Shown here: positions 1 to 64,000 of the stretch, piece after piece
How the letters are laid out: the number at the start of each line of letters is the position of its first letter
Numbering within the stretch: position 1 is the first letter of the stretch
Assembly (NCBI GenBank): GCA_016283155.1
Contig: JAEEMI010000010.1
Span: 1-64,000 of the forward strand
DNA: 64,000 bases
Direction: 5' to 3'
From: Clostridia bacterium
GTDB lineage: Bacteria; Bacillota; Clostridia; Christensenellales; UBA1242
The notes under the pieces: generated by a model
Databases searched by the model: none
The model's input: the letters and a program-made list of their open reading frames with translations, nothing else
Told to the model about the DNA's origin: nothing
Position numbers and translations under genes: made by a program

Positions 1-134
1 ATATTCCAGATGGAGAAACAAAAACCTTATCTGAATTACAAGCGGAAGATTACGAAAAAGAAGCCCATTATTGGGGAACGGCTCTGGATGATTTTGCCAA
101 ATGGTACAAGGAAAAATTAACTAAAAATAGTTAA
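1..134 (+). CDS. C-terminal fragment of an unknown protein (…IPDGETKTLSELQAEDYEKEAHYWGTALDDFAKWYKEKLTKNS*), truncated by window start
   Basis: Open frame from the window edge to TAA at 132-134. Confidence 0.5.
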   Translation, partial: IPDGETKTLSELQAEDYEKEAHYWGTALDDFAKWYKEKLTKNS

Positions 135-222
135 TCACGAAGTTGACCATTTTCCTGGTTCGGCTTGGGTTTTAGTTGACAGAGAATAATTAATGTTAAT
201 TAATGTAAAGTGAACATAATGT

Positions 223-579
223 TTATGCCCTCTTTCTGTTTTCTGGCACTACATTTTCAGTCCAATTTGTTTCATCTAATTTATTTGCATATAAAGTTTT
301 AACACAACGCACTAGTGGAAGTGTTTGATGTTTTTCCCAAATTTGTATTGCATAAAACTCTTGCTTTGGTATAACGAAAGCACGATAAAATAAATTTGAT
401 TCCTCTGGTAAATCTTTAAAAACATTTTTCTTAATTTGTGTATTAAGAAATGCAAACCATTCAAGCCAAGATTTAAATGCGCTACGAACATATTTTGGAT
501 TATTTTCATCATTAATAATTTGTTTGATTTTTTCAACTAATTTTTCTTGTGTTTTTGCAAATTGAAATTCCTTATCCAT
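223..579 (-). CDS. Hypothetical protein (118 aa), third gene of Panacea-type cluster
   Basis: ORF; abuts the upstream gene at 579. Confidence 0.6.
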   Translation of the reverse strand: MDKEFQFAKTQEKLVEKIKQIINDENNPKYVRSAFKSWLEWFAFLNTQIKKNVFKDLPEESNLFYRAFVIPKQEFYAIQIWEKHQTLPLVRCVKTLYANKLDETNWTENVVPENRKRA

Positions 580-1058
580 TATTTATTCTCCTTATAGTAT
601 ACACTAAATTTATTATTTTGATAATTTTCATCGTTATAATTTTTATCGGGTGAAAGTAGATGATGTACATCGAGAATTAATAATGTAAAGATTTCATCTC
701 CATTTTCCCTAGTAAAAATCCCAATAATTCTAAATCCATTTTTTAATCCAAGTTGCCAAAATTCAGCGAAGCTAAAACGTTGCATCCATACCTTGTCAAA
801 ATCTTTTCGACCTTCGTGTTGTTTTTTTATTATTTTATTTATAATGATTTTTTCTCTATCACCATTAATCGGGTGCATGTGTGGTAATGTTCGGAATGAA
901 CTTTTAGATTCTTTTGTGTAAAAATCTATCCATTCTTGAAATCTTTTAAAACACTTAACAAACCCAGCTGCATCCTTGTAAAAATTTGTAAAATCGTCAC
1001 TACGATTTCCGAGAGAAACCGACTTCCATAAATACTCATATGTAAAATCAAACTTCAT
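579..1058 (-). CDS. Hypothetical protein (159 aa), candidate toxin next to Panacea antitoxin
   Basis: ORF between 118-aa ORF and Panacea ORF with almost no intergenic space. Confidence 0.6.
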   Translation of the reverse strand: MKFDFTYEYLWKSVSLGNRSDDFTNFYKDAAGFVKCFKRFQEWIDFYTKESKSSFRTLPHMHPINGDREKIIINKIIKKQHEGRKDFDKVWMQRFSFAEFWQLGLKNGFRIIGIFTRENGDEIFTLLILDVHHLLSPDKNYNDENYQNNKFSVYYKENK

Positions 1059-1061
1059 AAG

Positions 1062-1517
1062 TTATACCTTTGAATTAAAAATATCTTCATCAAGTATCGG
1101 ATTATTAGATATATCCCAATAGGATAAACCGTTGCGTGCTTTTTTCCATGCTAGCATTTCGTGTGATAAATTTTCTAATTCATCACCATCAAAATTATAT
1201 TTATCTAAAATACTATCTAAAAATTCAGCAATGTTTTCATCAATTGAAACATCTTCACCGAATAATTCAATCAATGAACTTCCGAAATCTGCATAGATTG
1301 GATAAATCGGAGCATAAACTGGTCCGTGCACCCATGCTTGAAATTGATTTTCAAACAATTTATTAGTCAAATGATTAACATCGGTATTATTTTTCTGTAA
1401 ATATTCTAAATATGCGAAAAAAAGTAATTTGTGTAACTGTTTATGTGTTAATGGCTTTTTATAAAGAAAGTATTTAGCCACATCTTCCGCAGATACTGCA
1501 TAATTTACTGCCCCCAT
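1062..1517 (-). CDS. Panacea-domain (DUF4065/SocA-like) protein, candidate antitoxin
   Basis: AEDVAKYFLYKKPLTHKQLHKLLFFAYLEYLQ…FENQFQAWVHGPVYAPIYPIYADFG is the Panacea signature; AGGAGG upstream of ATG at 1517. Confidence 0.85.
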   Translation of the reverse strand: MGAVNYAVSAEDVAKYFLYKKPLTHKQLHKLLFFAYLEYLQKNNTDVNHLTNKLFENQFQAWVHGPVYAPIYPIYADFGSSLIELFGEDVSIDENIAEFLDSILDKYNFDGDELENLSHEMLAWKKARNGLSYWDISNNPILDEDIFNSKV

Positions 1518-1710
1518 TTTTACCACCTCCTAAAGATTAACTTTTACATGCTAATTAGTCAAACTTATTTCGCAAAATTTTGGTGCTTATTATATCATAT
1601 GATAATTACCAATTGCAAGATAAATAATATTATCCTTGGTGTGATTAAAAATTACCACTATATTCTTTACTTGTTCCTTAATCCTGCCACCAATTTTTAA
1701 AATAATTCAG

Positions 1711-1738
1711 CGTAGGTTCAAAGCCTGATACACCTGAC
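1711..1738 (+). pseudogene. Relic resembling the 3' half of tRNA-Gln
   Basis: cgtaggttcaaagcctgatacacctgac matches cgtaggttcgaatcctgctacccctgcc of the neighbouring tRNA-Gln at 23/28 positions. Confidence 0.4.
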
Positions 1739-1917
1739 AAGATTTCTTGATAAATTTAATATTGATGAGTTCGGATTTGTTAATCACAGATTTAACCACA
1801 AATAACCGCCACAGTAGTTCTTTTGGTGAATGTGGACGATTGCAGTGATTGGTTCAACTACTAATTGCCCATCAATGATTCGGACAAAGTGTAAATGATT
1901 GTGTATGTAAATTTTCT

Positions 1918-1991
1918 TGGCAGGGGTAGCAGGATTCGAACCTACGATGAATGGGTCAGAGCCATTTGCCTTACCGCTTGGCGATACCCCT
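1918..1991 (-). tRNA. tRNA-Gln (anticodon CTG), CCA encoded
   Basis: Cloverleaf by eye: acceptor AGGGGTA/TACCCCT, anticodon arm AATGG-CTCTGAC-CCATT, T-arm GGTTCGAATCC. Confidence 0.9.
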
Positions 1992-2184
1992 ATGATTAAA
2001 CATCAGTGAATAGGATCTATCTGGTAACTTGTTAACAGATATTCCTATTTTTAATTATATCATAAATTCAAGTAAACCGCCACAAAAATTATTTAACAAA
2101 AATTTATATGATACTGACAAAAAATAAAAACTAATTATTCTTTACAAACTGCAACAGATATAGTATAATAACCATTGTTACCGT

Positions 2185-2259
2185 AGGGGTGTCGCCAAGC
2201 GGTAAGGCACGAGACTTTGACTCTCGCATTCGTAGGTTCGAATCCTGCTACCCCTGCCA
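2185..2259 (+). tRNA. tRNA-Gln (anticodon TTG), CCA encoded
   Basis: Acceptor AGGGGTG/TACCCCT, anticodon arm CGAGA-CTTTGAC-TCTCG, T-arm GGTTCGAATCC. Confidence 0.95.
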
Positions 2260-2280
2260 TTCCAAACCTAATCCGAACAT

Positions 2281-2307
2281 AAAAAAGACCGCGCTAGTCG
2301 GTCTTTT
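2281..2307. terminator. Rho-independent, bidirectional-looking hairpin
   Basis: aaaaaagaccg cgctagt cggtcttttt. Confidence 0.75.
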
Positions 2308-2314
2308 TAAATGT

Positions 2315-2755
2315 TTAGAAAATTTGCTCGGCATCTTTGCCAAGGGCACGCGATAATTGTCTTTCTACTGCTAAACTTTTTTCAACGCGGGTATCAAAAA
2401 GACGCCCTTTCAAAACATCTATTTCATTTGGATTAAACGCAAATTTATATAAACGTTTGCGATTAACCAATTGTTTTTTACTGTTTTTATCATCCTGACC
2501 GAGTAAAGGTAAAACCAATCTCATACGGTCAACAGTATTTACCAAAACATCTTGTTGGGTTTTACAATCTTGATTTTTAATGGTAATTGCTTTGCCTGAT
2601 AAAACGCCACCATAGGTTTGGTTCCATAATTGTTTAACTTGACCAAGTTCGGTTTGATGTAAGTCATTATATTCCTTAGTAACGAATCTTGCAGTAATTT
2701 GTTGTAATGCTTTATCGCGATAAAAAGTTGTGTTCAAATGCTTTAATTTGCTCAT
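2315..2755 (-). CDS. Hypothetical protein (146 aa)
   Basis: ORF, followed by terminator. Confidence 0.6.
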   Translation of the reverse strand: MSKLKHLNTTFYRDKALQQITARFVTKEYNDLHQTELGQVKQLWNQTYGGVLSGKAITIKNQDCKTQQDVLVNTVDRMRLVLPLLGQDDKNSKKQLVNRKRLYKFAFNPNEIDVLKGRLFDTRVEKSLAVERQLSRALGKDAEQIF

Positions 2756-2829
2756 AATTTATCTCCTGTATGGGCGACATATTAACACACTACAAACACA
2801 AATGCAAGACTAAATTTCGGCAAATTGCA

Positions 2830-2979
2830 TTATGAACACCTTATGTAATGCGATGCTCGACAATCATTAAATTGTTGGTCACTCAAATTTAAAACGTTTC
2901 CTAAACAATTAACCAAAGTAAAAGTCATTACCCCATTATCTAATTTAGTTGCATATGTATTGTAATATTTTTTCCTCAA
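2830..2979 (-). CDS. Possible 49-aa small ORF (TTG start) or decayed coding remnant
   Basis: Frame MRKKYYNTYATKLDNGVMTFTLVNCLGNVLNLSDQQFNDCRASHYIRCS* starts directly after the stop of the 92-aa ORF. Confidence 0.25.
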   Translation of the reverse strand: MRKKYYNTYATKLDNGVMTFTLVNCLGNVLNLSDQQFNDCRASHYIRCS

Positions 2980-3258
2980 CTACAATGTTGTACCAGCATC
3001 GTCTTTGTTGGTTACTTTTGTTTGTTCGTCAGGAGTGCTTTGATGATTGGCAATAATTCTTTGGCGTTTACGATTAAGTGAATCAATATAAGTTGATTTA
3101 TCTTGAATCTGAGCATATAAGTTTTCAATATCGTCCATCAATTGCAACTTTTCTTCTAACGTATGATGACCGCCTGCAATCTCGTTATAGAGACGACCAA
3201 TTTTCATATTAACGTTTAAACGATGTAATTTTTCTGTATTTGTATTTTGTTCGTCCAT
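2980..3258 (-). CDS. Hypothetical protein (92 aa)
   Basis: ORF. Confidence 0.5.
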   Translation of the reverse strand: MDEQNTNTEKLHRLNVNMKIGRLYNEIAGGHHTLEEKLQLMDDIENLYAQIQDKSTYIDSLNRKRQRIIANHQSTPDEQTKVTNKDDAGTTL

Positions 3259-3359
3259 TTTTACTCCTAATAAAATATTCTAATTGATTTAGTTTAAAAA
3301 AGCAAGAATGATTATTTTTCGTGCTTTGTTTAACCGGATATGTTAAACTAAAAACAGTT

Positions 3360-4214
3360 ATGAACAAAGTCTTGAACAAAGCTGAAGAAGTTGAAACCAG
3401 CATTCGCAAAACATTTCATAAAACATTGCTGGCAAAATTTTGTCGTGCCATTTGCGAGTATGATTTAATTCAACCTAACGATAAAATTGCCGTTTGCATT
3501 TCGGGTGGTAAAGATAGTATGTTAATGGCAAAACTCTTTCAAGAATTAAAACGTCATAACAAGATTCCGTTTGAATTAGTATTCTTGGTAATGGATCCCG
3601 GCTACAGCGCAAAAAATCGTGCTTTAATTGAAAGTAATGCTAAAAACTTAAACATTCCAATTCAGGTCTTTGAAACTGATATTTTTGAGAATGTTTTTAA
3701 AGTAGAAAAATCACCCTGCTACCTTTGTGCGCGAATGCGTCGTGGACATCTCTACCACCAAGCTAAAGCCCTGGGTTGTAATAAAATTGCCTTAGGCCAT
3801 CACTACGACGATGTGATTGAAACCATTTTAATGGGAATGCTTTATGGCGGACAAATTCAAACAATGATGCCTAAATTACACAGTACCAATTTTGCTGGAA
3901 TGCAATTGATTCGTCCAATGTACCTGATCCGCGAACAAGACATTATTCGTTGGCGCGATGTAAACCAACTTAATTTTATTCAATGTGCTTGCAAATTTAC
4001 CGAAATAAATACAGTTAGCGATCACCTAACTTCCAAACGTAAAGCCGTAAAACAGTTAATTGCCAATTTAAAAGCCACTGACCCACAAATTGAACGCAAC
4101 ATTTTCCGCAGTATGGAAAACGTTAATCTGGCAACTATCATTACCTATAAAGATAAAGATGGACATTATCACAACTTCAAAGATGACTACCGTCCGAAGA
4201 AACTTGAAGATTGA
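3360..4214 (+). CDS. TtcA/TilS-like PP-loop ATPase, tRNA 2-thiolation family
   Basis: CISGGKDSMLMAKLF PP-loop, CYLCARMRRG and GHHYDDVIET motifs; start set at internal ATG 3360. Confidence 0.85.
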   Translation: MNKVLNKAEEVETSIRKTFHKTLLAKFCRAICEYDLIQPNDKIAVCISGGKDSMLMAKLFQELKRHNKIPFELVFLVMDPGYSAKNRALIESNAKNLNIPIQVFETDIFENVFKVEKSPCYLCARMRRGHLYHQAKALGCNKIALGHHYDDVIETILMGMLYGGQIQTMMPKLHSTNFAGMQLIRPMYLIREQDIIRWRDVNQLNFIQCACKFTEINTVSDHLTSKRKAVKQLIANLKATDPQIERNIFRSMENVNLATIITYKDKDGHYHNFKDDYRPKKLED

Positions 4215-4256
4215 TTTTTTGTTCGCTTTTATTTTTTAATATGTTATAATTAACCT

Positions 4257-4682
4257 ATGAAATATGTATTTAATGTCATTTTTTACAATTTAGTCGGTGC
4301 GGGTGTTGGTTTAGCGGTAGGCGCTTACTTTGGTCACTTAAACCAATTATGGATTCTTATTCCAGCCATTTTGGCCGGTGTCTTTTTATTAGCTGGAATT
4401 ATAACTACCGCCGCAATCATTAAAGCAGAACGCGAAGCCAAAAACGCTGGTGTATCTTTAAAAAAAGATGATTTTATTTTACAAATGAATGAAACCTATA
4501 CTGTGGGTAAACGTAGTAAAATTAGACCAGGTGAATACAAAGTGATGGCAACCGATGAAGGTAACAAAGCATTTAATTTACGCATTAACGATTATGTAAA
4601 AGAATATAAACATAATACTACTGTAGTTTTGGCGGAAGGCGATACGATTTCGGCGCGTTCCGGTAACGTAATTTTACGCTAA
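4257..4682 (+). CDS. Membrane protein with two predicted TM segments, unknown function
   Basis: ORF; TATAAT at 4245-4250, 6 nt before ATG. Confidence 0.65.
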   Translation: MKYVFNVIFYNLVGAGVGLAVGAYFGHLNQLWILIPAILAGVFLLAGIITTAAIIKAEREAKNAGVSLKKDDFILQMNETYTVGKRSKIRPGEYKVMATDEGNKAFNLRINDYVKEYKHNTTVVLAEGDTISARSGNVILR

Positions 4683-4738
4683 CAAAATCAGATAAATTGA
4701 TATTCATTGCCTTAGTTCTGTAATATAATAGAGAGTAA

Positions 4739-5395
4739 ATGAAAAAACTTGGTGTACTGTTATGTGTAATTTTGGTGGCTATTTCAATGTCAGCTTGCCA
4801 AACCTTTAATGACGATGCCACCGAAAATTACCCACAAAACAATCCGCTAAACACCACGATTTTTTTACAAATTAAAGCGATTCCATTGGGCTCCACCGCA
4901 GATTTAGAACTAACTAAATGGTTAGGTGCTGTACGTTCAGAGCACGAAGCTATTACTGATGAAACCGCAACCAAAATCACACAAATTGAACCACGTAGCA
5001 CAATGGAAAATGAAAATACTTACGCCATTGATTTAACCATTCAAAATGCACCTGCCTCAACTTTGGATAAACACGTTCGCCCATTTAAAATGATTTACAC
5101 CCAAACGGTATTCAATCCCATTGCTTTATTACCAGATAGCGATGTTTTTCTTTATATCGTTGGTTACTCTTCTGAAAGACGTCATAGCGACAGTAACGCA
5201 GTACAATTGATTACTGACGACAATGGTGAATATGTCTATCTATGGACTAACGGTGAAATCATCGAATTTGTGGATATTTACCCGAATCGTCCGTTATATT
5301 ACCTCTTAACCGTAGCTGGTGCGATCGTGATTGGTGTTTTAGTTTTTATTGTAAGCCGATATAATGATTGTAAAAAGCGTAAAAAACTGTTATAA
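4739..5395 (+). CDS. Putative lipoprotein with C-terminal TM segment
   Basis: MKKLGVLLCVILVAISMSAC lipobox; C-terminal hydrophobic helix + RYNDCKKRKK. Confidence 0.65.
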   Translation: MKKLGVLLCVILVAISMSACQTFNDDATENYPQNNPLNTTIFLQIKAIPLGSTADLELTKWLGAVRSEHEAITDETATKITQIEPRSTMENENTYAIDLTIQNAPASTLDKHVRPFKMIYTQTVFNPIALLPDSDVFLYIVGYSSERRHSDSNAVQLITDDNGEYVYLWTNGEIIEFVDIYPNRPLYYLLTVAGAIVIGVLVFIVSRYNDCKKRKKLL

Positions 5396-5403
5396 TGCCC
5401 ATT

Positions 5404-6168
5404 ATGGCTATTGCAGTATTTGGTGATATTCACGGTAACTTAGAAGCCTTGGAAGCAATTTTAAAAGACATTAAACGTAATCGTAAAATTACTGCAACCT
5501 ATTATTTAGGTGATGCAATTGTTTTCGGACCAGACAGTGCGGCTTGCTTGCGTTTGTTAAAAAAATACAAAGTCAATTGCGTACTTGGCAACCACGAACA
5601 ACGCGTAACGAAATATGACGAATCAGCAACCGCAATGACGTATGCAAACAAAGATTTAATTGAAGCAACTTTCGCCACATTAAATCGTGAAGATTTAGCG
5701 TTTATTTCGCAAATGCCGTTGGAATTAAAAATTGATTATAAAGGTGCAAAGATTTTATTTACCCACTATTGCCACGATGAAACTGGCAAAGTAATTGATA
5801 CGCAATTAGAATTTAACGAAAAAGATTTGCGCAAATATTTCAAAGATAAAAAATGTGATGTGGTCTTCTTTGGTCATATGCACAAACGCAAAATTTTAAT
5901 TGATGAGGAAAAACACTCTTACATCTTGCAAGGTAGTTCGGGTTGTGTTAAAACCGACAAAACTTTCTATACTCTATTTGACGTTGTCGATGACTATGGC
6001 GATGGTAAAAATTTTGATATTTATCGTGTCGATGTTAAATATAACCGCAAACGTTTTGTAACCAAAATGTTAACTGCAAATTTACCAAGTAAAGAAATTT
6101 ATGCACCATTTTGCTTTGGCATTGACTTTGATAACATAAATCAAAATAAGGAGAACACAAATGAATAA
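5404..6168 (+). CDS. Metallophosphoesterase (YfcE/diadenosine tetraphosphatase-like)
   Basis: GDIHGNLEAL, LGDAIVFGPD, GNHEQ, FGHMHKR; TATAAT at 5391-5396 upstream of ATG 5404. Confidence 0.85.
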   Translation: MAIAVFGDIHGNLEALEAILKDIKRNRKITATYYLGDAIVFGPDSAACLRLLKKYKVNCVLGNHEQRVTKYDESATAMTYANKDLIEATFATLNREDLAFISQMPLELKIDYKGAKILFTHYCHDETGKVIDTQLEFNEKDLRKYFKDKKCDVVFFGHMHKRKILIDEEKHSYILQGSSGCVKTDKTFYTLFDVVDDYGDGKNFDIYRVDVKYNRKRFVTKMLTANLPSKEIYAPFCFGIDFDNINQNKENTNE

Positions 6169-6610
6169 TAACATTAAAGAAATTGCTGAAAAATTTTTAA
6201 CCGAAGAAAAAATTCCGACGAAAGCCGCAATCTTAATGGCTAGTTTAGGTTTAAACAAAAGTGCTGGTGATATTGCGGATATTGCCTATGGAATTAATTT
6301 TAACCAACATCCCTATAACGAAGAACGCCAACAACAAATGATTGAATATCTAGGTTATGCAATGTTGAACTGGGAAATTTTAGCATTAAGTACTGGTATC
6401 TCAGCTGACGAAATTGCCAAACGCTTTTCAGCAGAATGGTTGACAAAACGCACTGGCAAAGCATCAATTAAAGATTTATTAAAACATTTAAAGCCTAATG
6501 CATTAGGCATAGAAACACCAACCACACATTCAATCGAAAAACCCATTTCCAGTTTAATTCGTCCCACAACCCGTGAACCTTTAAAATCTGATTTCACAAA
6601 ACAATTCTAA
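6161..6610 (+). CDS. Hypothetical protein (149 aa)
   Basis: ORF overlapping upstream gene by 8 bp. Confidence 0.6.
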   Translation: MNNNIKEIAEKFLTEEKIPTKAAILMASLGLNKSAGDIADIAYGINFNQHPYNEERQQQMIEYLGYAMLNWEILALSTGISADEIAKRFSAEWLTKRTGKASIKDLLKHLKPNALGIETPTTHSIEKPISSLIRPTTREPLKSDFTKQF

Positions 6611-7374
6611 TTAAACCAACGGCTAAACAGCAAGCCGCCACCTAATAAAAGCAAATAATAACCAAACCACCGTAAATCAATTTTACGGGTGATGTTTAAC
6701 ATTGTTTTAATCGCGACAATCCCCGATATAAACGCCATCAGAAACGCTAAGCACAGATTACCAATACCTAGATTTCTGATACTCCCCCCTTGCCATAATT
6801 CGTATACCAAAGAGGCTAAAATAATGGGAATAGACATTAAAAACGAAAAATCAGTTGCTGCAGAAGATGATAAACCACTCAATCGTCCGGTTGTGATTGT
6901 TAAACCACTACGCGATAAACCTGGCACAACCGCTACCCCTTGTGCCAAACCCATTGCCACTGGTTGCCACCAACTCTGTTTTTTACTTGCATTAAATTGT
7001 TGAAGCCGCAATGCACACGGCAATAACAAATAAATTCCAGTTACACAGAATGCATACGGTAATGCTGATAAGGTAAATAAATTATCAATAACATTGTGAA
7101 ACACAACTACAATAACACAAGTAATTACAGTGGCGACAATTAATTGTACGGTGACTAAATTCCACGGATGACGAATTAACTGCCATAAACGTTGCCGATA
7201 CACAACAACCACTGCTAATAACGTAGCAATATGTAAGATTAAAGTTAATAATAAACCGCCATCGGTAATCCCGAATAAACTTTCAAACAACAACAAATGT
7301 CCACTGGATGAAATTGGTAAAAATTCGGCTAACCCCTGAACCAATCCTAAAAACACCGCAGTATACCAAGCCAT
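6607..7374 (-). CDS. uppP: Undecaprenyl-diphosphatase UppP/BacA
   Basis: GLVQGLAEFLPISSSGHLLL and PGLSRSGLTITTG motifs. Confidence 0.92.
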   Translation of the reverse strand: MAWYTAVFLGLVQGLAEFLPISSSGHLLLFESLFGITDGGLLLTLILHIATLLAVVVVYRQRLWQLIRHPWNLVTVQLIVATVITCVIVVVFHNVIDNLFTLSALPYAFCVTGIYLLLPCALRLQQFNASKKQSWWQPVAMGLAQGVAVVPGLSRSGLTITTGRLSGLSSSAATDFSFLMSIPIILASLVYELWQGGSIRNLGIGNLCLAFLMAFISGIVAIKTMLNITRKIDLRWFGYYLLLLGGGLLFSRWFN

Positions 7375-7404
7375 AATAATGTCTATGTTTTCGTTTGGTA
7401 AAAA

Positions 7405-7668
7405 ATGGCTGGAAGTGCTATGCTTAAAGAGATGCAAAAAGAAGATTTAATTAAACGCTTACGTTTATTTGCAACAATTACGACCACTTTGTTTGTCGTA
7501 TTGATTGTTTCACTTTTAATCCAGTTTGGCTTTATTGCCCATTACCACGCAGAAGTCAAACGTTTACAAGATCATAATACTGAACTACAACAGGAACTGG
7601 CTGGTTTAGAGGCCGACTTAGAATACATCAAAGGCGAATACGAAAAAGATAAAAATAGTAGTCATTAA
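7405..7668 (+). CDS. Small single-TM coiled-coil protein (FtsL/DivIC-like topology)
   Basis: N-terminal TM followed by charged coiled coil. Confidence 0.4.
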   Translation: MAGSAMLKEMQKEDLIKRLRLFATITTTLFVVLIVSLLIQFGFIAHYHAEVKRLQDHNTELQQELAGLEADLEYIKGEYEKDKNSSH

Positions 7669-7677
7669 GGTTGAATT

Positions 7678-8403
7678 ATGCAAGATACCAAAACAAAACT
7701 CAATGCCCAAATCCACGCTGGACGCCGTAAAAAATTACGCGAACGTTTTATTGCCAATGGTTTAGATAATTTTAATGAATGTGAAGTTTTAGAATTTGCC
7801 TTGGGTTTTTGTATTCCACGTCAAGATACTAATCCGGCGGCACACAGTTTGATTGAAAAGTTTGGATCCTTACAAGCAGTCATTGATGCTGAACCTGCTG
7901 ACTTAGCTAAAGCGTACGGCATTGGTGATCGTGCCGCAGTTTTTATTCATTTCTTAAAAGCCATCACTTCTTATCTTGCAAAACACCGTGCCACCAAAGT
8001 TAAAATTGTAACACCAGAAGATGCCATCCAACACTTAGCGCCGATAATGCGTTCTTATTCCGTTGAACAGTTCATGGTAGTTTGCTTAGATGTTGCTGGT
8101 AATGTCATCAAAATTCATAATATCACCAATCAAGAATTAGAGATGGTGCACGTCAACGTCCGCGAAATTATTAGTGTGGTAACTTCAGTAAAAACTGCAC
8201 AAGTCGTTTTAGCACACAACCATTTAAACGAAAATCCTGAACCGTCAATGGCAGATATGCAACTCACGCGTCGTTTATTGTTAACCTTTCAAAACTTGGG
8301 CATTAAATTCGTGGACCATTTAATTTTTGCCGATGATAAAAATTATTCGTTTCATTGCAGCGGACTTCTGGAAATCTTAAAAACTAGTATGCCTAAAAAT
8401 TAG
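7678..8403 (+). CDS. radC: RadC/JAB-domain protein
   Basis: ERF…NECEVLEFALGFCIPRQDTNP, AHNHLNENPEPSMAD (JAMM), helix-hairpin-helix region. Confidence 0.88.
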   Translation: MQDTKTKLNAQIHAGRRKKLRERFIANGLDNFNECEVLEFALGFCIPRQDTNPAAHSLIEKFGSLQAVIDAEPADLAKAYGIGDRAAVFIHFLKAITSYLAKHRATKVKIVTPEDAIQHLAPIMRSYSVEQFMVVCLDVAGNVIKIHNITNQELEMVHVNVREIISVVTSVKTAQVVLAHNHLNENPEPSMADMQLTRRLLLTFQNLGIKFVDHLIFADDKNYSFHCSGLLEILKTSMPKN

Positions 8404-8465
8404 CATAAATAATTAGCGACAAGCAAATTGATAAATAAACCCAAAAATAGAACATAGTTAAAATA

Positions 8466-8494
8466 TTGACAAAAAAGTCAAACCCGATAATAAT
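8466..8494 (+). promoter_or_regulatory. Promoter: TTGACA - 17 bp - AATAAT, 7 nt before ATG 8502
   Basis: TTGACA 8466-8471, AATAAT 8489-8494; the ORF-track TTG start is this -35 box. Confidence 0.65.
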
Positions 8495-8501
8495 AAAGAC
8501 A

Positions 8502-9452
8502 ATGGGGAAAAAGTTTGTCGGTCAAGAATATATGGCGGCAACCAATGGTAAGGGTCTACACCAACAATCCAAAGGCAACCGAATTTTTTCACGCTTAACA
8601 ATGACTTGTTCGACAATCATCACGATTATCTCTGTATTGATTGTTGGCTTTTGTGTTGCTTTCCAAATGTGCCCCGTAATTGGAACTTCAATGATGACAA
8701 CTTTGAACGCCACCGGTAAAGATACTGATAACGCGTTAACCTGTGTTTTCGGTGAACCAAAACACGGTGACATTGTGGTAATGAAAATGTACATTCAAGA
8801 TTCACACTTTATTAATTATGTTAAAGCGGCACAAGGTGACTCAAATGCACTCAACCAACTACATTTAACCCAAGCCGAAGCCAACAACATTATGAAAAGT
8901 ATCAAAACCGAATATACTGAATCTGACAGCAACGGTAATTATAAATTCATCGTCAAACGTTTAATTGGTAAAAGCGGTGATAAAATCAGTATGCGTCGTG
9001 TCGGTAGCAATAAATATTTCATTTATTTAAATGGTCAAAAATTAGACGAATACTACCTTGACCCATTAGTTGCCGCCCACGATGCACCAAACTTTGTGCA
9101 ATTATGGAATGTTTTAAACACTCCTGATACCGCCGATATAGACGATTGGGTTACCACTGACTATCATCAAGTTTTGACAGCGAATGCTGATACAACAACA
9201 GATGGTAACGGCACTCCCAGTGCTTACCAATTAAACGTACCCGAAAATCATTATTTTTTAATGGGCGACAACCGTGGTGGTGCTTTCAGTACCTATTCCA
9301 AAAGTTGGGATTCATCTTATTTTGGACCATTGCCAACCACCAGTTATTACAGTTATTGTATTGATGTTTTAAGTGCCAGTATGAGTATGCCCGAATACTT
9401 ATGGAGTAAATTTGTGTATTACGTTTGTTTTGGTTGGGCTTGGCAAAAATGA
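8502..9452 (+). CDS. lepB: Signal peptidase I
   Basis: GTSM, FIVKRLIGKSGDKIS, FLMGDNRGG…FGPL. Confidence 0.9.
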   Translation: MGKKFVGQEYMAATNGKGLHQQSKGNRIFSRLTMTCSTIITIISVLIVGFCVAFQMCPVIGTSMMTTLNATGKDTDNALTCVFGEPKHGDIVVMKMYIQDSHFINYVKAAQGDSNALNQLHLTQAEANNIMKSIKTEYTESDSNGNYKFIVKRLIGKSGDKISMRRVGSNKYFIYLNGQKLDEYYLDPLVAAHDAPNFVQLWNVLNTPDTADIDDWVTTDYHQVLTANADTTTDGNGTPSAYQLNVPENHYFLMGDNRGGAFSTYSKSWDSSYFGPLPTTSYYSYCIDVLSASMSMPEYLWSKFVYYVCFGWAWQK

Positions 9453-10189
9453 AACCCAAGATTGTTATTATTAGTGGCTTAACCGCCAGTGGCAAGACTG
9501 CGCTATCAATTACCTTAGCACAACAATTTAATGCAGAAATTATTTCTGCTGACAGTCGGCAAGTCTACCAAGGTTTAGACATCGGCTCAGCTAAAATCAC
9601 ACCAAGTGAGATGCAAGGTATTCCACACCACTGCTTAGACCTAGTGGACCCAACCCAGAATACACATTATTCAGTTGGTGATTTTCAACGTGATGCTTAT
9701 CGCGAAATTGATGCCATTATCGCGCGTGATAAATTGCCAATTTTAGTTGGTGGCACTGGATTATATACGCGTGCAGTTGCCGAAGGTTATGGCTTTGACA
9801 CCGAACCAAATCTTCCACGCTACAATGTTTTACAAATTTGTTTAACACCACCCAATACGATTTTGGCACCTAAAGTCAAACAACGAAATACCGAACGTGT
9901 GGCACAAGGAATGTTTGACGAAACCCGCAAACTTCTAGCCAAGGGCGTACCAAGTGATTTCCTTTACAAACTCGGTCTTGAATATCGTTTAAACGTACGT
10001 TACTTACAAAACGAAATTGATTTAACAACTTATTATGACGAACTCTACCACCAAACGGTGCAATTCATTAAACGCCAACGTACTTGGTACCGCAAAGAAA
10101 ATCCAGTTTATACTCATTACTTAACTGATCCGGCACAATATTTACCACAAGCCACCCAATTAATGCGTGATTTTTTGATTAATGATTGA
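9449..10189 (+). CDS. miaA: tRNA dimethylallyltransferase MiaA, short form
   Basis: GLTASGKTALSITLA, EIISADSRQVYQGLDIGSAK, GGTGLY; ATGA overlap with lepB stop. Confidence 0.88.
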   Translation: MKPKIVIISGLTASGKTALSITLAQQFNAEIISADSRQVYQGLDIGSAKITPSEMQGIPHHCLDLVDPTQNTHYSVGDFQRDAYREIDAIIARDKLPILVGGTGLYTRAVAEGYGFDTEPNLPRYNVLQICLTPPNTILAPKVKQRNTERVAQGMFDETRKLLAKGVPSDFLYKLGLEYRLNVRYLQNEIDLTTYYDELYHQTVQFIKRQRTWYRKENPVYTHYLTDPAQYLPQATQLMRDFLIND

Positions 10190-10221
10190 TTATTTAACTT
10201 AACTTGTGATAATATAAAAAT

Positions 10222-10653
10222 ATGGAAATTACTCCCAATAAATTAAGAATTGTTAATGCTGAAGACATTAAGCCGATTAAACCACGTAATTCAGTTAAAA
10301 ATAAATTAATGGTCGCTACCATTGCTGCCGGGTTAGGTGTGGTTGCCAGTGGTATTAAAATTGCTGACACCAGTAAAGAATTGCATCACCACCATCAAAA
10401 GCAGGAAATTTTTCAAGTAAATGTAGATGAAAAGCAAACACCAATTCAAACAGAAAACACAACCACAAAAGAAACTATTATTCCAATCATTCATCACGCT
10501 GACGGAAAAATTGATGTGATTGTTAACGGAAAAATTTTACCTTATACAGAAGCAATCACTACGTATCCAGAAATTGCCGATAACGTTAATGCTCGTCTTG
10601 CTGACCGACCAGAATTGAAGCCAACTACGATTGAAGATACTTTAGAAAAATAA
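10222..10653 (+). CDS. Hypothetical protein with one TM segment (143 aa)
   Basis: ORF; GATAAT/TATAAA box just upstream of ATG. Confidence 0.6.
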   Translation: MEITPNKLRIVNAEDIKPIKPRNSVKNKLMVATIAAGLGVVASGIKIADTSKELHHHHQKQEIFQVNVDEKQTPIQTENTTTKETIIPIIHHADGKIDVIVNGKILPYTEAITTYPEIADNVNARLADRPELKPTTIEDTLEK

Positions 10654-10689
10654 GTTCTTTAAATTTACCAAATTTTTTTGATACACATC

Positions 10690-10718
10690 TTGATTTATGT
10701 TTAGTAATGTGCTAGCAT
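10690..10718 (+). promoter_or_regulatory. Promoter TTGATT-17-TAGCAT, 6 nt before ATG
   Basis: Same layout as 10973-11001 and 11308-11336. Confidence 0.6.
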
Positions 10719-10724
10719 TGCGCT

Positions 10725-10937
10725 ATGAATAAATTAAAGAATTTTCAAAAACCTGAATTTAACAAAAAACAAATTAAAGCATTGACTGCTGAAATCCTTA
10801 AAAACGGTGGAGTAATTTATCCATTGAATATGAGGAACGAAGAAATTAGTAATTGGCTAGATAATTTAATGACCGCCTATCAAAAAGCGGATGAAATTCA
10901 TGCTCAACAAGCACAAGACAATGCAAAAAATCTTTAA
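10725..10937 (+). CDS. Small hypothetical protein (70 aa)
   Basis: ORF with promoter. Confidence 0.5.
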   Translation: MNKLKNFQKPEFNKKQIKALTAEILKNGGVIYPLNMRNEEISNWLDNLMTAYQKADEIHAQQAQDNAKNL

Positions 10938-10972
10938 TCCATTGTGATATTAACCAATTTTTTATTTTCACA

Positions 10973-11001
10973 TTGATTTCAGTTTTAACATATGATAACA
11001 T
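10973..11001 (+). promoter_or_regulatory. Promoter TTGATT-17-TAACAT, 6 nt before ATG
   Basis: Motif reading. Confidence 0.6.
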
Positions 11002-11007
11002 AAAGTT

Positions 11008-11241
11008 ATGGCAGAAAATAATATTCAGAAAAAACGCTATACTTATACATTTGACAGCAAGTCAAATTTACGTCGAGAATATCGAAAACAAATTGAAAAT
11101 GGTAATACTAACCGTGATTTAATTTTAAGTGACAAGAATTTATCTCGGGAAGAACGCGCAGAACACCTGGCAGCTTGGAACGAAGCGCAAAGAGAAGCGG
11201 CACATATCAAAACCGAAAAAGATAATGAAATTGGTCGTTAA
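11008..11241 (+). CDS. Small charged hypothetical protein (77 aa)
   Basis: ORF with promoter and terminator. Confidence 0.55.
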   Translation: MAENNIQKKRYTYTFDSKSNLRREYRKQIENGNTNRDLILSDKNLSREERAEHLAAWNEAQREAAHIKTEKDNEIGR

Positions 11242-11248
11242 TAAAACC

Positions 11249-11276
11249 AAAGCGGAGCAATGTGTTCCGCTTTTTT
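11249..11276 (+). terminator. Rho-independent terminator
   Basis: aaagcgga gcaatgtg ttccgctttttt. Confidence 0.7.
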
Positions 11277-11307
11277 ATGTTTTTTTCAAAAATTTTGTGG
11301 TTATATC

Positions 11308-11336
11308 TTGATTTACATTTGCTGATGTGCTAGCAT
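11308..11336 (+). promoter_or_regulatory. Promoter TTGATT-17-TAGCAT, 6 nt before ATG
   Basis: Motif reading. Confidence 0.6.
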
Positions 11337-11342
11337 TACGGT

Positions 11343-11537
11343 ATGGAAACACAAGTACAAAAATTAAAAAAATTATTAATTAATCCCGTGGAACGTGAAG
11401 CCATAGCAGAAACCCCCAAAAAACTGGATGCTAATTTTGAAAATGAAATTAAACTTTATCGTGCACTTTGGCAAGGTGTCCCCTACGAAACTCCCAAGGA
11501 AATTAATGCCAATTGCGATAACTCAATCACACGCTAA
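11343..11537 (+). CDS. Small hypothetical protein (64 aa)
   Basis: ORF with promoter and terminator. Confidence 0.5.
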   Translation: METQVQKLKKLLINPVEREAIAETPKKLDANFENEIKLYRALWQGVPYETPKEINANCDNSITR

Positions 11538-11548
11538 CTATATAAACC

Positions 11549-11580
11549 AAAAAGCGGAGCAACTCAGCCCCGCTTTTTTT
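11549..11580 (+). terminator. Rho-independent terminator
   Basis: aaaaagcgg agcaactcagcc ccgcttttttt. Confidence 0.7.
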
Positions 11581-11597
11581 AACAAGCATTCATTATT

Positions 11598-13985
11598 TTA
11601 CTTAGCAACGATAAAGTTGATTAATTTATTTTTGACATAAATCGTCTTTTTAATCTCGGCTGGCAAATTAACTTTTGTACGACATTTAGCAACTACAGTT
11701 GCTTCGTCATCGGCAGTGTTGATTTCCAAACGTGCCACAATTTTGGCATTAATCTGAACGACAATTTCAACTGTGTCTTGAATCAATGCTTTAGTGTCAA
11801 CGGTTGGCCAAGTAGTATTTTTAATTTCTGGCCATAACTCTTCGGTTATATGTGGCGCAAATGGATTTAACAAGGTTAATAATGTTTGATATTCAAAGCG
11901 GTTAATTGTACCTTGTTTTTCAATGGCATTCATCAAAATCATAATTTGCGATACAGCTGTATTATATTTCATTGCTTCCATATCAGCAGTAATTTTTTGA
12001 ATCGAATAATTAAAGATATAATTAAGTGCTGGACTAAACGCATTACCATCCACCACTTTATCTTGTAAAGCCCAAACACGTTGCAATAAACGATGACAAG
12101 CTTTGACGCCATCATTGCTCCATACGGCAACTTCTTGGTAATCACCAATAAACAATACCCACAAGCGCAAAGCATCCGTGCCATATTGGTCAGCCACATC
12201 ACGTGGATCAACTGTATTACCCAAGCTTTTACTCATCTTGACACCACCTTCACCCAAGATGATACCTTGCGAAATACGTGCTTTACAGAATTCATTGACT
12301 GGGAACAAACCTTGGTCATACAAGAATTTTGTCCAAAAACGCGCATAAAGCAAGTGACGTGTGGTGTGTTCATTACCACCATTATATAAAGTAATTGGCA
12401 ACCAAGCTTTCATTTTTGCTGGGTCAGCAAAGCATTGATCATTGTGTGGGTCGCAATAACGGATAAAATACCAACAACTACCCGCCCAACCTGGCATTGT
12501 ATCCGTTTCACGTTTAGCATCACAACCACATTGTGGACACTTCACATTAACCCAATCAGTAATTTTTGCTAACGGACTTTGTCCGTCTTTTGTGGCTTCA
12601 TAACTTTGTGTTTCAGGTAATAATACAGGTAAGTCTTTTTCCGGAACAGGTACCATACCACAATGTGGACAATGAATAATAGGAATTGGTTCACCCCAAT
12701 AACGTTGACGTGCAAAAACCCAATCGTGCATTTTGTAATTTTTAGTAGTCCTTGCCACACCCTTTTCAATCAACCAATTGGCGATATTTTGTTTAGCTTC
12801 CTTAACCGTTTGCCCAGTAAAATCGCCGGAATTAATTAATTTTGAGTTGGCTGGCACATAAATATCTTTTTCCAAAGCGGTACCATTTAATTTACCTTCA
12901 ATGACTTGAACCATTGGAATATGATATTTTTCCGCAAATTCATAATCACGTTGATCGTGTGTCGGAACAGCCATAACTGCACCAGTACCATAATTACACA
13001 AAACAAAATCAGCAATATAAATAGGAACTTCGTGACCATTAACCGGATTAATGGCAGTTATGCCATCTAAAATGCAACCAGTTTTATCTTTTGTCATTTG
13101 ACTGCGTTCGAATTCGCTTTTACGCGCAGCAGTTTGACGGTACTTTTGTACTTCGTCCCAATTTTTAATTTGCGATTTTAAAGTTTCAATTAACGGGTGT
13201 TCTGGTGCTAACACCATAAAGGTAACACCAAAAATTGTTTCAATGCAGGTAGTGAAAATCTTAAGTGTACCACCTTGCTTAATCGGAAAATCCACTTCGG
13301 TACCGTAACTACGTCCCACATAATTAATTTGACTGGTTTTAATGTGTGGTAAGTAATCGGTTTCGGCTAAGTCATCAATTAAACGGTCCGCATATGCCGT
13401 CATTTTCATCATCCATTGTGGAATGGTTTTTTGCGTGGTTTCCGCGTGACATTGACAGCAAGTTCCGTTCTCAACTTCTTCGTTAGCCAAGATACCACAA
13501 TTGGGACAATAATTAACGTTGGCAGTACCTTTATAGGCAATGCCTTTTTTATAAAATTGTAAAAATTGCCATTGCGTCCATTTATAATATGCTGGATCAC
13601 AAGTAGTAATAAAACGTGACCAATCAACGGACAAACCAACACGTGCTAATTGTTCACGGAAAGTTGCAGTATTACGTGCTACAACTTGTTGTGGTGGGAT
13701 ATGTTCACGAATGGCTGTACGCTCTGCCTCTAAACCAAAGGCATCAATTCCCATTGGAAACAAAACATTTTTTCCTTGTAAACGCAAACGACGAGCCAAA
13801 GCATCCAAAGCGGTATAACTACGCATATGACCAATATGCAACCCCTTACCGCTGGGGTAAGGAAACTCAATCAAAATATAAGCATTTTCCTTACCGTCGA
13901 CGTGATCTTTAGTTTCAAAACGTTTGTCTTTTTGCCAGACTTCTTGCCATTTTTTTTCAATGGCACGGAAATCATAGGTTTTCAT
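11598..13985 (-). CDS. leuS: Leucyl-tRNA synthetase
   Basis: YPSGKGLHIGHMRSYTALDALAR, GGVKMSKSLGNTVDP; SD AAGGAG before ATG. Confidence 0.97.
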   Translation of the reverse strand: MKTYDFRAIEKKWQEVWQKDKRFETKDHVDGKENAYILIEFPYPSGKGLHIGHMRSYTALDALARRLRLQGKNVLFPMGIDAFGLEAERTAIREHIPPQQVVARNTATFREQLARVGLSVDWSRFITTCDPAYYKWTQWQFLQFYKKGIAYKGTANVNYCPNCGILANEEVENGTCCQCHAETTQKTIPQWMMKMTAYADRLIDDLAETDYLPHIKTSQINYVGRSYGTEVDFPIKQGGTLKIFTTCIETIFGVTFMVLAPEHPLIETLKSQIKNWDEVQKYRQTAARKSEFERSQMTKDKTGCILDGITAINPVNGHEVPIYIADFVLCNYGTGAVMAVPTHDQRDYEFAEKYHIPMVQVIEGKLNGTALEKDIYVPANSKLINSGDFTGQTVKEAKQNIANWLIEKGVARTTKNYKMHDWVFARQRYWGEPIPIIHCPHCGMVPVPEKDLPVLLPETQSYEATKDGQSPLAKITDWVNVKCPQCGCDAKRETDTMPGWAGSCWYFIRYCDPHNDQCFADPAKMKAWLPITLYNGGNEHTTRHLLYARFWTKFLYDQGLFPVNEFCKARISQGIILGEGGVKMSKSLGNTVDPRDVADQYGTDALRLWVLFIGDYQEVAVWSNDGVKACHRLLQRVWALQDKVVDGNAFSPALNYIFNYSIQKITADMEAMKYNTAVSQIMILMNAIEKQGTINRFEYQTLLTLLNPFAPHITEELWPEIKNTTWPTVDTKALIQDTVEIVVQINAKIVARLEINTADDEATVVAKCRTKVNLPAEIKKTIYVKNKLINFIVAK

Positions 13986-13993
13986 ATAACTCC

Positions 13994-16477
13994 TTATTCG
14001 GCAGATTCGCCGTCTTCGTCTTCTTCTTGTGGTTCAGCAACAGCCACTGCGACAATCTTAGCACCTTCACCGATACGCATAATACGTACACCTTGCGTGT
14101 CACGACTAATCTTAGAAATGTAACTGGCTTTCGTACGAATCATTGTACCGTTATCACTAATCAACATAATATCTTGTTCTGCACGAACTTGTTTTAAGTT
14201 AACTAATGGTCCAGTTTTTTCGTTAAAGATACCAGCTTTAATACCTTTACCAGCACGTGATTGTAAACGATAATCATCAGGATCACTGCGTTTACCGTAA
14301 CCATTAGCCGAAACGGTCAAAATTTCACAACCCGCTTCAATTACACTCATATCGACAATTGATTCAGTTTCACGTTCAATATTCATACTCTTGACACCGG
14401 CTGCGCCACGACCCATTGGACGGACATCTTCTTCACTGAAACGGATACATTTACCCGAACTGGAAGCCATAATGATTTCATCGGCACCAGTAGTATGTGC
14501 GGCGGCAATTAATTGGTCACCTTCATTCAAGCCGATGGCAATTTTACCGGTACGTGCAATACGTGCAAACTCTTCACATTTGGTCTTCTTAATCATACCG
14601 AACTTAGTTGCTAACATAATGTGTCCGATATCATAATCTTCCATTGGAATCACGGCGGCGACGTGTTCTTCGTTAGCCAATTGTAACAAGTTTACAATCG
14701 CACGGCCTTTAGAACCCTTCGTTGCTTCAGGAACTTCAAATGCTTTAATGCGGTAAACTTTTCCTAAGTTAGTGAAGAACAATAAATCGTGGTGGGTATT
14801 AGTAACAAACATTCGTTCGACAAAGTCTTCTTCTTTAGTTGTATGAGTGTTTGAGCCCTTACCACCGCGACGTTGCGCTTTGTATTCAGTTAATGGTAAA
14901 CGTTTAATGTAACCACAGTGTGTCATTGAAACCGCAACATCTTCTTTTTCAATTAAATCAGCAATATCAATGTCGCCATAATCAGTAGTTAATTCAGTTA
15001 CACGTTCTACCGCATATTTATCTTTAATTTCTAATAATTCTTTCTTAATCAAAGCCAATAATTTTGGTTGGCTGGCAATGATAGATTTCAATTCAATGAT
15101 TAACGCTTTTAATTCTTCTAATTCGGCTTTTAACTTTTCAACTTCCAAGCTGGTTAAACGTTGTAAGCGCATTTCCAAAATTGCGTTTGCTTGGCGATCA
15201 CTCAAAATGAATCGTTTCATCAATTTAGCTGCCGCTTCAATCTTATCTTTAGATTTTTTAATAATTGCAACAACTTCATCAATGTTAGCCAAAGCTTTAA
15301 CCAAACCTTCCAAAATATGAGCACGTTCTTCGGCTTTTTCCAAATCAAACTTAGTACGGCGTAAAACAACTTCTTTTTGGTGTTCCAAGTAGTAATACAA
15401 TAATTCTTTCAAGTTCAAAACTTTTGGTTCATTACCGACCAAAGCCAAGAAGTTAATACCCATTGAAATTTGTAATTGGCTAAGTTTAAACAAATTAGTT
15501 AAAACAACTTGCGCTTGCGCATCTTTTTTCAATGTAATCACAATGCGCATACCGTGACGGTCAGATTCTTCATCAACGCTGGTAATACCCTCAATGCGTT
15601 TATCACGAACCAACATTGCGATACTTTCCACCAATTTTGCTTTGTTAACTTGATAAGGAATTTCGGTAACAATAATGCGATTACGACCATTATGTTCTTC
15701 AATTTCTGTTGTCGCACGTAAAACGATGTTACCGTGTCCGGTCTTGTAGGCGTGACGCAAAGCTGCACGGCCCATAATAATACCACCGGTTGGATAATCC
15801 GGAGCAGGAATAATACGCATTAATTGTTCGATTTCGATATCAGGATTTTCAATTAAAGCCACTACACCATCAATAACTTCACCTAAGTTATGTGGTGGAA
15901 TATTGGTCGCCATACCAACCGCAATACCATCACTACCGTTAACTAACAAATTTGGGAAACGTGAAGGCAAAACAACTGGTTCTTGTTCAGTCTCATCAAA
16001 GTTAGGGCGGAAATCAACCGTGTTTTTGTCAATATCACGTAACATTTCACTAGCGACAGCTGACAAACGTGCTTCAGTATAACGCATTGCAGCCGGTGGA
16101 TCCGCATCAACTGAACCAAAGTTACCGTGTCCATCAATCAGAGGCATATTAATCGTAAACGGTTGTGCTAAACGAACTAATGCATCATAAACCGAACTAT
16201 CACCGTGCGGGTGATATTTACCCAAACATTCACCAACGATACGGGCGCATTTCTTAAATGGTTTGTCGTGGGTTAATCCCAATTCACTCATCGCGTACAA
16301 GATACGACGATGAACTGGTTTCAAACCATCGCGCACATCAGGGATGGCACGACTCATATTAACCATCATTGCATAAGACATAAACGACTTATGGATTTCG
16401 TCTTCAATTTTGACTTTAACGTATTTCGTGTTATCTACGATTTCTTGTAATTCTTCGCTATAATCTTTCTTTCTCAT
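13994..16477 (-). CDS. gyrA: DNA gyrase subunit A
   Basis: [44 protein letters not shown], GyrA box QRRGGKG. Confidence 0.97.
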
Positions 16478-16487
16478 AAATTACTCC

Positions 16488-18425
16488 TTAAATATCCAAA
16501 TCCTGTGTGAAGTTGGCGGCATTGCGTTCAATGTATTCACGACGCAATTCAGCTTTTTCACCCATTAATGTTGAGAAAATTTCATCCGCAGCAAAAGCAT
16601 CTTCCAAAGTAATTTGGACCAAAGTACGATGTTCGGGATTCATTGTTGTATCCCATAATTGTTCTGCGTTCATTTCACCCAAACCTTTGTAGCGTTGAAC
16701 ATTTGCCTTACCACGAGCGCCTTTACCCATAATTTGTTCCAATTCGGCATCACTATAAGCATAAAGTTCTTCACTACCCTTGGTAACTTTGTACAACGGT
16801 GGTTGTGCCGCATAAACATAACCACCTTCAATTAGCGGACGCATAAAACGATACAAGAAAGTCAGCAACAAAATACGAATGTGACTACCATCAACATCAG
16901 CATCGGACATCGTAATAATTTTGTGATAACGTAAACGTGTAATATCAAAATCCTCTTGAATACCACAACCAAATGCTGTAATCATATTTTTAATTGTCTC
17001 ACTTTCCAAGACACGAGCTAAACGTGCTTTTTCAACGTTCAAAATTTTACCACGTAATGGCAAAATTGCTTGGAAACGACGGTCACGTCCTTGCTTAGCT
17101 GTACCACCCGCACTATCACCCTCAACAATGAAGATTTCACAGAACTTCGGATCACGTTCGGTACAATCTGCCAATTTACCGGGCAAAGTGGTATTTTCCA
17201 ATACACCTTTGCGATGAACCAAATCTTTAGCACGACGTGCCGCTTCACGGGCATTGCGCGCGGTTTGGCATTTCAAAATTAATTCCTTGGCTGCTTTAGG
17301 ATTCTCTTCCAAGAAATCACCAAATTTTTCTTGAACAACTTTTTCAACTTCACCACGCATAAAGGCATTACCTAATTTAGTTTTGGTCTGACCTTCAAAT
17401 TGTGGATTTTCCAATTTTACTGAAACAATCGCGACCACACCTTCCAAAACATCTTCAATAGAAAGTTTATCGCTTTCTTTCAATAGGTTAACTTTTTTGC
17501 CATAATCGTTAATCGCTTTTGCCAATGCATTACGGAAACCAATTAAGTGAACACCACCTTCTTCGGTGTTAATGTTATTAGCATAAGTGTGGATATTTTC
17601 GCTATAACCATCATTCCATTGGAAAGCCACATCAACTTCATTGTTTTTATTTTTCTTGGTAATATGAATAATTTCCGGAATAATTAAGTCTTTACCCTTG
17701 TTCAAACTTTCAACAAATTCTTTGATGCCGCCTTTATAGCAGAAGGTATCTTTATGTTCGCGCCCTGGACGTAAATCAGCACATTTAATAATTAAACCTT
17801 TATTCAAGAAAGCTAATTCACGTAAACGGACTTTCATCGTTTCATAGTTAAATTCAATCGAATCAAAAATTTCCGCATCAGGATAGAACGTAACCTTAGT
17901 ACCTGTCTTGGTTGCTTTACCAGTTTCCTTTAATGGTGCTTGCGGTACACCACGGTTATAAGTTTGGTGGAAAGTTTTACCGTTTTGATAAACTTCAACT
18001 TCCAACCATTCGGACAAAGCATTAACAACGGAAACACCAACTCCGTGCAAACCACCAGAAATTGTGTAACCACCCTTACCAAACTTACCACCTGCGTGCA
18101 ATTTAGTCAAAACCAACTGCACTGCCGAAATCTTTTCGGTAGGGTGAATTCCAGTAGGAATACCACGTCCATTATCCAGAACCGAAACTGAACCATCACG
18201 TTCGATTGTTACGTTAATTTCGGTACAATAACCCGCCAACGCCTCGTCGACACTGTTATCAACAACCTCAGTAATTAAATGGTGTAAACCACGACTGTCG
18301 GTTGAACCAATGTACATACCAGGACGTTTACGAACTGGATCAAGTCCTTCCAAAACCGTAATATCTTTAGCCTCATAATGAGATGCTGTCTCGGTCTTTT
18401 TTTGCTCTTTTTTCTCCGTACTCAT
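16488..18425 (-). CDS. gyrB: DNA gyrase subunit B
   Basis: LDPVRKRPGMYIGSTDSRGLHHL, DNGRGIPTGIH, FIVEGDSAGG, MSDADVDGSHI, QRYKGLGEMN. Confidence 0.97.
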   Translation of the reverse strand: MSTEKKEQKKTETASHYEAKDITVLEGLDPVRKRPGMYIGSTDSRGLHHLITEVVDNSVDEALAGYCTEINVTIERDGSVSVLDNGRGIPTGIHPTEKISAVQLVLTKLHAGGKFGKGGYTISGGLHGVGVSVVNALSEWLEVEVYQNGKTFHQTYNRGVPQAPLKETGKATKTGTKVTFYPDAEIFDSIEFNYETMKVRLRELAFLNKGLIIKCADLRPGREHKDTFCYKGGIKEFVESLNKGKDLIIPEIIHITKKNKNNEVDVAFQWNDGYSENIHTYANNINTEEGGVHLIGFRNALAKAINDYGKKVNLLKESDKLSIEDVLEGVVAIVSVKLENPQFEGQTKTKLGNAFMRGEVEKVVQEKFGDFLEENPKAAKELILKCQTARNAREAARRAKDLVHRKGVLENTTLPGKLADCTERDPKFCEIFIVEGDSAGGTAKQGRDRRFQAILPLRGKILNVEKARLARVLESETIKNMITAFGCGIQEDFDITRLRYHKIITMSDADVDGSHIRILLLTFLYRFMRPLIEGGYVYAAQPPLYKVTKGSEELYAYSDAELEQIMGKGARGKANVQRYKGLGEMNAEQLWDTTMNPEHRTLVQITLEDAFAADEIFSTLMGEKAELRREYIERNAANFTQDLDI

Positions 18426-18530
18426 AATGAATTATTATACCAAAAAGACCGAAAAAAAGCAACGTATTTACGCGTATTTCTTATATATATAAGGGCTCAA
18501 ACAATTTTCTCAGAAGGCACAAAAAGCCCG

Positions 18531-18550
18531 CATTTCACGGGCTATTTTTC
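18531..18550 (-). terminator. Rho-independent terminator for 18572-19282 gene
   Basis: aaaaagcccg catttca cgggctattttt. Confidence 0.6.
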
Positions 18551-18571
18551 GCATTATGGATTAGTTCTGCA

Positions 18572-19282
18572 TTACATCGTACGACCATTTTGAGATTGCA
18601 TTTCTTGCTCAATTTTTTTAGAAAGTTTTAAGCGTCCTTCATACATACCAGCAACATCTTCAGCTACGCCATAATGGGTAGCATTAACCTTTTCAATGTC
18701 CGCAATCAAGCTAGCACTATCAAAACCCATTTGCGAACAAACATCAAATAAAACATTGCCAATGAATTTCCCTTTCTTAGCCAATGCGGTAATTTTCTTC
18801 TCAAAAGTGTCCAACAACAAAATCGCGGCATCGCGTGGTAACTTACGTTGACGACTAGCAACATCCATCTGTAAGCAATCATTTGTGCCTTTTAAAAACG
18901 GTGTTAAATCACTAGCTTCCAAATCCACATCTTTAATTTCGTTATTTTTAAATTTCTGATAAACATCTGGCTTTAATGGACTTAAGCAAATATAAGCTTC
19001 CACAACCCCAGTTTTCTTATTAGCGATAGCTGCTGGATACATATCAGGGTTTGCCGCCAACCATTCTTTCATATCAGAAATTTCCGCATAGCCTTCTGTA
19101 CCTAATTCTGGATAAGATGCCTTATCAATTTCTTGAATTTGCGGTAATAATTCCTCGGTAATTTCAACCGCTACATAATTATTTTTCATAGCATTGGTTC
19201 CAAGGTAATCTTGACGCATACGCTCAATTAATTTGGAACGACGTTCCAACCTATCTTCTTTTTTTATCAGATTATTTTCCAT
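18572..19282 (-). CDS. Acyltransferase-like (GNAT-fold?) protein, paralogue 1
   Basis: Colinear similarity to 19373-20116 (PAAI.NK.TG..EAYIC..PLK; L.MDVAS; CTQMGFDSASL). Confidence 0.65.
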   Translation of the reverse strand: MENNLIKKEDRLERRSKLIERMRQDYLGTNAMKNNYVAVEITEELLPQIQEIDKASYPELGTEGYAEISDMKEWLAANPDMYPAAIANKKTGVVEAYICLSPLKPDVYQKFKNNEIKDVDLEASDLTPFLKGTNDCLQMDVASRQRKLPRDAAILLLDTFEKKITALAKKGKFIGNVLFDVCSQMGFDSASLIADIEKVNATHYGVAEDVAGMYEGRLKLSKKIEQEMQSQNGRTM

Positions 19283-19326
19283 ATTTAATGATAGCATAAA
19301 ATAGGTGATGATTGCAATATAATACA

Positions 19327-19355
19327 AAAAATAGGGCTTACATTAAACCCTATTT
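19327..19355 (-). terminator. Rho-independent terminator
   Basis: aaaatagggctt acatt aaaccctatttt. Confidence 0.6.
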
Positions 19356-19372
19356 TCAATTCAATTAAAAAT

Positions 19373-20116
19373 TCACATTGTACAGCCAGTTTGTGCTTGT
19401 TTGTTGTTATCTTTTAATGTTTGAATTTCTTGTTCAATTTTTTGTAACAACGGTTTAATTTTGCCTTCATACAAACCTGCACTTGCCGGTGCATCTTCGT
19501 AATTTGTTTCACGGACTTTTTTCATATCGAGTACTAAACTTGCACTATCAAAACCCATTTGGGTACAAATATCAACAATAACATTGTCAATAAACATACC
19601 CTGTCTTTCGAATTTGGCAACATTCTTTAAGAAGCTATAAAACAATGTTGCCGCAGCAGCTCGAGAAAGTTTACTATGCATACTGGCCACATCCATTAGC
19701 AAACAATTGTTTTTGCCTTTTTGCAACGGTGCCATATCTTTAGCGTCCAAACCAACATCAAGCGTTTCGCCCTTTTTCATTTTTTCATAAGCATCAGATT
19801 TCAACGGAGTCATGCAGATATATGCCTCAAGTTTTCCTGTTTCTTTATTTGTAATTGCAGCTGGAAACATATTTGGACTTGCCTCAAGCCACGCTTCTGC
19901 TTGTGGAATTGGGACATAGCCATCTTCACCGAGTTCTGCATAAGCAATTTTATTAATATCTTGAATTTCTTGTAAACGGTTTTTAGTAACATTATCTGCT
20001 ATATAGTTATTATTTTTTTCTGCATTTGGACCAACAACATAATCATAAATCATACGTGCCAACATTTTTATCTGACGCTCATTTTTGTTAATTGTTTGAG
20101 TCTTTAGTTTTTCCAT
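19373..20116 (-). CDS. Acyltransferase-like (GNAT-fold?) protein, paralogue 2
   Basis: Colinear similarity to 18572-19282; ATG 20116 lies in left arm of inverted repeat. Confidence 0.65.
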   Translation of the reverse strand: MEKLKTQTINKNERQIKMLARMIYDYVVGPNAEKNNNYIADNVTKNRLQEIQDINKIAYAELGEDGYVPIPQAEAWLEASPNMFPAAITNKETGKLEAYICMTPLKSDAYEKMKKGETLDVGLDAKDMAPLQKGKNNCLLMDVASMHSKLSRAAAATLFYSFLKNVAKFERQGMFIDNVIVDICTQMGFDSASLVLDMKKVRETNYEDAPASAGLYEGKIKPLLQKIEQEIQTLKDNNKQAQTGCTM

Positions 20117-20156
20117 ATTGCAATTATATCTTAAGGCTGTCATAATTGCAATATGG
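20113..20156. promoter_or_regulatory. Perfect 15-bp inverted repeat carrying two divergent -10 boxes and start codons
   Basis: CCATATTGCAATTAT (20113-20127) … ATAATTGCAATATGG (20142-20156). Confidence 0.8.
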
Positions 20157-20773
20157 AATTAATAATTGTAACAAAAAAAAATCTAGAGTTGGCTATCCAA
20201 ATTCAAAACCGCATTTTTGTTAATCAAAACAGATACGATGACGGAACAATTGATTTTCTGAAAGGTTTATCTGGTAAGCCAGATAAAGAATTTAATTTTG
20301 TCGAACATTATCTTGCTAAAGATGGTGATACAGTTGTTGGTTGTAGCGGTCTTTATTCCTATTACGACAATCCTAAAGAAGCTTGGTTATCTTGGTTCGG
20401 AGTTCTTCCTGAAGCACGCAAAAAAGGTTACGGTGAACAGATTTTAGCAGCGACTAAAGAACTCGCCAAACAAAAAGGTTTTACAACCTTACGTTTGTAT
20501 ACTTCTGGTAAGTTATACGCAAACGCCTGTAAACTCTATGAAAAAACTGGTTTTACCGGTGAAAACTACACGAAAGAATTACCATTAAATATAATGGGTC
20601 TTAAAGAAAGAATTTATTCCGTCAGTTTAACTGATAAACCCGTTACTCCGTGGAATAATAAACACTTACATATTTTCCGCCACGAATTATTTGATAGTAT
20701 TCTATTAACTGATAAGAAAAAACAACGTTTAAAAAACGAAATCTTGCAAAACGAAGATAATTTATCACGTTAA
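20153..20773 (+). CDS. GNAT-family N-acetyltransferase
   Basis: SWFGVLPEARKKGYGEQILAATKELAKQKG, ACKLYEKTGF. Confidence 0.85.
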   Translation: MELIIVTKKNLELAIQIQNRIFVNQNRYDDGTIDFLKGLSGKPDKEFNFVEHYLAKDGDTVVGCSGLYSYYDNPKEAWLSWFGVLPEARKKGYGEQILAATKELAKQKGFTTLRLYTSGKLYANACKLYEKTGFTGENYTKELPLNIMGLKERIYSVSLTDKPVTPWNNKHLHIFRHELFDSILLTDKKKQRLKNEILQNEDNLSR

Positions 20774-20781
20774 TACCTGAT

Positions 20782-21858
20782 TTAGTCAAAATTAGAATTC
20801 ATAATCACACCGCCGCCTAAAACGATGTCGCCGTTATATAACACCGCAGCTTGTCCCGGCGTAATCGCTCTTTGTGGTTGATCAAAAATAATTTTCACGC
20901 GGTCTGGTGCAAGCACCTCCACCATTGCCGGTTGTTCCTGTTGGTTATAACGAATTTTGACACTGCATTTAAATTTACTTTGTACCGGCACACCATTAAT
21001 CCAATGGAATTCAACCGCAGTAGCAGTATCACGTAATAATTCATCGCGGTCACACAAACAAACGGTATTTTTCGCTGGACAAATTGAACAGACATACAGC
21101 CGGCGGTCGGCAGAAATTGCCAAACCTTTACGTTGACCAATTGTATAATGAATAATGCCACGGTGTTGTCCTAACACATTACCATTTTTATCAACAAAGT
21201 CGCCTGCGGGATAAGTTTTACCAGTATGATGTTCAATTACTTGGGCATAATCACCATTTGGCACGAAACAAATATCTTGGCTTTCGTGTTTATTAGCATT
21301 CACAAAACCGTGTTCACGCGCAATTGCACGGACTTCAGTTTTCTTTAAATTTCCCAACGGAAACATCGTATGAGCTAATTGTTCCGCCGTTAAATGATAC
21401 AAAACATAACTTTGGTCTTTACTTAAATCCGCCGCTTTTTTCAGATAGTACTGATCACCAATTTTTTCGATGCGCGCGTAATGACCCGTAATAATATAAT
21501 CGCAACCCAAAATCTTAGCGCGTTCATAAAGTTTATCGAACTTCATATAGTGATTACAATCAATACACGGATTAGGTGTAATTCCGTGTTCATAACAATC
21601 AATAAATTTGTTTATGACTTTGGCGCGAAAATCTTCGGTAAAATTAAATACATAATAAGGAATCTGTAAACGGTTAGCCACGCTACGTGCATCTTCCACG
21701 TCATCCAAACTGCAACAAGTTTTTTCACGCGAAACGCCCGCATCTTGATTTTCGTAAAGTTTCATCGTGCAACCAATACAGTCAAAGCCCTGTTGTTTCA
21801 TAAGCAACGCGGACACACTGGAATCCACACCACCACTCATTGCAATTAAAGCTTTCAT
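20782..21858 (-). CDS. mnmA: tRNA-specific 2-thiouridylase
   Basis: MSGGVDSSVSALLM, TPNPCIDCN, GHYARI, KDQSYVLYHL, GQRKGL. Confidence 0.95.
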   Translation of the reverse strand: MKALIAMSGGVDSSVSALLMKQQGFDCIGCTMKLYENQDAGVSREKTCCSLDDVEDARSVANRLQIPYYVFNFTEDFRAKVINKFIDCYEHGITPNPCIDCNHYMKFDKLYERAKILGCDYIITGHYARIEKIGDQYYLKKAADLSKDQSYVLYHLTAEQLAHTMFPLGNLKKTEVRAIAREHGFVNANKHESQDICFVPNGDYAQVIEHHTGKTYPAGDFVDKNGNVLGQHRGIIHYTIGQRKGLAISADRRLYVCSICPAKNTVCLCDRDELLRDTATAVEFHWINGVPVQSKFKCSVKIRYNQQEQPAMVEVLAPDRVKIIFDQPQRAITPGQAAVLYNGDIVLGGGVIMNSNFD

Positions 21859-21882
21859 CTTGATGATTATATAATGCTTACG

Positions 21883-22140
21883 TTATTTTGTAAATAAAGC
21901 GCTACTTGTACCGGTTATTTTGACACTTTTAATATCCTGCAATTCAAAACGATGCGGTTGTGATTTACCAACCACTTCTTCCACAAACATATCGTATGGA
22001 CGCACCCACAATTTATTTTCACCGTACAAAGCACGATATACTACCATCTTTTCAGAAGTTTCCGAATGATAAGCGATGTCTTCAACTAAATAATAGTCAC
22101 CCTTAAAATGGCGATAAACACCTTTAACTTTCACTTCCAT
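21883..22140 (-). CDS. DUF1653-family protein
   Basis: GVYRHFKGDYYLVEDIAYHSET…MVVYRALYG…LWVRPYDMF. Confidence 0.8.
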   Translation of the reverse strand: MEVKVKGVYRHFKGDYYLVEDIAYHSETSEKMVVYRALYGENKLWVRPYDMFVEEVVGKSQPHRFELQDIKSVKITGTSSALFTK

Positions 22141-22232
22141 ACTTACAAAGTATCTTGTATTAAAAATTTCGTCAAGGCATCTTGCTTTTCGTTTTAGGAT
22201 ATGTTAGAATAACAACCTATCAAGGAACAATA

Positions 22233-22526
22233 ATGAAACGTACAAAATTAAACAAAACTATGATTAATCAAGAAAACACATTAAATGAAGACCAACTTGC
22301 CCGGGAAATTAACCGCAAAATCGTCCAATTGTGTCAATTAATTGACGTATTATCTTGCGAACAAGCCAAACAACTGATTGTTGAAATGGAACGACTAAAC
22401 TCACAAATGGATCCCAAAGCGAAAGAAACGCAACTTTTAAAACAAGCAATTAACGAATACAAAATGGGTGTCGTAAAATATTTTAAACTCGACCTTGGTC
22501 AAACCCCTGACTCAGAAAAGTGCTAA
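22233..22526 (+). CDS. Hypothetical protein (97 aa)
   Basis: ORF with AAGGA before ATG 22233 and a downstream terminator. Confidence 0.55.
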   Translation: MKRTKLNKTMINQENTLNEDQLAREINRKIVQLCQLIDVLSCEQAKQLIVEMERLNSQMDPKAKETQLLKQAINEYKMGVVKYFKLDLGQTPDSEKC

Positions 22527-22549
22527 AATCAATAATTAAATTATTAACA

Positions 22550-22578
22550 AAAATGACCCGGGGTGCGGGTCATTTTTT
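22550..22578 (+). terminator. Rho-independent terminator
   Basis: aaaatgacccg gggtg cgggtcatttttt. Confidence 0.75.
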
Positions 22579-22599
22579 GTGTTCGATTTAGTTTATGAT

Positions 22600-22689
22600 T
22601 GGCGGAGAGACTGGGGTTCGAACCCAGGCCACCTGTTACAGTGCTACTCCCTTAGCAGGGGAGCCCCTTAACCACTTGGGTATCTCTCC
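22600..22689 (-). tRNA. tRNA-Ser (anticodon GCT), CCA encoded
   Basis: Acceptor GGAGAGA/TCTCTCC, anticodon arm CTCCC-CTGCTAA-GGGAG, long variable arm. Confidence 0.95.
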
Positions 22690-22738
22690 AAACAAAATCA
22701 GTTTAGGGATTAAATCTGATTTTGTCAAGTTATGTTAT

Positions 22739-23506
22739 TTAACTCAAGAAAAATTTCTCAATGTCGTTAAATGCTAAATCAATTTCTTCAAACAAAGCGT
22801 GCGATGCATTATAATCAATATTTTTAATCTTGTGTTTTTGGCAAAATTCGTGATTGAACTTCGTATCAATGATAATATCCTTTTTACCAGATAAGACCAG
22901 TAATTTTGCTCCAACTTTGGTAATTATATCAGAGTGGAAAGATTTTAATTCTTCAATAAAATTAATTCCCAACTTAAAGTTTTTCGCACCAACCACCGCA
23001 TAACCGTTTTGTTTCATTACACCGCTATAATATGCATTAGCAATGTCCTTACCAAAAATATTGTTCGTATCTAAAAAGCCACTATTCAAAGGATCAAAAC
23101 CTGGGCTAATCATTGCGATATGTTGTGGCTTAATTTCTGGGTGTGTTTCCAAGCAACGACACAAAACAGTCGTTCCATACGAAAAAGTTAAGAAGTCATA
23201 TTGTACTGTTTTGACTTCACTGGCAAAAACCCGCGCCAATTCATCCACACTTTTACTTAGACAAACATCTTCGCTACGGCCTTCACTATCCCCGTGCCCC
23301 GAGAAATCAAACAAAATTACTTTATAGTTATTTTCACACAAATGTGCCGCAAATTTTTGAAAATAATCATCTTGCGGTGTACGTCCCTTACGACAACCAG
23401 TAATTCCGTGACAAAACACAATCGTTGATTTAATTGAACTTGGTTCGTAAACCTCAACAAAAATTTTTTCGTTTTCTTGGTTCAAAATGGTTTTCGTTTG
23501 AATCAT
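22739..23506 (-). CDS. Alpha/beta hydrolase
   Basis: VFCHGITGCRKG, DFSGHGDSEG, nucleophile elbow TFSYGTTV. Confidence 0.82.
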   Translation of the reverse strand: MIQTKTILNQENEKIFVEVYEPSSIKSTIVFCHGITGCRKGRTPQDDYFQKFAAHLCENNYKVILFDFSGHGDSEGRSEDVCLSKSVDELARVFASEVKTVQYDFLTFSYGTTVLCRCLETHPEIKPQHIAMISPGFDPLNSGFLDTNNIFGKDIANAYYSGVMKQNGYAVVGAKNFKLGINFIEELKSFHSDIITKVGAKLLVLSGKKDIIIDTKFNHEFCQKHKIKNIDYNASHALFEEIDLAFNDIEKFFLS

Positions 23507-23529
23507 TATACCTCCGATTAATTATCAAT

Positions 23530-25062
23530 TTACGCTCGTTGAATCATACTTGGGTTGAAATGTGGGTCAGCCGGAATACCCATCAAATCACAAATGGTTG
23601 CCGCCAAGTTGGTCAGCCCGTATGTTCCGTTTTCGGTGTTGGCTAATTTGAAATTTGGATTAGCGAACGGACAGATTGCGATTGGTACCAAATTGTTAGT
23701 ATGTGAAGTTTTGACTTTGCCTTTTTCATCAATCATTTCTTCCGCATTACCGTGGTCCGCCGTAATAATTAAATTAACTTTATTTTTTCGGCAAACATCG
23801 TACAAACGTCCCACACATTCGTCTACCGTTTGGCAAGCCACTACTGCCGCATCAAAATTACCACAATGTCCCACCATATCTGGATTTGGTAAATTACATT
23901 TTAAGAAATCAAATTTTCCGTTTTCAATGTTTTCAATCAATTTATCAGTAATTTCCACCGCCTTCATTTTTGGTGCCTTACTGTAAAGATTATTTAATTT
24001 ATCACTGGGAATTTCTAACCAAGTTTCCAGTTTCGGATCAATCGGTGCACTCTTGTTGCCGTTAAAGAAATAAGTCATATGTCCAAATTTTACAGTTTCT
24101 GTTACCGTATATTGACGGACACCGTGTGCACATAGCCAAGCTGTTAACGTGTTGTTAATCACTGGTGGTTCGCACAAATAATGTTCTGGTAAATTCATTT
24201 CGGCATCATATTGTAAAATACCCGCAAAATAGCAGTCTTTAATTAAGGCTTTTTGTTCCGCCGAAATGTAATCACCGTGATCAAACATTCGTGCCGTTTC
24301 AACCGCACGATCGCCACGGTAATTCAATAGTAAAATTGCTTCCCCGTTTTTAATCAACAAATCAGGGTTAATGATTGCCGGTGGGATTTGTTCATCAGAT
24401 AGATTTGGGTTGGCTTGGTAAAACTCGTCTAAGTGCGCACGCCAATTTTTGGCAAGTGGAGCTTTTCCTTCCACACAAACTTCAAATGCCTTAGTCAACA
24501 TTTCAGTTTGCGCTTGATAACGATCCATAAAGATTTGACCACGACCACCAATCACCGCTAAGTTTGGTACTTGTACCAAGAATTCAGCAGCCGAACGTGG
24601 ACTAACATCACGACCATCTGTAATGGCAATAACACTAAATGGCAAGTTTTGTTTTTCACATTGAGCAATCACTTTGAACAAGTGTTCAATGTTACTATGC
24701 ACACGACCATTACTACAAAGAATAATGATGTTCAATTTAGGATATGTGCTGATTTTTTGCCATACCGCAGATTCAAAAATTTTTCCCGTAGCAAAGGCAT
24801 CATTCAATAAGGATAACCCCTGCTTAATGGTAACACCTGCCCCCATTGCGTTATGACCGACTTCACTATTACCAGCATCTTTGGCACTGTCCAAACCAAC
24901 TTCGTTGCCACTGGCTTTAATTAAAGTAGTTAAATTTTCGTTACGTGCTTTGGTCAAGTTTTGCATACCAGCCGCGACCACGGCGTTACCTTCAACGCGT
25001 GGACTATAACCTAAGCCATCCATTACGCATAAAACTGTTTTTTGTACTGATTTATTTGTCAT
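23530..25062 (-). CDS. gpmI: 2,3-bisphosphoglycerate-independent phosphoglycerate mutase
   Basis: DAGNSEVGHNAMGAG, DGRDVSPRSA, NPDMVGHCG, ITADHGNAE. Confidence 0.95.
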   Translation of the reverse strand: MTNKSVQKTVLCVMDGLGYSPRVEGNAVVAAGMQNLTKARNENLTTLIKASGNEVGLDSAKDAGNSEVGHNAMGAGVTIKQGLSLLNDAFATGKIFESAVWQKISTYPKLNIIILCSNGRVHSNIEHLFKVIAQCEKQNLPFSVIAITDGRDVSPRSAAEFLVQVPNLAVIGGRGQIFMDRYQAQTEMLTKAFEVCVEGKAPLAKNWRAHLDEFYQANPNLSDEQIPPAIINPDLLIKNGEAILLLNYRGDRAVETARMFDHGDYISAEQKALIKDCYFAGILQYDAEMNLPEHYLCEPPVINNTLTAWLCAHGVRQYTVTETVKFGHMTYFFNGNKSAPIDPKLETWLEIPSDKLNNLYSKAPKMKAVEITDKLIENIENGKFDFLKCNLPNPDMVGHCGNFDAAVVACQTVDECVGRLYDVCRKNKVNLIITADHGNAEEMIDEKGKVKTSHTNNLVPIAICPFANPNFKLANTENGTYGLTNLAATICDLMGIPADPHFNPSMIQRA

Positions 25063-25798
25063 AATTAATCACCCCATAAAATGTATCAATATTTAAAGAC
25101 GAACCGACGAAGAAAATTCCGTCTAGTTCCGGTTGCGCCATATAACTTTTTACGTTAGCTGGCGTAATTTGTCCACCATAAAGAATTGGCAAACTGGCAT
25201 CCAAAGGATTACCTTTCAAATCGACCAAACACTTACGAATGTGCTTGATTACCATATTAACATAATCCGGTTTTGGCAAAATGCCACGTTGGACTACCCA
25301 AATCGGACGATAACAAACCACAATCTGGTTAATATTAGGAATGCCTACCAACGCACCTTGAATTTGACGCTTAATGACCTCCAATGTCAGATTGTTTTGG
25401 TTTTCAGACCAACTTTCGCCAACACACAAAACTGGTGTAATACCGTATTTTTGCAGTAGTTTAATTTTTTTGTTAACTACTTCGTCTAATTCAAAACTTT
25501 GACGCCAAATACTGTCACCAACGATACAATATTTCACACCATACTCTTTTAATAACTGGACACTTAATTCGCCCATCCGTCCGCCAAATTCAATTTCGCT
25601 GACGTCTTGCGCTCCTAACTGTAATGGTTTTGGCATTTTCAAACGCGCAATTTCATAATAGCACGCTGCCGGTGCTAAAATGACTTCGGTTTTGTTTTTC
25701 AACTCTAAACCACGTTGATAAACTTGCTGAAAGAATTCCAAAACTTCCTTCGGAGTCTTATTAGATTTCCAACAAGCAAAAAACATTGGTCTTCGCAT
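25052..25798 (-). CDS. Triosephosphate isomerase-like protein with substituted catalytic residues
   Basis: TIM family by colinear motifs, but VGDSIWRQ for GHSERR and CYRPIWVVQRG for AYEPVWAIGTG. Confidence 0.88.
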   Translation of the reverse strand: MRRPMFFACWKSNKTPKEVLEFFQQVYQRGLELKNKTEVILAPAACYYEIARLKMPKPLQLGAQDVSEIEFGGRMGELSVQLLKEYGVKYCIVGDSIWRQSFELDEVVNKKIKLLQKYGITPVLCVGESWSENQNNLTLEVIKRQIQGALVGIPNINQIVVCYRPIWVVQRGILPKPDYVNMVIKHIRKCLVDLKGNPLDASLPILYGGQITPANVKSYMAQPELDGIFFVGSSLNIDTFYGVINYDK

Positions 25799-25799
25799 T

Positions 25800-26852
25800 T
25801 TATTTTCCTCCTTTTTTCTGTAAACACGCAATGCCTGGCAAAGTCGTGCCTTCGACAAATTCTAAAGCCGCACCACCACCAGTCGATACGTGTGTAAATT
25901 TGAAATCTTTTACCGCAGCAGCAGTATCGCCACCACCAACAATACTGATTGCTTGGCTGTCGACAATAATTTGCGCAATTGCGCGCGTACCAGCGCCATT
26001 CTTGGCATCAACATCAAATTGACCCAAGGGACCATTCCAAAAGATTGTACGGCTGTTAGTTAAAATTGGTTGCCAAGTTGCGACTGTTGCCGCCGAAATA
26101 TCTAAGCCCTTATCAGCACTAACATAAATTTTCGCCCGACGTTTCACGCCATCATCTTCCCAATCTTGTGCTACACGTCCACCAACTAAAACATAATCCG
26201 CACGGTCCGCCAATTTACGCGCTAACGGTAATTTGTCACTAATTTTTTTACCACCTATAATTACTGTAAAAGGACGCTCCGGATTTTCGGTAATTTGGCT
26301 GAGATACTGAATTTCGCGTGCCATTAAGTATCCAGCATAACTAGGCAAATATGCTGCTACGCCAACTGTACTGGCGTGAGCACGGTGCGCTGCACCGAAA
26401 GCATCATTCACAAAGATTTCCCCCAAGTCTGCTAATTGTTTAGCAAAGGTAGGATCGTTTGATGTTTCTGCCGGTGTAAAGCGTGTATTTTCTAACAGCA
26501 ACACACTACCATTTGGCATCGCAGCAATTTGCTGTTGCACTTGTTCGCCCACAGTTTGCGACGCAAATTGAACTTTTACTTGAGGCAATAATACCCGCAA
26601 ATGTTCATAAACCGGACGTAACGAATATTGTGGTTCTGGTTTACCATCAGGTCGCCCAAAATGACTACACAGAATTACTTTAGCACCGCGTTCCAACAAA
26701 TAGTGTATGGTTGGTAAACTATCAACCATTCGTTTATCATCACTAATTTTACCGTCAACAGTTAACGGCACATTATAATCAACACGCACCAGAACACGTG
26801 TACCAACTTTAATCGGTGCATCTTCCACAGTTGCAATCGATATCGATTTCAT
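25800..26852 (-). CDS. pgk: Phosphoglycerate kinase, short form (350 aa)
   Basis: VDYNVPL, SHFGRPDG, VNDAFGAAHRAHAS, WNGPLG, STGGGAALEF. Confidence 0.93.
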   Translation of the reverse strand: MKSISIATVEDAPIKVGTRVLVRVDYNVPLTVDGKISDDKRMVDSLPTIHYLLERGAKVILCSHFGRPDGKPEPQYSLRPVYEHLRVLLPQVKVQFASQTVGEQVQQQIAAMPNGSVLLLENTRFTPAETSNDPTFAKQLADLGEIFVNDAFGAAHRAHASTVGVAAYLPSYAGYLMAREIQYLSQITENPERPFTVIIGGKKISDKLPLARKLADRADYVLVGGRVAQDWEDDGVKRRAKIYVSADKGLDISAATVATWQPILTNSRTIFWNGPLGQFDVDAKNGAGTRAIAQIIVDSQAISIVGGGDTAAAVKDFKFTHVSTGGGAALEFVEGTTLPGIACLQKKGGK

Positions 26853-26899
26853 CGTACCCTATTATAATACGCACACAACATCTTGCCAAATAAATTGGA

Positions 26900-27658
26900 C
26901 TACCCATTTTGACGTTTGGCCTGAATACGATAAACAATCCGTGCTACCCAACTGGTCGGCAACAAAGACATTCCAAAACGCGCTAAACGAATTTTAAAAC
27001 TCGGAATAATGTAAAACCGATGCAAATGTTTCACGACATAACGTACCATTTTAGTACAATCCGCACCGTTAAAATTAAACTTAACATAAGCCGTTTTGGC
27101 AAAATTAGTTGCGACTGGTCCCGGACATAAGACACTAATTTTAACCTTTGATTTGGTACGACGCAATTCTTCGCGAATTCCTTCTGATAACCGCACTACA
27201 TAGTTTTTGGTTGCATAATAGGTACTCATTAAAGGCCCTGGCATAAATCCAGCAATTGACCCAACATTTAAAATTTGACCGTGGTCACGGGTTTGCATTG
27301 AAACCAAATATAATTTGGTTAACGTATGTAACGCCACAACATTGGTCTGAATCATTGCCAAATCTTTTTCCAACGGATCGTCAACAAAAGCACCGCAACT
27401 GCCAAAACCAGCGTTGTTAATTAATAAATCAACATCTGGGTGTAACGCGTGTAACTGTCGACAGTTTGCGACCTCGTTCAAATCTAAACTAACAGTCGTT
27501 ATTTTTACATTAGGATATGTAACATTAATGGTTTGTTGCAAGGCCGTCAAACGCGTTTGGTCCCGTCCCACCAAAACCATTTGGTCAAATTGTCCCGCCA
27601 ACTGTTTGGCTAATTCGCTGCCAATCCCTGACGATGCTCCCGTAATTAATGCTTTCAT
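26900..27658 (-). CDS. Short-chain dehydrogenase/reductase
   Basis: TGASSGIGSELA, NNAGFG, YYATKNYV. Confidence 0.9.
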   Translation of the reverse strand: MKALITGASSGIGSELAKQLAGQFDQMVLVGRDQTRLTALQQTINVTYPNVKITTVSLDLNEVANCRQLHALHPDVDLLINNAGFGSCGAFVDDPLEKDLAMIQTNVVALHTLTKLYLVSMQTRDHGQILNVGSIAGFMPGPLMSTYYATKNYVVRLSEGIREELRRTKSKVKISVLCPGPVATNFAKTAYVKFNFNGADCTKMVRYVVKHLHRFYIIPSFKIRLARFGMSLLPTSWVARIVYRIQAKRQNG

Positions 27659-27714
27659 CCCTAACAGATTGCCATATAGCTAATAAATTGTCGATTAAAT
27701 TACTAGCCAATTAA

Positions 27715-28749
27715 TCAAATTTTTTCGTTACCACTATTGGTTTTATCATCAAGTGATGACTGATCAATTACTGACGCATCGGTATTAATTGCGCAAGTAG
27801 TTTTTTTTCCGTGCGTACGTTGAAATAACAAAAGAGAATCTTTTAATTCATCGATATGTAATTGCATTACGATATTATTATACGGACTGTTTTCTGCTTT
27901 CTGAATACGTTCAGCCAATGTTTTAGCACACTTTATCGCTTCACTTTCACGAGTTTTTTCGACTGCCTCGCGTGCGTTAGCAAAACCATACGTCTGATTT
28001 TCTTTAGAAACGTTAGTACAATCTGCCAACGCTCTTAAAGTTTTCTCTTCATTCTTTTCATTAATATGTGAATAAACTAAACCAGGTTGATTCGGGTTGT
28101 CAGTTCGTTTATAAATTTCTAAGAAATCATATTTACCAGATTCTTCAATATATTGGATGGTGCTTGGTAAACCTTCAATTGCAGCATCGTGGTCAACTTT
28201 TGCAACATGGCGACAGAAGTGTAATGTGGCTAACTGGGCTAAACAACGTTCAATTTGAGACATTTTACTTTCAAAATAAGGGACAGCAAAAGCACGAACA
28301 CCGACCGTATAGCCAGCATTAATAAATTTTGTCATTGCATCATCCACCACACGATTATTCTTTAAAGTTTGATGCAATATAATATTGTATTTATGTTCTC
28401 GGAAATAATCGATTACAGTTGATGTCACACCTAAACCTAATTGGTCAGTTGCACTAACATAATAATCAGGATAACGATCTTTAATTTCATTAGCTTTCGG
28501 ATGGAAGCTACGGAAAAAGTCATTATCAATTTCAATAAATTCACGATTTGCTGAAATCTGTTCAGTATAGTGAATTAATGATGTTTTTCCTGAACCAGAC
28601 TGTCCACCAACCACAATCGCAATTGGTTGTTCATCTGGTAAAACATCGGCTGCCATTACTTTAATAATGCTTTGAGTAATGCTTTGAATTTTTTCTGGTG
28701 TTAAAGCATAAATTTTTTTAATTTCCTCGGCATCATAAATTTTATCCAT
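27715..28749 (-). CDS. Zeta-toxin-like kinase
   Basis: VVGGQSGSGKTSLI Walker A, EIDNDFFRSFHP. Confidence 0.82.
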   Translation of the reverse strand: MDKIYDAEEIKKIYALTPEKIQSITQSIIKVMAADVLPDEQPIAIVVGGQSGSGKTSLIHYTEQISANREFIEIDNDFFRSFHPKANEIKDRYPDYYVSATDQLGLGVTSTVIDYFREHKYNIILHQTLKNNRVVDDAMTKFINAGYTVGVRAFAVPYFESKMSQIERCLAQLATLHFCRHVAKVDHDAAIEGLPSTIQYIEESGKYDFLEIYKRTDNPNQPGLVYSHINEKNEEKTLRALADCTNVSKENQTYGFANAREAVEKTRESEAIKCAKTLAERIQKAENSPYNNIVMQLHIDELKDSLLLFQRTHGKKTTCAINTDASVIDQSSLDDKTNSGNEKI

Positions 28750-28752
28750 TAT

Positions 28753-28989
28753 TTAATTACCTTCCCTTTTACTGCTGGCAATTGGACCATAAACTTTAAT
28801 AATTCTATCAACTGCTGCCATATCATTGTGTTTCATTGCCTTCTCATCAGCTAAAATTTGCATTAATTCTTGATTATTACGGTCATAACCGTTTTTACCA
28901 TAACGTCCAATCATAAAATTCATAATCTCACGCGCTAGTTCAATTTTTGTGTTTGGACTCATTTCAATTTTTTGATTTCGATTATTCAT
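28753..28989 (-). CDS. Small protein (78 aa) upstream of zeta-like kinase; candidate antitoxin
   Basis: ORF 3 nt upstream of kinase; ATG 28989 with GAGGTGA SD. Confidence 0.55.
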   Translation of the reverse strand: MNNRNQKIEMSPNTKIELAREIMNFMIGRYGKNGYDRNNQELMQILADEKAMKHNDMAAVDRIIKVYGPIASSKREGN

Positions 28990-29183
28990 TTGTGTCACCT
29001 CAGTAGCATAACACAACCACATATCAATTTTCAACCACTTTCCATAAATTATAAACATATGTCAAGAACACTCGACATATATTACGCCATTGCCATGGGT
29101 AAGATTAGTTCTATTTAGCATAAATATTAGATTAGAGTTTTGCTTTAAAGCAAAAATCGATTATAATAACCAGAGGGAGAAAG

Positions 29184-30233
29184 ATGAAAGAACACAGACA
29201 AGAAATTATTTACATTTTGACGATCATTGGCACAAGTTGTGGCGTAATTGGTGGATGGTTTATTTGTGCGACCAAAGGGTGGCAACAAAACGATATGTTC
29301 TTATTTTGGAGTGGAGTTGTTACCGTTGTCGGTATGGTGCTTGGACTAGTTGGTTGGGGTGTAAAATTAATTATCGCGGCAAATAAATATTTCTCGGTAC
29401 TTAAACTCACGAAAAACAACAAAATAATGGTGGAAAACTTACTGGAAAAAGTTAACGAAAAAGAATGGAAAACGGATGATTTCGCTCAAAACATTAATCA
29501 TCAATTTTATAATTTTGTCTTAAAATATGACACTACTAACGATAACATTGTTCGTAAAATTATTCACACCACAAGGGTTGCCGATATGTGCTTTTCAATT
29601 GCGTGCAAATTAAATTTAAATGAAAACGATCGACACTTAGCCTACCTTGGCGGAATTTTGCACGACATTGGCCGTTTTGAACAATGGAAACGTTACCAAA
29701 CATATAATGACAAAATTTCGGTTGACCACGGCGATTTGTCATACGAACTATGTGATAAATTTGATTTATCAATGTTAACCGCCAAAGACCGCGAAACCAT
29801 TAAATTGGCAATCAAATACCATACAAAACCTTACCCAGGAAATGATGAACGCGTTAAATTATTTAATCAAATCATTATGAATGCCGATCCCTATGCCAAT
29901 GTCTTATCTGCCGCTAACGGCGAACATCGTATGATGGGCATCACTGCTGATGGTTATACCCCAGCCATTCTCGATGATTTTATGCAACTCAAACTTTTAC
30001 AATGTCATTCAGCTAAAACTAAACTTGACCGCGTTCTAATGTTAACCGCCTGCCTTTATTATGTCCGTTATGATTTTTTGCGTGAACAAATTTTAAAATT
30101 TAATTTCTTTACCGCCGTTAGTCAAAGTTTCTTACCATATTTAAATCAAGCAGATCAACAAACCTACTTAAAAGCAGTAAAAACAATGCAATCCCGTTAC
30201 CTTAATCCCGCCTACAGCAAGAACCTAAATTAA
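29184..30233 (+). CDS. HD-domain phosphohydrolase with two N-terminal TM segments
   Basis: ILTIIGTSCGVIGGWF… TMs; HTTRVADMCFSIA…GGILHDIGRFEQ. Confidence 0.82.
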   Translation: MKEHRQEIIYILTIIGTSCGVIGGWFICATKGWQQNDMFLFWSGVVTVVGMVLGLVGWGVKLIIAANKYFSVLKLTKNNKIMVENLLEKVNEKEWKTDDFAQNINHQFYNFVLKYDTTNDNIVRKIIHTTRVADMCFSIACKLNLNENDRHLAYLGGILHDIGRFEQWKRYQTYNDKISVDHGDLSYELCDKFDLSMLTAKDRETIKLAIKYHTKPYPGNDERVKLFNQIIMNADPYANVLSAANGEHRMMGITADGYTPAILDDFMQLKLLQCHSAKTKLDRVLMLTACLYYVRYDFLREQILKFNFFTAVSQSFLPYLNQADQQTYLKAVKTMQSRYLNPAYSKNLN

Positions 30234-30250
30234 ATACAAAATACGTATAA

Positions 30251-30279
30251 AAAAAGAACCGTTGTCCACGGTTCTTTTT
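30251..30279. terminator. Bidirectional terminator between convergent genes
   Basis: aaaaagaaccg ttgtcca cggttcttttt. Confidence 0.8.
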
Positions 30280-30297
30280 ATTAATTGAGTTTCTGCC

Positions 30298-30981
30298 TTA
30301 AATTTGTGTGGCAACTTGCACACCAACACCCATTGAAGAGCAAACGGTAATGCGTTTTAAATAAGTACCTTTGGCAGCACTTGGTTTAGCTTTCACAATT
30401 GCATCTAATAAGACCGCATAGTTTTCGGCTAATTTTTGAGTACCAAAAGACATCTTACCGATAATACAGTGAATAATATTGGTTTTATCCAAACGATATT
30501 CAACTTTACCACCTTTGGCATCGGCAACGGCTTTTTTAACATCCATTGTAACGGTACCACTCTTCGGGTTTGGCATTAAGCCTTTAGGACCCAAAACACG
30601 AGCGATACGACCAACCATACCCATCATATCAGGTGTGGTGATACAAACATCAAATCCTAACCAGCCACCGTTAATTTTGGTAATCATATCTTCAGCGCCA
30701 ACGAAATCAGCACCAGCCTTTTCGGCTTCAGCGGCCTTATCGCCTTTCGCAATTACCAAGATTTTTTGACTGCGACCAGTACCATGTGGTAAAACCACAG
30801 TACCACGAACTTGTTGATCAGCTTGTTTACCATCAACACCTAAATTGATGTGAACTTCAATTGTTTCATCAAATTTAACACGTTTGGTTTTTTCCACTAA
30901 TGCCAAAGCTTCATTAATTGGCAAAGCGTGTGTACCTTTGGTTTCTTCCAAAACTTTGTTATAACTCTTACTGTGTTTCAT
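30298..30981 (-). CDS. rplA: 50S ribosomal protein L1
   Basis: [29 protein letters not shown]. Confidence 0.96.
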
Positions 30982-30985
30982 CGTC

Positions 30986-31414
30986 TTATTCCTCCACGGT
31001 TACGCCCATACTACGTGCGCTACCTTTGACCAAGCGTTCAGCAGCTTCGATTGAAGCAACGTTCAAATCTGGTAATTTTTGTTCCGCGATTTTACGTACT
31101 TGTTCTTTGGTTAATTTGCCGACTTTTTCAGTGTTCGGACGTTTGCTACCACTCGTCAAGCCCAAAGTCTGTTTAATCAAAACAGCGGCTGGCGGAGTTT
31201 TTAACACAAAGTCGAACGAACGGTCGCCATAGATGGTTACGACCACCGGGATGACTAATCCCTTGTCTTTTGCCGTAGCATCGTTAAATTGTTTAACAAA
31301 GCCAGGCAAGTTAATTCCGTGTGGACCTAATACAGTACCCACCGGAGGTGCTGGAGTTGCAGCACCAGCTTCCAATTGCAGTTTAACAACTGCTTTTACA
31401 GGTTTGTCTGCCAT
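30986..31414 (-). CDS. rplK: 50S ribosomal protein L11
   Basis: [40 protein letters not shown]. Confidence 0.96.
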
Positions 31415-31538
31415 TTTTTAATTTTCCTTTTAAGCGGTACCAACGACTGCGTAACTTTGTTACACATCTCCCGCGTTAATGCAGATAATATAACTTAATT
31501 TGAAATATTTGTAAAGGGCTTTACACAAAATAAAAACG

Positions 31539-32795
31539 ATGCGACACAAAAACAAATTAGTAATCGGTCTAGTTTTAATGTTTACGATTAGTTTTTGCGG
31601 GGCTTGGACACCAAACCATATAATACCTACCGTACTAACGCTGGATTTTGGCACACAGCAAGTTGTCTTAACCGACATAATTTTACAAGGCGGTTGGTAC
31701 AATTACGAAGCCCGACAAGATTTAACCAAAGGTAAAAATCTTTTTTCCCGTGCCACCGGTATGCAAACCAGTGACACTTTCGCCGGTGCATTTCCTGACA
31801 TCGTTCATTATCTTAACCGCATCGCACCACAATATGAAATTGCCGCTTTTAACGGTCAAATTGATTTCCATCCACACAATAATCCACGCTTTACCGTCCG
31901 TGGACAAAAACCCGGTCGCGTCATTGATCGTGAACAATTATATACCGACATTGTCGCCGCTTTAAAGGGTGAACAATACCCAGTAGTAAAAGTCAATTAT
32001 CATACGGTGGAACCCACACCTGTCCAAACAATTTTGCAATCAATTAAACAACGCAGTCAATTTAGTACGGATTGCACCGTTAACCCTGACCGCGAAAATA
32101 ATATTGCTTTAGCTTTAGGTAAATTTAATGGTCTGCGTGTTAATCCCGGCGAACAAGTTTCTTTCAACCAAATCGTGGGGCGACGTTCCGCCGCCACCGG
32201 TTTTCGCGAAGCCAAAATTATTGTCAATGGCGAATATGTCGATGGAATTGGCGGTGGTGTATGCCAAGTTAGTACCACAATTTTTAATGCAGCGGTGCAA
32301 GCCGGTTTGCAAATCACTGAATCACATCATCACAGTTTGCGTTCATCTTATGTACCACTAGGACACGATGCTATGGTTTCTGGTTCAGCCGATTTGCGCT
32401 TTGTCAATAATACTGGTGCACCCATTTATTTTGAAACCAATTTTCATAATCACCGTTTAACCGCCACTATTTACGGTCGCGATAAAGGTCCCAACATTAA
32501 TTATCGCTTAGACACATCGATTACCAAAACTTTGGAACCAAAAAACCAATGGGACGATGACTTATCTACAACAACGATTAAAGATTATCAAAACCACCCC
32601 GAACGTTACGATAAAGTTTTATTAAAAAGCGGACAAACCGGTTACGTTGTCGACACCTACATTGAAACTTACCAAGGCAACAAACGTCTATCGCGCAAAC
32701 TCTTGCGCCACAACACCTACCAAGCGACTCCGCACCAATACACTTTGCACCGCTGCGAAATGACCGAAACTCAACAAGAATTAATCAACTCATAA
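31539..32795 (+). CDS. VanW-family protein
   Basis: GEQVSFNQIVGRRSAATGFREAKIIVNGEYVDGIGGGVCQVSTTIFNAAVQAGL. Confidence 0.88.
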   Translation: MRHKNKLVIGLVLMFTISFCGAWTPNHIIPTVLTLDFGTQQVVLTDIILQGGWYNYEARQDLTKGKNLFSRATGMQTSDTFAGAFPDIVHYLNRIAPQYEIAAFNGQIDFHPHNNPRFTVRGQKPGRVIDREQLYTDIVAALKGEQYPVVKVNYHTVEPTPVQTILQSIKQRSQFSTDCTVNPDRENNIALALGKFNGLRVNPGEQVSFNQIVGRRSAATGFREAKIIVNGEYVDGIGGGVCQVSTTIFNAAVQAGLQITESHHHSLRSSYVPLGHDAMVSGSADLRFVNNTGAPIYFETNFHNHRLTATIYGRDKGPNINYRLDTSITKTLEPKNQWDDDLSTTTIKDYQNHPERYDKVLLKSGQTGYVVDTYIETYQGNKRLSRKLLRHNTYQATPHQYTLHRCEMTETQQELINS

Positions 32796-33653
32796 TGTTG
32801 GTACTGGTTGTTCCGGATAATATTTTTTTAATTGTTTCTGGTAACACAGCCAGTGTTTAATCAGGTCACTTGGGTTGCCATTGTGCAAACGTTTTTGCAT
32901 TTGCATTAATTCTATAATACGTTCATAAGTTGGCACTTGGTCATCAAGATTAATTTTCCACGGTGCACCACATAAAGCCCGCCCCACCATTACACCATCG
33001 GCATTAGTTTCTGCTAAACATTTTTCGTAACTGGCTTTGTCACGTATATCGCCATTCGCAATCACTGGCACATTAACGGCTGCTTTAACTTGGGCAATCG
33101 CGTGATAATCTGCTACACCGCGATAACCATCGACACCCAATCGTCCGTGCACAATTAAACGTTCTGCCCCGGCCGCTACACACATCTGCGCAAATTCGAC
33201 CGCAATATTTTGCTGCCAACCCAAGCGCATTTTTACACTTAACGCTTGTCCACTTTGTTTAGTAGCAGCGCGACACAGTTCAATTAAATGTTGCGCATCA
33301 TCGATATTTTTCATTAACGCACAACCGCAGTGATTTTTAATAATTTTGGGAGCCGGACAACCCATATTCAAATTAATTTCATCATAGCCGCGAAGTAATC
33401 CTGAATTAATCACCTTAACAAAATCCGCAGGGTCACGGCCAAATAACTGTACTACTTGGCGAACGCCAGGTGTATCTACGGTTTTCAACATTGCCAAAGT
33501 TTTGGCGTTATTACGCACTAACGCCGTAGCGTTAATCATTTCCGTCCAGACCTCACGTGCGCCACATTCTACCAAAACTGACCGCATTGCATAATCTGTC
33601 CATCCCGCCATTGGCGCAGGTAAAATCACTGGATGATTAACTGACGGCTTCAT
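32790..33653 (-). CDS. tRNA-dihydrouridine synthase
   Basis: LAPMAGWTDYAMR, NLNMGCPAPKI, VIANGDI, GVMVGRAL. Confidence 0.93.
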   Translation of the reverse strand: MKPSVNHPVILPAPMAGWTDYAMRSVLVECGAREVWTEMINATALVRNNAKTLAMLKTVDTPGVRQVVQLFGRDPADFVKVINSGLLRGYDEINLNMGCPAPKIIKNHCGCALMKNIDDAQHLIELCRAATKQSGQALSVKMRLGWQQNIAVEFAQMCVAAGAERLIVHGRLGVDGYRGVADYHAIAQVKAAVNVPVIANGDIRDKASYEKCLAETNADGVMVGRALCGAPWKINLDDQVPTYERIIELMQMQKRLHNGNPSDLIKHWLCYQKQLKKYYPEQPVPTL

Positions 33654-35010
33654 TACGACATAATAACACACTATCCGTCGCTTTGTCTTTATATTTCCCA
33701 AATAATAACCACGCCACTAAACCAGCCACGGTTACACCACCCACTAACACCCAACCGAGTGCCGTACTGACTTGCCAACTCTGTGTTGCAATACCACTTT
33801 GGAAGCCAATTAAATCCAACAACAAACCAACAATAAAAGTCACCACGGCATTGGTGCATTTAGTACAAAACGTTAAAAACCCCGTTGCCATTGCGGTATT
33901 TTCCAATTTAATATTGTCAGCAAACATACTAATTGGCAAAGAATAAATACAACCAACACCAACCGCAATCAGAAAAATATCACTGGCTAATAACCATAAT
34001 AACAATTTAACGGTTAAATAAATACGTAACGTTAATAATAACGCAAAAAATGTCACGCCACACAAAACCACCCACAAAGCCAATTGCACTGTTCGTTTTT
34101 TACCTAAGCGATTACTAACTCGACACCATAATGGCTGACCACTAATCAGCCCTGCCACCAAGCATCCCATTACAATAAAAATTTGTAATGAATTAAAATG
34201 AAAAGTATAAGTAAATACGTGCATTCCCAAAGTTGTTAAAAACGCACTGCAAGATAACGCGACCGCATAAGCAATAATTAAATACACACGATTACGGTCA
34301 TCAAGAATAGCAAAAAACTCACCGAAAAACGATAATTTATTGGTTGTACTAACTTGATTATTGGTAATGTTTTCGCCAACCAATCGGTAACGGAATGTAC
34401 CAAAAATTGTGATTAACGCCATAACAATACAAAGTGAACTGGTAATGGCAGCAATGATTCGGTAACCACTGTTAGCGGTATGCAAAGTTGCCACGGCTTT
34501 TGGATTTAAAACAATGCCCATTAATACCGACGGCACTAATAAAGCTGCCGACTGAAACACAGTTTTGTAACTTTGAATACTGGTGCGTTCGTGATAAGTC
34601 TGACACATATCAAAGCCCAAAGCACTGTACGGAGTTGAATATACCGTATTAAAAGTTTCAATTAATAACAATGCCACCAACAAAATTAAAAACTTACTGG
34701 TTTCATTCCACGCTGGTTGTATATTCCAAATTAATAAATTAAGTGCGGCGACTGCAAAACATCCAACCAACATAAAAGTATGACGCTTACCTAAACGTCC
34801 ACGGAAATTATCTGACAATGCCCCCACTAACGGGTCAGTTACTGCATCCCAAACAGTGGAGATTGCAATGGCTAAACCCATCAATGTTCCTGACAATCCT
34901 AAAACCCCGGTACCAAAAAACATTAAGAAATTATTTAGGGTTTGATTCACACTACCATACCCGAATGCACCCACTCCATAAAGCAATTTATCCGTCCGCG
35001 AAACTTTCAT
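33637..35010 (-). CDS. MFS transporter, GPH (glycoside-pentoside-hexuronide)-like
   Basis: WDAVTDPLVGALSDNFRGRLGKRHTFMLVG. Confidence 0.85.
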   Translation of the reverse strand: MKVSRTDKLLYGVGAFGYGSVNQTLNNFLMFFGTGVLGLSGTLMGLAIAISTVWDAVTDPLVGALSDNFRGRLGKRHTFMLVGCFAVAALNLLIWNIQPAWNETSKFLILLVALLLIETFNTVYSTPYSALGFDMCQTYHERTSIQSYKTVFQSAALLVPSVLMGIVLNPKAVATLHTANSGYRIIAAITSSLCIVMALITIFGTFRYRLVGENITNNQVSTTNKLSFFGEFFAILDDRNRVYLIIAYAVALSCSAFLTTLGMHVFTYTFHFNSLQIFIVMGCLVAGLISGQPLWCRVSNRLGKKRTVQLALWVVLCGVTFFALLLTLRIYLTVKLLLWLLASDIFLIAVGVGCIYSLPISMFADNIKLENTAMATGFLTFCTKCTNAVVTFIVGLLLDLIGFQSGIATQSWQVSTALGWVLVGGVTVAGLVAWLLFGKYKDKATDSVLLCRNEAVS

Positions 35011-35064
35011 CTGTTATTATTTGTATTTGCTAAAAGTTAAATTTAGCAGCATACTATAAAGGAA

Positions 35065-35604
35065 ATGATGGGGAAAACAACTGAGACGGGAGAAAAACCT
35101 AAATTTGACTTAATTACGGCTTCCAAAACGAAAAAGTACAAAATTATTACAGCCGTAGTTTTAATCATTGGTGTTTTACTTTTGGCACTTGGTCTTTTAT
35201 TACGCAGTACACTAACTTCTGCAGTTACGCCTAACGCTCTGACGATTGTCGATGGTACCTTATCTAATTTAGAAGGCACCGGTCCAACTAATTACAATTG
35301 TACAATTTCAATTGACCAAACCTTTGTTTTAACCACTGGTACACCACAAAATCGTGCCTTAGCCAATCCTATCATTTTTACTTTAGATAATGATGCGAAG
35401 CAATTTTTAGAAATCCGTGATAAAACTAATACAACTACGATTGGCAAAGCTTATTATCAAGGAATGTTCTATTTACACCTACGTGATAATGTACCCGAAT
35501 ACGTTGAAAAAAATGGCGAACAAGTGCGACCCAGTGGTTATTTAACCATCACTTGTGGATCCAAAATCTTACGCATTAAATTTACTTATCGTAAAGTAAA
35601 TTAA
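35065..35604 (+). CDS. Hypothetical single-TM exported protein
   Basis: ORF with one hydrophobic segment. Confidence 0.6.
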   Translation: MMGKTTETGEKPKFDLITASKTKKYKIITAVVLIIGVLLLALGLLLRSTLTSAVTPNALTIVDGTLSNLEGTGPTNYNCTISIDQTFVLTTGTPQNRALANPIIFTLDNDAKQFLEIRDKTNTTTIGKAYYQGMFYLHLRDNVPEYVEKNGEQVRPSGYLTITCGSKILRIKFTYRKVN

Positions 35605-35658
35605 CGACTTGACGACAAAATTTGCATATTTATCAGTCATACCCCATATGCATTGACT

Positions 35659-36378
35659 ATGAAGTTAAAAAAAATCTTGAACAAAAAATTTTGGTTGGCT
35701 GCCAGTATTATTGTTGTAGCTGCAGTGGTTGCCATTGTTGGTATCATTAACTTTAAACGCAGTGATACGTACCAAATGGCTTTGGAAAACATTGCTGAAG
35801 CCCGTTTCTATTTGAAAACTGCCGCCACCGATAACCCGATTGGTAACGTACAATTGTACAGTGGCATTCGCGAGTCTGAATTTAATGCCGACGGCATTGC
35901 AACAGCAACGGTACCTTTCACGGTTTTATCCGTTGAACCTAGTAACGACAAAATTATTTACAACGGCTGTATTACTACTTTGGTTAAGATTAATGACCAA
36001 GAACCTTTGACCTTGATTTTGGAAAAGAACCCTTATGGGAACAATTACGCCGGTGATTTAGAAAACGCCTTAGACGTCAACGCCAACATTGACATTACTT
36101 TCCAAGCCAACGGCGAAACGATTGGTAACGTCACCTTAAATAATGTTATGCCCGACGAAGCCATTACCTGGGAGACTGCTTTGGAAATTGCTTGCCAAAC
36201 CTTAAATGATGTTTTATCCACTGATACCCGAATGGAAAGTTCCACCAAAATTTTATGCGATAACAGCACCGTTAACACGCCCTATTGGTTTGTTTCCTTT
36301 GTTACTGAAGACGGTAACCGCTACTTTGTAGTAGTTGGTCACGACGGCAAAGTTATTGGCACCAGCGAAAGAAAATAA
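35659..36378 (+). CDS. Hypothetical single-TM exported protein
   Basis: ORF with N-terminal TM; start set to ATG 35659. Confidence 0.6.
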   Translation: MKLKKILNKKFWLAASIIVVAAVVAIVGIINFKRSDTYQMALENIAEARFYLKTAATDNPIGNVQLYSGIRESEFNADGIATATVPFTVLSVEPSNDKIIYNGCITTLVKINDQEPLTLILEKNPYGNNYAGDLENALDVNANIDITFQANGETIGNVTLNNVMPDEAITWETALEIACQTLNDVLSTDTRMESSTKILCDNSTVNTPYWFVSFVTEDGNRYFVVVGHDGKVIGTSERK

Positions 36379-36392
36379 AGAGTGAATAATAA

Positions 36393-37442
36393 TTATTTTT
36401 TGCGTTTTTTGGAAATCGCAACACCTAAGATTGTACCGATGGTACCAAGTCCTGCCGCACCCCCCGTGGTTCCGGCCACTGCAGCGATAACACCATTTTT
36501 GTTAGTTTCGTTAACCAGACTGGTTTCGGTTGGTGTTTCAGGTTCTTGATTTTCGTTTTGTTCGTTTTCGTTCTGAGTGTTTTGTTGATTTTCATCTGCT
36601 TCCCATTGCGCAGTTAAAGTAATGTTCCCAGTTACTGGTGTATTAAAATCGTATGCTTCACTACCAAGGTACCAACCTTTAAAAGTATAACCGTTACGAA
36701 TTGGTTTTACGGGAGGCACAATTTGATATCCAGATTCAACAATTTGTTCATCAATCAGCATATCACTACCGGTATCAAATTTTACGTGTTTACAATTCCA
36801 CATAATCTCCGCATTATCAACTCCATAAATCCAATCCACACTCCAGTTACTTGAAACTTCTTCCGAAACTTCGCAATAAACTTTACTCAAACCAGTACAT
36901 CCCCTAAAAGCATCCTCCTCAATCATTCTTACACCTTTTGGGATTATTATTGACGTTATACTTGTGCAATCATAAAATGCTGCCCACTCGATATAATTTA
37001 ATTGCGAATTTTCAGCAAATGTAATGTTGCTTAAATTAATACATTCAGAAAAAGCATATTCGCCAATATCTTCTACTGTACTCGGAATCCTAATCGACAT
37101 TAAACCACTTCCACCAAACGCAGCATTACCAATCCGTGTAACACCTTCGGGAATTGTTACACCTACCAAATTAGCAAAATCACAAAATGTACCAGCATAA
37201 ATCTCAGTTACTTTATCAGGAATAATTATATAAATTTTATTAAATTGATTAACATAATCAATACCAACATCTGATAGCCCATTTAATACATTATTTTCGT
37301 CAATATCAAACATTTCACACCCTTCAACAATTCCTACACTATCCGCGCTGACCATTGGTCCCACCGTGAACACCAACGTTACCGCCGCGACCATTACAGC
37401 GAGCATTACCCCAATTGTTGTAAAGAGTGTTTTTTGTTTCAT
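36393..37442 (-). CDS. BspA-like LRR surface protein with InlB-type repeat and C-terminal Gly-rich TM/KKRKK tail
   Basis: Signal peptide; VTIPEGVTRIGNAAFGGSG…LRIPSTVEDIGEYAF repeats; IRNGYTFKGWYLGSEAYDFNTPVTGNITLTAQW. Confidence 0.87.
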   Translation of the reverse strand: MKQKTLFTTIGVMLAVMVAAVTLVFTVGPMVSADSVGIVEGCEMFDIDENNVLNGLSDVGIDYVNQFNKIYIIIPDKVTEIYAGTFCDFANLVGVTIPEGVTRIGNAAFGGSGLMSIRIPSTVEDIGEYAFSECINLSNITFAENSQLNYIEWAAFYDCTSITSIIIPKGVRMIEEDAFRGCTGLSKVYCEVSEEVSSNWSVDWIYGVDNAEIMWNCKHVKFDTGSDMLIDEQIVESGYQIVPPVKPIRNGYTFKGWYLGSEAYDFNTPVTGNITLTAQWEADENQQNTQNENEQNENQEPETPTETSLVNETNKNGVIAAVAGTTGGAAGLGTIGTILGVAISKKRKK

Positions 37443-37586
37443 ACTACCTCCCAAAAGAATAATTTCCTTTCAAGAGATAATATATCAAAAAAAACAAAAA
37501 AACGTACAAGTTTTTTTGATACTCACAATGTGGCACAAAGCAGACAAATGTTGCTAAAAAACCATCCAAGTGCTATACTAATAGAG

Positions 37587-38342
37587 ATGGGATACACGCA
37601 AACAGAATTTGTTACGATGTTCTTAGCACTCTTCATCATTTTGGTGGTGGGTGTAATTTTGCGTTTCACTTTGCGCAATGCCCCTTTGGAAAAACGTCAA
37701 AAACCATTAAGCATTTTGGGTGCGACAATTTTGGTTTTAGAAATTATGAAACAAAGTTACCATTTGTTTATTGGTGATTGGGGAACTTGGTTTATTCCAT
37801 TACACTTTTGCAGTTTCTTTTTAGTTTGGTATGGTATCGCTTTGTTCTCACGCGGTAAAGTCCGCCAATTAATGTATTTTTGCAGTATTTCGGGTGGTGC
37901 TTTGGTTACTCTATTATTATTCTTGGCACCGCGAATGATTTTACACGGTGCTTCAGAAAACATTTGGGATACCTTTGACCACTTCCACACTTTCTTTTTC
38001 CATATGGGTGTTGTAGCTTATTGGATTTGGATGTTAATGTTAAATGTTTATCATCCAGAACGTCACCACATTTACCAAACCATTACAATTTATACGGCTT
38101 TCTATTTTTTGATTATTGCTGGTGCATTTGCTTTTCATACCAATTATACCAATGTGCTAACTTCGGATATTGGTATTATGGAAAATCTACGTTTGACCGC
38201 AGGACAGTTTACTTATGACATTTTATTATTAGCCATCGGTATCGGCAGTATTGCCTTAGTTTCTACTACAACTTACTTGGTAATGAGTAAACTTTACCAA
38301 CGTTACTTACAAAAACAAGCTTTACGTGTAAAAGAAAATTAA
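37587..38342 (+). CDS. YwaF/TIGR02206-like multi-pass membrane protein
   Basis: FIPLHFCSFFLVWYGI…; TATACT 7 nt before ATG 37587. Confidence 0.6.
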   Translation: MGYTQTEFVTMFLALFIILVVGVILRFTLRNAPLEKRQKPLSILGATILVLEIMKQSYHLFIGDWGTWFIPLHFCSFFLVWYGIALFSRGKVRQLMYFCSISGGALVTLLLFLAPRMILHGASENIWDTFDHFHTFFFHMGVVAYWIWMLMLNVYHPERHHIYQTITIYTAFYFLIIAGAFAFHTNYTNVLTSDIGIMENLRLTAGQFTYDILLLAIGIGSIALVSTTTYLVMSKLYQRYLQKQALRVKEN

Positions 38343-39262
38343 ATTGCTAACCACAAAAAACTATAACCAACCAAAACACTAATTGCGATTAACCAACTGA
38401 TGACGAATAATTTTTCGCGCCATAAATGTTTTTGACGCAATAAGAAAATCAAACCCAAACCAGCATTAACACACAAACCACCCAACAAAGCACCAAAACG
38501 CAAGCCACCCATTAAATACAATTCGGTCAAAACCACACTAGCAGCACAGTTTGGTACTAAACCAACCACCACTGCTAATAACGGTTGTAACCAGAAACTA
38601 CTGCTTAAGAATGCTGCTAAACGCTCTTCACCAACCCAAATATCTGCAACAAAACCAAACAATAAACTAACCACTACAATGAAAGCCCAAATTTTTAAAC
38701 TGTGTAACAATGGGTGTTTCCAGTTAAAACGCTTTTCATCCAAACTATGGTGACAGCAGCCGTCGTGCACGCTGATGGTTTTAACTTCATCGTCGTGATG
38801 ATGTTCTTCTTCATTGTGATTGTGTTCCTTGTTAATTGGTTGTGCGGGTACTTTGCGACGATATAACAAATGAAACATTGCATTGGCTAAATAACCAACT
38901 GTAATCGCAATCACAATTTTTGCAACAACTAAGATAATAATTGATAACCAATTTTGTGGATGTGCTAATAATAATGGCAAAGCTTCGTCACTGGTTGAAA
39001 TAAATACCGCTAATAAAGCACCAATTGGAATGATACCTTGTGCAAATAAATCAGCGGCAACAACCGAGAAACCACATTGCGGAACCGAACCAAATAATGC
39101 CGCAATCACAGGACTGGCTTTACCACGTAAGAAACGATTATTGCGTAATTTAACCGCCCATTTGTATTCCACAAACTCAATCAAGAAATAAACTGCCAAT
39201 AATAAAGGCAAAATTTTCAGACTATCCAGCATCGCTTCGCAAAAAACTTCCCAATACTCCAT
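38339..39262 (-). CDS. Putative permease (ArsP_2/arsenic-efflux-like) with His-rich loop
   Basis: FGSVPQCGFSVVAADLFAQGIIPIGALLAVFISTSDEALPLLL; HNHNEEEHHHDDE loop. Confidence 0.65.
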   Translation of the reverse strand: MEYWEVFCEAMLDSLKILPLLLAVYFLIEFVEYKWAVKLRNNRFLRGKASPVIAALFGSVPQCGFSVVAADLFAQGIIPIGALLAVFISTSDEALPLLLAHPQNWLSIIILVVAKIVIAITVGYLANAMFHLLYRRKVPAQPINKEHNHNEEEHHHDDEVKTISVHDGCCHHSLDEKRFNWKHPLLHSLKIWAFIVVVSLLFGFVADIWVGEERLAAFLSSSFWLQPLLAVVVGLVPNCAASVVLTELYLMGGLRFGALLGGLCVNAGLGLIFLLRQKHLWREKLFVISWLIAISVLVGYSFLWLAI

Positions 39263-39311
39263 AAGTGCCCCTATGATAACACCATTCCCGAAAAAGTCAA
39301 GAGATAAATTA

Positions 39312-40211
39312 TTACTGTTTTTGTGTGGTTTTAGTTGGTCGTCGAGTAATTTTTGCAAACCAATTTTCAATCTTGGTTTGATATTTAGAAAACAACCAGA
39401 ACGTGACAAACAAACCAACGCAAATTACAATCCAAACTGGAATGCCCCAACCACTAAAGGGAATTAAGGTTCCACTACCAAAACAACAAACAGTCGCAAT
39501 GTATAATGGCTTCGCGATTACCATTGTTAAAATAAAGAACGAGAATTTCATTCGGGTTAATCCGGCAATCATACACAACAAATCATCGGGGAAAAATGGT
39601 AAAATTTGCATTATTAAAAATAATAAGTTGCCTTTGTTACCTAATAATTTTTGATAACGTTCGGCGGTTTCCTTACCCACACACCACACCACGGCTTTGT
39701 TACCATAAGTACGTCCAAACCAGAAACAAATAATTGACCCAGCCCAAGTAACTAATAATGTCACCCAAAAGGTCGGCCAAATGCCAAAAATACTTAACGC
39801 TGCCAACATAAATAAGAAACCAGGCAACGGCAATAATACCACATTCAAAAACTGTAAAATAATGTAAACTACGTAAGCCCAACCACCACTGGAACGAATT
39901 AACTGTTTTAATTGATCCAAGCTGCGAAAGTCGTCAAACCAACCACACCAATGTAAAACACACAAACCACCAATCACCACAAACGTTAAAATGTTTAAAA
40001 CAAATAAACTGCGCCCCCACGCTTGCCAACCACAAACTAAAGCTAACACTGAACCCAAACTGAAGCCGATGACACAGCCGTAGCCAATAACTTTAACCAG
40101 CCACGTTGCTGGTGCGAAATAAATCAGCAACGCCATCAAATCTAAAACACCCATTACTAGGTTACTGACAATTAACCACCAATTTTGTCGTTCAATGCGT
40201 TTCATCGCCAT
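39312..40211 (-). CDS. TVP38/TMEM64 (VTT/DedA-like) membrane protein
   Basis: GFLFMLAALSIFGIWPTFWVTLLVTWAGSIICFWFGR; FPDDLLCMIAGLTRM. Confidence 0.78.
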   Translation of the reverse strand: MAMKRIERQNWWLIVSNLVMGVLDLMALLIYFAPATWLVKVIGYGCVIGFSLGSVLALVCGWQAWGRSLFVLNILTFVVIGGLCVLHWCGWFDDFRSLDQLKQLIRSSGGWAYVVYIILQFLNVVLLPLPGFLFMLAALSIFGIWPTFWVTLLVTWAGSIICFWFGRTYGNKAVVWCVGKETAERYQKLLGNKGNLLFLIMQILPFFPDDLLCMIAGLTRMKFSFFILTMVIAKPLYIATVCCFGSGTLIPFSGWGIPVWIVICVGLFVTFWLFSKYQTKIENWFAKITRRPTKTTQKQ

Positions 40212-40317
40212 TTATCTATATTATGCGCAAAGTTTTCGTGCCAACTCATTACCAATGATATCTTGTGATTAACGTTAATTGATAGCCAATCATTACAATT
40301 TACTTTATTATTAAGCA

Positions 40318-40938
40318 ATGCAAACATTACAACAATTGTTAAACAATCCCGAAATTTTACATACATATGCACTTGCCGATAATTCACTTTATCACGTCGA
40401 GCACAACATTAATCACGCGTTACGGGTAATGCAGATTGCACAGGCTTTAGCAACAAAATTAAAGCTAAGTACCACCGACATCGAGAATGTGGGTATCGCA
40501 GGACTACTGCACGACTTAGGGGCAAGCAATTTTGGTAAGGACGGACACGCAGCACGCAGTTATGAAAAAGCAAAACAATTTACCACAAACCAAGCAATTT
40601 TAGCGGCAATTCGTGAACACAGCAGCGGATACCCTAGCACCTATGGTTACATTTTAACTCTTGCTGATAAATTAGATATTTGCGGAGAACGTTTGACTGA
40701 ATTAGGTAAAACGATTGCAGGTGTACGTCAAATAGAACACTTACAAAAAATGACTTTTAAGATTGCTCAGCAAACTTTAACGATTCAATTTACCAGTGAT
40801 GGTAAACTCAATCGCCAAGAATTAGATGCCTATTATTTCATTCAAAAAATTGCGAACTCAATCAAAAACTTTGCTAAACATTTTCATTTGCAATCGCGTG
40901 TATATCTTGATCACGAACTTTGGCAAGTTCTAAATTAA
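40318..40938 (+). CDS. HD-domain protein
   Basis: HNINHALRVMQIAQALA…GLLHDLG. Confidence 0.75.
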   Translation: MQTLQQLLNNPEILHTYALADNSLYHVEHNINHALRVMQIAQALATKLKLSTTDIENVGIAGLLHDLGASNFGKDGHAARSYEKAKQFTTNQAILAAIREHSSGYPSTYGYILTLADKLDICGERLTELGKTIAGVRQIEHLQKMTFKIAQQTLTIQFTSDGKLNRQELDAYYFIQKIANSIKNFAKHFHLQSRVYLDHELWQVLN

Positions 40939-40945
40939 AAATTAA

Positions 40946-41020
40946 TGGTCGGAGCGGCGGGAATTGAACCCACGACCTCAAGCCCCCCAGACTTGCGCGA
41001 TACCACTACGCTACGCCCCG
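40946..41020 (-). tRNA. tRNA-Pro (anticodon GGG), CCA encoded
   Basis: Acceptor CGGGGCG/CGCTCCG, anticodon arm CAAGT-CTGGGGG-GCTTG. Confidence 0.92.
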
Positions 41021-41059
41021 TCGCCCAAATATAGCATAACCAATAAAAAACTTCAACCG

Positions 41060-41770
41060 TTAATATTCGACATTAAATAATGTTAAACCTTTAGCAGGCA
41101 CAGTTTTCCCTGCTTGGCGACGGTCGCGTGAATCCAAAACTGTTTTCACATCGCGGCCGTCCAATAAAGTTCCAACAATAATACGTACCATATTATGTAA
41201 GAAACCATTACCGCGTACCACAAACCAAACCTCATCTGGTGCCGGGGTTTCCACATCTAAACTGTAAATTGTACGAATGGGACTTTTGTCGCGGATTTCC
41301 GCACAAAACGCCGTAAAATCGTGAGTACCAACTAACTGTGCTGCTTGTTCACGTAAATGAACTATATCAACCGGTTTATATAATTGCCAATGGTCTACGT
41401 CGCGTGCTGGATGACGTGTCGGTGAGATATAACATTTATAAATGTAAGTTTTTGCTTTCGCATCACTGCGGGCGTTAAACTTCGGCAACAATTCCGCCGC
41501 CGTAACCGCTACATCAGATGGTAAGTAACTATTAACACCCAACAAAAATTGGTAAATTTTTATATCTTCACGGGGACACAAACAAGACACAATTTGTCCG
41601 ACCGCGTGTACACCGGCATCCGTGCGTCCACTACCCACTACTTTAACCGGTGTTGCAAAATAATGTGCAATCGCTTTTTCTAATTCTTCTTGCACCGTGC
41701 GTTGCCCCTTTTGTGTTTGGAAGCCCGCAAATTTTGTTCCCACATACTCACATTGAATTTTCAAATGCAC
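41060..41770 (-). CDS. truA: tRNA pseudouridine synthase A (GTG start proposed)
   Basis: YVGTKFAGFQTQKGQRTVQEELEKAI, GSGRTDAGVHAVGQ, FLHNMVRIIVGTL; TACACT 5 nt before GTG 41770. Confidence 0.92.
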   Translation of the reverse strand: MHLKIQCEYVGTKFAGFQTQKGQRTVQEELEKAIAHYFATPVKVVGSGRTDAGVHAVGQIVSCLCPREDIKIYQFLLGVNSYLPSDVAVTAAELLPKFNARSDAKAKTYIYKCYISPTRHPARDVDHWQLYKPVDIVHLREQAAQLVGTHDFTAFCAEIRDKSPIRTIYSLDVETPAPDEVWFVVRGNGFLHNMVRIIVGTLLDGRDVKTVLDSRDRRQAGKTVPAKGLTLFNVEY

Positions 41771-41903
41771 ACCGCAGTGTAACACGAAATAGTGAAGAGT
41801 GTCGAGCGGTAGCGAAAAAACACCACAGGTGCTAAAAGAAAAGAGTGAATGATAAATTTGGCGTCTAATTTTACCAACACTATTCACTTTTCATTTTTTA
41901 TAA

Positions 41904-42833
41904 TTATTTTTTGCGTTTTTTGGAAATCGCAACACCTAAGATTGTACCAATGGTGCCAAGTCCTGCCGCACCCCCCGTGGTTCCAGCCACGGCAGCCACC
42001 ACCGCGGTATTGGTTTGATTGTTTATATTATCAGTTACTGTTGTAGTTTCCGTAGGTATTTGAATATTTTCCGGGTTTTGTTGATTTTCATTATTATCGT
42101 TTTGGTTTTCATTATTATTTTGATTATTTCCGGCGTTGTAACCCCAAACCACTTCAGCGTTATTATTACCTTTCCAATTTGGCAACCAACCATCCGGTTG
42201 AGATGCTGCTTCACAATAAATTGTGGTTAAATTGGTACACCAATCGAAAACACAATTATCCATCTCTGTTACACTGGCAGGAATCACAATTGATGTTAAA
42301 CTTGAACAACAATCAAAAGCTCCCATACCAATATACTTTAAATTATTAGGTAATTTAACATTATTTAACAAAGTACAACGATAAAATGCGCAATCTCCTA
42401 TATAAGTAACATTATCTGGAATTTCAATTTCGGTTAAATATTGCATTTCACTAAATGCCCGATAACTAATACGTTCTAAACTATCAGGTAATTCCACAGA
42501 TAAAATCTCATACCAGATCATAAAATCTCCAAAGCACTTGGTTGATACAAAATTATATTCTCCAGATTCTCCAGCACTACCTCGTAATACACGCACCCCA
42601 TTAGGCACAACTATTTCATAAAAATCAGCAGACATACCACTTGTTATATTTATAACACTAATCTCAGCGTTTTCAACTTCAAAATAATCGGCAGTTATCT
42701 TAAAAATTGTTGGCTCATAATCATCATAATCATCCGCGCTGACCATTGGTCCCACAGTAAAGATTAACGCAACTGATGCCACCATTACGGCTAACATTAC
42801 ACCCAAAGTTGTGAAAAGTGCTTTTTTGTTCAT
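41904..42833 (-). CDS. BspA-like LRR surface protein with C-terminal Gly-rich TM/KKRKK tail
   Basis: Signal peptide; IEIPDNVTYIGDCAFYRCTLLNNVKLPNNLKYIGMGAF repeats; SD AGGAGGT. Confidence 0.87.
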   Translation of the reverse strand: MNKKALFTTLGVMLAVMVASVALIFTVGPMVSADDYDDYEPTIFKITADYFEVENAEISVINITSGMSADFYEIVVPNGVRVLRGSAGESGEYNFVSTKCFGDFMIWYEILSVELPDSLERISYRAFSEMQYLTEIEIPDNVTYIGDCAFYRCTLLNNVKLPNNLKYIGMGAFDCCSSLTSIVIPASVTEMDNCVFDWCTNLTTIYCEAASQPDGWLPNWKGNNNAEVVWGYNAGNNQNNNENQNDNNENQQNPENIQIPTETTTVTDNINNQTNTAVVAAVAGTTGGAAGLGTIGTILGVAISKKRKK

Positions 42834-42906
42834 TTTACCTCCTGCAAGAACGAACTTTACTCAACTATAGTATAATATCAAAAAATAATCAAGCGATTAT
42901 TACAGT

Positions 42907-42933
42907 AAAAAAAAGTCCGCATTGCACGGACCT
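42907..42933 (-). terminator. Rho-independent terminator of rpmH-jag cluster
   Basis: aaaaaaaagtccg cattgca cggac. Confidence 0.65.
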
Positions 42934-42950
42934 TCTTTGCTTAATAATAA

Positions 42951-43733
42951 TTATCTAGCACCGGGTTTAATAACCAAATAGCGATGTGGTTCAACACCTT
43001 CACTTTCGGTGATAATGCCTTCAACATCTTGTAAGGTTAAGTGAACAATTACACGTTCACGGGCTGGCATTGGATCCAAACGAACCGAACGACCAGTGTT
43101 TTTAACTTGTTCTGCTTTACGTTTTGCTAATTCAATTAAATAATCCTTACGTTTAGCACGGTAGTTACCAATATCTACCATTACCCGACGTGGTTCATCA
43201 CTATGTGTGTTAATCGCAATCGCACTAACAATTGCATTAATCGCCGCCATTGTGCGACCATTCTTACCAATTAAACGTCCCACATCTTCACCATCGACTG
43301 CAATCACGAATTCTTGATCATCGTGTGAAGTGGTAACGGTTAAGTTGTCGCCCATTAATTTAAAGAACTCTTCAGCAAAAGCTAAAGTTTTTTTGAATTT
43401 CGGACAATCTGGATTAAACTCGGTAACCTTGCGTGGTTCTTTTGTTGGTTTTTTGGTTTTGGTTTTACCACCAATTTCAAATTCTTCCACAATTGGTTCA
43501 GCAGTAGTTTTAACTTCTGGCTCTGCTTCAACCGGAGTTGCGGTCGGTTCTTCCGTTTCTGCTACAGGTTGAGCATTGGCTTTCACCGTAACTTTAACTT
43601 GCATTTTGCGGAACATTCCGCCTTCGTCGACCACTTCAAAATCGACTTCATCCAAAGCAACACCGAGTTCGGCACATCCTTTGGTAATGGCTTCGTCCAA
43701 AGACTTAGCACTAACTGTTACTGATTGATTCAT
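42951..43733 (-). CDS. jag: Jag/KhpB-like KH-R3H RNA-binding protein
   Basis: VDGEDVGRLIGKNGRTMAAINAIV KH; R3H MPARERVIVHLTLQDVEGIITESEGVEPHRYLVIKP; position after yidC. Confidence 0.93.
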   Translation of the reverse strand: MNQSVTVSAKSLDEAITKGCAELGVALDEVDFEVVDEGGMFRKMQVKVTVKANAQPVAETEEPTATPVEAEPEVKTTAEPIVEEFEIGGKTKTKKPTKEPRKVTEFNPDCPKFKKTLAFAEEFFKLMGDNLTVTTSHDDQEFVIAVDGEDVGRLIGKNGRTMAAINAIVSAIAINTHSDEPRRVMVDIGNYRAKRKDYLIELAKRKAEQVKNTGRSVRLDPMPARERVIVHLTLQDVEGIITESEGVEPHRYLVIKPGAR

Positions 43734-44863
43734 TTTCTTCCTCCTTTGAAATACTTCGCGTGCGGATTGATTACCGTAGCATCGAAATCTTTAGTAATTT
43801 CCGGCTTTTTCATATGCTTTAAAATCAAGTCAATCAAGAAAGCAAAGCCTACCGATAATAAAGTTGATACAACTGATGATGCAATCATATAGATAGCAAA
43901 CGCTGAAGTTTGCATTGTAGCAAAGAACACATAAATGATTGGCATTGTCCACAGCATAATTTTACCCATTTGTGCTGGATCAACCATTGGTTTTTCTTCG
44001 CCGTTATTCTGTAATTTAGCATCACGCAATGAATAAGTAATAATTGGTTCAGCTTTTTTAGTTTCAACTTTTTTCGGTGCGTTACGTTTTGCCATTATCG
44101 CATTAACTTTTGTTGAAACAAAAATTGTTACCGCAGAAATTACCGCCAACAAGAAGAAACCATTATTTTGGTTCTTAATATCAATGTAACTGTAAATTTT
44201 TTCGTATTCGGCTTTTTGTTCGTCCGTGGTTAAACGGAAATCTTCGGGTTGATTTTTGTTGTAATCATCCACTGATTTAGTCGCTTTAGCTAATGGGCTA
44301 TCTGGTTGCCAAATATTTTTAATCCAACCAGCCGATACTTTGGTAGCTTGATATTTCTGGTTTAGTAAATCAGTCAACTCGACCGTTTGTGCCTCAGTTA
44401 AGTTATCAGCATCTTTACCTTCAATGTATTCTTGATAAACACCTTGTAATTCTTGGTATTGAAGACGGATATTATAATTAGAAATATTATTCAAAGCACC
44501 CATCACTTGGAAGAAGACGACCATTGTAATAATGATACTTAACAAAGAAATTAAACTACTGCCTAAACCACCAACACCATATTTTTGATATAAAGCTTGA
44601 CGAGCGCGAGCAAAGGCCAATGGGTCATTGCCATAAGTTTTTTGTAAATCAGCCAATTCACCCGACAACGCTTGTTGCTTAATTTGGGTACGGCGAGTTA
44701 AGAAACGGTTACAAAAATCTAACGGCGCCAAAATTAATTTAATAAATAAGGTAAAAAAGACAATCGCAAAGGCATAAGAAACCCAACCCCAACTCATAAT
44801 TTGGGACAGTAACCAATATACGAAACCTTGGACACCTGAACCAGATGGAAACTGAATATTCAT
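43730..44863 (-). CDS. yidC: YidC/Oxa1 membrane insertase
   Basis: FTLFIKLILAPLDFCNRFLTRRTQIKQQALSGELADLQKTYGND; location. Confidence 0.92.
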   Translation of the reverse strand: MNIQFPSGSGVQGFVYWLLSQIMSWGWVSYAFAIVFFTLFIKLILAPLDFCNRFLTRRTQIKQQALSGELADLQKTYGNDPLAFARARQALYQKYGVGGLGSSLISLLSIIITMVVFFQVMGALNNISNYNIRLQYQELQGVYQEYIEGKDADNLTEAQTVELTDLLNQKYQATKVSAGWIKNIWQPDSPLAKATKSVDDYNKNQPEDFRLTTDEQKAEYEKIYSYIDIKNQNNGFFLLAVISAVTIFVSTKVNAIMAKRNAPKKVETKKAEPIITYSLRDAKLQNNGEEKPMVDPAQMGKIMLWTMPIIYVFFATMQTSAFAIYMIASSVVSTLLSVGFAFLIDLILKHMKKPEITKDFDATVINPHAKYFKGGRK

Positions 44864-44873
44864 ATAAAAATGA

Positions 44874-45206
44874 TTATAACATAAGTCCGGCTTTTTTCAA
44901 AGTGTTTTCCAAATCTAAAGTAATATACAATAAATGTTGTTTGGGTAATTCTGGCTTTGCCACCACAATTAAATTTGTATGTGAATTAACACGATGTAAC
45001 AATGGGCGCATCGCTTCGCGCATTAAACGCGCAGAGCGGTGACGAATAACACTATTGCCAACTTTTTTACTAGCACTAAAACCGATTTTTAAATTTGCTG
45101 CCGAACAAAAATACACCACCACGTATTCGCCACTCTGGCGCTTCCCGTGTTGGTGTAAATAGTTAAAAGTTTTTCGCTTCTTCAAGCGATACCGTAAAGG
45201 TAACAT
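44874..45206 (-). CDS. rnpA: Ribonuclease P protein component
   Basis: LKKRKTFNYLHQHGKRQSGEYVVVYF, GFSASKKVGNSVIRHRSARLMREAMR. Confidence 0.94.
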   Translation of the reverse strand: MLPLRYRLKKRKTFNYLHQHGKRQSGEYVVVYFCSAANLKIGFSASKKVGNSVIRHRSARLMREAMRPLLHRVNSHTNLIVVAKPELPKQHLLYITLDLENTLKKAGLML

Positions 45207-45207
45207 C

Positions 45208-45345
45208 TTATTTAGTGGTTAAGCGTTTGCGACCACGCGCACGACGACGGCGCAAAACATTACGTCCGCCAACAGTTTTCATACGTTTGCGGAAACCAAC
45301 CGCACGACGACGTTTAACTTTACTAGGTTGCCAAGTTCTTTTCAT
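45208..45345 (-). CDS. rpmH: 50S ribosomal protein L34 (45 aa; absent from ORF track)
   Basis: [45 protein letters not shown]. Confidence 0.97.
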
Positions 45346-45420
45346 AGAAAGTATCTTATCATACAAACCACTCGCCCGTCAACATTAACTTTTTCATTAC
45401 TGACTTAATTAACCAAACAA

Positions 45421-45891
45421 TTAATTAACATAGTGTTGTAAAATGTTTAATTGATTGGTCAAAATTAAGTTTTTCAAACGTGTGGGGCGTAAATCGATAT
45501 CTACCAACTCGTCATTAGTAACCCAACGCAATTCATTTTTCAAAGTTTTTTTACCGTCTTGCTCTAAACGCACATAGTTTTCGGTCGAAACTTTTTGTTT
45601 TGGTTTCACAAGATAATAAAAGATTACTGAATGATTAGCACGTCCCTTTTTATCATAAAATTGTTCGTGAATCACAACCAATTTTTTAATATCAACCACT
45701 AAACCAGTTTCTTCTTGGACTTCACGCAAAACAGCCGCTTGACTAGTTTCACCAATTGCTACGTGTCCGCCTGGTAAATGATAATAATCGGCATCATCAA
45801 CCCGCATCACTAAAGTTTTCTGGTCTTGTTGAATGATGGCTCGTGCACAATAATTGAAGCGCATTGTTTCGGTTTTAATTTTTATGTCCAT
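45421..45891 (-). CDS. NUDIX hydrolase
   Basis: GGHVAIGETSQAAVLREVQEETGLVV Nudix box. Confidence 0.92.
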   Translation of the reverse strand: MDIKIKTETMRFNYCARAIIQQDQKTLVMRVDDADYYHLPGGHVAIGETSQAAVLREVQEETGLVVDIKKLVVIHEQFYDKKGRANHSVIFYYLVKPKQKVSTENYVRLEQDGKKTLKNELRWVTNDELVDIDLRPTRLKNLILTNQLNILQHYVN

Positions 45892-45978
45892 TACTTATAA
45901 TACTATAAATTAAACCACTTGTCATTTTCAATGAACAGTTATTTACAAAAAATCAAAAACTGTGCTAATCTATAAAAT

Positions 45979-47340
45979 ATGGACGTCAAGGAAATTTGGG
46001 AAAAAGCGAAACCGATTATTCAAAACAATGTGAGCAGCATTTCTTTTGACCTTTATATTCAACCATTAATGCCAGAAGCATTTGAGGACGGCACGTTTAT
46101 TTTGTCAGCGATGTCCACACGTGATGCGAATTATGCCCGCAATGAACGTCACTTTCCACACATCGACGATGCAATTAAAAAAGTTGCACCCTTAGTTGAA
46201 AAAGTGGAAATTATCGATGCTGTCGAAAAAGAACGCCGTGATGCCCGTAATAATCCAACACCTGAAACTCCACTACCTGAACCAATTATTTACAATAATA
46301 ACATTAACCCACAACAAACTTTTGCCAATTTTATCGTCGGTAAATCTAACCAAGAAGTTGCCGCAATGGCAGAATTTGTTGCCAAACACCCTGGTAAAAA
46401 AATTAACCCCTTATTTATTTATGGTCGTTCAGGTTTAGGCAAAACTCACTTATTAAATGCAATTGCTAACCAACTTTTAGAAGACAAACCGTCAACTAAA
46501 TTAGTTTTAACTTCAATTGAAAAATTTACCGACGATTACGTCAGTGTCATTAAACAAAAAGGTGACTTTGGTGCGTTCCGTGAAAAGTACCGCAATGTTG
46601 ATGTGTTGTTAATTGATGATGTGCAAGAATTAGCCAGCAAACAAGCGACACAAGAAGAGTTCTTCCACACCTTTAATGATTTATTTGAACATCAACGCCA
46701 AATTGTTTTAACCAGCGACCGTCATCCTAACGAAATTGCTACTTTATCAGAACGTCTGCAATCGCGTTTGAAAAGTGGTATTTTCCAAGATATCCGCAAC
46801 CCTGATGTGGAAATGCGTACCGCAATTTTACAAAAGAAAGCAGCTTTAGAAGATAAATATTTACCCAACGAAGTTGCTTCCTATATTGCCGAATATTCGA
46901 ATAAAATCAACGAAAACATTCGTGATATGGAAGGTCACTTAGTCAAAATCATTGTGTACGCCGAATTAAACGGTCATACAATTCCGACAATTGAAGATTG
47001 TAACACTGCACTATCAGATAATTCTGGCGACGAAGAAACGGCACGCGTTGGTGATACCGCCGCACGTATCATTGCGACTACGGCTAATTATTTTGATGTT
47101 ACCCCCGATGAAATTACGGGTAAACGTCGTACCGAAAAATTAGCTAACGCCCGTTCGGTCGCCGCTTATTTATTAACCAAGAAATTAGAAGATGTACCCT
47201 TAACCGAAATTGGTGAAATTGTCGGCAGTCGTACCCACGCGTGGGTCATTTTCTCCCGTGATAAAATTGAAAAACAAATGACCACCGACCCTAAAATTAA
47301 AAATGCCGTTGACGATATTTTAAAACAATTAGACAAATAA
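45979..47340 (+). CDS. dnaA: Chromosomal replication initiator DnaA with divergent domain IV
   Basis: FANFIVGKSNQEVAAMAEFVA, GRSGLGKTHLLNAIANQL, VLLIDDVQELA; signature region IGEIVGSRTHAWVIFSRDKI. Confidence 0.96.
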   Translation: MDVKEIWEKAKPIIQNNVSSISFDLYIQPLMPEAFEDGTFILSAMSTRDANYARNERHFPHIDDAIKKVAPLVEKVEIIDAVEKERRDARNNPTPETPLPEPIIYNNNINPQQTFANFIVGKSNQEVAAMAEFVAKHPGKKINPLFIYGRSGLGKTHLLNAIANQLLEDKPSTKLVLTSIEKFTDDYVSVIKQKGDFGAFREKYRNVDVLLIDDVQELASKQATQEEFFHTFNDLFEHQRQIVLTSDRHPNEIATLSERLQSRLKSGIFQDIRNPDVEMRTAILQKKAALEDKYLPNEVASYIAEYSNKINENIRDMEGHLVKIIVYAELNGHTIPTIEDCNTALSDNSGDEETARVGDTAARIIATTANYFDVTPDEITGKRRTEKLANARSVAAYLLTKKLEDVPLTEIGEIVGSRTHAWVIFSRDKIEKQMTTDPKIKNAVDDILKQLDK

Positions 47341-47394
47341 TTAACAAAATCTTTTAATAAAGAACCGACAAAAATAAAGTCTTTTTTAGCATTG

Positions 47395-47414
47395 CGAAAA
47401 ATGTCGAAAAATGT
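47395..47414 (+). repeat. Perfect tandem 10-mer CGAAAAATGT x2 downstream of dnaA
   Basis: attgCGAAAAATGTCGAAAAATGTCtaacg. Confidence 0.8.
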
Positions 47415-47462
47415 CTAACGATTTGCATTTTAAGTTTGCAATAATTTTATTATAATAAAGGT

Positions 47463-47906
47463 ATGAAACATCAATTTACAGAGGAAGCCAACGATTGTTT
47501 AGCGCCAGATTTCGTCATTGATTTTTTGGCAACAATGATGCACACCGAAATTAGCAATCCGATACAACGTGATGGCGATGTTTTGTGGGTAACTTTATCC
47601 GACCAAACTACAGCGCGAATTACTGCCCCCAAAGTCGACCGCTCAACGATACCGCCGGAACAATCCGAAGCCACGGTACACAACATTGCAACTTTACGTT
47701 ATGTAATGCAACACGATTATGGTTATGGCGACGAAAATGTCAACCACGAAATTAACCAATTAGAATTACACAATTTGGACGAATGCCGTACTTATTTAGA
47801 AGACGCTATTGGCAGTCAGTTAAATGCATACTTTACCAACTACTTAATTGAATTTATGAACGGCGAAAAATATCTTTTATCAATTGAATTAAAACAAAAG
47901 CAATAG
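47463..47906 (+). CDS. Hypothetical protein (147 aa) between dnaA and dnaN
   Basis: ORF; TATAAT 47451-47456, 6 nt before ATG. Confidence 0.65.
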   Translation: MKHQFTEEANDCLAPDFVIDFLATMMHTEISNPIQRDGDVLWVTLSDQTTARITAPKVDRSTIPPEQSEATVHNIATLRYVMQHDYGYGDENVNHEINQLELHNLDECRTYLEDAIGSQLNAYFTNYLIEFMNGEKYLLSIELKQKQ

Positions 47907-47938
47907 ACACTTTGGCGAAATTTTGTTATCATATAAGT

Positions 47939-49045
47939 ATGAAATTTATATGTGATGGAGAAGATTTAAAGACCGCGGTGGCAATTGTAGCACACGGTAC
48001 TAACAGTAAAACGGTAAACCCGATTTTGGAAGGTATTAAAATTGAAGCCAAAGGCAATGAAGTAACTTTCTTTGCAACCGATTTGGAATTATACATCCGC
48101 AAAACTATTCACGCTGATGTTAAACAAGAAGGCGCAGTTTTATTACCAGGTAAATTATTTGGTGAATACATCGGTAAAATTGGTCAAGGTCCAATCACCT
48201 TTACCAGTTCGGATACTGCGGCAGTAATTGAACACGGCGAAGGCAACGACGGTAATTTCTCTTGTATGCCTATTAATGAATATCCTGATTTAATCGATTT
48301 AAACGCTAAACCATTATTCTTTTTAAAAGCGGCGGATTTGCGCGAAGTAATTAGCAAAACCACCCCATTTACCGCACAAGATAATTCTCGTCCGGTTTTA
48401 CGTGGTGCTTTGTTTGATGTTGATGCAACTAATAATACTTTAACCGCAGTTGCTTTGGATGGTTTCCGTTTAGCCCGCATTATTAAACCGTTAGTTCGTC
48501 CTACTGGTTCAGCTAAATTAATCATTCCAAGTCGTGCTTTGGAAGAAATGCGCCGAATGTTAACTGATGATAAAGAAGAAATCGGTTTAATTGTTGAAAA
48601 GAAATTTGTCCAAATTGCGATTGGCAGTACAGTATTTGCTTCACGTTTGATTGATGGCGATTTTGTTAATTACCGCCAAATTATTCCAACTGAATTTAAT
48701 TCTAGTGTGGTTGTCGAAACTGCTCCATTATTAGCGGCGGTTGGTCGTGCTGGTTTGTTATCTGGTACTAACAAAATTAATTTGTTAACTTTAACCACTG
48801 CTGATAAGAGTTTGGAATTATTTGCTAATAACGAAATGGGTCAAATTAATGAACGTGTGCCCGCTAACTTAGACGGTACCAGCATTAAAATTGCGTTTAA
48901 CTCTAAATATATGTTTGATGCGTTAAATACCATTACGGACGAATTTGTAAAACTTTCGTTCACTACTCCATTAGCACCTTGTGTTGTTACCAGTGCCAAA
49001 CGTGGTGATTATTTATTCTTAGTCTTACCTGTGAGGTTGGGTTAA
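47939..49045 (+). CDS. dnaN: DNA polymerase III beta clamp
   Basis: MKFICDGEDLKTAV…NPILEGIKIEA; DNSRPVLRGALFDV; ALDGFRLAR. Confidence 0.95.
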   Translation: MKFICDGEDLKTAVAIVAHGTNSKTVNPILEGIKIEAKGNEVTFFATDLELYIRKTIHADVKQEGAVLLPGKLFGEYIGKIGQGPITFTSSDTAAVIEHGEGNDGNFSCMPINEYPDLIDLNAKPLFFLKAADLREVISKTTPFTAQDNSRPVLRGALFDVDATNNTLTAVALDGFRLARIIKPLVRPTGSAKLIIPSRALEEMRRMLTDDKEEIGLIVEKKFVQIAIGSTVFASRLIDGDFVNYRQIIPTEFNSSVVVETAPLLAAVGRAGLLSGTNKINLLTLTTADKSLELFANNEMGQINERVPANLDGTSIKIAFNSKYMFDALNTITDEFVKLSFTTPLAPCVVTSAKRGDYLFLVLPVRLG

Positions 49046-49749
49046 TGAATTATCAAAGTTGCGAAGCGATTAACCGTAGTTTTATCGTAACACCTGAAGG
49101 CCAAGTGGCTTGTCCAGCTGTGCGAATGATGGTTAATAACAGTATGCAACGTGCTTACATTTTTACGAATTTATTCTTTTACGATATTACCCAACGTGAA
49201 ATTAATAAGTTGTGTAATAAAATTCGTAAAACTTATGAAGTTGTCATTGGCTCTTCCGAATTCGCACCAGAAGATGTGGACCACTTATTCCCTAATATTT
49301 CGGCCAGATTTGCTTCTGAAGTTGGCAATAACTCATTAGATCCGTTAATTAAAATTGAGTTGGCTAAAGTTAAACCAACGATGATGTTACAATTATCTAA
49401 AACTGAACAAAAGCAAATTGACCAAATGCATTCTTCAATTTGCAATACCGAAATTAACAAGTTTAAAAAAGCATTAATTATCACCCAAGATAACAAAGGT
49501 AAACCTTATGAAATTTCTTTATCGGAAAAATATGTTAATAACTTACCTGAACGTTGTCGCCGTTTTTTAAAACCCACTATTAAAATGTTAGCCTATATGG
49601 ACGGTCTGCAATTTGATCAATTTGAAATTTCGCCTGACTATCACATTACTTATACTTGGTCAGACGTCCACCCAAAGTTTGAAGAAGAACCATTAAAAGA
49701 AGCAATTAAAGACATTATTGCTGGTAAAAACGAAAATTCTGATGTTTAA
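49045..49749 (+). CDS. Hypothetical protein (234 aa), translationally coupled to dnaN
   Basis: TAATG overlap with dnaN stop. Confidence 0.65.
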   Translation: MNYQSCEAINRSFIVTPEGQVACPAVRMMVNNSMQRAYIFTNLFFYDITQREINKLCNKIRKTYEVVIGSSEFAPEDVDHLFPNISARFASEVGNNSLDPLIKIELAKVKPTMMLQLSKTEQKQIDQMHSSICNTEINKFKKALIITQDNKGKPYEISLSEKYVNNLPERCRRFLKPTIKMLAYMDGLQFDQFEISPDYHITYTWSDVHPKFEEEPLKEAIKDIIAGKNENSDV

Positions 49750-49808
49750 AACGCATTCTAATTGAATAAACCATTGCGAAACATTACGAAAACAATTATA
49801 ATAAAGTT

Positions 49809-51092
49809 ATGCTAGATATTAACTTAATTCGTAGTAATCCCCAATGGGTACAAGAACAATTGGCAAAACGTGGTTGTCAGGCAGATTTTACGACGGTAAT
49901 TGAACTAGATAATACACGTCGTAACTTAATTCAAAAGAATGAAGCCCGTCGTCAAAAACGTAATGAAAACAGTGCCATTATCGCAAAGCTAAAAAAAGAA
50001 GGCAAAGATGCCACTAAACAAATTGCCGAAATGAAGGCAATTGGTGATAAAATTGCCAACGGCGATGCTGAATTGGCTAAATTAGAACAAAAGATTTTTG
50101 ATGCTTTGGCACCTTTGCCAAACATTCCATTACCGGAGGTTGTGGCAGGTGGTAAAGAAAACAACCGTGTCATTGCAACTTTTGGTAAAAAACCTGAATT
50201 AAATTTCAAATGGCAAGACCACGTCACGTTGGCAACTAATCTAGGTTTAATTGATTACGAACGTGGCGCAAAATTAAGTGGCGCCAAAACTTGGGTTTAC
50301 ACAGGAGCTGGTGCTTTGTTAGAGTGGGCATTGTTAAATTATTTTGTTGATTTCCATATTGCCAATGGTTACAAATTTATTTTGCCACCACATTTATTAA
50401 ATTATCAAAGCGGTTATGCCGCCGGACAATTTCCTAAATTTATTAATGATGTTTTTGTCACTGATTTCGATAAAGACCCCAAAAAGAGTAAATTTATGTT
50501 ACCAACGGCAGAAACTGCATTATTAAATTTACACCGTGACGAAATTATTGATAGTAAGCAATTACCAATTCGTTATTTCAGTTATACACCCTGCTACCGT
50601 AAAGAAGCTGGTTCTTACCGAACTGATGAACGCGGAATGATTCGCGGTTATCAATTTAATAAAGTTGAAATGTTCGCTTATTGTTACGCAGAACAAAGTG
50701 CACAGTTGTTTGAAGAACTAGTGCGTAACGGTCAAAAATTATTGGAAGGTTTAGGTTTACATTTCCAAACTACGGCTTTGGCAGCTGGTGATTGTTCGGC
50801 AAGTATGGCAAAAACCTACGATTTAGAAGTTTACCTTCCTTCAATAAAAGGTTACAAAGAAGTTTCATCCGTTTCTAACGCTACCGATTACCAAGCACGT
50901 CGTGCGAACATTCGTACGAAAGACGCAGACGGCAAAACCGTTTTAGTTCATACTTTAAACGGATCGGGTTTAGCTACTTCGCGTGTTTTACCCGCTATTT
51001 TGGAACAATACCAAAATCCAGACGGCAGTGTTAATATTCCTGTCGCATTACACAAATATATGCACGGTATCACCGTACTAAAAAAGAAATAA
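49809..51092 (+). CDS. serS: Seryl-tRNA synthetase
   Basis: MLDINLIRSNPQWVQEQLAKRG; SYTPCYRKEAGSYRTDERGMIRGYQFNKVEMF. Confidence 0.94.
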   Translation: MLDINLIRSNPQWVQEQLAKRGCQADFTTVIELDNTRRNLIQKNEARRQKRNENSAIIAKLKKEGKDATKQIAEMKAIGDKIANGDAELAKLEQKIFDALAPLPNIPLPEVVAGGKENNRVIATFGKKPELNFKWQDHVTLATNLGLIDYERGAKLSGAKTWVYTGAGALLEWALLNYFVDFHIANGYKFILPPHLLNYQSGYAAGQFPKFINDVFVTDFDKDPKKSKFMLPTAETALLNLHRDEIIDSKQLPIRYFSYTPCYRKEAGSYRTDERGMIRGYQFNKVEMFAYCYAEQSAQLFEELVRNGQKLLEGLGLHFQTTALAAGDCSASMAKTYDLEVYLPSIKGYKEVSSVSNATDYQARRANIRTKDADGKTVLVHTLNGSGLATSRVLPAILEQYQNPDGSVNIPVALHKYMHGITVLKKK

Positions 51093-51101
51093 GGAGCAAC
51101 T

Positions 51102-52502
51102 ATGACAACGAAAACAACAACTAACGATGCAGTTACCATTGATAACATTATTACATTATGCAAAAGCCGTGGCTTTGTCTTCCCTGGCTCGGATATTTAT
51201 GACGGTTTAGCTAATACTTGGGATTACGGTCCGTTAGGTGTGGAATTAAAAAATCACATTAAAAAATTATGGTGGCGCGAATTTGTGACTGCTAACGAAA
51301 ACAGTGTCGGCTTAGATGGCGGTATCTTAATGAACCGTAACGTTTGGGTAGCTAGTGGCCACGTTAGCGGTTTCTCTGATCCATTAATGGATTGTAAAGA
51401 ATGTCAAACCCGTACCCGTGCGGATAAATTAATTGAAAATAATGATGCCAACATCAATGCTGATGGTTGGACAAATCAAGCCTTAGAAGATTACATTAAC
51501 CAACATCATTTAGTTTGCCCAAATTGCGGTAAATTTAATTGGACACCAATTCGCCAATTTAACTTAATGTTTGAAACACACCGTGGTGTCACGAAAGATA
51601 ACGCGGACCAAATTTTCTTACGTCCAGAAACCGCACAAAGTGAATATATCAACTTTCAAAATGTACAACGTAGTATGCGTTTGAAAGTTCCTTTTGGTAT
51701 TGGTCAAATTGGTAAAGCCTTCCGTAACGAAATTACCCCGGGTAACTTTATTTTCCGTACGGTTGAATTTGAACAAATGGAACACCAATTTTTCTGCCAC
51801 GCAAACGATTCAATGGCTTGGTATGAAAAATACAAACAAAAAATTTGGCATTTTATTACTAAAGTTTTGGGTGTACGTGAAGAAAACCTTCGTTTTCACG
51901 ACCACGAAAAACTTGTTTTCTATGCAAAAGCAGCTTGCGATATGGAATATCATTTTCCATTTGGTTGGGGCGAATTAAATGGTACTCACCATCGCGGAGT
52001 CCACGATTTAACTAATCACCAAAATTTATCAAAAAAATCAATGGAATACCTTGACCCAATTACCAACGAAAAATATATTCCAACCGTGATTGAAAGTTCA
52101 CAAGGTGTGGAACGACTTTTCTTGGCAATTTTGTGCGATGCTTACCGCACGGAAACTTTGGCAGACGGCGACACACGTGTAGTTTTGAAATTAAATCCAA
52201 ATTTAGCACCTTATCAAATTTGCGTGTTACCGTTACAAAAGAAAGGTTTAACCGAAACTGCAACTAAATTATACCGTGAATTACAACAAAACTTTAATGT
52301 AACTTATGATGATGCGGGTTCAATCGGTAAACGCTATCGTCGCCAAGATGAAATCGGTACCCCACTTTGCATCACTGTTGATTATGATACTTTGGAAGAC
52401 CAAAGCGTAACGATTCGTGACCGCGATACTATGGAACAAGTCCGTGTTAAATTAACCGACTTAAATGCTAAAATTAACGAACTTTTAACAAAAAGTTTCT
52501 GA
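51102..52502 (+). CDS. glyS: Glycyl-tRNA synthetase (single-chain type)
   Basis: CKSRGFVFPGSDIYDGLANTWDYGPLGVELKNHIK; RPETAQSEYINF; EFEQMEHQFF. Confidence 0.96.
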   Translation: MTTKTTTNDAVTIDNIITLCKSRGFVFPGSDIYDGLANTWDYGPLGVELKNHIKKLWWREFVTANENSVGLDGGILMNRNVWVASGHVSGFSDPLMDCKECQTRTRADKLIENNDANINADGWTNQALEDYINQHHLVCPNCGKFNWTPIRQFNLMFETHRGVTKDNADQIFLRPETAQSEYINFQNVQRSMRLKVPFGIGQIGKAFRNEITPGNFIFRTVEFEQMEHQFFCHANDSMAWYEKYKQKIWHFITKVLGVREENLRFHDHEKLVFYAKAACDMEYHFPFGWGELNGTHHRGVHDLTNHQNLSKKSMEYLDPITNEKYIPTVIESSQGVERLFLAILCDAYRTETLADGDTRVVLKLNPNLAPYQICVLPLQKKGLTETATKLYRELQQNFNVTYDDAGSIGKRYRRQDEIGTPLCITVDYDTLEDQSVTIRDRDTMEQVRVKLTDLNAKINELLTKSF

Positions 52503-52603
52503 CATACTTACACCCTATAATAAAACGAAAAATATTTTATTAAAATATTGTGTGTGAGTTGAGAGTTATTTGACGATAAAACACAACTGCGTTAAAATGA
52601 TTT

Positions 52604-53158
52604 ATGGAAAAACAAACAAATAACCGCATTGTTGTGATTGAAGGTCCTAGTGGTGCGGGAAAAGATACCATTATTAAAACTTTGATGAAACGTTATCCAG
52701 AACGTTTTGGTAAGTTAGTGTCGGTAGCTACCCGTGCGATGCGTCCAAACGAAAGTGAAGGTAACCCTTATCATTTTGTAAGTAACGAAGAATTTGACCG
52801 AATGGTTGAATCTGGTGATATTTTTGAACACACCGTGCGCCACGGCGAAAAACGTGGAATGAGTGAACGTTATATTTTAGAATTGTTTGATGCTAATAAA
52901 ATTCCGTTAAAAGATTGCGATATTATTGGTGTAAGGGCACTTAAATCGCGTTTTCAAAATGTTACGACAATTTTTATTACAGCGGATAAAAAAGAAATTG
53001 AACGTCGTTTAATTGGCCGTGGCGATAAACCAGAAGACATTGCCCGCCGTTTAACCGATTATGATAAGTGTATTTTGGATGCGAAGTACTATGATTACGT
53101 GATTAACAACGATGACCTAGAGAAAACGATTGACAAAATTATCCAAATTATTTCATAA
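52604..53158 (+). CDS. Guanylate kinase-like nucleotide kinase, divergent
   Basis: VIEGPSGAGKDTI P-loop; RAMRPNESEGNPYHFVSNEEF. Confidence 0.75.
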   Translation: MEKQTNNRIVVIEGPSGAGKDTIIKTLMKRYPERFGKLVSVATRAMRPNESEGNPYHFVSNEEFDRMVESGDIFEHTVRHGEKRGMSERYILELFDANKIPLKDCDIIGVRALKSRFQNVTTIFITADKKEIERRLIGRGDKPEDIARRLTDYDKCILDAKYYDYVINNDDLEKTIDKIIQIIS

Positions 53159-53166
53159 TAATTTTT

Positions 53167-54189
53167 ATGGAAAGCACACATAAAAAGGAAATCAAAATCA
53201 TTTGCACGATTGGTCCAGCAAGTGATAACAAAAAAACCTTGAAAGGTTTAATTGATGCCGGTATGTCAATTGCTCGTTGCAATTTTAGTCACGGCACCCA
53301 CGAAGAACACGGAAACAAATTTAAATTGGTTCGTGAATTAAATAAGGAATATGGCTACAATGTAAAAATTGCCTTGGATACCAAAGGACCAGATATTCGC
53401 TTAGGTGATTTCGAAAAAGGCTCAATTATCGTTAAAGAAGGTGATTTGTTCTCACTTTTCTGTGAAGATCATATGGGCGATCAAAAAGGTATTTCTGTAA
53501 CCTACAGAAACTTGTACCAAGATTTGAAAGCTGGTGACCCTGTTTCATTCTGTAGTGGTTTGGTTCTTGGTAAAGTTAAAGAAATTAAAGGTAAAGAAAT
53601 TGTTGTTGAAATCGAAGTTGGTGGTAAATTGGCTAACCATAAATGCGTCAACTTCCCTGGCGTAAATGTTAAATTACCATTCTTAAGTCCAGCCGATATT
53701 GAAGACTTGAAATACGGTGTTGAACAAAAAGTTGACTTAATTATGGCTTCATTCTTGAACAAGGTTGAAGACTTACGCGAATTGCGTAAAATTGTTGGTA
53801 ACATTCCTGTTATTGCCAAAATTGAAAGCGCTGAAGGCGTAAAAAATATGAAAGCCATTATTAAAGAAGCTGATGGTGTTATGGTTGCTCGTGGTGGTTT
53901 GGGTGATAACAACCCATTGGAAATTTTACCAACTATTCAAAAAGAAATGATTCGTATTGCTAACAAAGAAAAGAAATTTGTCATTGTTGCAACTGAAATG
54001 ATGTTGAATATGTGCGAAAAACCACGTCCAAGTCGTGCAGAAGTTTCAGATGTTTACAACGCAGTTATGGACGGCGCTGATGCAGTTATGACTTCGGAAG
54101 AAACTGCAATGGGTAACTACCCTGTTGAAACGATTAAATATATGCGCAAAATTACCAACGAAGCATGGCGCAACAAATACGGTAAATAA
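53167..54189 (+). CDS. Pyruvate kinase-like protein lacking the C-terminal domain (340 aa)
   Basis: ICTIGPAS, CNFSHGTHEEH, LDTKGPDIRLG, KPRPSRAEVSDVYNAVMDGADAVMTSEETA; stops after the barrel. Confidence 0.85.
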   Translation: MESTHKKEIKIICTIGPASDNKKTLKGLIDAGMSIARCNFSHGTHEEHGNKFKLVRELNKEYGYNVKIALDTKGPDIRLGDFEKGSIIVKEGDLFSLFCEDHMGDQKGISVTYRNLYQDLKAGDPVSFCSGLVLGKVKEIKGKEIVVEIEVGGKLANHKCVNFPGVNVKLPFLSPADIEDLKYGVEQKVDLIMASFLNKVEDLRELRKIVGNIPVIAKIESAEGVKNMKAIIKEADGVMVARGGLGDNNPLEILPTIQKEMIRIANKEKKFVIVATEMMLNMCEKPRPSRAEVSDVYNAVMDGADAVMTSEETAMGNYPVETIKYMRKITNEAWRNKYGK

Positions 54190-54210
54190 TCGTTATTAAA
54201 CTAGGCAATA

Positions 54211-54244
54211 AAAAACACTCTTCAAATTGAGGAGTGTTTTTTTT
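54211..54244 (+). terminator. Rho-independent terminator
   Basis: aaaaacactc ttcaaattga ggagtgtttttttt. Confidence 0.8.
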
Positions 54245-54252
54245 AATTAGGC

Positions 54253-54816
54253 TTAATTTTTTTCCAAGTCTGGTTCATAGATTAAATCAAGGTTGTTTTC
54301 AATACTATTTAAAATCACGGAGTTCGGAAGATGATATTTCAATAAGCGATGAACCAATTCACACTTTAAAATATTATCACTACGGAGCCACGGTTTTTGT
54401 CTACTTTCATTGATAATATCACGAATGGAGCAACGAACAATGTCATTACCAAAGCGGTTACGTTCATAATCATATTCTGGATCATTTTTTACAAACGAAG
54501 TAATGTTTTCGTCTTTGACTTTATTTTTATTGTGTTGATATGCAGCATTATTGGTTAAAAAGGCTTTAATAAAATTAATCATCCAAATATCATTAGCCAA
54601 ATGGAACGGAATGTTTTTAGTTTCAAACGCATTATGGCCGTTAGAATATTTAACCATCTTAGTAACATCGAGAATACTCGTTACTTTGCTTTCATCTGGA
54701 AAAATTTCCGGTAAATAACTACGTAAAAGTTCGTGATCTTGAATTTCACGTAAGATTTTCTTATTTAAATGATTAGTTTTAAAGTTTTCAATTAATGTCT
54801 TTAATTTTTCCATCAT
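54253..54816 (-). CDS. Hypothetical protein (187 aa)
   Basis: ORF, GGGAG upstream. Confidence 0.55.
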   Translation of the reverse strand: MMEKLKTLIENFKTNHLNKKILREIQDHELLRSYLPEIFPDESKVTSILDVTKMVKYSNGHNAFETKNIPFHLANDIWMINFIKAFLTNNAAYQHNKNKVKDENITSFVKNDPEYDYERNRFGNDIVRCSIRDIINESRQKPWLRSDNILKCELVHRLLKYHLPNSVILNSIENNLDLIYEPDLEKN

Positions 54817-54886
54817 CTACTCCCTATTGCAATAACAACAATAGTTTTCATTATACGCTTTTCAATTTTTAGTGCAAGTGAATAAT

Positions 54887-55861
54887 TTACATTATTTTGT
54901 CATCGTCAGTTTTAATGTTGCCTGTTGTCAAAATTTTAAATTTTTGGTCCCAAGCACTAACTTTTTGATTCAATTCGGCTTCTTCTTGAGGATTTAATTG
55001 TGGATAAGAACTGGTATTACCGGCAACTTTAATCACACTTGATAAAATTTTGTAATGTTGAAATTTACGTTGTTTAATCCAATCTTTTTGGTTGTTTTTA
55101 CGGTCAATATTGGCTTGAATCCAAGTTTTTTGGTCAGTAATTTTACCATTAAAATCATAGGTGTTAAGGTAGGCTTCTTGCATTTTTTTATCTTGCCACC
55201 ATTTCGCGTTTTTTTCAAAACCAATTGCAATATCTTGATCATCAAGATGATAAATTGAACTTAATTTTTTGTAACCATATTGGTAGAAATAACGATCAGC
55301 ATTGCGACGTTGTTCTTTGGTTAATTTAGGTTCGTCATTTTCTAACATCAAGTCAATTTCAACACCAACCATATCGTATTTAATACGATTGAGTTCTTTT
55401 CTAACCATTGCATCACCTTCAACAAATAAACGAATAGTATTTAAATTAATTTTAGGTTGTTTAAATTTATAAACTGGCTCATCAGTGATGTTTTCGTCAG
55501 TTTTAACGCCACACACCTGGTATTGAGCATTAACAAGTTCGTTAATTTCAGCAATGTGTGCTTCGTTTTCTTTAATAGTTTGATTAGTTGTAGTAATAAC
55601 TTGTAAAAGATAGCGAGCAAGCCAACGTTTATCGTTAATGTGTAATAATAAATTATCTTTACTATAATCATTATTGGATTGTGGATTTTCTTTCTCAACG
55701 CCGGTCATTAAAGCTTTGATTTCATCAAAATCTAATGAAAAAGCTTCTGGAACAAATTGGCGTAAATAATTGCAGGCAGCTTTAAATTTTTTTGCATCGA
55801 ATTCCGTATTTTTCTTGTGATTTTTATTAATTGTATTTTGTAATTTACTTAATTTCTTCAT
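54887..55861 (-). CDS. Hypothetical protein (324 aa)
   Basis: ORF; TATATC 7 nt before ATG. Confidence 0.6.
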   Translation of the reverse strand: MKKLSKLQNTINKNHKKNTEFDAKKFKAACNYLRQFVPEAFSLDFDEIKALMTGVEKENPQSNNDYSKDNLLLHINDKRWLARYLLQVITTTNQTIKENEAHIAEINELVNAQYQVCGVKTDENITDEPVYKFKQPKINLNTIRLFVEGDAMVRKELNRIKYDMVGVEIDLMLENDEPKLTKEQRRNADRYFYQYGYKKLSSIYHLDDQDIAIGFEKNAKWWQDKKMQEAYLNTYDFNGKITDQKTWIQANIDRKNNQKDWIKQRKFQHYKILSSVIKVAGNTSSYPQLNPQEEAELNQKVSAWDQKFKILTTGNIKTDDDKIM

Positions 55862-55954
55862 AGCAATTGATATAACACACTACACTTTTGAATGTCAATA
55901 TGTAATATAAAATTTATATGCGTTTTAGCAAATTTTTGTGAAAAATTTAGTTTT

Positions 55955-56039
55955 TGGTGCGGCCGAGAGGGTTTGAACCTCCACATCTCGCGATACAGGA
56001 TCCTTAGTCCTGTGCGTCTGCCAATTCCGCCACGGCCGC
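55955..56039 (-). tRNA. tRNA-Leu (anticodon AAG), CCA encoded
   Basis: Acceptor GCGGCCG/CGGCCGC, anticodon arm CAGGA-CTAAGGA-TCCTG, long variable arm. Confidence 0.93.
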
Positions 56040-56102
56040 GGAAAGTATCAAATTGTAACGCGGTTTACGGGAAATGTAAAGCAGGCATCACTTAAACAAA
56101 AA

Positions 56103-56125
56103 AGTCGGCTTAATTAACCGACTTG
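56103..56125 (-). terminator. Terminator hairpin overlapping the 3' end of the D,D-carboxypeptidase gene
   Basis: aagtcgg cttaattaa ccgactt, followed by T-run on minus strand. Confidence 0.65.
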
Positions 56126-57345
56126 TGTACAACTTTGCGTAAGGTTTGCCAGTAGTTGGCCTGGGAAACAGATTTCCCCGCCCGTACGTAAATTTCGGCA
56201 ATAACTTTGCCATTATCGGTAACTAAAATTTTACCTAAATTGGTTTTTGTATCAAATGGTGCTCTTACCGTGTCGGGAATCTCTGTGGCTACGGCTAAAT
56301 TTGATGCGCCGTTTTTCATTGTTAAATGGTAATAGTTATCGGCGGGATAAAGGTCGATAGTTTCGGCAACAGCATTTTGTAAAGTTACTGTTTTAATGGG
56401 TACCGTACTGTCAACTAATAATTGATTTTCAAAATTTTGGCAAGCATAGTCAAGTAAAGCACTACTCTCGTTGAAACGAGTTTGACTGTTGGCAGCACCA
56501 ATGATAACGGCAATCGGTTGCAAATCACCACGTTTAGCAGCTACCGTAATGCAATGTCCAGCTTCGTTTGTAAATCCAGTTTTACCACCTAAACAACCTT
56601 GATAACGACGAATTAATTTATTTGTATTAGTTAAACCAGTAACTCGTCCACTAGGGTGCGTTAAATCATACATCCAAACTTGATTAAAGTCGCCGTAATG
56701 TGGTGATTGCATAATTGCTTGGTACATTGTTGCCATATCGCGGGCGCACGAATATGCACCAGTGGCTGGTAACCCAGTACAATTGACAAAGTTGGTATTT
56801 TTGCAACCCAAATTTTGGGCAAAATCATTCATTAAGGTGACAAAACTTTCAACTGAACCTGCGAGATGTTCTGCCAGAGCAACACAACTATCGTTAGCAG
56901 AAGCAACGACAATGGTTTGGATTAAATCGTGAACAGTATATTCGCTACCCGCATCCAAAAATGCTTGACTGCCACCCATTGAGGCTGCGCGTTCGCTAAC
57001 CATTACTAAGTCGTCCATTTTAATTTGGTTATTGGCCAGTGCCTGATATATTACGCCCAGAGTCGCAACTTTGGTCATTGAGGCAATCGGTAAGTGTTGG
57101 TCAGAATTTTGGGCAAATAAAATTTCGCCACTATTTGCTTCAAGTAAAAAAGCCGCTTTGGCGGTAATTGTGGGTGCATTAGGATATTTAGTGTTTGTTT
57201 CTGCCACAGTGTTTTGTGTGATTGTCGGAGTATCAGATGCATTAATGATTAGTTGATTTTTATTTGTTGTAATGTTGGCAAGTCCACCAAGACCACATAC
57301 TGTGGCGGCAGTTAATGCAGCAATGAAGATACGCTTTGTTTTCAT
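56110..57345 (-). CDS. D-alanyl-D-alanine carboxypeptidase (PBP5/6-like, S11)
   Basis: PIASMTKVATLGVIY (SxxK), ASANDSCVALAEH (SxN), LGGKTGFTNEAGHC (KTG). Confidence 0.93.
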   Translation of the reverse strand: MKTKRIFIAALTAATVCGLGGLANITTNKNQLIINASDTPTITQNTVAETNTKYPNAPTITAKAAFLLEANSGEILFAQNSDQHLPIASMTKVATLGVIYQALANNQIKMDDLVMVSERAASMGGSQAFLDAGSEYTVHDLIQTIVVASANDSCVALAEHLAGSVESFVTLMNDFAQNLGCKNTNFVNCTGLPATGAYSCARDMATMYQAIMQSPHYGDFNQVWMYDLTHPSGRVTGLTNTNKLIRRYQGCLGGKTGFTNEAGHCITVAAKRGDLQPIAVIIGAANSQTRFNESSALLDYACQNFENQLLVDSTVPIKTVTLQNAVAETIDLYPADNYYHLTMKNGASNLAVATEIPDTVRAPFDTKTNLGKILVTDNGKVIAEIYVRAGKSVSQANYWQTLRKVVHKSVN

Positions 57346-57349
57346 ACTG

Positions 57350-58006
57350 TTAGATTGTGAAAACTGAACGTGGTTTATACACAATTTTACCTAAAACCGT
57401 CCAAAAGACTAAATATTCAAAAATTCCTAAGCAAATTGCGATACCGATAATGATAAGCGCACCGCGCAACACATTACCCCAATTTTGGATTTGTGGACAG
57501 TTTTGACTGCCTCCACTGTTACGAAAATTTGCACCACATTGTAAAGCCCACAACAGACCGGCTAATAGAATGGCAGTAACTAATAATAACCAGATAATAT
57601 AAAATACTAATAACAAAATGGCGGTAACATTATAATAGAAGAAAGTCCACCAAACGGCGACAGCTAACCAATAACCGTGTATTAGGACTACGGGGTAAAC
57701 GATTAAAGCGGTAAAACGTGCAATTGAGGCTAAAATTAAAACCAAGGTAATTGGTAAAATTAAAGATAACACGCGTTGCCAAATAAAATTGCCAATACTA
57801 CTATTGGTTGCGGTTGCGTTTAAAAGATTACCATCAATCAAATGATAATTAATGTCACCAACACCGACTTTACCCAGATAAATTGTCACAATTCCGAAAA
57901 CCAGTCCGGCGATTAACCAAACCAGTAACCAAATAAAAGTTGCTTTGTATTTTTGCCATTGCACCTGCAAAAAATCCAAAAGTCGATACCACCAAAGGAC
58001 TTGCAT
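57350..58006 (-). CDS. Multi-pass membrane protein, unknown function
   Basis: ORF with several hydrophobic helices; TATAAA 6 nt before ATG. Confidence 0.6.
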   Translation of the reverse strand: MQVLWWYRLLDFLQVQWQKYKATFIWLLVWLIAGLVFGIVTIYLGKVGVGDINYHLIDGNLLNATATNSSIGNFIWQRVLSLILPITLVLILASIARFTALIVYPVVLIHGYWLAVAVWWTFFYYNVTAILLLVFYIIWLLLVTAILLAGLLWALQCGANFRNSGGSQNCPQIQNWGNVLRGALIIIGIAICLGIFEYLVFWTVLGKIVYKPRSVFTI

Positions 58007-58044
58007 AAATAATTTATATGTTTTCGGGACAAGATAATTGCGGT

Positions 58045-59172
58045 ATGAAACAGATGAAAAATTGGCGTTTTTGGCGTGGTGCCTTATTTACAGTGATTGC
58101 TTTCAGTGTTTATGTAATGTTGGTTGTACCTTTTGTACGAGGTATTACGACACCAGATCGAATGGTTTTGACTCCCAGTGAATATGCGGCACGTGCCGAT
58201 ACTGATCCTGCGACGGTAACCGGAAATGATACTGATGCCCCCAAATATATCACAGTGAAATTATTAGGTTTAATCCCGATTAAAAAGGTTTTGGTAGATA
58301 TTTTACCGTTTGACACAATCTTAGTGGGAGGAATGCCAATTGGTATTTGTGGAGAAATTGATGGTGTTTTAGTGACGGCAGATACTACTGACCGTGAATT
58401 GCAAAAAGGTGACGTGATTAAAACTGTTAATGGTGTTACCGTACATAGTTGTGCCGATTTTACGACTGCTGTGACAAATCAAAATAAAGTTACCGTTACT
58501 TTGGTACGCAATGGAACAACTTTAAAGCGTAATATCAATTTAGACAAAGAAATTTGTTTACGTGATACAACCAATGGTGTTGGAATGTTAACATTGATAA
58601 ATCCGGAAAATCATCAATTTTCGGCACTGGGACATCAGATGGCGGATTTTGAAACAGGAACTGCTGTTGATTTACGTGGTGGCGAAATTCATACCGTTAA
58701 TACTTATGGTATTGTTAAAACTAACGGTAAACAAACTGGTGTGCTTCAAAGTTCAATCGAGCCAAATTCGGTTAGTCAAGGTAGTATTATTCAGGGGACT
58801 AATTTTGGGGTTACTGGTTGTTTAACGCCGGACAGTACTATTTTGGCGGCGGCCGATACCACAATGCCCGTAGCCACCCGTTATTATGTTCATCCGGGCA
58901 AAGCAACGCTTCGCACTTCGTTAGACGGAACCACCATTGAAGAATTTGATTGTGAAATTTTAAAGACACGTTACCAAAAACGCCGTCGTAATAAATCAAT
59001 GGTCATTCGGATTACTGATCCGCGTTTGCTGGCAGCCACCGGCGGTATTGTGCACGGAATGAGCGGCAGTCCTATTATCCAAGACGGACACTTGGTTGGT
59101 GCGTTGACCCACGCCCTCACCTATGATCCCGCGAAAGGTTATGCGCTGTATATTGATTTTATCGCTAATTAA
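58045..59172 (+). CDS. SpoIVB-like S55 peptidase with PDZ domain
   Basis: LGLIPIKKVLVDILP…VGGMPIGI; SALGHQM; ITDPRLLAATGGIVHGMSGSPIIQDGHLVGALTHAL. Confidence 0.9.
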   Translation: MKQMKNWRFWRGALFTVIAFSVYVMLVVPFVRGITTPDRMVLTPSEYAARADTDPATVTGNDTDAPKYITVKLLGLIPIKKVLVDILPFDTILVGGMPIGICGEIDGVLVTADTTDRELQKGDVIKTVNGVTVHSCADFTTAVTNQNKVTVTLVRNGTTLKRNINLDKEICLRDTTNGVGMLTLINPENHQFSALGHQMADFETGTAVDLRGGEIHTVNTYGIVKTNGKQTGVLQSSIEPNSVSQGSIIQGTNFGVTGCLTPDSTILAAADTTMPVATRYYVHPGKATLRTSLDGTTIEEFDCEILKTRYQKRRRNKSMVIRITDPRLLAATGGIVHGMSGSPIIQDGHLVGALTHALTYDPAKGYALYIDFIAN

Positions 59173-59198
59173 AAAAGACCGCCACGGTGGCAGTCTTA
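59173..59198. terminator. Terminator hairpin between convergent genes
   Basis: aagaccgcca cgg tggcagtctt. Confidence 0.6.
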
Positions 59199-59221
59199 AT
59201 TATGCGAAAAATACGCAAAAA

Positions 59222-60424
59222 TTAACGTTTTTTGCTACGTTTAGCAATTTCGGCATCCAGCGCTTGACCGATGGCATCTAACGAAAAATCATCTTCTGCA
59301 GGTGCTGCAACATCTTCAATCATTGGTTCTTCAGTAACGGTTGGTAAAGGTGCAATTTCTTCTACGGGTTCGACGGCAACTTGTTTTTTTTGTGCTTTTT
59401 GTATTTCACGGGTGATATCGGCTTCCATTGCATCTTCTAGCAGGTCATCAATCAGTTGGTCTTTTTCTTGGTCGGTTAAATTACGAGTTGCGTTGGCAAA
59501 AGCATAGTTTGGTTTTTCTGTCGAAACTGGTTTGGTATTTTGTGGTTTAGCACTGGGGGTTAGTTCGTCAATTGTCGTAACATCATCATCGGCGTTATTT
59601 TTAGCGGCTTTAGCTTCTTCCCTTGCCACAACATCGGAAAGGCGTTTCGGACTGGGTTTACGGGTCGTTTTGTCAATAATGGCTTGAATTTCTTCGTCGT
59701 TGTCCACGTTAGCCATAATAATTTTCGCTTCAGCTTCTTTTTGGCGGACGATAAAATCACGCGTTTTAATGACTTGTTTTTCGGGAATGGTGCCCATTGT
59801 GGCATATAAAGGTTTTTTACCTTTACCGAAACGATGTGGGTAAGCATCAACAATGATAAATGGTTTGGTAATGCGTAAGAATGCGACACTGTTTTCTTTC
59901 AAAGCCATAAAGATGCCGTCGCGGTAGTTATTTTTGTCGCGGTTGAAGCGATTGACGAAAATAGCTAAAGCAATTTGCATTACCGGCATAATGGTGGCCA
60001 AAGCAATTCCCGTCCCCAGAGTTTTGGTTACAAAAAGATTAACCAAAACAGCACCGACGGCAATCATAACCGAAATTAACGAAATCAAAACGGAAACGCA
60101 ATGAATTGGTTTTTCGCCATATAAACTGTCATATTCTTTGCGGGTCATACAACGCACCCCACCGTCTTTGACAATAATGGGATATTCGCATTCACTGCCG
60201 TCAAATTTACGTAAAAAATCGCGGTATAAATACAAAGATTCGCGTTCTTTTGCATCTTCAGGTACGAATTTAGCTCTGCGCCATAACTTTGCAATACTGG
60301 TTAAAGTTGTTGCACAAAAATTTTTTTGGTTATCAATGCGTCGTACCGCATTAAACGCCCACCATAAAGACAGTAATAAAGCGCCGGCGATAAATCCAAG
60401 AATGATTAGATTGTATTTGTCCAT
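59222..60424 (-). CDS. Membrane protein with acidic C-terminal tail, unknown function
   Basis: ORF; ATG 60424 with GGGGGA SD. Confidence 0.6.
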   Translation of the reverse strand: MDKYNLIILGFIAGALLLSLWWAFNAVRRIDNQKNFCATTLTSIAKLWRRAKFVPEDAKERESLYLYRDFLRKFDGSECEYPIIVKDGGVRCMTRKEYDSLYGEKPIHCVSVLISLISVMIAVGAVLVNLFVTKTLGTGIALATIMPVMQIALAIFVNRFNRDKNNYRDGIFMALKENSVAFLRITKPFIIVDAYPHRFGKGKKPLYATMGTIPEKQVIKTRDFIVRQKEAEAKIIMANVDNDEEIQAIIDKTTRKPSPKRLSDVVAREEAKAAKNNADDDVTTIDELTPSAKPQNTKPVSTEKPNYAFANATRNLTDQEKDQLIDDLLEDAMEADITREIQKAQKKQVAVEPVEEIAPLPTVTEEPMIEDVAAPAEDDFSLDAIGQALDAEIAKRSKKR

Positions 60425-60583
60425 ATTATTCCCCCAAATTAACGTTTTAATTTTACCGAAAAAATCGCAAGTTGGCAAACAAAACTCAGCAACCGTCAAA
60501 AGTACCAAAAATGCGTGAAAAATGCGGTTTTTTGAGGGTTTCAATGAATATGAGTAGATTATTTGGGTGTTTAGTGGTATCAT

Positions 60584-60862
60584 ATGGCCGAAATTATTGT
60601 GGAAAGTGAAGATTTATACAACCACCCTAATCTAGCAAAATATCAATCCATTATGCGGGTTGAAGCCCCGTTGCAACCAATTAACAACAACGAAAATGCG
60701 GAAACGCCCGTGGTAAATGAAACTGTAAAAGAACCAATCAGTCAGGAAACTAAGACCGCGATTGTGGCGGCAGTCGGCGGTGCTGCTGGTGGTGCCGTTG
60801 GTTTAGGAGTCATTGAATTGATTTTTGGTTTCATTGTATCGAAAAAACGCAAAAAAATGTAA
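60584..60862 (+). CDS. Small protein with C-terminal Gly-rich TM/KKRKK module (start uncertain)
   Basis: IVAAVGGAAGGAVGLGVIELIFGFIVSKKRKKM resembles the tails of the BspA-like proteins. Confidence 0.55.
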   Translation: MAEIIVESEDLYNHPNLAKYQSIMRVEAPLQPINNNENAETPVVNETVKEPISQETKTAIVAAVGGAAGGAVGLGVIELIFGFIVSKKRKKM

Positions 60863-60863
60863 T

Positions 60864-61790
60864 TTATTCCACTTTACCCAGGAAAATGATTTCAGTTTCC
60901 AACAAAACACCGGTGTGTTTTTCAACAGTGTCTTGGACGTAGTAAATAATTTGGAGAATGTCATTACAAGTGGCATTACCAAGGTTGACAATAAAATTAC
61001 AATGTTGGGGACTGATTTGTGCGCCACCGACGGTATAACCGGACAGCCCCAACTCTTCGATGACTTTGCCAACGTAAAAACCATCTTTCGGCCGTTTAAA
61101 AACACTGCCCGCGCTGGGTTCTTTGGGGTGGTGACGACGTTTGGCAGCAATCATTTGCATTTGTTTGGTAATTTCTGTCAGGTCGCCGTGGTTTAAACGG
61201 AAATAGGCTCCGATGACAATGGCGGGTTCGTCCATTAAACGCGAATGACGGTAATCATAATCCAGTTGATTACGGGTTAAAGTCTTAATTGCCCCGTTCT
61301 GCAAAACATCGACCATCACTAAATTATCGCTGATACTATGGTCAAACGCACCGCAATTCATATAAACTGCCCCACCCACGGTGGCAGGAATCCCAGTTGC
61401 CCATTCAAAACCCGTCAATTTGTGGTCCCGAGCATAATTAACTACGGCACCTAATTTAGCACCCGCATCGGCATAAACAAAAACATCATTATGTTCAATA
61501 TTTTTGAAATTTAATTTGATAATGACACCATCATAACCTAAATCACTAGCCAAAACATTGGCGCCCATCCCTAAAATAAAATACGGAAATTCTAAATATT
61601 CTAAAGCGCTAATTAAACGTCGCAAAATGTCTTTGTGGTTGACGATGACCAAAAAACGGGCTGGCCCACCCACGTGAAAAGTTGTCCATTGGGCTAATGG
61701 TTCGTTAATTTTAACATTTTCTGCGCCGCATAAGTGTTTTAAATAATTTTCTAACAGGTCCATTGTTAATAAATATGCGGCTTTGGTCAT
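60864..61790 (-). CDS. murB: UDP-N-acetylenolpyruvoylglucosamine reductase
   Basis: TTFHVGGPARFLV, LGMGANVLASD, GIPATVGGAVYMNCGAF, AGSVFKRP. Confidence 0.95.
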   Translation of the reverse strand: MTKAAYLLTMDLLENYLKHLCGAENVKINEPLAQWTTFHVGGPARFLVIVNHKDILRRLISALEYLEFPYFILGMGANVLASDLGYDGVIIKLNFKNIEHNDVFVYADAGAKLGAVVNYARDHKLTGFEWATGIPATVGGAVYMNCGAFDHSISDNLVMVDVLQNGAIKTLTRNQLDYDYRHSRLMDEPAIVIGAYFRLNHGDLTEITKQMQMIAAKRRHHPKEPSAGSVFKRPKDGFYVGKVIEELGLSGYTVGGAQISPQHCNFIVNLGNATCNDILQIIYYVQDTVEKHTGVLLETEIIFLGKVE

Positions 61791-61793
61791 TGT

Positions 61794-62339
61794 TTACCTC
61801 AGTTTCCCCGCCCCAGACCGTAAAATGTGAATCGTTGGCGGATTGGTTGGGTCAACTTTGACTAAAGTACTGGGAATGTGTCGGTAAATTTTGCGACCGC
61901 GGACTACGGCATCGGTTTGACCATTGAACAAACGCACGGCTTGTCGCCAAGAAGTGATTACAGGTTCACCGTGCAAATTAGCACTTGTGGCAACCATCGG
62001 TACTCCGCAAGCAGTCAAAAATTTGTTCAGCCAACCACTACGCACTACGCGTACCGCTTGACCATTAATAATAACAGAAGTGTGTTTTTTGCGGAGTAAA
62101 CGTTGTTCGGTCGCAGTTATTTGTCCGCAAAATTGCGTTACCGCTTTGATAGACGGTAACAACCAAATTAAGGCAGCATCTGCGGGCTTACCTTTCATTT
62201 GTTTTAGTTTTTGAGTTGCGGTTTGGTTCAGTGCATTACAACCCAAACCCCAAATTGTATCGGTTGGATAAATAATAATCCCGCCATTTTTGACAACGAG
62301 AGCCAAATTTTTAATGTCATTATGGCGGAAAACTTCCAT
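61794..62339 (-). CDS. Sua5/YciO/YrdC/TsaC-family protein (t6A pathway)
   Basis: YPTDTIWGLGCNA; VPMVATSANLHGEP; TATAAT 6 nt before ATG 62339. Confidence 0.88.
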   Translation of the reverse strand: MEVFRHNDIKNLALVVKNGGIIIYPTDTIWGLGCNALNQTATQKLKQMKGKPADAALIWLLPSIKAVTQFCGQITATEQRLLRKKHTSVIINGQAVRVVRSGWLNKFLTACGVPMVATSANLHGEPVITSWRQAVRLFNGQTDAVVRGRKIYRHIPSTLVKVDPTNPPTIHILRSGAGKLR

Positions 62340-62359
62340 CAATTAATTATAAACGTAAA

Positions 62360-63802
62360 TTACCAACGGGTCAAACGAGCTTTCACAATGTCGTTACCCA
62401 AAATTTGGCAAATTGCCCATAAATCCGGTGTGTTAGTTTTGCCGGTAACTGCTAAACGAATTTGAGCGGCTAGGTTACGTAAAGTCGGTTTATCTGGTGC
62501 TAAATTTTTGATTTTTTGCCACCAGGTGTCTTTATCATCGGCGGCATCGTAAATTTCAGCGTAATTTTTTAACATTTGACCGTCTAGAGTGCTGCCATCA
62601 ACGGTAATTTCGTCCCAAAGGTAACTGTATAAATCAGCAATATCCTCAAATTTAATTAAATCTTTACGTGGACGTTCGCCACCACGTTCGACACCAAGCA
62701 TTTTTTCAATACGGGTTTTAATAGTTGGTGTAATGTTGGGCAAACTCTGCCAATTCCACGCGTTAAAGTTGGCGACAATTTCAGCGTGGCTCTGACGTGC
62801 CCAAACATTTTTGGCAATATCATTGAATTTTGGTAAATCAAACAAAGGATTATTTGTACCAACTTTTTGAATACTAAATTGAAAATCGGTCAAAGGTGCA
62901 TTGGGGTTGGCGGTACGCCAAATTTCAAAGTCACTATTATAAATGGTTAGTAAATATTCGATAATCGCATTTTTGGGGTAACCTGCATCAATCAAGTTCA
63001 TAACTAATGCTTGCGGGTCTTTACGTTTGGAAAGTTTACGTTTTTTGCCATTTTCTTCAATATTAATAGTTGGCATATGCATATAATGCAAGCGCGGAAA
63101 ACCTAATAAATCACACAGTTGCATATGTTCAGCGGTTGAAATCAACCATTCTTCCCCACGCACCACCAAAGCTGTACCCATTAAAGTATCGTCAATTACG
63201 TGGGCAAGATTATAAGGTGGTAATCCGTTGGATTTCATAATAACTGGGTCATTAGTTTGTGGTAACAAAGCAATTTCACCACGGGCAGCATCAGTAAAAG
63301 TAATACGTTCACCCCAATCTTGATAACTAAAGTTAGCCCGAATGACGTGTGGTTCGCCTGCGGCAATGCGTCGGGCAACTTCGTCCGGAGATAAATGACG
63401 GCATTTTGCATATTTACCATAGTAACCAGTTGGTTCACCGTTTTTAATTTGTGTTTCGCGCATTTGATTCAAATCGTCTTCCGTGCAAAAACAATAATAG
63501 GCTTTACCCTGTTTGACCAAATCTTCGGCATATTGTTGGTAAATTTTAGCACGTTCACTTTGGACATAAGTTTCCGCAAACTTTACGTCAAAGTAATTAA
63601 AAGTCGTCATCATTTTTTCGACGGCATCCGCAACATAACGTTTACTATCCGTATCTTCGATGCGCAAATAAAAACGGCCGTGGTTTTGGCGGGCTAAATA
63701 GCTATTGACCAATGCCATTGCAATCGTACCTAAATGCACATAACCAGTTGGGCTGGGTGCAATGCGATAACCATCCGGTTTTTCAGAGAGGTAATTTTTC
63801 AT
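62360..63802 (-). CDS. gltX: Glutamyl-tRNA synthetase
   Basis: RIAPSPTGYVHLGTIAMALVN, YLRIEDTD, VVRGEEWLISTAEH, KLSKRKDP. Confidence 0.96.
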   Translation of the reverse strand: MKNYLSEKPDGYRIAPSPTGYVHLGTIAMALVNSYLARQNHGRFYLRIEDTDSKRYVADAVEKMMTTFNYFDVKFAETYVQSERAKIYQQYAEDLVKQGKAYYCFCTEDDLNQMRETQIKNGEPTGYYGKYAKCRHLSPDEVARRIAAGEPHVIRANFSYQDWGERITFTDAARGEIALLPQTNDPVIMKSNGLPPYNLAHVIDDTLMGTALVVRGEEWLISTAEHMQLCDLLGFPRLHYMHMPTINIEENGKKRKLSKRKDPQALVMNLIDAGYPKNAIIEYLLTIYNSDFEIWRTANPNAPLTDFQFSIQKVGTNNPLFDLPKFNDIAKNVWARQSHAEIVANFNAWNWQSLPNITPTIKTRIEKMLGVERGGERPRKDLIKFEDIADLYSYLWDEITVDGSTLDGQMLKNYAEIYDAADDKDTWWQKIKNLAPDKPTLRNLAAQIRLAVTGKTNTPDLWAICQILGNDIVKARLTRW

Positions 63803-64000
63803 TGCGTAACTCCGTAACTTGTCGTAAACACTCATTGATTACGGCAATGACTAAATCCTCCGTAGTTTCGACATCGTCGGGATCCACGGCTTCAGGTTTA
63901 ATGTGTAAATCCAATAATTCATAAGCACCTGACATCGAAGCGGTAACCATTCCACCACCAACCGTGGCTTCAACTGCAGTTTCCGCCAATTCGGCTTTGG
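63783..64000 (-). CDS. YbaB/EbfC-family nucleoid-associated protein (5' end beyond window)
   Basis: KAELAETAVEATVGGGMVTASMSGAYELLDLHIKPEAVDPDDVETTEDLVIAVINECLRQV; frame open to window edge. Confidence 0.88.
   Translation of the reverse strand, partial: KAELAETAVEATVGGGMVTASMSGAYELLDLHIKPEAVDPDDVETTEDLVIAVINECLRQVTELRNEKLPL

Follow-up and report, generated by a model that had tools for sequence, protein, structure and literature searches.

The dnaA–dnaN locus and its product

We analyzed a 64,000-nt stretch of a Clostridia bacterium genome (the window) in which dnaA is surrounded by rnpA-rpmH on the minus strand, a NUDIX gene, a gene for a 147-aa protein, dnaN and a gene for a 234-aa unknown protein. 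From reading their sequences, we take further neighbors to be jag and yidC (on the minus strand with rnpA-rpmH), serS, glyS and gmk. The features of the locus are:

45979..47340 (+): dnaA, 453 aa, the only initiator of chromosome replication that this genome was found to carry
46423..46449 (+): Walker A motif GRSGLGKTH, G-LGKTH intact, with an R-S variant fixed in the genus
47065..47268 (+): domain IV helix-turn-helix (PF08299) from a profile search; predicted AlphaFold2 helices at residues 408-414 and 420-436
47146..47157 (+): NARS loop (E. coli RPRQ, 405-408); P406A is common elsewhere and R407 is kept
47230..47253 (+): altered recognition-helix signature RTHAWVIF, compared to E. coli R432-H439 RDHTTVLH (D433T, T435A, T436W, H439F)
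47395..47424 (+): direct repeat CGAAAAATGTCGAAAAATGTCTAACGATTT, preceding the promoter of the 147-aa gene and dnaN; a candidate but doubtful new box
47463..47906 (+): gene for the 147-aa protein of no known family, between dnaA and dnaN
47843 (no strand): minimum of the window's cumulative GC skew; probable origin region
47912..49045 (+): dnaN, from profile searches

Gene orientation switches at the GC-skew minimum (47,843). Because the two coincide at dnaA–dnaN, the replication origin probably lies in or beside this locus. The 147-aa protein matches no Pfam or NCBIfam family and is kept in most of the genus, with 59-65% identity where found. Its gene was not found between dnaA and dnaN in two congeners, G008 and G010, and the intergenic space beside dnaA in G010 is as short as about 85 and 18 bp.

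Translation of positions 45979-47337 (+) yields a 453-aa protein that contains GKRRTEKLANARSVAAYLL and, further along, PLTEIGEIVGSRTHAWVIFSRDKIEKQ. It matches the DnaA profile TIGR00362 over its full length with 406 bits (cut-off 343.9), PF00308 with 197 bits and, in domain IV, PF08299 with 59.9 bits (cut-off 31.5). The Walker A and B regions, described as intact by the initial annotation, do carry GKT and DD, together with the box VII arginine R263 and the sensor 2 arginine R315; these motifs and arginines are invariant. The Walker A motif reads GRSGLGKT in 11/11 genus genomes versus the usual GGVGLGKT; all members share the R at its second position, which is absent from the residues listed for other DnaAs. 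An AlphaFold2 model built from a 52-row alignment (pLDDT 87) has intact helix-turn-helix helices, and a fold search of the PDB with this model returned the DnaA structures 8btg, 1l8q and 2hcb as its best matches.

Whole-genome searches found a single dnaA in the window's genome (G000, 88% complete) and in each of ten congeners. A second canonical dnaA, the finding that the initial annotation had named as counting against its proposal, was not found in any of the 11 genus genomes. The remaining weak DnaA matches are to AAA+ proteins with a length of only about 240-270 aa; in G000, this match and its adjoining open reading frame read as a putative DnaD-like plus DnaI/DnaC-like pair. Judged by its full-length profile score, AAA+ motifs, folded C-terminal helix-turn-helix and single-copy locus beside dnaN at the GC-skew minimum, the window protein is a bona fide full-length DnaA. 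The motifs and the predicted structure show that the genus DnaA retains its AAA+ engine and helix-turn-helix fold.

Changes in the recognition helix

We mapped E. coli numbering onto an alignment of the 11 genus DnaAs and 169 others from named genomes, the order and other genera of the family, of which 168 are readable at the site. The residues listed as base-specific contacts of DnaA are R399, P423, D433, H434, T435 and H439 (PMC7561715). In the window, the signature spans 47209-47268 and its recognition helix reads IGEIVGSRTHAWVIFSRDKI. The translation agrees exactly with the reported replacement of D-H-T-T by T-H-A-W and of the following H by F, and the altered signature is shared genus-wide. 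Because ten other genus genomes carry the change, a sequencing error is dismissed and, from these alignments, the change is genuine.

Position 433 is T in ten of the 11 genus DnaAs and S in the remaining one, the basal G008. Outside the genus it is D in 165/168, H in two and N in one, and never T or S; the nearest sister genera also keep D433. Position 435 is A in 11/11 genus DnaAs and in 7/168 others. Position 436 varies within the genus (S in five, G in three, W in two, T in one, with W436 recurring in G003), whereas outside it is T in 163/168 and S in 5/168, with G or W in 0/168. Position 439 is Y in six and F in five genus members; elsewhere, Y occurs in 34/168 and F in none listed. The window's RTHAW thus falls outside the signature [RK]DH[TSA][TS] of the canonical-box subgroup. 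R399, R407, H434 and K443 are kept in all 11 genus DnaAs.

These counts separate the unusual from the ordinary. The signature was initially described as nearly invariant, which holds for D433 but not for each position, because P423 is variable across the whole alignment and both P406A (38/168) and H439Y are common in otherwise canonical DnaAs. The NARS loop is present as described, but its P406A is ordinary and R407 is kept. By sequence comparison, the truly unusual parts are D433 to T/S and T436 to G/W, because neither occurs in the 168 other proteins whereas A406 and Y439 are common; NARS and the missing H439 largely reflect ordinary variation. The proposed alteration of base contacts likewise stands in part: D433, T435 and H439 are changed, and fixed as changed genus-wide, while the base-contacting R399 and H434, the backbone contact K443, and R407 are retained. 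Altered or relaxed box recognition in the genus is likely.

Distribution and order of the changes

The genus is monophyletic (support 100/100), its stem measures 0.54 changes per site, and its sister genera g5 and g8 keep RDHTT. RSHATVIY is the form in G008, the deepest branch; G010 and several others have RTHASVIY; and RTHAGVIF and RTHAWVIF come next in a stepwise path. From the tree and the sequences, we infer that D433S, T435A and H439Y came first, followed by D433T and then by T436S/G/W with H439F. In a sample of 399 genomes across the phylum, GR[STCW]HAxVI was sought with a degenerate DNA pattern that would itself miss the window's GSRTHAW. It returned seven chance matches and none in a DnaA; no DnaA with GR[ST]HAxVI was found, and within this sample a convergent signature elsewhere was rejected.

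Selection on the recognition helix

Within the genus, pN/pS is 0.048 for the AAA+ domain, 0.20 for domain IV and 0.19 for the recognition helix, so that the helix evolves about 4 times faster than the protein's own AAA+ domain; these ratios are only rough because synonymous sites are near saturation. In seven comparison genera, the recognition-helix pN/pS is 0.00-0.16 (below 0.10 in six of the seven), and in none of the seven does it exceed about 1.1 times the AAA+ value of the same set. In the genus, dN/dS is still about 0.09. The recognition helix changes faster in the genus, yet is still under purifying selection.

The faster evolution of the helix bears on the possibility that box recognition in this small genome has not been switched but has decayed toward weakly specific binding, with the origin picked by a few remaining contacts, AT-richness or helper proteins. 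This is somewhat unlikely, although because of that faster evolution such a loss fits the data about as well as an altered specificity. The presence of S, G, W or T at position 436 within one genus is consistent with it, as are the narrow intergenic spaces of G010 and the fact that no conserved box set was found. Conversely, A435 and H434 are invariant, T433 is present in 10/11 members and dN/dS is about 0.09, and free drift of the helix is dismissed because of these same observations.

Canonical boxes beside dnaA

We counted the canonical box TTATCCACA and its degenerate form TTWTNCACA within 500 bp either side of dnaA. In the 11 genus genomes, there are no exact boxes (0.10 expected) and one degenerate box (1.55 expected). 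In the 21 genomes of other family genera, exact boxes occur 10 times versus 0.20 expected, a 50-fold enrichment, and degenerate boxes 24 times versus 4.4 expected. The order has 15 exact boxes (0.25 expected) and the named genomes have 208 (0.55 expected). The dnaA promoter of the sister G079 lies between two boxes; in the genus, no box accompanies this promoter. No TTWTNCACA occurs between positions 29,568 and 54,999 of the window, which places the nearest one 7.7 kb from dnaA. The low count of TTWTNCACA across the window (7 versus about 17-19) was discarded as a signal; it is unspecific, as a reversed control word is depleted too.

A cluster of TTATCCACA or TTWTNCACA near dnaA is absent from the genus, and is also missing in many canonical relatives; many genera of the family with a canonical signature have no canonical box next to dnaA, and many of the further genomes sampled across the family's genera have none within about 600 bp. 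Because canonical genera often lack boxes there and the genus represents one evolutionary event, the absence of boxes near dnaA is weak evidence. The changes could be neutral or compensated, with DnaA still binding TTATCCACA-like boxes adequately and the working boxes located away from dnaA. The retained R399, H434, R407 and K443 are compatible with this explanation, as are the 16 exact copies of TTATCCACA in the G000 genome. However, these copies are scattered and form no cluster, D433 is otherwise nearly invariant, and the GC-skew minimum lies at a dnaA–dnaN locus without boxes. We regard neutral change as improbable.

Candidate replacement boxes

No convincing replacement box was found for the genus. 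Because no new box could be shown, the altered origin specificity predicted by the initial annotation stays a prediction, to which the changed contacts and the missing canonical boxes near dnaA are favorable.

Among 7-mers in the dnaA flanks of the genus, TTCGACA/TGTCGAA is the most enriched (10 versus 0.89 expected). The tandem TGTCGAA array has the reverse complement TTTTCGACA, one mismatch from TTWTNCACA. The 7-mer forms an element with a 10-bp period, TGTCGAAWWWTGTNNAACGATTT, that lies directly upstream of the −35 of the operon of the 147-aa gene and dnaN. The same element recurs upstream of the −35 in an operon of a 136-aa unknown protein and a UvrD/PcrA helicase (G000:C28:100975-100997, L190), and is a conserved promoter element whose full copies are confined to two main loci in each genome.

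One version of the new-box explanation would make the tandem TGTCGAA array upstream of the dnaN and pcrA operons the new DnaA box. The 7-mer's enrichment, the array's 10-bp period and two main loci, and its proximity to the GC-skew minimum are in its favor. Against it, the position of the array, directly before −35 elements, is like that of an ordinary activator site, and genera with canonical DnaA have similar arrays (G030, with four copies, and G090); in several such genera, TGTCGAA also precedes pcrA. Because canonical genera carry these relatives and the dnaA flanks of G008 and G010 have no copy, the array is more likely another regulator's site than a DnaA box; we rejected it as the new box and keep it as a low-probability rival.

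Two other candidates were rejected. TTATTTACA, immediately before dnaA (near 45940-45950), coincides in part with a −35 element. Next to this −35 comes an extended −10 that canonical sisters also conserve (L162), and TTATTTACA is better explained as a promoter. The box ACCTACCAC, used instead of TTATCCACA by the DnaA of Thermotoga maritima (PMC10316083, PMC4285127), has no exact match in the window. Allowing one mismatch gives no match from 42.7 to 50.1 kb either, so that this box is not near the origin.

Precedents and proposed mechanism

The closest precedent for the genus DnaA is that of T. maritima, in which positions 433 and 435 are S and P (RSHPVVVD, from a PDB 2z4r alignment). In both, D433 is replaced by a small hydroxyl residue and T435 is replaced, while H434 and the AAA+ domain are kept; unlike T. 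maritima, the genus reads RTHA(W/G/S)VI(F/Y). The T. maritima origin is mapped and has five boxes, whereas the genus has at most candidate boxes. According to a 2015 review, the boxes of all studied origins but one lie within two mismatches of TTATCCACA; the review also lists the T. maritima box as divergent (PMC4285127). The genus DnaA is therefore a known kind of protein in altered form, and no new kind of system is shown.

The genus DnaA shares its domains, ATPase motifs, rnpA-rpmH-dnaA-dnaN gene order and single copy at the skew minimum with canonical Bacillota DnaAs (B. subtilis 8btg, C. difficile; TIGR00362). It differs from them in D433, T435, T436 and H439 and in the absence of canonical boxes beside the gene. 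Within the family, it resembles the KDHATVIY genera g23, g27, g34 and g42 (and g40, with KNHATVIY or KDHATVIY) in T435A, H439Y and a reduced genome, and in most of these, too, the roughly 600 bp around dnaA hold no canonical boxes. Unlike the genus, these DnaAs keep D433 (N in one) and T436.

The reading that we favor, by a small measure, is that an orthologous, sole working DnaA of a reduced-genome genus has lost base-reading residues and reads one or more diverged boxes near dnaA–dnaN. On the genus stem, the recognition helix would have lost the base-reading D433 and T435. DnaA would still dock via R399 in the minor groove, H434 and backbone contacts, would no longer demand the canonical TTATCCACA, and may read a diverged box or box set at an origin close to dnaA–dnaN. 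A stronger version is possible, though we hold it only tentatively: the whole genus may have switched its initiator to a new box code (for example, TTTTCGACA-like) through stepwise changes at D433, T435, T436 and H439, with a matching change of the origin. The occurrence of T435A with D433 kept in another clade of the family counts against the favored reading. Under the favored reading of diverged boxes, as under relaxed binding, the genus probably initiates replication of its chromosome through a DNA code that is changed or loosened.

DnaA-box recognition belongs to the most conserved bacterial protein-DNA codes, and a new box code, if true, would be a rare example from nature in which initiator and origin jointly rewrote their recognition code. 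The stepwise change, the living intermediate RSHATVIY and the canonical sisters form a natural series for either the joint change of initiator and origin or the relaxation of specificity. The genus also calls for caution with automatic origin finders that rely on TTWTNCACA.

Other modified DnaA signatures

A second clade of the family carries the modified signatures KDHATVIY, KNHATVIY (D433N in L263) and KDHSTVIY (L249, L252, L257, L263, L264, L265, L273). Most of its members have no canonical boxes beside dnaA, and it may be a parallel case. In the unrelated lineages L031, L053, L054 and L096, the recognition residues read KHYSTIIY, RDRTSVMH, KDRTTVVH (H434R) and KHHTTILY. In another genome, a second, canonical dnaA (G095:C23:491-1783, L266) lies amid many TTATCCACA boxes on a 2.2-kb contig, which is probably contamination from another Bacillota.
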